From Campylobacteraceae bacterium (GTDB taxonomy: Bacteria; Campylobacterota; Campylobacteria; Campylobacterales; Sulfurovaceae): a stretch of DNA of 33,796 bases. Both the position numbers and the translations under genes were made by a program. Location: assembly GCA_027076905.1 (NCBI GenBank), contig JALTGP010000099.1, positions 1 to 33,796 on the forward strand, read 5' to 3'. Within the stretch, counting starts at the first letter, position 1; each line of letters opens with the position of its first letter. The notes under the pieces were generated by a model. It did no database searches, was not told the DNA's origin, and saw nothing but the letters and a program-made list of their open reading frames with translations. Positions 1 through 33,796 of this stretch are shown here, in pieces.

Positions 1-176
<176 letters not shown>

Positions 177-192
177 AGTTAAATGGAGAGAG

Positions 193-3141
193 TTATTTCT
201 TTCCATTTATATGTTTAAACTCATCAGTAACAAGAACTTTTTTGATATTAAAATTACAACTTGTATTCTCATCTGGAGCAGATACATTATATGTTATATA
301 TGCAACACCTGTGCCATTATAACAAGTTCTTGCATCAAAATCATTGCTACTAATATGAAAGTTAATACTACATTTAGTAGCTTCAATTTGATTTACAAAA
401 TTTGCATTTCTATACCACTCTGGTGCATTTTCATGATGAATTTTAAATGTTATATTTTGAGGATGGACGGTTCCTTTTTTTATAATAAATCCTTCTTCTG
501 GAATAGAAATTAATCCTCTTCCTCTTAGTGTATGTTTTATCACCTCACCAATTCGTGTATCTTTACCTTCTCCTGTATCATTTTCATCTTTTGGAATATA
601 TGGTTGATACCCATTTAAGTTAACCCAAATAAGAGCATCTTTACCTGTTAGGTGATAATCGTACTTATACGAGACAACAACTGTACCTTGGTCATCAAGC
701 TGATAGCTTTCTGAATCTGTGCTACCTATCCACTCACGTCCATCATCTTGACACTGGTCTTGGTAGTAGTTGTGTCCAACAGCGTAGTAGAGTTTATCTC
801 TAGTTTTACCAAAATAATCATCTTGGATTACGAGTTCATTAAAGGATTCTCCAGCTTCAATATCCCATTTCCCCATCGCTTCATAATTTTTACCTGCACC
901 AAAAACAACCAGTTTATCGGTATTTGCACCTTCGGCATTGACATACTTGAAGACATCAGACCTAGAAGATCTATTGTCCTCAAAATTGGTGGTATTCACC
1001 ACGTCATCACCTAGTGCATCTATGACCCCATTGGCACTGTTATTGGAAATATCATCTCGACCATAAAAGAGTCTTTTTGTATCGTTGGTCTCTACTCCTG
1101 AAGACTCTTTTCCATCTACTGCATATCCAACTATTGCCCCAAGAGATATATAGGGGCGTGTATTTACTCTATTTCCATACTCATCAGTTGCAGAAATAGC
1201 AAATTTCTCTTCATATTTAGCTCGGGCTTCATCTTGACTCGTACTTACATAAGAGATAGAGATGGCAGATGGTGGACCTGACATTACTCTGACATTGATG
1301 ATGGTTGATAGTTTTTTTGTCTCTTTATTAATATCTATAAATTCAACTGTTGCTTTAAGAGGAACTATACCTGAAAGTTTTTTAGATTTGATAATAAATG
1401 AGGTGCTGTTCTCATTTTTGAGTGTTAACTCATTGACTAATTTTTTATTAGTAGTATTATATATTTGAGCAATTAATGAGTTCTCTGTCTGTATATGAAT
1501 TTTTGTAAAGTTTACATCATTATTTTTTACAATATCCCCTTTTTTATCTTTAAGAGTAATAGTGAATCTTTTTTGTAGTTTTGGAATTCCCATACTAAAA
1601 TCATCATTATCTGTGTTTAAACTCAATTTATAATCTATAGGAATATAGATATTATCTGATATTTCAAAGTTAATATTGATAGGTTGGATAATTTTTCTAT
1701 CATCTTCATTTATAAATATGAGATTAGCTTTAATTGATTTTACATCAATATTTGAAATATTTTTTGGACCTATATAGTTAAAGGTTGCACGTCCTGCTTC
1801 ATTTGTAGTAGCTGTTGATGTTATAAATGTTCCTAAGTAGTTTGGTATATTACTGATTTTTACAGTTTTTCCCGCTACACCTACTCTCATACTATCTATT
1901 AAATCAATTGAAATGTTTTTCTCCTCATTTGCTTTTATTACTGTGATAGAGGTGGCATTTTGAAAGCTATATACTTCGAAAGCTTTAACTTCTTCTACCT
2001 GTACATTTTCATCTAGTTCTAAAGATTTTCTAATAGTAATTTTAAGTGTTTCATTAAGCTCTGTATCTCCATCCTTAAAACTAACTTTTAGGGTTGTAGA
2101 TTTGTTATTAACTCTATCAAGACTCTCTGGTGCTGTATATTCAAATATGGCACGACCAGCATCATTTGTAACTGTTGAAGAGCTACTAATATCACCAAAT
2201 TCACTTGGTATAGTTGTAATATATACAGTTTTACCTGACTCTCCAATTCCTAAACTGTTTACTATATCAATAGAGATATTTTTGCTTTCACCAGCATTTT
2301 TAACTACAACAGAACTTGGATTTTTAAATTGATAATTTTTTGGTGTTACTTTGGAGGCTTCAAATTTTAAATTAATATCTGTAGAGATTGTGGATAGACC
2401 TTCTCCTTGAACAATGGTTAGAGTGAGGGTTTTATTATGCACCCGAGATAAATTTTTAATAGATGTAAATTTGAAATTAGCAAATCCATTTGTATCAGTA
2501 GTTACGGATAGGTTTTCAATCTCTCCATATCTAACATCATATGTTAAAATTCTTACCTCTTCTCCTGATACACCTCTTGACTCTTTATCAATAAGTTGAA
2601 CTCTGAAGTTATAACTCGCTTCAGCCTCTTTAATAGTAAGGGGAAGAGGAGTATTGAAAAAGCTATAGGTGTTAGGCTTTGTTGAATTATTACTATTGGG
2701 GCTGATATTCATCTCTTCTGATTGATAGGTTAGTTTGTTGCTCTTGTCTTCTAGTGTCAAAATTTTTGAACTACTAATATTATAAGATTGAGGAGTACAC
2801 TCTTTGTTAAATTCAATCAAAGCAGTGACATATTGTTGTTGAAAACTTTCAGAAAAATGGATATTTTTGGGGGTCATTGAGACCTCTTTTATATTACAAG
2901 GGGTAACCTCTACTGATAAATCTTCTAAATTAACATCAACTTTTTTATCATAGTTGTTTTTGACTAAAAAATCAATACTTAAAAGATTTCTTTCTTGGTC
3001 AAAAATACTCTGTTTTGTCTCTATTTTAAGTTTATCATTACTCGAAGATGCTAAGGTGTTTGATTCCCCACCACAGGAGATTACCATAAATGCCATAATA
3101 AACATTAGGCTAATTTTTATCAAATACTGTTTTAAATTCAT
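193..3141 (-). CDS. Surface lipoprotein with tandem bacterial Ig-like (Big_1/invasin-like) repeats and an uncharacterised C-terminal region
   Basis: N-terminus MNLKQYLIKISLMFIMAFMVISCGG carries a lipobox; three similar segments of the type SxxSIDIVDSxGxGxxGKTVxIxxIPxxxGxxxSxxxTTNxAGRAxFxY. Confidence 0.75.
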   Translation of the reverse strand: MNLKQYLIKISLMFIMAFMVISCGGESNTLASSSNDKLKIETKQSIFDQERNLLSIDFLVKNNYDKKVDVNLEDLSVEVTPCNIKEVSMTPKNIHFSESFQQQYVTALIEFNKECTPQSYNISSSKILTLEDKSNKLTYQSEEMNISPNSNNSTKPNTYSFFNTPLPLTIKEAEASYNFRVQLIDKESRGVSGEEVRILTYDVRYGEIENLSVTTDTNGFANFKFTSIKNLSRVHNKTLTLTIVQGEGLSTISTDINLKFEASKVTPKNYQFKNPSSVVVKNAGESKNISIDIVNSLGIGESGKTVYITTIPSEFGDISSSSTVTNDAGRAIFEYTAPESLDRVNNKSTTLKVSFKDGDTELNETLKITIRKSLELDENVQVEEVKAFEVYSFQNATSITVIKANEEKNISIDLIDSMRVGVAGKTVKISNIPNYLGTFITSTATTNEAGRATFNYIGPKNISNIDVKSIKANLIFINEDDRKIIQPININFEISDNIYIPIDYKLSLNTDNDDFSMGIPKLQKRFTITLKDKKGDIVKNNDVNFTKIHIQTENSLIAQIYNTTNKKLVNELTLKNENSTSFIIKSKKLSGIVPLKATVEFIDINKETKKLSTIINVRVMSGPPSAISISYVSTSQDEARAKYEEKFAISATDEYGNRVNTRPYISLGAIVGYAVDGKESSGVETNDTKRLFYGRDDISNNSANGVIDALGDDVVNTTNFEDNRSSRSDVFKYVNAEGANTDKLVVFGAGKNYEAMGKWDIEAGESFNELVIQDDYFGKTRDKLYYAVGHNYYQDQCQDDGREWIGSTDSESYQLDDQGTVVVSYKYDYHLTGKDALIWVNLNGYQPYIPKDENDTGEGKDTRIGEVIKHTLRGRGLISIPEEGFIIKKGTVHPQNITFKIHHENAPEWYRNANFVNQIEATKCSINFHISSNDFDARTCYNGTGVAYITYNVSAPDENTSCNFNIKKVLVTDEFKHINGKK

Positions 3142-3152
3142 TTCTATTTTCC

Positions 3153-3677
3153 TTAATATAAATAGTTTATTCCAAATACAAATCCACTAATATCGTTGAC
3201 ACGACTAATATCAGAGATTGAGTATCTATATCCAAATTCAAAATCAATTTCTTGAATTACATTCCATGTAATACCTGCTTGACCACCATAAATAAACCCA
3301 TCTGTTGCTTGATTAATCTCATTGGTGTAGTTGACCCAACCCACATGTGCCCCTATGTAGGGTTTGAAAATAATGTTATCGGTTTCGTAGAGACTAGACC
3401 ATACAAATCTATCAAACTGTAACATGCTCTTCAAATATGATTGTCCTTTTTTATCAAAATAGTGTGCTGAGATGGTAGTTCTCCATTTTTCATTTTTAGC
3501 TCCTAGTCTAAAGCCAAACTCTACACCTTTTTGTTTTGTACTCTTTTCAATTATGGAGGTTGATTTTATCGTGCTGTATCCTGCTTCAATTCCTAGAAAC
3601 CTCTCAGAAGAGAATGAATCTTTTGCATAAATTGAGCCACTCAGTAAGATGGTTATTAATAATAACTTATTAAACAT
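3153..3677 (-). CDS. Small outer-membrane beta-barrel protein (OmpA/opacity-like)
   Basis: Signal peptide MFNKLLLITILLSGSIYA; alternating pattern with YIGAHVGWVNYT, GGQAGITWNV, FEFGYRYSI and terminal FVFGINYLY (C-terminal aromatic). Confidence 0.7.
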   Translation of the reverse strand: MFNKLLLITILLSGSIYAKDSFSSERFLGIEAGYSTIKSTSIIEKSTKQKGVEFGFRLGAKNEKWRTTISAHYFDKKGQSYLKSMLQFDRFVWSSLYETDNIIFKPYIGAHVGWVNYTNEINQATDGFIYGGQAGITWNVIQEIDFEFGYRYSISDISRVNDISGFVFGINYLY

Positions 3678-3854
3678 AATTTACAATCCTTATATATAAA
3701 ATTATTTTATATAAAACTTATTTTTTAATTAAGCTTCTTTAATTCGTTCAAATAGTACACTTATTAAAATTATATATAACTTAATATTTTGTAAGCTGTA
3801 TAATCTAATTTTTTTAATAATTTTATATTTATTTTAACTTGACAATCATTTTGA

Positions 3855-3860
3855 TATAAT
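3855..3860 (+). promoter_or_regulatory. Putative sigma70 -10 element for the symporter/anmK operon
   Basis: TATAAT in AT-rich DNA 36 nt upstream of the ATG at 3897; a TTGACA at 3839 is only 10 nt away, so it is not a canonical -35. Confidence 0.45.
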
Positions 3861-3896
3861 ATCGTCTAATAAATAATAAAATTTAAAAGGTTTTTT

Positions 3897-5405
3897 ATGC
3901 AATCAAATTTTAGTACCTTGGATTGGGCTGTATTTTTCTCATATTTTTTAGTACTGATATTAACAACGGTAGTATTGAGTCAAAACAAAATTAAAACTTC
4001 ACGTGACTACTTCACAGGAGGCAATGCTATGCCTATGTTTGCTGTAGCCATTTCTGTTCTTGCCACGTCACAATCTGCTGCCACTTTTCTAGGAGGTCCA
4101 GAGTACTCTTTTGGCAAAGATTTAACCTTTTTAGGGTTTTATGCTTCTGCTTTTTTAGCTGTATTATTTGTGGCAAAGGTACTGATTCCAAGGTTTTATG
4201 CCATTAATGCTATTACGGTATATGAGTACCTAGAACATCGCTATGGTGGAAACTCAAAACAGTATGCAGGAGTCATGTTTTTAGTGGGTCGTCTTTTTGC
4301 TAGTGGGGCAAGACTCTATATTGGTGCATTGGCAATCTCTATGATACTCTTTTCAGATATATCTGCTTTACATATTGCTATCTCTATTATCATTTTGATG
4401 ATAGGGGCATTGGCCTATACCTATTTTGGTGGAGTGAAATCTGTAATATTTTCGGATATTATTCAAGCTGTTACCTATATAGGAGCAGGGTTGGCAGTGC
4501 TTATTTATCTTTATTATAGTATGCAGGTAGACTTCTCAACACTTATGGCAACACTTAATGAGAATGATAAGCTCAAAGTAGTAGATTTTTCATTTAGTGG
4601 AGGATTTACCATCTGGACACTCCTTACAGGTTGGTTTTTACTCAATATCGCAGCCTATGGGCTTGACCAAGATATGACCCAACGGGTACTGACTTGTAAG
4701 AATAAAGATGAGGGGTCAAAATCGCTTATCTATTCCATTATCTTCACCATACCTGTGGCACTGCTCTTTATGTTGATAGGTCTTCTACTATATATTTTCT
4801 ATATGCACCCAGAGCTTTCAGGATTCAAAGCTGTTTGTGTTGACCAGCAGTTCAATGGTCAAAAGGTAACAATATTTATGCTCTATATCTTAAATGAGAT
4901 GCCAGAGGGACTACGAGGATTGGTAACTGTTGGAGCAATTGCTGCTGCTCTCTCCTCAACTAACTCAGTACTCTCAGCCATGGCTTCTGTAGCTGTAGAG
5001 GATATCTACCGTCCGTGGTTGGCAAAAGAGGGAAGAGATGAGGTACATTTCTTAAAAGTTAGCCGTATCATGGTTATCACCTTTGCCATTTTACTCTGTG
5101 GAATGGCAATGATAAGCTTCTATTGGCAACAATTTACAGAGCTTCCACTTCTTAGCTTTGCTTTGGGTGTGATGGCATTTGCATATGCTTCACTTTTGGG
5201 GGTCTATGGTGCAGCTATCTTTACCAATAGAGGAACAGATAAGACCGTACTATGGGCATTAATAGGTGGTTTTCTGACTGTATTTATCTTACAACCCTAT
5301 GTGATAGGAAATATTTTTAATATCAAAGTAGATTTTGCTATTCAGATAGTGATAGGAACTTTAATTTCATTTGGAATTATGATGATTCAAAAAGTGGAAA
5401 GATAA
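3897..5405 (+). CDS. Sodium:solute symporter (SSS) family transporter; possible amino-sugar importer from context
   Basis: 502 aa polytopic; DYFTGGNAMP, ATSQSAATFLGGPEYSF, GGVKSVIFSDIIQ, AAALSSTNSVLSAMASVAVEDIYRPW typical of the SSS family. Stop overlaps the anmK ATG (TAATG). Confidence 0.88.
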   Translation: MQSNFSTLDWAVFFSYFLVLILTTVVLSQNKIKTSRDYFTGGNAMPMFAVAISVLATSQSAATFLGGPEYSFGKDLTFLGFYASAFLAVLFVAKVLIPRFYAINAITVYEYLEHRYGGNSKQYAGVMFLVGRLFASGARLYIGALAISMILFSDISALHIAISIIILMIGALAYTYFGGVKSVIFSDIIQAVTYIGAGLAVLIYLYYSMQVDFSTLMATLNENDKLKVVDFSFSGGFTIWTLLTGWFLLNIAAYGLDQDMTQRVLTCKNKDEGSKSLIYSIIFTIPVALLFMLIGLLLYIFYMHPELSGFKAVCVDQQFNGQKVTIFMLYILNEMPEGLRGLVTVGAIAAALSSTNSVLSAMASVAVEDIYRPWLAKEGRDEVHFLKVSRIMVITFAILLCGMAMISFYWQQFTELPLLSFALGVMAFAYASLLGVYGAAIFTNRGTDKTVLWALIGGFLTVFILQPYVIGNIFNIKVDFAIQIVIGTLISFGIMMIQKVER

Positions 5406-6484
5406 TGTATTTAGGTCTAATGTCAGGTACCTCACTTGATGGGATAGATATCGCTTTATGTCAGATAGATGAGGGTGGGTGTAAATCTCTTATTTATGAG
5501 GAGTATCCTCTGCCTGATGGTATCAAAGAGAAGACGTTAGAGATGATAAATGGTGCGACGACCATTGCCAAAGTTGGAGAGTTAGATTGTCTGATTGCAG
5601 AGGGGTATGCCACGGCTGTTAATTTTTTTTTAGAGAAGCATGATATAGATAAAAATGAGATAATTGCCATTGGTTCTCATGGTCAGACGCTTTGGCATCA
5701 GCCAAATGCAGAAATTCCTTTTTCGATGCAGTTGGGAAATCCTAGTCTGTTAGCTGTACGCACAGGGATAGATGTGGTGGCAGATTTTAGGTCAAAAGAT
5801 GTGGCTCTAGGAGGGCAGGGTGCTCCCTTTGCACCTGTATTTCATAAAGAGATATTTTCTCATATTAGTAGGTGTGCGGTAGTCAATATAGGGGGGATGG
5901 CAAATATTAGTGTTTTTTCTCCGACAACTATTGGATATGATAGTGGTTGTGGTAATGTTCTGATGGATATGTGGATATCTGAGTGTAAAAATATCGGCTA
6001 TGACAAAGATGGAGCGTGGGCATCTGGTGGTAATGTTAATCATGTTTTATTAAATAATATGTTAGAAGATAAGTACTTTAGATTAAATTATCCTAAAAGT
6101 ACTGGTAGAGAGTATTTTAATAAGAGTTTTTTAAGAAAATATTTAGCACCATGTGATAAAATATCAAATATAGATATACAAGCAACACTTTTAGCCTTGA
6201 CAGTAGTCTCTATTGCCAATGAGATAGAACGATTTGATATAGGAACAGTACTTGTATGTGGTGGTGGTGCTAAAAACTCATATTTGATGCAACAGCTTAA
6301 AGAGGCATTGCCTTTGGTAGAGGTTGCTGTAACAGATGACTATGGCGTAAGAGTAGATGAGATGGAAGCAATGATATTCGCATGGTTTGCGTTCAAGCGA
6401 TTGAGAAGTGAAAAAATAGAGTTGAAAACCGTAACGGGTGCAACTGATAATATGATTTTAGGTGGAATATATGCAAAAGATTGA
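5405..6484 (+). CDS. anmK: Anhydro-N-acetylmuramic acid kinase
   Basis: MYLGLMSGTSLDGIDIAL, IGSHGQTLWHQP, VADFRSKDVALGGQGAPFAPVFH, VVNIGGMANIS, GYDSGCGNVLMD, VCGGGAKNSYLM, DEMEAMIFAWFA: AnmK signatures. Confidence 0.97.
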   Translation: MYLGLMSGTSLDGIDIALCQIDEGGCKSLIYEEYPLPDGIKEKTLEMINGATTIAKVGELDCLIAEGYATAVNFFLEKHDIDKNEIIAIGSHGQTLWHQPNAEIPFSMQLGNPSLLAVRTGIDVVADFRSKDVALGGQGAPFAPVFHKEIFSHISRCAVVNIGGMANISVFSPTTIGYDSGCGNVLMDMWISECKNIGYDKDGAWASGGNVNHVLLNNMLEDKYFRLNYPKSTGREYFNKSFLRKYLAPCDKISNIDIQATLLALTVVSIANEIERFDIGTVLVCGGGAKNSYLMQQLKEALPLVEVAVTDDYGVRVDEMEAMIFAWFAFKRLRSEKIELKTVTGATDNMILGGIYAKD

Positions 6485-7433
6485 AGCGTGGGTAGAGAGT
6501 TTAGGTTATTCTAATTATAGATTGGAGGTGGTGAGTGCTGATGCGAGTTATCGTAAATATTATCGTCTGATTTTGGAGGATGAGAAGACGTTTATTGTTA
6601 TGGACTCCTCAATACAAGTGGAGAGTATTTATCCATTTATTGATGTGAGTGTGCGTCTTTTGAAATCAAATGTTCAAATCCCACGTGTTTACTCTCAAAA
6701 TCTACAAGATGGGTATCTTCTATTGGAAGATTTGGGAAATACACATCTCATAGATATATTAAATGAGATGAGTTATAAACTGGTTTATATGAAATCTATT
6801 TCAGAGATTCTAAAGATGCAAAAAACAGATACAACAGGATTAGAACTCTATGATGAAAAGTTTCTTAATTTTGAGATGGGTCTAATGGAGGATTGGTTTT
6901 TAGAAAAACATCATAATATATATTTGTCAAAAGAAGAGAAACAGAGTTTAAACGCTATTTTAGAACTGGTAAAAGATGAGGTACTCTCTCAACCTCAAGG
7001 TTACTTCGTTCATCGTGACTTCCATTCACGAAACATTATGTTTGCTGGTCGTGGTAAAATTTGGGTAATAGATTATCAAGATGCTAGAATTGGTGCTTTG
7101 ACATATGATTTGGTTTCACTTTTAAAAGATGTCTATATTAAATTTGATATTAAATTTAGTAGAGCAAAAATGCTGGAGCTTGTTTTGGAGTTTAAACTTT
7201 TAAAAGGTAAAGAGCTTACTCATATTAGTGATGAACAACTCATCCGATGGTTTGACTTTACAGGGCTTCAGCGTCATATTAAGATTTTGGGGATTTTTGC
7301 ACGATTAAAACTTAGAGATAATAAACCTGCCTATATAAAGGATATTCCCATGACGTTGATATATATTCATGAAATGATAGAACTTTATCCCGAACTTGAA
7401 CCTTTGAAGAGAATTTTAGATAAGATTAGTTAA
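6471..7433 (+). CDS. amgK: AmgK-like aminoglycoside-phosphotransferase-family kinase (putative anomeric MurNAc/GlcNAc kinase)
   Basis: SADASYRKYYRL, FVHRDFHSRNIMF, WVIDYQDARIGALTYDLVSLLKD; position between anmK and a murU-like gene. ATG at 6471 preferred over the upstream in-frame GTG at 6462. Confidence 0.82.
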   Translation: MQKIEAWVESLGYSNYRLEVVSADASYRKYYRLILEDEKTFIVMDSSIQVESIYPFIDVSVRLLKSNVQIPRVYSQNLQDGYLLLEDLGNTHLIDILNEMSYKLVYMKSISEILKMQKTDTTGLELYDEKFLNFEMGLMEDWFLEKHHNIYLSKEEKQSLNAILELVKDEVLSQPQGYFVHRDFHSRNIMFAGRGKIWVIDYQDARIGALTYDLVSLLKDVYIKFDIKFSRAKMLELVLEFKLLKGKELTHISDEQLIRWFDFTGLQRHIKILGIFARLKLRDNKPAYIKDIPMTLIYIHEMIELYPELEPLKRILDKIS

Positions 7434-7457
7434 AAATATAACATTTTAAGGGGAAAT

Positions 7458-8105
7458 ATGACGGCAATGATATTGGCTGCGGGTTTAGGAACCCGTATGC
7501 GACCACTAACAAATCATACACCAAAACCACTACTAGAGGTAGGAGGAAAGCCTCTTATTGTATGGCACATAGAACAGCTTAAATTTAATGGATTTTCTAC
7601 TATAATTATCAATGTTGCTTATTTGGGAGATAAGATTATACAGTATCTAGGAGATGGCTCTGATTATGGTGTAAAACTTATCTTTTCTGATGAACAAAAT
7701 GAGGGAGCATTGGAGACAGCAGGTGGAATTCTTAAAGCTTTAGGACATTTAAGCGAGACTTTTTTGGTGGTTAATGGTGATATATGGACAGACTTTAGTT
7801 ATAACTCAAATTTTAAATTAGAAAAAGAGGTATTGGCTCATCTAATTTTAATAGACAACCCTACCCATAATCCAAAAGGTGATTTTCTTTTAACAAATAG
7901 CCAAAAAAGATATACCTTTTCAGGGATTGGATACTACTCTAAAAAGATGTTTAAAAATTTGAACTATGGAAAACAACCATTGGCTCCATTGCTTTTTAAA
8001 GCAGTTGAGAATGAACAGCTGAGTACGGAGTATTATGCGGGAGAGTGGTATGATATTGGTACGCCACAAAGGTTAGAGTTTTTAAATAAAAAAATTATAA
8101 GCTGA
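7458..8105 (+). CDS. murU: MurU-like nucleotidyltransferase (putative N-acetylmuramate alpha-1-phosphate uridylyltransferase)
   Basis: MTAMILAAGLGTRMRPLTNHTPKPLLEVGGKPLI, DEQNEGALETAGGILKAL, VVNGDIWTDF, YDIGTPQRLEFLN; RBS aagggg upstream of the ATG. Confidence 0.82.
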   Translation: MTAMILAAGLGTRMRPLTNHTPKPLLEVGGKPLIVWHIEQLKFNGFSTIIINVAYLGDKIIQYLGDGSDYGVKLIFSDEQNEGALETAGGILKALGHLSETFLVVNGDIWTDFSYNSNFKLEKEVLAHLILIDNPTHNPKGDFLLTNSQKRYTFSGIGYYSKKMFKNLNYGKQPLAPLLFKAVENEQLSTEYYAGEWYDIGTPQRLEFLNKKIIS

Positions 8106-8111
8106 ATTTTG

Positions 8112-10031
8112 ATGCGTTATTTTTTTTTACCCTTGTTTTTTTTACACCTATTTTTTCCTTTTTCTCTATTTGGGGGTACTTTAGAGATAGGAGAGAGAGA
8201 CTCCTATTGGGTTCTTCCTTATTGTGAGTATGCTCCTATTGATAATATGAATGATACACCAAAGGAACTTTCTCATACTGTTTGGATAAGAGATAAGAAA
8301 GAGTTAGAACTTAACCCCAAAAATAGAGGATTTTGGATAAAAGTAAAAGTTACAAATCAAGATGAAATAGAAAAAAAGCTTTTTTTTATTTCAAAGAGAA
8401 ACTATGTTTACTTTATGGAGTATTATATTGTTAATAAAAATAAAATAATAGAGAATATTCAGTTTGAAAATGAATCAATAGATAAAGATAACGCTTATAA
8501 TGGGTTGCACCGAATTTTTCCTTTGATATTAAAAGAGAATGAAGAGGTAGAGATTTTTTTCAAAGTTCAAAGTTTTAATGTGGGATTGGTCTCTTTTAAT
8601 TTAGTGACACGAGACTATATGACCAAATTCTATCAAGATTATAGTTTTTTTAAGGGTTTATACTTTGGTATCATGATTGTAATGATGCTATATAATTTGG
8701 TTTTGTATCTATTTTTTAAATTCTTCTCTTATCTTTATTATGTGTTGTATGTCGCCTTCTTCTCTCTCTATTCACTTAGCTATTCAGGATACCTGCATCA
8801 TTATACAAATTTAAGTACCACCTCTATTGAGGTATTGTTCTCTGTAGGGTATGTAGGTTTTTTAATTTTTGTTGGTTCATTTGCAAAGGAGCTGTTTTTT
8901 TCAGGTAAAGGGAATGGTTTTATAACACGTTGGATAAAATATATTCAAATCTATCTTTTAGCAATGTTAATATTTAAAGTTATTTTTATATATCAAAATA
9001 GTTTTCTCTCTATAGAGTTTGTTATTATGCTTCAAAATATGATATTACCTCTTTATTATATATTAATTTTATATTTTTTATATGAAGTCTCACAAAAGAG
9101 TAATAATAATTTAGCATTGTGGTATTTGGTATCTTGGATTGTTATTGGGGTGATAGGGTTTTTACAGTTGGCTGCGTTTCATAACATTCTCTCTTTGGAG
9201 AATGGTTTTGACCATCTTTTTGAGGGAACTATGGCGTTTGAAACACTACTTTTCTCTGTTCTTTTATCTCTTAGAATTAAAGACATAAAAAGAGAGAAAG
9301 ATGAAAAAGAGAAGCTTTTAATTCAGCAAAATAAACTGGCATCTATGGGAGAGATGATTGTTAGTATTGCCCATCAATGGAGACAACCACTTGCTGAGAT
9401 AAATGGTGTTGTGATGAATTTAGATATAGATTATCAAAATAAAAAATTAGATAATGAGAGGTTACAATCACACCTATTGGATATAGAGAACACGACACAG
9501 CACCTCTCCTCTACCATGAATGATTTTATGGATTTCTTTAATCATAAAAAAGAGGTTAACCACTTCTCTATTTTTGAACTGTTTGAACATGCTATTAAAC
9601 TAGTACAGATGTCATCCAGAGAAAAAGTGGAAATAGTGTATAATATGCAGAGTGATATTAAGATGTTTGGTTATCGGTCTGAATTGATACAGGTATTGCT
9701 CATAAGTATTAATAACTCTATGGATGCATTTATAACCAGTAAAACTAAAAAACCAAAAATAGAGTTAAGTGCCATTAGAAAAGAGGATTATGTCTATTTT
9801 ACCATAGAGGATAATGGTGGAGGGATACCTGCTAATATTTTAGATAAAATATACGAGCCATACTTTACTTCAAAACCTAAAACCCAAGGGACAGGATTGG
9901 GACTTTATATTATGAAAATAATTATAGAAAAGAGTATGCTTGGAGAACTCTCGTTGAAAAATAGTGAAGAGGGAGTTGTTTGTTATTTTAAGATTGTAAA
10001 TCTTATTTCAAGTGAAAAAATATTGGTTTAA
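8112..10031 (+). CDS. Membrane sensor histidine kinase with 7TMR-DISM-type extracellular and 7TM region
   Basis: Signal peptide, extracellular segment with VWIRDKKELELNPKNRGFWIKVKVTNQ (7TMR-DISMED2-like), about 7 TM helices, H-box MGEMIVSIAHQWRQPLAEI, N-box ISINNSMDAF, G-boxes IEDNGGGIP and GTGLGLYI. Confidence 0.88.
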   Translation: MRYFFLPLFFLHLFFPFSLFGGTLEIGERDSYWVLPYCEYAPIDNMNDTPKELSHTVWIRDKKELELNPKNRGFWIKVKVTNQDEIEKKLFFISKRNYVYFMEYYIVNKNKIIENIQFENESIDKDNAYNGLHRIFPLILKENEEVEIFFKVQSFNVGLVSFNLVTRDYMTKFYQDYSFFKGLYFGIMIVMMLYNLVLYLFFKFFSYLYYVLYVAFFSLYSLSYSGYLHHYTNLSTTSIEVLFSVGYVGFLIFVGSFAKELFFSGKGNGFITRWIKYIQIYLLAMLIFKVIFIYQNSFLSIEFVIMLQNMILPLYYILILYFLYEVSQKSNNNLALWYLVSWIVIGVIGFLQLAAFHNILSLENGFDHLFEGTMAFETLLFSVLLSLRIKDIKREKDEKEKLLIQQNKLASMGEMIVSIAHQWRQPLAEINGVVMNLDIDYQNKKLDNERLQSHLLDIENTTQHLSSTMNDFMDFFNHKKEVNHFSIFELFEHAIKLVQMSSREKVEIVYNMQSDIKMFGYRSELIQVLLISINNSMDAFITSKTKKPKIELSAIRKEDYVYFTIEDNGGGIPANILDKIYEPYFTSKPKTQGTGLGLYIMKIIIEKSMLGELSLKNSEEGVVCYFKIVNLISSEKILV

Positions 10032-10116
10032 TATTTAAAACTAATGCTATTTGTACAAAAATATTATTTTATCACTCTTAAATCACAATGTTATGGCACA
10101 ATGTATCGAAATTACA

Positions 10117-10812
10117 ATGAACTTAGGGAAAAATTTGAATATATTAAAGAAAATTAACGTTTTATTTGTTGAGGACGAGCAGTCTATTTTGGAAAAATAT
10201 AGTCCATTTTTAGAAACTTATTGTAAAACACTTTATACAGCAAAAGATGGTGTAGAGGCGTATGAAATTTATAAAGAAAAAAATCCAAATGTTATCTTAA
10301 TGGATTTGTATATGCCTAGATGTACAGGTGTAGAGTTGGCACGAAAGATTCGAGAAGAGGATAGCAGTGTCGTCTTTATTGCCTTGAGTGCACACTCTGA
10401 TAGGGACACCTTGCTTGATATTGTTGATTTACATTTTTCGAGTTATTTAACCAAGCCTGTTAATCGAGTAGAGCTGTTGGGTGCTTTAACAAAATCAGCA
10501 GAGAGAATAAACTCACATATGATTGTGGTCTTACCTCTTAATTACTCTTGGGACACTAAAAGTCGAACACTTTTCAATGGAGATATCCAAATTCCACTTA
10601 CCAAAAGAGAGCAAAAACTTTTTGAACTTTTAGTGGAGAAAGAGGGTGCAGCTTGTGGTGATGCAGAGATTTTATATCATGTATGGGAGAATGAGTTTGA
10701 TAAACATGTTACCAATACTTCTATTAGAACATTAATTAAAAATCTACGAAAAAAGATTCCAAAAGAGTTAATTAAAAATCAGTATGGTGTTGGATATAAA
10801 ATAGACTGGTAA
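10117..10812 (+). CDS. OmpR-family response regulator (intact receiver plus winged helix)
   Basis: NVLFVEDEQS acidic pocket, NVILMDLYMPRCTG phospho-acceptor Asp, SSYLTKPVNR Lys; wHTH TKREQKLFELLVEK...SIRTLIKNLRKKIPKELIKNQYGVGYKI. The ORF track start at 10051 is a TTG; ATG at 10117 preferred. Confidence 0.88.
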   Translation: MNLGKNLNILKKINVLFVEDEQSILEKYSPFLETYCKTLYTAKDGVEAYEIYKEKNPNVILMDLYMPRCTGVELARKIREEDSSVVFIALSAHSDRDTLLDIVDLHFSSYLTKPVNRVELLGALTKSAERINSHMIVVLPLNYSWDTKSRTLFNGDIQIPLTKREQKLFELLVEKEGAACGDAEILYHVWENEFDKHVTNTSIRTLIKNLRKKIPKELIKNQYGVGYKIDW

Positions 10813-10925
10813 ATTTTATTATTTCACAATTATTGTACGTTTTTCACACATTTACCCTACTTTTTTTTGAGACTATCTATCTAAAATAAATAAATAATTA
10901 TAAACAATAAAAGGGAAAAAATATT

Positions 10926-10982
10926 ATGAAGATAGAAAATAGGGTTAAGCAATATTTTTGTACCAAAGTAATAGGAGCTTAA
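10926..10982 (+). CDS. Putative 18-aa leader ORF (MKIENRVKQYFCTKVIGA) upstream of the second response regulator
   Basis: ATG after an aaaaggg tract; TAA at 10980-10982 ends 1 nt before the ATG at 10984, and the downstream RBS (aggag) lies inside it. Confidence 0.3.
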   Translation: MKIENRVKQYFCTKVIGA

Positions 10983-10983
10983 G

Positions 10984-11646
10984 ATGAAACAGCTATCTAT
11001 ACTTTATGTTGATTTTGAAACTGAGGAGAGAGTATATTACTCCTCTCTTTTTAAGAGTTGTCTACAGGATGTAAGTGTTGTCAAAGATGGAGATGACGCG
11101 TATCAGTTTTATCTGGAGTTCAAACCTGATATTATCGTATTAGAACCATTGGTTCCAAATGGATTAGCCTTGGTAAAAAAAATTCGTCAAAATGATTATC
11201 AGACGATTTTATGTGCCATAACAAATGATACCAGTACTTCACTGCTTCAAGAGATTGTTGAACTCTTTTTTATTGCCTATCTCCATAAGCCTGTATCTAG
11301 TAAAGAGTTAATGGGTACAATGGTCAAGATAAAAAGAACATTAGAAAAAGAGGAGAAGGTTAAATTGTCCAAAGATGCCTATTGGGATAAAAAGGCAAAA
11401 ATGCTATATATTAACAATAGATATATTATTTTGACCAAAAGAGAGACAAAGCTTTTTGAGCTACTTGTTACGAATAGATGCCAGTTTTGTTCTGATGATG
11501 ATATATTTTTCTACGTTTGGGGGGATGAACTTGATAAGAGTGTTGGACTCTCCTCTATTCGTACTTTGATTAAAAACTTACGTAAAAAACTCCCCAATGG
11601 ATTTATCAAAAATAGGTATAGTTTGGGTTATAAAATTAATCCCTAA
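10984..11646 (+). CDS. OmpR-family response regulator paralog with divergent pseudo-receiver (Glu at phospho-acceptor position)
   Basis: ILYVDFETEE, DIIVLEPLVPNG (Glu54 in place of Asp), IAYLHKPVSS; wHTH TKRETKLFELLV...SSIRTLIKNLRKKLPNGFIKNRYSLGYKI very similar to the upstream regulator. Confidence 0.85.
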   Translation: MKQLSILYVDFETEERVYYSSLFKSCLQDVSVVKDGDDAYQFYLEFKPDIIVLEPLVPNGLALVKKIRQNDYQTILCAITNDTSTSLLQEIVELFFIAYLHKPVSSKELMGTMVKIKRTLEKEEKVKLSKDAYWDKKAKMLYINNRYIILTKRETKLFELLVTNRCQFCSDDDIFFYVWGDELDKSVGLSSIRTLIKNLRKKLPNGFIKNRYSLGYKINP

Positions 11647-12466
11647 TCTCTTCTAGATATTTGGCAACAGCATCTTCATTATTTGAAAAACTTGAAATAA
11701 TAGATGCTTGTTCTTTTACGCTATCCAAGGCATTGGATACTGCAACAGAAGTTCCTGCGAGTTTAAACATCTCTATATCATTTAATCCATCACCAAAAAC
11801 AGTGGTATTTTTAAATGAGACATCAAGGTAATCACAGATAATTTTTAGACCATTTGCTTTATCTCCTAAGGGATGAAGAATGGTCAAAAAATAGCAGTTC
11901 ATGTAGTTCTCGGGAGATAGTTTTATCTCTAAACTGTTTCCAAAAACTTTTTTTAACTGCTCACATAGTGGACGAAGTTTCTCCTCTTCATCCATATAAA
12001 CTATTTTTAGCGTCTCTTTTGCACCTTTAATTCTGTTCATATATTTTATTCTAGGGTCATGGCTATAGCTTTTGTCAATTAAGGAGGATTGGAAATGTCC
12101 CATAGAAGGGGGTAGGGCAAACGTCTCTGCTAGTGTTTTATGGTCATCTAAAGAGATAACAAATGGGAATAGGTTAAACTTCTCTCCTTCATTAATAATA
12201 GTATCACTTATCTCTTTTCCTAAAACTTTAACATCAATAAGCTTTTTATCTGAGTCCACAATCATTGCTCCATCTAGTAAAATTAGAGGTACATCTAGTC
12301 TAAGACCTTTTAGAAACTCTTGGCTTTTATTAAATCCTCTTGCTGTGGCAATAGTCAGAAGGCTATTTTGTGCTTTCTTATTCCAAATCTCTTTAGAAAA
12401 AGGGCTAATGGTTTGATTACTATGTAAAAAAGTATGGTCTAAATCGGTTACGTATAATTGTTTCAC
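11636..12466 (-). CDS. Cof-type HAD-IIB family hydrolase
   Basis: MKQLYVTDLDHTFLHSNQTIS (DxDxT), TIATARGF, K-containing PLGDKANGLKIICDYL, VFGDGLNDIEMFKLAGTSVAVSNA. Confidence 0.9.
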   Translation of the reverse strand: MKQLYVTDLDHTFLHSNQTISPFSKEIWNKKAQNSLLTIATARGFNKSQEFLKGLRLDVPLILLDGAMIVDSDKKLIDVKVLGKEISDTIINEGEKFNLFPFVISLDDHKTLAETFALPPSMGHFQSSLIDKSYSHDPRIKYMNRIKGAKETLKIVYMDEEEKLRPLCEQLKKVFGNSLEIKLSPENYMNCYFLTILHPLGDKANGLKIICDYLDVSFKNTTVFGDGLNDIEMFKLAGTSVAVSNALDSVKEQASIISSFSNNEDAVAKYLEEIRD

Positions 12467-12508
12467 TATTACTCTTCTTTTTTATGCAATTATAGTAGAA
12501 TTTATGTT

Positions 12509-12901
12509 ATGAATATATTGACCCAAATAGTTCTATTGATGTTGACAGTAGAACTTATCGAAACACACCTACATAAAGCCGATACCTTAGGGTTGATGAT
12601 TAATCGACTCTATGGCTATTATCAAAAATCGGTTTTTCTCTTTTTTTTGGTACATCCCTCTTTCTACTTTGTTATTTTTGTGAGTATCTATCTGAATCTA
12701 TTAAATTTTTATATGATTGCCATCTTTCTCCTCAAAGGGTTGGATATTTTTTTTAAGATAGAGTTGATGAGGCAACGCTTTATCTATAGAGACATGGAAC
12801 CCGACTTGGAGATGATGATGCAACTAAAGATGTCACCACTTGTTACTTTTTTGAGTAGTTTAATCTATCTCCCTCTCTTGGCAATGGCACTTTTTAGCTA
12901 A
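12509..12901 (+). CDS. Small hypothetical integral membrane protein
   Basis: Hydrophobic, several TM segments (MNILTQIVLLMLTVELIE..., FLFFLVHPSFYFVIFVSIYL, LVTFLSSLIYLPLLAMALF); ATG at 12509 preferred over the ORF track start at 12458. Confidence 0.6.
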   Translation: MNILTQIVLLMLTVELIETHLHKADTLGLMINRLYGYYQKSVFLFFLVHPSFYFVIFVSIYLNLLNFYMIAIFLLKGLDIFFKIELMRQRFIYRDMEPDLEMMMQLKMSPLVTFLSSLIYLPLLAMALFS

Positions 12902-12984
12902 TTCTAATCCAAAATTAAAATAAAAGTGATTATAATGTCAGAACTTCAGTACTACACAACCCCATATAGCTTTTAAGAGGACCT

Positions 12985-14304
12985 ATGAGCGAACAAAAAA
13001 AACAAAATAAAAAGAAAAACAGTCACAATAGAACACATGTCCCTGTCGATGGATATAAAGTTGAGACATTACAATCAGAACCATTAGAGAAACTTATCGA
13101 GATAGCCCTTAAAGTTAAAGTAGAAAATCCAAATGAGTTCAAAAGAAAAGATTTAATATTTGAGATTCTAAAATCACAAGTATCCCAAGGTGGTTTCATC
13201 TTGTTTACAGGTATTTTAGAGGTAATGAATGATGGATATGGATTTTTACGCTCAGAAGATGGTAACTTTGCCAACTCTAGTAATGACACTTATGTCAGTA
13301 GCACCCAAATTAGAAGATTTGCCCTTAGAAATGGTGATATTGTCACGGGTCAAGTACGACAACCCAAGGAGCAAGAGAAGTACTATGCACTTCTGAAGAT
13401 AGAGGCGATAAACTATCTTCCACCAGAGGAGTCAAAAAAGAGACCACTCTTTGATAATCTTACTCCGCTCTATGCCGTTGAGCAGTTAAAACTAGAGTAC
13501 CATCCTATGCATCTAACAGGTCGTGTACTTGACCTATTTTCTCCTATTGGAAAAGGGCAAAGAGCATTGGTGGTAGCTCCTCCTAGAACAGGTAAAACCG
13601 AGCTACTTAAAGAATTGGCACATGGTATCACCCATAACTCTCCTGATGTATCACTGATGGTACTGCTTGTCGATGAGCGACCAGAAGAGGTTACCGATAT
13701 GCAACGAAGTGTGGCAGGTGAAGTTTATAGCTCTACCTTTGACCTTCCTGCTCAAAACCATGTACGAACAGCTGAGATGGTCATCGAAAAAGCAAAAAGA
13801 CGGGTAGAGAGTGGAAGAGATGTTGTTATCTTGCTTGACTCCATTACACGACTTGCACGTGCCTATAATACTGTAACACCAAGCTCAGGAAAAGTTCTTT
13901 CTGGTGGGGTAGATGCCAATGCACTACACAAACCAAAACGATTTTTTGGTGCAGCTAGAAATATCGAAGAGGGTGGCTCTTTGACCATTATAGCTACAGC
14001 CTTAATTGACACAGGAAGCCGTATGGATGAGGTTATTTTCGAAGAGTTTAAAGGTACAGGTAACTCCGAAGTTGTCCTAAACCGTTATGTTTCTGAGAGA
14101 AGAATCTACCCTGCGATTGATGTGACCAAATCGGGAACTAGAAAAGAGGAACTGATGGTAGATGCATTAACCTTGCAAAAAGTATGGGCGATTAGAAATG
14201 CGATGCAGAACATGGAAGATGTAGAGGGGCTTAAGTTCCTCTTCTCTAAAATGACCAAAACCAAAAGCAATGAAGAGTTCTTGGCCATAATGAACGACTC
14301 ATAA
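12985..14304 (+). CDS. rho: Transcription termination factor Rho
   Basis: [112 protein letters not shown]. Confidence 0.98.
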
Positions 14305-14328
14305 ATTTTATAATAACGAAGCGAATAG

Positions 14329-15066
14329 ATGAAAATTGGTGTATTCGATTCGGGTGCAGGAGGGCTTTCGGTTGTTAAAAGCCTTCTTGAACACAATCTT
14401 TTTGATGAGATAATCTACTACGGAGACACCGCACGTGTTCCTTATGGTCCCAAAGACAAAAATACCATTATCCGTTATTCCCTCGAAGCCCTAGAATTCT
14501 TTAATAACTTTGATATAGATTTATTGATTACAGCATGTAATACTGTCTCTGCCTACGCCCTAGAGGAGATGAATGCACAGAGTCACTATCCTGTTTTGGG
14601 AGTAATAGAGGCTGGAGTGATGGCAGTTGAAAATAGCTTTATTCGTAAAGATGATGCCATTTTGATTATTGCAACCCGTGCTACGATTAATTCCAAGCGT
14701 TATGAGAAGAGACTAAAGGAGTTGGGCTACCATAATATTGTCGCACTTCAAACAGGACTTTTTGTACCACTAGTAGAGGAGGGGATATTTGGCGGGGAGA
14801 TATTGGACTCCACCATGAGGTACTATTTTAGAGATATTACTGAACCCAAAGCGATTATCTTGGGGTGTACCCATTTCCCACTTATTGCTAAATCTTTACA
14901 GAGCTATTTTAGCAATGAGACCATACTTGTCCACTCAGGAGAGGCAATTTTGGAGTATTTGGAGGCACACTATAACCTATTTCCTAAGAGTAAAGAGACC
15001 GAGTTGAAAATATTTGCATCTGATAATGTGGTAGGGTTACGAAAAATTGCAGATGATTGGCTGTAA
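14329..15066 (+). CDS. murI: Glutamate racemase
   Basis: MKIGVFDSGAGGLSVVKSL, YYGDTARVPYGPK, LLITACNTVSAYAL, PVLGVIEAG, IILGCTHFPLI. Confidence 0.97.
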   Translation: MKIGVFDSGAGGLSVVKSLLEHNLFDEIIYYGDTARVPYGPKDKNTIIRYSLEALEFFNNFDIDLLITACNTVSAYALEEMNAQSHYPVLGVIEAGVMAVENSFIRKDDAILIIATRATINSKRYEKRLKELGYHNIVALQTGLFVPLVEEGIFGGEILDSTMRYYFRDITEPKAIILGCTHFPLIAKSLQSYFSNETILVHSGEAILEYLEAHYNLFPKSKETELKIFASDNVVGLRKIADDWL

Positions 15067-15110
15067 TTATTAAATTACTAAACTCTTCAACAGTTATGTT
15101 ATAATTTACC

Positions 15111-16043
15111 ATGATTTTACGTTACTTTTATATTTTGATTTTTTTATTAGTATCGGTATATGGGGAGTTTCAATCTAAAGAGATAGACAGATATCATCAG
15201 CAGATATCTCACTGGTTAATTAACTCTAGTAATGCGATTGATGACTATTTTATAGACTATAACAGTACAAAAACAAGTAATACCTTTGCTGAACTAAAGA
15301 CCTCTTTTGCTGTTGAAAATACGCAAGATATAGATTATGGTATTCGTTTGAAATTACGTTTAGATTTACCAAAGATAGAAAAAGAGTTCCGTCTGATTTT
15401 TGAAGATGCTGATAGTGATGACCAGCTTTATGATGGAACTGTATTGAACAATGACTACCACTTAGAGGATAGAGAGTATTATCTTCGTGTAGACTATCTG
15501 AAATTTATTAAAAAAAAGCTACATCTTCGAGGAGGTCCTGGGATTCGATTTAGAAAATCAACACTACATCCTTATATTAATATAAAATCAAAATATTACC
15601 AATATGATACTAAAGAGTCAAAAATGATTATCTCTGATAGGTTTAGAGTTTATATTGATGGGGATTATGAGAATATTTTATCAACTTATAGATTTTTACA
15701 ACTCGATGAGTCCATCTACTTTACCTTTACCAATACATTGCGTTATCGAAGTTGGAATGAGGTTCAAAAAATTGCGACCCATTTGACATTTACTAAATCT
15801 ATTGCAGAAGAGAAGGAAAGCTCAGTGGGATTATCTTTTATTAATGATTTAAATAACTTAAGCATATACTCACGATATTATCAATTTCATGTCAGTTATA
15901 GGGATAGACTCTATAAAGATTGGATGTATTATGAAATTAGACCTTCTATTCTAAGAAGAGGTGAGAATGGTTTTGACCCAACATTTCGCTTGATGCTTAA
16001 TGTTGGGATGAAGTTTCATGTAATGGACGTGATAGAAGATTAG
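15111..16043 (+). CDS. Hypothetical exported beta-rich/outer-membrane-like protein
   Basis: Signal peptide [18 protein letters not shown], then long alternating beta-strand pattern ([34 protein letters not shown]). Confidence 0.55.
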
Positions 16044-16777
16044 TTAATATTGGTATATACCGATTGGACATCTTCGTCCTCTTCTAGTCTCTCTATTAGT
16101 ACTTCGACCTCTTCTAGTTGCTCATCACTTAGTTCAATAGGGGTATTAGATATGTATTGATGCTCCCCTTTTGTCACCTCTATGCCCATCTCTTCAAGTG
16201 CTTTTGATAGGTCTCCAAAGGCTGAAAACTCACCAAAGACTCTCACAATGGCTTTATCCTCTTGACTCTCTTGTGGTTCAATATCCTCTTCAATCTCTTC
16301 AAGACCTGCGTCTATGAGTTCTAGCTCAAGCTCTTCAATATCCATTTTCTCTGTTTTATCAAAGGTAAATACTGATTTTCGACTAAACATAAAGTTCAAA
16401 GAGCCACTGGTAAGCATCTCTGCTTTGTTTCTGCTTAATGCAGCTTTTACATTGGCAACGGTTCGTGTCCCATTATCGGTTGCACAGTCGATAATGAATT
16501 GTGTTCCATAAGGACCTTTTGCTTCGTAGTGCATCTCTTTTATGTCCGCCGCATCTTTTCCTGAGGCTCTTTTTATCGCAGCTTCGATATTGTGCTTTGG
16601 CATATTTTGAGCTTTGGCGGTGAGAATCGCAGTTCTAAGTCTAGGGTTCATATCAGGGTCAGGGCTTCCTGCCTTGGCTGCCATAGTGATAACTTTTCCT
16701 AATTTTGGGAAGAGTTTTGACATCGTTCCCCATCTTTTCATCTTTGCTGCTTTTCGGTACTCAAACGCTCTACCCAT
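16040..16777 (-). CDS. yebC: YebC/PmpR family protein (DUF28)
   Basis: [92 protein letters not shown]. Confidence 0.96.
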
Positions 16778-16818
16778 ACTAATGTCCTTGTTATTTCTTA
16801 TTGGTGGAATTATATCCC

Positions 16819-17253
16819 TTAGGAGTTAAATATCGCCTTATGCTCCACCATTGCACAGTAGTTCTGTACCACAGAGATACCTTCTGATTTGACTTTGTCT
16901 GCTGCATTGTTGTTGACAAGGTGTAACTGTGTCCAGTAGACTTTGATGTCTCCACGGGCAATCACTGCGTCAGCTATTGCGTCAAGAGCAGCAGGTTTTC
17001 TAAAGACTACTACCATGTCTACAGGCATATTAATTTCGGCTAAACTTCGGTATACTTTTTGACCTAAAATAGTATCCTCTTTGGGATAGACAGGTATCAT
17101 CTTGTATCCCTCATCTCGGAGGTATTTTGCCACACGGTTACTTGCCTTTGTCTCATCAGGAGAGCATCCTAAGACAGCAATGGTTTTACACTCTTGAAAA
17201 TAGCCTTTCATCTCTTCTTGATTTGAGTTGACTCTTGGTAGCTCACATTCCAT
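16819..17253 (-). CDS. CoA-binding domain protein (YccU/COG1832-like)
   Basis: [69 protein letters not shown]. Confidence 0.88.
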
Positions 17254-17307
17254 AGTTTTTATCCTTTTTGATTATAATTCTCCCATTATAATATCTAGGA
17301 AAAATTA

Positions 17308-18519
17308 ATGTTGGATTTAAAGTCGATAGAACAAGCGGGTAAAAGGTTAGAGGGAGTTACACATCGTACTCCTTTCTCTTATGCACCTCTCTTAAGCGAG
17401 ATAAGTGGCTATAGGGTTTACCTAAAAAAAGAGAATTTGCAACGGACAGGAGCGTTTAAACTTCGAGGGGCATTTAACAAAATTGCCTCTTTGGTAGAAG
17501 AGGATAAACGAGGTGGTGTGGTAGCCGCGTCAGCAGGAAATCATGCACAAGGGGTGGCTTTTTCTGCCAAATATTTTGAGATAGAGGCGACCATTGTAAT
17601 GCCTGACTCTACCCCACTTACCAAGGTACAAGGAGTCAGAGAGTTGGGTGCTAATGTTATCTTACATGGAGCTAACTATGATGAAGCGTATGCGTATGCC
17701 ACCACCTATGCCAAAGAGCATAAAAAAGAGTTTGTTCATCCTTTTACGGATGATGAGGTGATGTCAGGACAAGGAACAGTAGCTTTGGAGATGATAGAGG
17801 AGCAGGGGGATTTAGATGCTATTGTTGTGCCTGTGGGTGGTGGAGGACTTATCTCAGGAGTAGGGGTGGCTACCAAGAGTCTCAACCCTAATATTAAAAT
17901 AATCGGAGTGGCTTCACGTGGAGCGTTGGCGATGAAAAACTCCTTTGATTCTAAACACGCAGAATCCACCAAGAGTGTTCGAACCATTGCAGATGGGATT
18001 GCAGTACGTGATGCTTCTCCCATTACCTTGGCGTATATTTTAAAATATGTGGATGCTCTTGAATCGGTTTGTGAAGATGAAATATCGGCAGGAATTCTAT
18101 TTTTACTAGAGAAACAGAAACTCTTGGTAGAGGGTGCAGGTGCTGTGGGGATAGCAGGTCTGATACATGGTAAAATAGAGCTACCAAAAGGCTCAAAAGT
18201 GGGTGTGATACTAAGTGGTGGTAATATTGATGTAACTATGCTTTCGCTTATTATTGAAAAAGGATTGGTCAAGAGTAGCCGAAAAATGAAACTTTCTGTT
18301 ATCTTGGTAGATAAACCAGGGGCATTAATGAAATTTACAGAGCTATTAAGGGATGTTGATGCTAATATTGTTCAGATTGGTTATGATAGAACCTCTATTG
18401 CACTAGAGTTTGGTGATGCTGTAGTCTCGGTTGACCTAGAGACCAAGGGCATTGAGCATCAAGATGAAGTACGAAGTGCTTTAAGCGAAAATGGATTTAA
18501 ATTTAAGGAGTTACAGTAA
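17308..18519 (+). CDS. ilvA: Threonine ammonia-lyase (PLP-dependent) with C-terminal ACT-like domain
   Basis: THRTPFSYAPLLSE, LKKENLQRTGAFKLRGAFNKI, AASAGNHAQGVAFSA, PVGGGGLISGV, ILSGGNIDVTML, and ACT-like LSVILVDKPGALMKFTELLRDVDANIVQI. Confidence 0.93.
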   Translation: MLDLKSIEQAGKRLEGVTHRTPFSYAPLLSEISGYRVYLKKENLQRTGAFKLRGAFNKIASLVEEDKRGGVVAASAGNHAQGVAFSAKYFEIEATIVMPDSTPLTKVQGVRELGANVILHGANYDEAYAYATTYAKEHKKEFVHPFTDDEVMSGQGTVALEMIEEQGDLDAIVVPVGGGGLISGVGVATKSLNPNIKIIGVASRGALAMKNSFDSKHAESTKSVRTIADGIAVRDASPITLAYILKYVDALESVCEDEISAGILFLLEKQKLLVEGAGAVGIAGLIHGKIELPKGSKVGVILSGGNIDVTMLSLIIEKGLVKSSRKMKLSVILVDKPGALMKFTELLRDVDANIVQIGYDRTSIALEFGDAVVSVDLETKGIEHQDEVRSALSENGFKFKELQ

Positions 18520-19448
18520 TGGGAAAAGCAATTATAGCGATAGATTTAGGCTCAAATAGTATACGTTTTTTAAAAATGGACTGTGAGACAAAAGAGAGTA
18601 TAGGAAGCTTTCATAAAACCGTTAGAACAGCAGATGTATTGGCATTGACAGGTGTCATTGATGATGGGGCAATTGCCAGAGTTATCTCTGCGATTAAAGA
18701 GGCAAAAGAGGTGATAGATTTTACAGATTCTACTATCAAAGCGGTCACTACCGAGGCAATTAGACAAGCCACCAATGCTCAAGAGGTGTTGGGATATATT
18801 AAAGAGTATACAGGGGTAGAGTTTGAGGTGATAGATGGTGATGAAGAGGCCTCTTATGCACTTTTAGCAACTCAAAAACGTCTGGAACTTTTGGGTCAAA
18901 ACCCCAAAAGTTTTATGTTGGTTGATATAGGAGGAGCATCTACAGAGCTTATTTTTTCATATGGCAGTGAGAGTATCTCTCGGAGTTTTCAAGTAGGAAT
19001 TGTAACCATTACTCAAAGTCTTGGAACGCTTGATGTTATTGCCCAAGCGATACCAGCGTTGATGAATCCTCTTAAACTTTTTTGTGATGAGATTTATGCT
19101 AAATATGGAAAAGCTGAGATGTTTCTTGCCATTGCAGGAACACCCACCACCATCGCAGCGATGAAACTAGGAATGGATTATAAGAGCTATGATGGGTCTA
19201 AGGTACAAGGGACGATTCTTAGTCGAAATGACCTAATTGAGCAACTTGGAATACTACTAAAAATGACCATCAAAGAGCGACAGAGAGTTGTGGGGGTAGC
19301 ACGAGAGGATTTAATTGCTTCAGGTGTGTTGATATATGACGAACTCTATGGTATTGGTAAATTTAACGAATCTATGGTAATAGATGATGGGGTAAGAGAG
19401 GGCGTTGCATTTTCAATGTGTGAAGCTATGTGTGAGGAGCAAAAATAA
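18519..19448 (+). CDS. Ppx/GppA family phosphatase
   Basis: [55 protein letters not shown]; overlaps the ilvA stop. Confidence 0.92.
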
Positions 19449-20248
19449 TGAAACTAATAGCTGGTCCATGTGTATTAGAGAGCCGTGATACGGTGATGAG
19501 AATTGCTGAATCTCTTTTGGATTATCATGAAGATTGTACCAAAGATTTTTACTTTAAAGCCAGTTTTGATAAGGCAAATAGAACAAGTTTAGACTCTTTT
19601 CGAGGGCCTGGGCTTGATGAGGGGTTAAAACTCCTCCAAGAGGTCAAAGAGCAGTTTGGATATAAGCTATTAACAGATGTGCATGATTATACCCAACCCC
19701 ATGCCGTAGCTGAGGTGGTTGATGTGTTGCAGATTCCTGCCTTTTTATCCCGTCAGACTGATTTATTGGTTGCGTGTGCTAAAACCTCTGCGGTGGTCAA
19801 TATTAAAAAGGGGCAATTCCTAGCTCCTCAAGCGATGGAACACTCGGTAGCCAAGGTACTAAAAACCCGTGGGTTTGAGGGTGAAGTCTCCTATGAAAAT
19901 GCTGAAAAATATAATGTATGGCTCACTGAAAGGGGTTCAAGTTTTGGATATGGAAACTTGGTGGTGGATATGAGAGGATTAAAAATCATGCGAGAGTTCG
20001 CCCCTGTGATATTTGATGCGACCCATTCGGTACAGTCTCCTGCATCTGGTGGAGCGACCAGTGGAGGGGACAGCTCAATGGTGCCTTATCTTAGCCGAGC
20101 AGCAGCATCGGTGGGGGTTGATGGATTTTTCTTTGAGACCCATTTTGACCCAAGCATTGCTCTAAGCGATGGTCCCAATATGATAGAGCTTAGAAAGCTA
20201 GAGGTGCTTATGGCTCAAATTGAGGCGATTCGTGCGATAGTGGAGTAA
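19448..20248 (+). CDS. kdsA: 3-deoxy-8-phosphooctulonate synthase
   Basis: [88 protein letters not shown]. Confidence 0.97.
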
Positions 20249-20249
20249 T

Positions 20250-20339
20250 AGACATCTTGCAAAACTAGGAACCGATGGCTTTAGCCTCGTTTTGTTCGGG
20301 ACTAAAGTCTCCAATTCCAAAGAGTTTTGCAAGAAGTCT
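20250..20339. repeat. About 90-bp element bounded by 17-bp imperfect terminal inverted repeats (MITE/REP-like)
   Basis: agacatcttgcaaaact (20250-20266) vs agttttgcaagaagtct (20323-20339), 1 mismatch; both ends flanked by AAT (20247-20249 and 20340-20342). Confidence 0.6.
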
Positions 20340-20375
20340 AATATTATATTTATTTGAAATTGGAGACTTTAGTCC
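20299..20375. repeat. Second inverted repeat interleaved with the element (20-nt arms)
   Basis: ggactaaagtctccaattcc (20299-20318) vs gaaattggagactttagtcc (20356-20375), 1 mismatch. Confidence 0.65.
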
Positions 20376-20716
20376 ATTTTACATTGGTTATGTTTCCACT
20401 TCTTTTTTAGTCTACCATCTCGGTCAAACTCTTTGGTGGTGGTGCTTCGTTTTCCATGTTTGTAGAACCATGTGTATTTAAGACTGCCTTGTCGATACTC
20501 TTTAGCAACACCGTGTTTAATCCCTTTGTGATAATACCATTTGTAGTGAACCATGCCATTTTTATAATACTCTGTCACCACGCCTTCTAATTTTCCATCT
20601 ACTTTATTAGGAAAAACAAAATGCAGTTCACCTGAGTTGTAATACTTTTTTGTATCTGCGTAACTGGTAAGTGTTAAAAGAGTTAACAGTACCAATCCTA
20701 AAAACAGTTTTTTCAT
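20369..20716 (-). CDS. Exported MORN-variant (YwqK-like) repeat protein
   Basis: Signal peptide MKKLFLGLVLLTLLTLTSYA; repeats YYNSGELHF, YYKNGMVHYKWYYHKGIKHG, YRQGSLKYTWFYKHGKR, FDRDGRLKKKW. Confidence 0.7.
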   Translation of the reverse strand: MKKLFLGLVLLTLLTLTSYADTKKYYNSGELHFVFPNKVDGKLEGVVTEYYKNGMVHYKWYYHKGIKHGVAKEYRQGSLKYTWFYKHGKRSTTTKEFDRDGRLKKKWKHNQCKMD

Positions 20717-20762
20717 AATAATCCTTTATTTATATTTTAACTACTCTTGACTTAAGGCTACC

Positions 20763-22139
20763 CTACTTAAAAAAACCGCGAAACAGCTCTTTGACTACCT
20801 CTTGCTCTTTTTCACCAATACCTAAATCTTCAAGAGTTGAGTCATCAATGTGGATGTACTCTTTGACTTTGTCAATAATCTCTCTCTCTACAAATTTTGA
20901 TGAGTCTATACTAATTTTTGGGTTATCAATTTTTCCTTTTATGGTTCCTTCAATATCTTTATTTTCTATATCAAGCGTATAGTTGGCATCAATATTCTGA
21001 TTGTCTCTATTTATAATTGCAGGGTGAATTTTTAGAGTAGTTGTTTTACTTTTTGCCTGAAAATCAAAGTCAATAAACTCTCTGTTTATCTTGGCATTTA
21101 GTGTTGTTTCATTGTATCTCTCTTTGGTTAAGTCTGGACCTTGAATTCGTTTGATTAACGTGGTAAGTTGATTTGGTAGCAGTTGTGCATTATTGAGTTT
21201 TGAGGTAAAGATACCTTTTTTTTGAGACAGGTGATAGTTGAGTTCTCCTACCATTTTTCCTCTGAATATTTGAGGATAATGTATGGTATAGATAAGTTTT
21301 TTAACAGAGATATTGGAGATGATAGCATGTAGTTTTTTATCCATAAGTGTAAAACTTAACTCTCCCTCTAAATCTTTGGTTACCCCTGTTATGGTTAGGT
21401 TTTTATCTTTTAGAATAGTACCATTTACCTCCATAGAACCTCTTAATTTTCGGTTATTTATGGGTTCAAGCTTGGAGAGGTCGGCTATTTTTAGTTGGTA
21501 GTCGCTTTGAATGGTTTTACTTTTTAGGTTATAGTTGGCTTGTTTAAAATAAAGATTGGCAAGGTTAGTTTGAAGTGAGCCTTTCGCACTAACAGTATTT
21601 TCATTGAGGTCTGCGTCAATTGTCCCATTTAGTTCTGTGTGGCTAGGGATATCTATTTTTACTCTTTTTTTGATACTCTTCTCATTAAGAAGTGCATTAT
21701 AGAGCGTAATGGTTGCTGTGGCTTTAGGATGTTTCTTTTTTATAGTAGGAATGTTAATCTGTAAACTCACCTCTCCTGAGGCATAAGGCTCTTGCTTGGT
21801 GATGCGAAGAAGCTCTTCTATTTTTCCTTGAACAATATTTATTTGAATATTGTGAATCATCTTTTTTTGTTTTTGAAGTAAAGAGAGGTCTCCTATTATT
21901 TTTATCCTTGTTAATTTGTCTACAATAACCGTAGTTCGAAGAGTATCAATATCTATTTGCAAATCTTCTATTTTAAAATCCTCTATATTCATGGCTAAAT
22001 CTTCTTTTAGCTTGGGTTTTAAATAGGCTGATAAATAGTTGCCAAGATAGGGTTTAATAATTTTGTTTCCTATGTCATTGAAAACCAAAAATATAAGTGC
22101 AAAGAGTAGACTAAGAGTGAGAAAGAGAAGCTTTTTTAT
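20763..22139 (-). CDS. AsmA-like hypothetical protein; N-terminus probably extends to an ATA codon at 22139
   Basis: Beta-rich repetitive sequence (SLQINIPTIKKK, GSLQTNLANLYF, LNAKINREFIDFDFQAK, GTIKGKIDNPKISIDSS). ORF track begins at TTG 22088, but in-frame upstream codons give (I/M)KKLLFLTLSLLFALIFLVFND after aagga. Confidence 0.6.
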   Translation of the reverse strand: MKKLLFLTLSLLFALIFLVFNDIGNKIIKPYLGNYLSAYLKPKLKEDLAMNIEDFKIEDLQIDIDTLRTTVIVDKLTRIKIIGDLSLLQKQKKMIHNIQINIVQGKIEELLRITKQEPYASGEVSLQINIPTIKKKHPKATATITLYNALLNEKSIKKRVKIDIPSHTELNGTIDADLNENTVSAKGSLQTNLANLYFKQANYNLKSKTIQSDYQLKIADLSKLEPINNRKLRGSMEVNGTILKDKNLTITGVTKDLEGELSFTLMDKKLHAIISNISVKKLIYTIHYPQIFRGKMVGELNYHLSQKKGIFTSKLNNAQLLPNQLTTLIKRIQGPDLTKERYNETTLNAKINREFIDFDFQAKSKTTTLKIHPAIINRDNQNIDANYTLDIENKDIEGTIKGKIDNPKISIDSSKFVEREIIDKVKEYIHIDDSTLEDLGIGEKEQEVVKELFRGFFK

Positions 22140-22240
22140 AAAAAATCCTTTTTAAATACTAATAATATCGGATAATTATGTAAGTATTATGAAAATTTTA
22201 ATATAATTAATTAATTTAAAATAATTTTAAGGATTAAAGA

Positions 22241-22621
22241 ATGAAAAACTGTTTAATTATATTTATATTAATGATATTCTCACATACTTTATTAGTAGCC
22301 CAAGATATTTATAGTGAGTTGGGAATATCTATTTCGAAAAAAAGAGTATCTTCACCTAATAATAGTCGTACAGCGAGAGAGGATATTTTAAAAAAGTGTA
22401 AATTAAAAAAAAATTATAAAAGAAAATTGTCCACACTCTTAAAATATTTAAAATCTGAAAAACTATCAGAAGAGGTAACACAGTATGGAGTAGGTATTGA
22501 TTACAAACTCTCCAGTCAAATTCAGTTAACAATAAATGTATTAGCCGATTTAGACATGAAAAAACCCTCTCAAATCATTAAAGACCAACAGGCAAATATT
22601 CGCTTGGCAATATCATTATAA
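22241..22621 (+). CDS. Small hypothetical exported protein
   Basis: Signal peptide MKNCLIIFILMIFSHTLLVA; C-terminal YGVGIDYKLSSQIQLTINVLADL...NIRLAISL is beta-strand-like; RBS aagga upstream. Confidence 0.6.
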   Translation: MKNCLIIFILMIFSHTLLVAQDIYSELGISISKKRVSSPNNSRTAREDILKKCKLKKNYKRKLSTLLKYLKSEKLSEEVTQYGVGIDYKLSSQIQLTINVLADLDMKKPSQIIKDQQANIRLAISL

Positions 22622-22654
22622 GAAATATTAGCTAGAATATGGGTCAAAAAAGAG

Positions 22655-24868
22655 GTGAAAATAATTTTAAAATATTTTAGATATATCATTATTATAAGTA
22701 GTATTATACTGTTACTATTTTTTCTGTTAAATTATCTCTATCCTCTAAATGTGGATAGATTAAATAAGCCCAAATCAACACTTATTTATGATAATGGAAA
22801 TCGTTTGGTCTCATTAAAGTTAAGCTCTGATGGCTTTTTGCGTATACCTATAAAGCCCAAAGAGTTAACTCCTCAGATAAAAGATACTGTTTTGGCATAT
22901 GAAGACCAATATTTTGAGCAACATTTTGGGATAAACCCCTTGGCAATTATTCGGGCTATGTGGTTTAATATTAGCAACCAAAGAACCATAGGGGCATCAA
23001 CCATTACCATGCAGGTGGCACGAATGATGCATCATCAACCCCGTACCTTAGGGCAAAAGCTTATTGAGATGTTTCAATCGCTTCAACTTGAACTTCACTA
23101 CTCTAAAGAGGAGATACTAACCTTTTATCTCAACAATGCACCATATGGAGGAAATATAGAGGGGTTTGCCTCTGCATCATTTCGATATTTTAACCTCTCT
23201 CCCTCTTCACTTTCACTCTCTCAAATCGCCTATTTGACAACTATTCCAAAAAATCCCAATGCTAACCGACCCAAAAAGAGTAGGGATATTTCCAAAATTA
23301 AAAATAGGCTTTTAAGACGAATTTATGGATTAAATCTTTTAACAAAGAGAGATTATCTTCGTGCCAAAGAGGAGAATATTTTTGTCAATATAAAAAAATT
23401 ACCTCATCAAATTCCTCATCTAACAGCCCAAATAAAACAGGAGGGCGAGGTGCATACCACCATTGATATGCATTTACAAAAAGCCACACAGAGACTCTTG
23501 ACAATAGGGGTTGATGAGGTTAAAACGTTTGGTATCCATAACTCTTCGGCTCTGATTATTGACAATCGTACCATGAGAATTGTGGCATATGTAGGTTCAA
23601 ATGATTTTTATGATAGCAAATATGGAGGACAAAATGATGGGGTACGTGCCTTGGTCTCCCCTGGTTCTACGCTGAAACCTTTGGTCTATGCACGAGCATT
23701 AGAAGAGGGTTTAATCACCCCTTTGAAAAAGGTTTATGATGTGCCACTCTTTATAGATGGTTACAAACCCACCAACTATTCCAAAGAGTATCTTGGAGAG
23801 GTGACCGCGAGTGAAGCGTTACAGTTTTCGTTAAACATCCCTGCTGTAGAGCTTGATAGGCTTCTAGGAGATAGAGGACTCTATGCCTTACTAAAAAAGG
23901 CAGATATCTCTTCATTAAAGTACAAAAAAAGTCACTATGGTTCATCCTTGGTCTTGGGAGGATGGGGCATTTCACTCCAAAATAATGCAGAACTCTTTGC
24001 GATGTTGGCAAATGGTGGTGTATACAAAAGAGCAACATATATACAAAAACCTTTGCCTTCTAATATCAGAAAAAATCTCCTAAAACCCACCTCCAGCTAT
24101 CTTATCTCCACTATCCTATCCGATGCCCCACGTCTTCACTTCTCCTCCTCATGGGAGTATATTCAAGATATGTCACGCATTGCATTTAAAACAGGAACAT
24201 CTGCCCGTGCCAAAGATATGCTTACTATCGGTTATACTCCTGACTATACCGTGGCGGTTTGGTATGGAAATTTTTCAGGAAAAGCGAGTAAATATCATGA
24301 TGGTTTCTATGCTACAGGATTGAAAATAGCTTCACCCACCATGTTCAAAATTTTTAAACTCCTAGGTAAGCAGAGTTGGTTCAGGCAACCAAAAAGTATA
24401 AAAAAAGAGCCTATCTGTCAAGATAGTATACAGATAGGCAAGTGCCAAGAGTCCATAGAGGATTATATAATAGAGGGGATAAAACCCAAATCACTCTGCC
24501 AAGCGATGAGAGCAGAAGTCCTCTCCTATCTGTTAGAAAATCAAAAGATAGAGAGTTTCTCTACCTTAGCCAAACATCAATGCTATGGTGAATGGAAAAG
24601 CTACAAACCCCTCATAACCAATCCCATACATGATAAACACTACGCACATAATCAAATGCTACCAAATGAGTTCAAAAAAACCATGATGCAGTGCTACTCT
24701 TTCGAAGAGAACAGCACTATCTATTGGCTCATAGACCATAATGAACCTGTGGTAGGTAAGTCCTCTGTTCCATTTTATAAATATCTAACTCCAAAAAATC
24801 ATACTATCTCTTGTTTAGATGAGGGGGCAAAAATACAGAGTGTGGAGGTCTATTTGGAGGAGATTTGA
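22655..24868 (+). CDS. pbpC: Penicillin-binding protein 1C (bifunctional GT51 transglycosylase/transpeptidase)
   Basis: AYEDQYFEQHFGINPLAIIRAM, GASTITMQVARM, LNNAPYGGNIEGFASASFRYF; transpeptidase motifs SPGSTLKPL, SLN, FKTGTSA. Confidence 0.92.
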   Translation: MKIILKYFRYIIIISSIILLLFFLLNYLYPLNVDRLNKPKSTLIYDNGNRLVSLKLSSDGFLRIPIKPKELTPQIKDTVLAYEDQYFEQHFGINPLAIIRAMWFNISNQRTIGASTITMQVARMMHHQPRTLGQKLIEMFQSLQLELHYSKEEILTFYLNNAPYGGNIEGFASASFRYFNLSPSSLSLSQIAYLTTIPKNPNANRPKKSRDISKIKNRLLRRIYGLNLLTKRDYLRAKEENIFVNIKKLPHQIPHLTAQIKQEGEVHTTIDMHLQKATQRLLTIGVDEVKTFGIHNSSALIIDNRTMRIVAYVGSNDFYDSKYGGQNDGVRALVSPGSTLKPLVYARALEEGLITPLKKVYDVPLFIDGYKPTNYSKEYLGEVTASEALQFSLNIPAVELDRLLGDRGLYALLKKADISSLKYKKSHYGSSLVLGGWGISLQNNAELFAMLANGGVYKRATYIQKPLPSNIRKNLLKPTSSYLISTILSDAPRLHFSSSWEYIQDMSRIAFKTGTSARAKDMLTIGYTPDYTVAVWYGNFSGKASKYHDGFYATGLKIASPTMFKIFKLLGKQSWFRQPKSIKKEPICQDSIQIGKCQESIEDYIIEGIKPKSLCQAMRAEVLSYLLENQKIESFSTLAKHQCYGEWKSYKPLITNPIHDKHYAHNQMLPNEFKKTMMQCYSFEENSTIYWLIDHNEPVVGKSSVPFYKYLTPKNHTISCLDEGAKIQSVEVYLEEI

Positions 24869-24958
24869 TATTGGTATATTAATTTTTATCTAAAAATTTT
24901 CGAATAGATAAAGCTAAATTTTGTTGATAGCTCAATCTTTATCAAATTATAGCGAAAA

Positions 24959-24977
24959 ACCACCTCCTTTAGGTGGT
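24959..24977 (-). terminator. Intrinsic terminator of the DUF2130-like gene
   Basis: On the minus strand ACCACCT-AAAGG-AGGTGGT followed by TTTTT; 7-bp perfect stem overlapping the stop codon. Confidence 0.75.
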
Positions 24978-26183
24978 GGAGTTGTCAACATAGGGTAATT
25001 CTAGTGCATCTATATGAATTATAGCTGAATTCCCTGCTATGCCCTGTAATGCACCATACATTTCGGTTGTATTTTGAAGCACTGCATCAATAGTTTTTTC
25101 ACGACGCTTCCAAGATGCCATAAGTGAACGCTTCTCTTTATCCAACTCCTCTTTCATCTTTATAAATCCATCCACAATAGCTGTCATCTGCATTGAAAAC
25201 TCATTTCCTGTCATATAACTATAAAGAAGGCTCATTTTATCGGTTCGATTCTCCTCTTTTCTAATACTCTGTTGCAACCTAATCAATGACTCTCGAAGTA
25301 AAGAGACCGAACCTTTAAACTCATCTAAAGTACAAACCCAAATACCATCAACAAAACCCATGCGTTTCATTTCACGAGGATAGACCGAAGTAACCAAAAC
25401 ACCAATATCTGCATTTACTTTTAGCATATCTTGTTTTAGTTTACTTATCCATGCTTCCGACCATGCTTTTGTATTTTTTGATTCATAACAGATAATTCCA
25501 CAATTTTGAGTCTCTCTAGTATGTACAGTCTGTATACAGTCTGCTCCAAATGCCCCTTTTTTAACCTCTTCTATATAATCAAAAGGAAACTGAGACGACA
25601 ACCAAGACTCAATAGCTACTTCCAACGCCTCGCCTTGGAGTTGCATCGACCCCTGTTCTGCTTTTCGTTGTGCATTATCAAGCTCACGTTTTATCTGCTC
25701 TAGTTGTTCATCTTTGGCTTTCATTTTGAGCTCATTTTGAGCTTCTAATGCTTTTAAAATCTTCTCCTTTTCTAAGTGTAACTCTTTACTCAATGCCAAC
25801 TGAGCTTCTACTTTTGCTTTAGATTCAATCTCCTCTTTCTCGCGTTTTAACTTCTCTATCTCTATTTTAGAGTTATTTAGCTCTTTAACCTGTTCTGATT
25901 TTTCATTTAACTCTTTTTGAAGTAGACCCATAGATTCACTCTGTTCTAAAAGCAACTCTTTTTTAAGTTCATTATAAAGTTTCTGTTTCTCACGCTTAAC
26001 CTGCTCTTTGGTTGCTTTTTTCAAACTTTCTTCAAACTTCTCTTCTTGGGTTTGAAGCATCTCAAATTGTTTTGCTAATGCCTCTTCTCTTTTTTTATTC
26101 TCTTTTTCCAGTTGATGATATAAAATTTTATTAACATCTATTTGGGTTTGACAACTTGGGCATTTTATGCTACTTTTTGACAT
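24969..26183 (-). CDS. DUF2130-like coiled-coil protein with possible PD-(D/E)xK-type core
   Basis: N-terminal IKCPSCQTQIDVNKI, long Lys/Glu coiled coil, then GAFGADCIQTV...GIICYESKNTKAWSEAWISKLKQDM...IGVLVTSVYP. Confidence 0.85.
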   Translation of the reverse strand: MSKSSIKCPSCQTQIDVNKILYHQLEKENKKREEALAKQFEMLQTQEEKFEESLKKATKEQVKREKQKLYNELKKELLLEQSESMGLLQKELNEKSEQVKELNNSKIEIEKLKREKEEIESKAKVEAQLALSKELHLEKEKILKALEAQNELKMKAKDEQLEQIKRELDNAQRKAEQGSMQLQGEALEVAIESWLSSQFPFDYIEEVKKGAFGADCIQTVHTRETQNCGIICYESKNTKAWSEAWISKLKQDMLKVNADIGVLVTSVYPREMKRMGFVDGIWVCTLDEFKGSVSLLRESLIRLQQSIRKEENRTDKMSLLYSYMTGNEFSMQMTAIVDGFIKMKEELDKEKRSLMASWKRREKTIDAVLQNTTEMYGALQGIAGNSAIIHIDALELPYVDNSTT

Positions 26184-26324
26184 TTTAGCTTTCCTTATGA
26201 TTTTTTATCTGAATTGTACTTTATTTAAGTTGTTATTATCCTATAACCCTCAAGTTTCAAAAATATCACAAAAAGACACATTTTTATGATACTTTTATGG
26301 TAAAATAAATAAAAAGTGATTATC

Positions 26325-29300
26325 ATGAAAAAATATCTCCTTCCTTTTGTTTTCACCTCGCTCCTTTTGGCTAATCCTACTGATAAACCTACTACACCTA
26401 AACCTATCCCAATAAATGATACTTTTTTATTGAAGAGTAAAACGGCTGTTTTTGATAACTCTATCTCCTATACGCATCAACCACTTCTTGATTGTGTACC
26501 ACAGATTTCGGCTGTTTATCGGGTGGAATCGGAAAAAGAGATTAAGGTGATTCCAAAAGAGGCTCTGCGTAGTGGTACGACGTATAGTTGTAAACATAAA
26601 GAGGTTCGTTTAAGTTTTACCACGGAGGCTTTGAGGGTAGAGGATGCTCGTTATCTTGCATCTGAAAAGCTTTTGAGGTTGAGCTTTTCTAATACCATTG
26701 ATAAGAAAAATTTGAAAAATGCTCTGGTGTTGCAAAAAATTGATAAACTCTCTACCACAAATTTGAAATACTCTATGCTTCAAAGTGATGGTAAAGATAT
26801 GATTTTAAAGATTAATGAACCTGTGAAAAACAGTACGATTGTTTTAAAGATTGGTAAAAAAGTACTTACTACTTATGGTAAGAGTATTGAGAACGTTTTT
26901 GAGAAGAGATTTAACCAACAACATAGAGATGAGGTGGTGTTAGATAATGAGAAAAAAGCAATGCTACTTACTGATGCTCCTCAGATGATTCCTCTCTCCA
27001 CGGGTGGGTTTGCACTTCGACTCTTTTTTGAGGATAGTTTTGTGCGTAAAACTGATAAGTATATCGAAATTGAGGGGATTGATAACTTTAGTGTAAATGC
27101 TGATAACTATATCTATCGCTCTTCTCGTAAAAAATATGGTCTATCGGATAAGCCCTACTACTACACAGATATCATCTCTTCGGAGTTCAAACCAAATACT
27201 AGCTACACCGTGACGCTTAAAAAGGGGTTGAGTACCTATAGGGAGCTAAAAGAGGATAAACACTATACCCTAAAGACAGGAGATAGAGCCAAAGGAGTTA
27301 TATTTCAAGGAGATAAACTCTATGTCTCCAATGTAGGTGATTTTGGATTCTCTTCGGTTAATATTGACAATGCCACGATTATTGTAGAGCGTCTTTTGGA
27401 TGATAACTTGCGTTATTTTCTAAATTTTGATGATGCTGATAAATCAAGTACAGAGCGTTATTCAAAAGAGGTTTTGAGTAAAAAAATCAGACTTAGTAAT
27501 CGAAAAAATGAGATTATTAAACAGAAGTTCTCTTTTAAATCTTTGGATAAAAAACTCCCTTTTGGGGTCTATAATATCACTTTACGCTATAGCGAGGTGG
27601 TGAACGAGAAGATAAAAGAACGCTCTGTCTCTAAAGTGATTTTTCTCTCAGACCTAGGAATCTCTGTGAGCCTTGCTAAAAAACAAGCGTTTATTACTGT
27701 GTTGTCTCTTAGTACAGTAAAGCCTGTAGCAGGAGCGACGGTGGAACTTTACTCCAATAATAACGATATATTAGGAACGGTGATGACCAATGATGATGGG
27801 GTTGCCGTTATAGAAAAAGAGAAGTTACTTACTAAAAATCTACTAGATGGTAGTGCTAAAGGGGTGGTGGTAAGAACAAAAGGGGATACCAACTTTTTAC
27901 CTCTAAATAGCCCAACAAATAACCTCTCTCCTTCGGATATTATGGAAAAGAGAGCACGTTTTAAAGCCCATCTCTATTTTCAATCTAAAATAGTACGACC
28001 AAAATCAAGAGTCAATGCCCTTGTTACCGTAAAAGATAGAAACTTTATCTCTGCAAATAAGTTGCCGATTAAATTGGTTTTATATAACCCAAATGGAGAT
28101 GAGGTTCATAATAAAGTATATCATACGGATAGTTATGGATTGATAGATTTTAACTATCAACTAGAGGATGCCGACCAAACAGGTCAATATAGGCTTAAAG
28201 CATGGATAGGAGATGAGTCTATAGGTGGAAAAAGATTTAAAGTCGAAGCGTTTATGCCACCAAAAATAGAAAATCATATCGCTACGAATAAAGATGTTTA
28301 TAGTAATTTAGAGCTTATTGAGTTAAATATTAGCTCGTCATATCTCTTTGGTTCACCTTCATCAGGGCTAGATGGTTCGGTTAAACTCAATGCACGAGCT
28401 GTGGAGTATTTTAATAAAGATTATAAAAACTATAGCTTCTCAAATGCTCAACTTAATAAAGATAACGTACAGTCCTATATTGATTTGGAGGAGGACTTTA
28501 CCCTTGATGAGAAGGGAAAAACCTCTCTGCTACTCTCCTCTAAAGTTACCCAAAAAGTACCCTCTGTGTTAGAGGCGATGATTGGGGTGACGGTGATGGA
28601 TGATTCTCAACCTGTCTCCAATTATAAAAAGATAAAAATCTACCCTTACAAGGCGATGGTAGGACTCTCTATTGATAAAAGTTCATTTGAAAAAGGGCAG
28701 AAACTTACTGGAAAAGCTCTCTTGATTGATCCTATAAGTGGAGAGTTGATTAATCGTAAACTCTATGCTGTTGTCAAAAAGATAAATTGGCAATATGCTT
28801 ATAGTGAGGGTAGATATCATTGGCAAAAAGAGATAAAAACGGTGGGAAGTTTTTCTCTAAACTCCAATGAAGCATTCTCTTATGCTCTTGGAGAGAATGG
28901 GGATTATGTTGTTGAAGTACATGACTATTTTGGTGGTCATTCTAGTTCGGCTACTTTTGATGTGTGGTGGTGGTCATACTCAAATATCTCTCCTAAAAAT
29001 GATTTAAAAACGATTGAGGTAAAGTTTGAAGACAGACTTTATAAAAAGGGAGATGCTATTGAGGTGAGTATCAAATCACCTATCCTAGAGGGTGAGGTCT
29101 TTTTGACACTCGAATCTGACAAAGTGGAACTCTATCGACGTATTAATCTTAAAAAAGGGGTTGCAAAAATTAGCATACCCATTGAGGTGGATATGAAGCG
29201 TGGGTTACACCTTCATGCCATTGCCATTCGTCCTTCGGATAGCCCCTCTAAGTTGATTCCTTTTAGGGCAACTGGCTATAAGTTTGTTAAACCAAATCGT

Positions 29301-32033
29301 GATGAGCATAAGATAAAAATCGAAATAGACGCACCCAAAATTACTAAATCTAAACGGGAATTGAGTCTAAATATCAAGACAGACAGAGCTTCTAAAATTG
29401 TGATAAGTGTGGTAGACAGAGGTATTTTACAGCTAGTAGGACAGAAAAAACCTGAACTGTTTGATTATTTTAATGAGAATGCAGAGAGCAGACTTAGCTA
29501 CTATGACCTCTATGATGAGCTGATGAGCTTTGTGGTAGAGGGAAACCTAATAGATTTTGGGGCAGGGGATATGATGTCTCAAAAGAAAAAACACCTCGCT
29601 CCTGATTTGGGAAAACGGATTAAGCCATTTATGATTTGGTCAGGAATTGTTGAGAGTGGTAATGGAGATAAAAATATCACCATAGATATCCCTGAGTTCA
29701 ATGGTAGAGCCTCTATTGTGGCTGTTGCCATCAATTCTGATGGTGTGGGTGTAGCCCAACAAGATATCACTGTGAGAGATGATGTGATGCTAAAGCCATC
29801 TTATCCAAAATATGCACTTGTAGGGGATAAAATAGATGTACCATTACGAATTTTTAATACCACCAAAGAGCCAAAAGTAGTGTTACTCTCCTCAACGCTC
29901 TCTGATAATCTATCTTTTGTTTTAAGCGAAAAAAATGTGACGATTGCCCCAAATAGCTCACAGCTTATCAAAGCTTTTTTGGAGGCTAAAAAGATAGGAA
30001 AGGGTGAGATTATTCTTGTTGCCAACTATGCAAATGAGACCATTACTAAAAGTGTAGAGTTGCCTATCTATTCACCTTACGCCCTATCTACACATACCTT
30101 TAAAGGGATTTCAAATCAGAGTAAAACCTTTGCCTCTCCAAAAGAGTATATTGATTCAAAAGTGATGATAACACTTTCTGATAATTTAATTGGAGCATTG
30201 CGTGATGACCTAAATTACTTGGTACAGTACCCATATGGGTGTGCCGAACAGACCAGTTCAAAACTCTCTGCGATGCACTATGCCAAACCGTTTTTACAAA
30301 AAGATGAGCTGTTGCTAGACAGTCAAAACTTTATCCGACAAGGGATAAAAAAACTCCAAAGTATGCAGAACTACTATGGAGAGTTTAACTACTGGAGAGG
30401 GGGAGATTATGTTCACCCTTATGCATCACTCTATGCATCGCAAACTCTGCTTGAACTAAAACGTGATGGGGTGGAGATTAAAAAGAGTTTTATTAAAAAT
30501 ATTATAAAAATGCTTGAATCTGTATCTAGTGCAAGTGGGAATTATGAGGCTAAATACACCAGTTCACAACGGGTCTATGCAGGTTTTATTCTATCCGAAC
30601 ATAAAAGTTTGAGCGATAGCACGGCAAATATGCTGTATGAAAAAGGGATGTACAAAGGGGATTTGGTTTCAAAGCTTTATATGTCAGCAATTTTAAAAAG
30701 AGAAGGAAAAACTGAAGATGCGACCAAACTCTATAAGAGCATAAATTACACATTAGGCGATTATGCGACAAAAAGTTATAAGAGTAGCAGAGGCAGTTTT
30801 GGTGCAACCAATCGGGATATGTTTATCCATTTTATGATTAAAACAGCATACTTTGGCAAAGATGTCAATGATTTGGTCCTCGTACAAAAAGAGTTCCCAA
30901 ATCTATACTCCACACAGACCAAAGCCGTGGCACTCAAAGCCATTAGCACTTATCTTGGTAAACCAAAAAGCTCAAAGCTAGATGTCAATATCAAAATAAA
31001 TAGTCAAAATGAGAACTATACTAAGTCCACTACCATTATGTTAGATAGATTGACAAGTGATACCATTACTCTGATTCCAAATAGCTCATCAATGAGTTAC
31101 TCTATTGAACTAATAAAACATCTGCCTAAAGTAATTAAGAATAAAATAGTATTGACCAAAGAGTTAAGTATTGCACGTCAGTTTATCAATGAAGATGGTA
31201 AAAATATTGATATCCAAAACTTGATACAGGGTGAAAAAATATACTCAAAAGTAAAAATTGTCAACAACGGAGAGATAGACAATGTGGTGGTAAGCCAACG
31301 TGTCCCTGCATGTCTTTCTATTGTCAATAATCGTATCAAAAATCAAAAAGCAAAATACAGAGATGTTAATATTAACCAAGAGAACAAAGAGATTCGAGAT
31401 GATAGGGTACTGAACTTCATCAATCTATCTAAAAAAACTATCTTTAGCAAAGAGGAGAATCGAACTATAACCATACCAAATACGGGCATTATCTACACTC
31501 CGTTTATGGTCACAAGCCAAGGAGAGTGCCAACTCCCTGCTGTTATCACTGAAGCTATGTATGACACACGAACCTATGACTACGCCAAAGAGGCAAATAA
31601 AATTATGGTCTATGAGGGAAATGCAACAACCCAAAAAGCCCCAACTATCAAAAAAAGTATAAGTTTTGAAGATGAGGCAAAAGCATTAGTAGACGCACTT
31701 TATAAAAAAGAGATGACATCAAACAATCCCAAGGATTTTATCTCTTTTTTCCACTATCCTATAAAGGTCTATTACCGAACTAAAAATGCTTCTAAAAAGA
31801 TGATTTTAAAAGACAAAAGAAACTATTTTAGAGATTGGAAAAAACGTGACTACTCAAATATAAAATTGGAAATAATTAGCAGTAAAGATGATGAGGTAGC
31901 CAAAGTCAAAATAGTATTTAACTATCTGCTAGACAATGGTAAAAAAGAGTTAAAAGGGGTGAGCAGACACCTTCTAACAGTTAAAAAGATTGATGGGGAG
32001 GTTTTGATTAGTGCTATTGAATTGGTTAAGTGA
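26325..32033 (+). CDS. Alpha-2-macroglobulin family protein (YfhM-like) with thioester motif and C-terminal extension
   Basis: About 1900 aa; signal peptide MKKYLLPFVFTSLLLA; MG-domain-like motifs; QYPYGCAEQTSSKLSAM thioester (CAEQ at 30240-30251). ATG 26325 preferred over GTG 26316. Confidence 0.93.
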   Translation: MKKYLLPFVFTSLLLANPTDKPTTPKPIPINDTFLLKSKTAVFDNSISYTHQPLLDCVPQISAVYRVESEKEIKVIPKEALRSGTTYSCKHKEVRLSFTTEALRVEDARYLASEKLLRLSFSNTIDKKNLKNALVLQKIDKLSTTNLKYSMLQSDGKDMILKINEPVKNSTIVLKIGKKVLTTYGKSIENVFEKRFNQQHRDEVVLDNEKKAMLLTDAPQMIPLSTGGFALRLFFEDSFVRKTDKYIEIEGIDNFSVNADNYIYRSSRKKYGLSDKPYYYTDIISSEFKPNTSYTVTLKKGLSTYRELKEDKHYTLKTGDRAKGVIFQGDKLYVSNVGDFGFSSVNIDNATIIVERLLDDNLRYFLNFDDADKSSTERYSKEVLSKKIRLSNRKNEIIKQKFSFKSLDKKLPFGVYNITLRYSEVVNEKIKERSVSKVIFLSDLGISVSLAKKQAFITVLSLSTVKPVAGATVELYSNNNDILGTVMTNDDGVAVIEKEKLLTKNLLDGSAKGVVVRTKGDTNFLPLNSPTNNLSPSDIMEKRARFKAHLYFQSKIVRPKSRVNALVTVKDRNFISANKLPIKLVLYNPNGDEVHNKVYHTDSYGLIDFNYQLEDADQTGQYRLKAWIGDESIGGKRFKVEAFMPPKIENHIATNKDVYSNLELIELNISSSYLFGSPSSGLDGSVKLNARAVEYFNKDYKNYSFSNAQLNKDNVQSYIDLEEDFTLDEKGKTSLLLSSKVTQKVPSVLEAMIGVTVMDDSQPVSNYKKIKIYPYKAMVGLSIDKSSFEKGQKLTGKALLIDPISGELINRKLYAVVKKINWQYAYSEGRYHWQKEIKTVGSFSLNSNEAFSYALGENGDYVVEVHDYFGGHSSSATFDVWWWSYSNISPKNDLKTIEVKFEDRLYKKGDAIEVSIKSPILEGEVFLTLESDKVELYRRINLKKGVAKISIPIEVDMKRGLHLHAIAIRPSDSPSKLIPFRATGYKFVKPNRDEHKIKIEIDAPKITKSKRELSLNIKTDRASKIVISVVDRGILQLVGQKKPELFDYFNENAESRLSYYDLYDELMSFVVEGNLIDFGAGDMMSQKKKHLAPDLGKRIKPFMIWSGIVESGNGDKNITIDIPEFNGRASIVAVAINSDGVGVAQQDITVRDDVMLKPSYPKYALVGDKIDVPLRIFNTTKEPKVVLLSSTLSDNLSFVLSEKNVTIAPNSSQLIKAFLEAKKIGKGEIILVANYANETITKSVELPIYSPYALSTHTFKGISNQSKTFASPKEYIDSKVMITLSDNLIGALRDDLNYLVQYPYGCAEQTSSKLSAMHYAKPFLQKDELLLDSQNFIRQGIKKLQSMQNYYGEFNYWRGGDYVHPYASLYASQTLLELKRDGVEIKKSFIKNIIKMLESVSSASGNYEAKYTSSQRVYAGFILSEHKSLSDSTANMLYEKGMYKGDLVSKLYMSAILKREGKTEDATKLYKSINYTLGDYATKSYKSSRGSFGATNRDMFIHFMIKTAYFGKDVNDLVLVQKEFPNLYSTQTKAVALKAISTYLGKPKSSKLDVNIKINSQNENYTKSTTIMLDRLTSDTITLIPNSSSMSYSIELIKHLPKVIKNKIVLTKELSIARQFINEDGKNIDIQNLIQGEKIYSKVKIVNNGEIDNVVVSQRVPACLSIVNNRIKNQKAKYRDVNINQENKEIRDDRVLNFINLSKKTIFSKEENRTITIPNTGIIYTPFMVTSQGECQLPAVITEAMYDTRTYDYAKEANKIMVYEGNATTQKAPTIKKSISFEDEAKALVDALYKKEMTSNNPKDFISFFHYPIKVYYRTKNASKKMILKDKRNYFRDWKKRDYSNIKLEIISSKDDEVAKVKIVFNYLLDNGKKELKGVSRHLLTVKKIDGEVLISAIELVK

Positions 32034-32062
32034 TATGTGAACCAGCTCTATTTTAAAAAATA

Positions 32063-32099
32063 TGTAGGTCGGGTTGGGCATCCGTTCATCCTGACATCA
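32063..32099. repeat. REP-like GC-rich short element with imperfect stem
   Basis: tgtaggtcgggttgggcatccgttcatcctgacatca; gtcggg/cctgac stem (one G-U); locally much more GC-rich than flanks. Confidence 0.5.
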
Positions 32100-32191
32100 A
32101 TTGGCACTTATTTAATTTGCATTCCTTAGCCTTAATAGATTAAATATACTATTGTATACTTTTAAAATTTTTTAAGCGTCAAGGAGTATTG

Positions 32192-33007
32192 GTGAAAGTA
32201 GCACTTATAGGGGATACGGTAGGAAAACCCGGGCGTGATATTATTGGGAAGTATTTAGCTAAAATAAAAGCAGAACATAAGATTGATTTTGTAGTGGCAA
32301 ACTATGAAAATGCTTCACATGGTTTTGGTCTGACGCGTAAAAATTGTGATGAGCTTTTGGGCTATGGGATAGATGTGATGACGGGAGGAAACCACTCTTG
32401 GGATAAAAAAGAGGTGTTTGAACTTTATGATACTCATCCTTTGATACGTCCGATAAATCTGCCTGATGATGGTGTCGGAGAGGGGATAATTATAGTAAAT
32501 CTATTGGGGCATAAGGTGGCTGTTTTGAATGTGATGGGGAACTATACCATGCCGATGGCTGATAATCCTTTTATTAAGATAGACCGTGCTGTTTGTGAGT
32601 TAAAAGAGCAGGGGATTACGCATATTATTGTAGATGTTCATGCCGAGGCAACCAGTGAAAAATTGGCGATGATGCACATTTTAAAAGAGCGAGTTTCGGC
32701 TATTTTTGGTACTCATACCCATGTGGGGACAGATGATTTGATGGTAGTTGATGGATGCTGTTATGTGACAGATATTGGGCTTACGGGGTGTCGTGATGGG
32801 GTGATTGGGATGGATAAAAAGATTCCCATTCAGCGTTTTATGACCAGTGTTGGGGGGCATTTTGATATTTCAAAAAAGTGTAAAACTATTTTACAGATGG
32901 TTATTTTTGAGTTGAATAGTGAGGGGAGGTCTACCTCTGCTTACAAACTAAAGATATATGGAAATGGTCAGATTGTGAAAACAGAGGGGATTGTGGAACA
33001 CTATTGA
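32192..33007 (+). CDS. YmdB-like metallophosphoesterase (TIGR00282 family)
   Basis: KVALIGDTVGKPGRDIIGKYL, DFVVANYENASHGFGLT, DVMTGGNHSWDKKE, DVHAEATSEK, GTHTHVGTDD, TDIGLTGCRDGVIGMD; RBS aaggag, GTG at 32192. Confidence 0.95.
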   Translation: MKVALIGDTVGKPGRDIIGKYLAKIKAEHKIDFVVANYENASHGFGLTRKNCDELLGYGIDVMTGGNHSWDKKEVFELYDTHPLIRPINLPDDGVGEGIIIVNLLGHKVAVLNVMGNYTMPMADNPFIKIDRAVCELKEQGITHIIVDVHAEATSEKLAMMHILKERVSAIFGTHTHVGTDDLMVVDGCCYVTDIGLTGCRDGVIGMDKKIPIQRFMTSVGGHFDISKKCKTILQMVIFELNSEGRSTSAYKLKIYGNGQIVKTEGIVEHY

Positions 33008-33084
33008 TACATTATTCACATATGGTATTGTATTTAAACGCATTTTGGCTATAATTTCAAGATTTTTTACATAAAGGATAGCCG

Positions 33085-33585
33085 TTGCAAGGTAAAGTTT
33101 GGAAGTTTGGTGATAACATAGATACCGATTTAATTATCGCTGCGAGATACCTAAATACAAGTGAGCCAAGTGAGTTGGCAAAGTATGTGATGGAAGATGC
33201 AGACCCTGAGTTTGTAGCAAAGATGAGTGTTGGTGACATTATCGTTGCAGGTGAAAATTTTGGTTGTGGTTCTAGCCGTGAACACGCACCTATTGCACTA
33301 AAATCAGCAGGTGTTTCTGCTGTAATTGCCCCTACATTTGCTAGGATTTTTTATAGAAATGCTTTCAATATGGGATTGCCTATTTTTGAGCTTGAAGAGT
33401 CGGCAGAGATAGATGAAGGTGATACTGTAAAAGTAGATATGGAGAAGGGTGAAGTGATTAATATCTCACAAGCTAAAACCTATAAATTTACACCGATTCC
33501 TGATTTTATGCAAGAGTTGGTGGATGCAGGTGGACTGATTGAGTTTGCCAAGAAAGAGATAGCAGACAAAGCGAATAGTAAATAG
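33085..33585 (+). CDS. leuD: 3-isopropylmalate dehydratase small subunit
   Basis: [68 protein letters not shown] start. Confidence 0.95.
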
Positions 33586-33600
33586 TAAGGGGTGGTTATA

Positions 33601-33796
33601 ATGGGAAGAAATTATAAAATTGGTGTAATAAAAGGCGATGGAATTGGTCCAGAGATTATAGATGAAGCGGTTAAAGTTCTTGATGCACTTTCTGCTAATC
33701 TTGGCTTTAATTTAGAGTATCATGAGATGCTTATGGGTGGCTCTGCTATTGATGAGACGGGTGTTCCTTTGCCTGATGAGACAATACAGGGTGTAA
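33601..33796 (+). CDS. leuB: 3-isopropylmalate dehydrogenase, N-terminal part (truncated by window edge)
   Basis: MGRNYKIGVIKGDGIGPEIIDEAVKVLDAL...YHEMLMGGSAIDETGVPLPDETIQGV. Confidence 0.95.
   Translation, partial: MGRNYKIGVIKGDGIGPEIIDEAVKVLDALSANLGFNLEYHEMLMGGSAIDETGVPLPDETIQGV

Follow-up and report, generated by a model that had tools for sequence, protein, structure and literature searches.

Gene organization of the locus

The window, that is the whole stretch of 33,796 nucleotides analyzed, carries a sodium:solute symporter gene (SSS), anmK, amgK, murU, a histidine kinase gene (HK) and two response regulator genes (RR1 and RR2). This order was confirmed, with all genes on the + strand. 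The features, including a conserved neighbour on the opposite strand, are as follows.

3897..5405, +, SSS-family sodium:solute symporter, first gene of the operon (PF00474, E 7e-32)
5405..6484, +, anmK, anhydro-MurNAc kinase (PF03702, 423 bits; NF007139, 441.7 bits)
6462..7433, +, amgK, MurNAc/GlcNAc kinase (best model NF045759, 208.7 bits)
7458..8105, +, murU, MurNAc-1-phosphate uridylyltransferase (NF045761, 268.6 bits)
8112..10031, +, 7TMR-DISM sensor HK, 639 aa (Pfam, AF2 model, alignment)
8175..8633, +, periplasmic ectodomain of the HK, modelled alone (AF2 pLDDT 84, pTM 0.83)
10066..10107, +, RR1 box and promoter (TCAC-N7-TCAC at 10072-10086, extended -10 to about 10102)
10135..10812, +, RR1, OmpR/PhoB-type response regulator (PF00072/PF00486), phospho-Asp codon 10303-10305 intact
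10825..10876, +, RR2 promoter array, half-sites CAC/TAC/CAC/TAC with 11-bp spacing and the -10-like TGAGACTAT
10927..10983, +, 18-codon ORF ending at the RR2 start, read from the sequence
10984..11646, +, RR2, RR1 paralogue with a pseudo-receiver, Glu54 (codon 11143-11145) for phospho-Asp, acid pair DF
11636..12466, -, Cof-type HAD phosphatase (PF08282), found in 31 of 34 genomes

The AnmK and MurU assignments passed the NCBIfam equivalog cut-offs (367 for NF007139 and 250 for NF045761). The amgK product scored below the curated cut-off of its model (550), and the gene is kept in 32 of the 34 genus genomes used for comparison, which are fragmented assemblies of uncultured marine Sulfurovum-type bacteria. 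Thus anmK, amgK and murU of anabolic MurNAc recycling are all present at the locus. For the MupP step, the only gene found beside it encodes the Cof-type HAD, which belongs to a Pfam family other than that of MupP and is a candidate non-orthologous MurNAc-6-P phosphatase. SSS adjoins anmK in G000, G001, G008, G012, G013, G021, G030, G032 and G033.

The SSS and anmK genes overlap by 1 nt and anmK and amgK by 23 nt; as described in the earlier note, the HK starts 6 nt past the murU stop (ATG at 8112, murU end at 8105). No terminator-like sites were found in the murU-HK or HK-RR1 gaps. Because of the overlaps and tight spacing, cotranscription of the HK with the salvage genes, also proposed in that note, is plausible. 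The HK-RR1 gap of about 100 nt contains RR1's own promoter, and TTG 10135 is the most likely start of RR1, judged from a ribosome-binding site (GGGAAA) and the fit to relatives of 225 aa.

The kinase and the two regulators

The kinase is a 7TMR-DISM sensor HK with intact HisKA/HATPase and is not a hybrid. A signal peptide-like N-terminus is followed by a DISMED2 ectodomain (residues ~22-166), seven transmembrane helices (~167-356; PF07695, E 1e-19, with helices 167-356 in the AF2 model), a coiled coil, a DHp region with H421 (codon 9372-9374) and HATPase_c (PF02518, 65.7 bits). The HisKA match (20.4 bits) was under the Pfam cut-off; H421, Q422, W423 and R424 are invariant in the alignment. Pfam detected no Response_reg domain in the HK, indicating that the hybrid architecture of RetS and LadS is absent.

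The 7TMR-DISMED2 model (PF07696) scored 24-28 bits against a cut-off of 22, and it also matched all relatives (22 of 22). Since Foldseek with the full-length HK returned only kinase cores among the matches listed, the ectodomain was modelled alone, and its top match was then the RetS periplasmic domain (3jyb/2xbz), with CBM35 and PA14 jelly rolls also found. The carbohydrate-binding fold postulated earlier for this domain is therefore supported as a predicted CBM-like jelly roll with RetS as best PDB match. The ligands of other DISMED2 ectodomains are Ca2+ for LadS and mucin glycans for RetS (PMC7695008). A wall sugar is a possible, though rather unlikely, ligand of the HK.

RR1 has the acid pair (E19 D20), phospho-Asp (D63) and Lys (K113) together with S91 and the Trans_reg_C winged helix of the OmpR/PhoB class (numbered from ATG 10117). 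Two response regulators had been noted after the HK, and both are indeed on its strand, but RR2 is a pseudo-receiver: it has no phospho-acceptor Asp (Glu occupies the site in 8 of 9 relatives), so that a single canonical phosphorylatable regulator is left. Its sequence suggests that RR2 is likely to act independently of phosphorylation. The 171-nt RR1-RR2 gap holds the promoter-like RR2 array, read from sequence by comparing the upstream regions of 8 genomes; it is a weak match of the RR1 pattern in its own genome, and RR2 upstream arrays scored 12-17 bits with the RR1 position weight matrix (PWM) in three relatives. Short ORFs also precede RR2 in several relatives, and the one ending at the RR2 start may be a leader or serve in coupling.

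All 16 genomes with the HK have an intact RR1 acid pair; of the 11 HK-less genomes, 6 have a degraded one, and degradation was confined to genomes lacking the HK. The loss maps to a single event on the tree, which makes this correlation weak, and when HK presence was compared with the acid pair in a phylogenetically independent way, the 3 usable pairs gave no statistical power. Even as one evolutionary event, the pattern favours HK-RR1 pairing, and the two are quite likely cognate partners as judged from sequence. The remaining five HK-less genomes retain an intact acid pair, indicating that RR1 can have another kinase. Histidine kinases are numerous in these genomes, and HK and RR1 may cross-pair with other partners.

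Distribution of the kinase and of the RR1 box

The synteny outside this genome on which the earlier note had made its proposal depend was found: at the salvage/regulator site, 9 of 34 congeners have an HK belonging to this family. These site HKs derive from two HK lineages, a single clade being rejected (p-AU 1.7e-5); a second HK tree left out outgroup HKs of two other families, and kinases whose core is similar but whose sensor differs (CHASE2-like on visual inspection) were excluded. The kinase can hardly be called dedicated, as had been suggested, since most congeners lack it at the locus or have it at another site. The sister "type B" HKs are orphan kinases, and their genomes carry RR1 as the orphan regulator beside murU.

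RR1 is the constant element. It occurs in 28 of 34 genomes and is linked to murU/amgK in about 22; its usual place is immediately downstream of murU, whether or not the HK is present. The orders murU-HK-RR1 or anmK-amgK-murU-RR1 recur genus-wide at identities of 33-42% (HK) and 51-61% (RR1) and are not due to chance; judged by gene order, the HK-salvage-RR1 linkage is real and recurs in relatives. RR1 lies away from the salvage genes in G015, G017, G006 and G018. In some genomes another signalling set (FIST, hybrid HK and HD-GYP regulators) stands beside the salvage genes.

The RR1 box, a Pho-box-like repeat, is conserved in 24 aligned promoters from 24 genomes. Its PWM scored 36.7 bits at 10066-10107 (second best in the window, 11.6) and 33-48 bits on RR1 promoters. 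The strict pattern gave 29 matches in the 34 genomes compared with 1 for a reversed control; 25 of the 29 sit on RR1 promoters, and the pattern was missing from G005, G008, G028 and G031, in which no clear RR1 was found. The PWM scan did not find the box in any of 20 SSS/anmK salvage promoters, whose scores were far under those of RR1 promoters, and the SSS promoter of five genomes has a different, palindromic element. Since the strict box is almost confined to the region upstream of RR1 and the 20 salvage promoters lack it, RR1 is very likely autoregulated from its own promoter. The statement that the system controls wall salvage gained no support, a recognisable box being found just on the RR1 promoter and, weakly, on that of RR2. 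Although weak or different sites could escape a sequence test of this kind, control of the salvage promoter by the RR system appears improbable.

A weak match in the HAD/rho gap (12457-12498) was dropped as not conserved in relatives; another, upstream of an alpha-2-macroglobulin gene (26276), lacked a counterpart in the single relative examined. A loose genus-wide search (3 mismatches) exceeded its control with the reversed pattern by little and yielded no usable regulon.

Proposed mechanism and comparison with known systems

On balance we favour a two-component system in which a 7TMR-DISM HK is appended to the anabolic salvage operon and RR1 is expressed from its own autoregulated promoter. 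The HK would be made together with the salvage enzymes, and its RetS-like jelly-roll ectodomain would bind a ligand in the periplasm, perhaps a wall sugar. Phosphate would pass from H421 to Asp63 of RR1 (numbered from ATG 10117), and phosphorylated RR1 would bind TCAC-N7-TCAC at its own promoter and activate it. RR2, with Glu for Asp, would form a feedback or constitutive branch that works on its related array without phosphorylation. How much kinase is made would depend on transcription of the salvage genes, and there is no indication that the regulators directly control the salvage promoter. It is doubtful, if conceivable, that the locus is a switch coupled to wall salvage, the operon governing the dosage of the sugar-sensing kinase that it encodes, with autoregulated RR1 and a phosphomimetic RR2 reading a related array as outputs, the first in Campylobacterota linked to the AmgK/MurU route.

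The conserved linkage of RR1 to murU/amgK, the CBM-like ectodomain and the GppX precedent in Tannerella would also suit a system that senses peptidoglycan sugars and directly controls SSS-anmK-amgK-murU transcription. We consider this improbable in view of the 20 of 20 salvage promoters lacking the box, the different SSS element and the four genomes in which RR1 is not beside the salvage genes. Gene order might instead reflect inertia, RR1 being a resident of the HAD-rho-murI neighbourhood beside which salvage genes and HK insert with no shared function. RR1 is indeed still beside HAD/rho/murI in G015 and G017, where murU is elsewhere, and the FIST/hybrid HK/HD-GYP set likewise lies beside salvage genes; on the other hand, HKs of two lineages occupy the exact murU-RR1 site, with reading frames that overlap those of their neighbours or nearly so in some genomes, and murU is followed by RR1 in most genomes, making this explanation unlikely.

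A stronger contender, which we rate at somewhat below even chances, is that the ectodomain senses a non-wall ligand (Ca2+ as in LadS, another glycan as in RetS) and operon position sets only kinase dosage. Characterised DISMED2 domains differ in ligand (PMC7695008), and full-length site and type B kinases share 43-50% identity in the kinase core but 26-37% in the more divergent sensor part, whereas the repeated placement of the HK at a wall-sugar operon speaks against it. This reading is compatible with the appended two-component system that we favour, the ligand being the sole difference.

Few cases of sensing of a cell's own or its neighbours' wall fragments are known, GppX being one and AmpR and MurR others. 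Searches for Sulfurovum with peptidoglycan recycling, or 7TMR-DISM with Sulfurimonas, found no papers. A salvage-operon HK with a carbohydrate-binding-type ectodomain, together with the DNA box of its probable partner, is a candidate from uncultured marine Sulfurovum-type bacteria that lends itself to direct testing. The same locus illustrates how a kinase may join or leave a resident regulator, and how the chemistry of the receiver degenerates in the kinase's absence.

The PhoB Pho box consists of 11-bp direct repeats followed by a -10 element. The RR1 box has the same repeat spacing and distance to the -10, but reads TCAC rather than TGTCA and is all but restricted to the promoter of the regulator itself. 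The HK shares with RetS and LadS of Pseudomonas the CBM-like DISMED2 jelly roll, the 7TM region and HisKA/HATPase; those are hybrid kinases that have no linked regulator and act through GacS, whereas the HK described here is non-hybrid and has a salvage operon and an OmpR/PhoB-type regulator as its neighbours. The same anmK, amgK and murU set serves anabolic recycling in Pseudomonas (AnmK-MupP-AmgK-MurU), for which the parts of the source consulted describe no HK/RR pair (PMC5371407); in the window the phosphatase step would need another HAD enzyme. In Campylobacter, CosR is a genus-conserved OmpR-type regulator functioning in oxidative stress, with the kinase CosS as neighbour in some species only (PMC3938529). 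Phosphorylation residues are degraded where the kinase is missing in both cases, but CosR loses the phospho-Asp itself and RR1 the acid pair, and CosRS has no linkage to wall salvage. GppX of Tannerella forsythia is likewise a two-component regulator linked to peptidoglycan salvage; it is a single-chain hybrid kinase with an AraC-type HTH that activates, in a reporter assay, the ampG operon contiguous with murTKQ (PMC5388701). In contrast, the system in the window, which probably exerts no direct control over salvage transcription, has a separate HK and PhoB-type regulators instead of an HK-receiver-AraC chain and is associated with the anabolic AmgK/MurU route.

Layout of the salvage locus and its conservation

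The salvage genes of the window, HK (a 7TMR-DISM sensor histidine kinase) and the response regulators RR1 and RR2 were compared with 34 genomes of the genus (G codes; L codes are their loci). The window comes from a 2.37-Mb assembly of 318 contigs (85% complete); the comparison genomes are mostly fragmented, and each of them may mislead on the presence or absence of a single gene. The features are:

3897-5405, +, SSS symporter
5405-6484, +, anmK
6462-7433, +, amgK
7458-8105, +, murU
8112-10031, +, HK (639 aa, ATG at 8112)
10135-10812, +, RR1 (probable TTG start at 10135)
10984-11646, +, RR2
11636-12466, -, Cof-type HAD phosphatase, 3' of RR2
beyond the phosphatase, +, w12458, then rho, then murI

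The five genes from SSS to HK overlap or lie 6-24 nt apart, and no terminator-like site was found in the murU-HK or HK-RR1 gap, making a single transcription unit from SSS to HK plausible. The phosphatase, kept beside RR1/rho in most congeners, is a candidate to supply the MupP step (MurNAc-6-P phosphatase), for which the anmK-amgK-murU set has no gene. The window also carries a PBP1C-type transglycosylase/transpeptidase near a bacterial alpha-2-macroglobulin gene (22655-24868 and 26316-32033), a known wall-associated couple.

The presence of anmK in 31 genomes, amgK in 32, MurU above cut-off in 29 and the HAD phosphatase in 31 indicates that salvage is core in the genus. RR1 was found in 28/34 genomes (51-61% identity). 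It lies 3' of an intact murU, directly or across HK, in 19, 3' of a truncated murU in G019 and G026, and 3' of amgK in G002; in G010 and G024 its promoter element (RR1 box) stands 3' of murU at a contig end. RR1 is elsewhere in G015, G017, G006 and G018, still adjoining HAD-rho-murI in the first two. An HK-family kinase occupies the salvage/regulator site in nine of the 34 genomes: murU-HK-RR1 is uninterrupted in G000, G012, G021, G022, G032 and G033 and split over contigs in G030, HK-RR1 is at a contig edge in G007, and G025 has amgK-HK-HK-murU-RR1. Of the gene order proposed in the earlier note, SSS-anmK-amgK-murU-HK-RR1 does recur unbroken (G000, G012, G021, G032, G033); RR2 is added only in the window, leaving the exact seven-gene order unique within the set. 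The comparison supports a tie between HK and the salvage operon. Relatives from a scan of named genomes for RR1 were mostly uncultured Sulfurovum sp. and Campylobacteraceae/Campylobacterota MAGs; the scan of contigs used two peptide patterns, by which distant relatives could be missed.

Several loci depart from this order. Two genomes have RR1 coding sequence joined in frame to about 73-89 aa of the N-terminal part of murU (L124:6804-7805 and L125:5574-6332); in G019 a stretch of N close to the junction points to a join made in assembly, not to a gene fusion. An AAA/DUF4143 ATPase gene separates SSS from anmK in G020 (L101:5913-7178), and in G029 three regulators probably stand in tandem, as murU-RR1a-RR1b-RR2 spread across two contigs (L100, L118), with an RR1 box ahead of the second. 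A FIST-domain protein, a hybrid kinase with Hpt and HD-GYP regulators adjoin anmK or murU in some genomes (L034:1-5288, L085:14908-19000, L091:3787-9078, L093:3136-8408, L104:1447-6752) and lie between amgK and murU in G018; this may be gene-order inertia, since most genomes of the genus have the FIST gene.

The kinase and its probable partner

Above the Pfam cut-off, HK matched 7TMR-DISMED2, 7TMR-DISM_7TM and HATPase_c; HisKA matched below it. The H-box IAHQWRQP (H421) is invariant across 23 aligned kinases. In the full-length AlphaFold2 model (pLDDT 75.7), residues 24-166 form a beta ectodomain and 167-356 the membrane helices, and a long helix leads into DHp. For the ectodomain modelled alone (pLDDT 84, pTM 0.83) the top structural match was the RetS periplasmic domain (3jyb, E 1.9e-4; 2xbz), followed by further jelly rolls, among them CBM35 and a PA14-bearing beta-glucosidase; TM-scores of only about 0.3-0.55 limit these matches to fold-level similarity. 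PF07696 was matched by 22/22 ectodomains. The carbohydrate-binding-type fold anticipated in the earlier note is thus present in the predicted structure. The modelled jelly roll does not name a ligand, since DISMED2 ligands differ: Ca2+ for LadS and mucin glycans for RetS (PMC7695008).

Kinases at the site form two groups in trees, and their union in a single clade was rejected (p-AU 1.7e-5). Partnership of HK and RR1 is best supported by an orphan pattern: group 2 site kinases are close to "type B" kinases, which are divergent from a nucleosidase gene and have no regulator beside them, and in those genomes RR1 is a kinase-less regulator beside murU.

RR1 retains the acid pair, Asp63 (numbered from ATG 10117), Ser/Thr and Lys. 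The RR2 homologues, found in nine genomes, have Glu at the phospho-Asp position in 8/9 (Asp in G002), the acid pair changed to DF in 8/9, and two residues deleted past the site. By these residues RR2 is a predicted pseudo-receiver; Glu in such receivers can serve as phosphomimetic (PMC12632262), and the comparison supports RR2 being a phospho-independent RR1 paralogue. The second acid of RR1 is lost (EN or EK) in six HK-less, RR2-bearing genomes and the pair kept in 16/16 HK-bearing ones (Fisher p 0.0016, yet a single change on the tree). Directly 5' of RR2 lie short ORFs of about 11-20 codons (10927-10983 and upstream regions of L115, L117, L119, L101 and L118), possibly as leader peptide or for translational coupling.

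Promoters of the regulators and of salvage

Upstream of RR1, 24 aligned genomes share TCAC-N7-TCAC-A(A/T)T-N-TT-N-TG-NN-A-NN-AT, in which an 11-bp direct repeat precedes an extended -10; the E. coli Pho box has the same geometry. The box at 10066-10107 scored 36.7 bits, against 11.6 for the next-best site in the window. With one mismatch allowed, the strict pattern matched 29 times across the genus and its reversed control once; of the 29 matches, 25 lie on RR1 promoters, two beside contig ends where RR1 is expected (G010, G029) and two elsewhere. RR1, of PhoB type and separately promoted, is probably autoregulated and probably a partner of HK. In RR2 promoters, CAC/TAC half-sites recur every 11 bp (four of them in the window), with the -10 positioned as in RR1 promoters.

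The earlier note also hypothesised that the system controls wall salvage. Direct RR1 control of the salvage promoter is unsupported, and the promoter test speaks against it, the box occurring in 0/20 SSS/anmK promoters; control may be exerted via weak or different sites, indirectly, or via RR2 targets. Five SSS promoters have in common the palindrome CTAAATAacaaTATTTAG, in L039 as a close variant; the other four are L042:5171-5390 and the corresponding regions of L044, L045 and L083. It is a candidate operator, of the kind expected for another salvage regulator. Most SSS loci have, opposite SSS, a porin-like gene in divergent orientation (OprD family in L042).

Relation to known systems

CosR/CosS of Campylobacter presents a similar pattern, in which receiver residues have decayed where the kinase is missing, experimentally supported there (PMC3938529). 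The two-component wall-salvage concept, put forward in the earlier note as a candidate undescribed system, is not new, because GppX of T. forsythia provides a published precedent (PMC5388701). New in the proposed system are its architecture, its anabolic pathway and its lineage.
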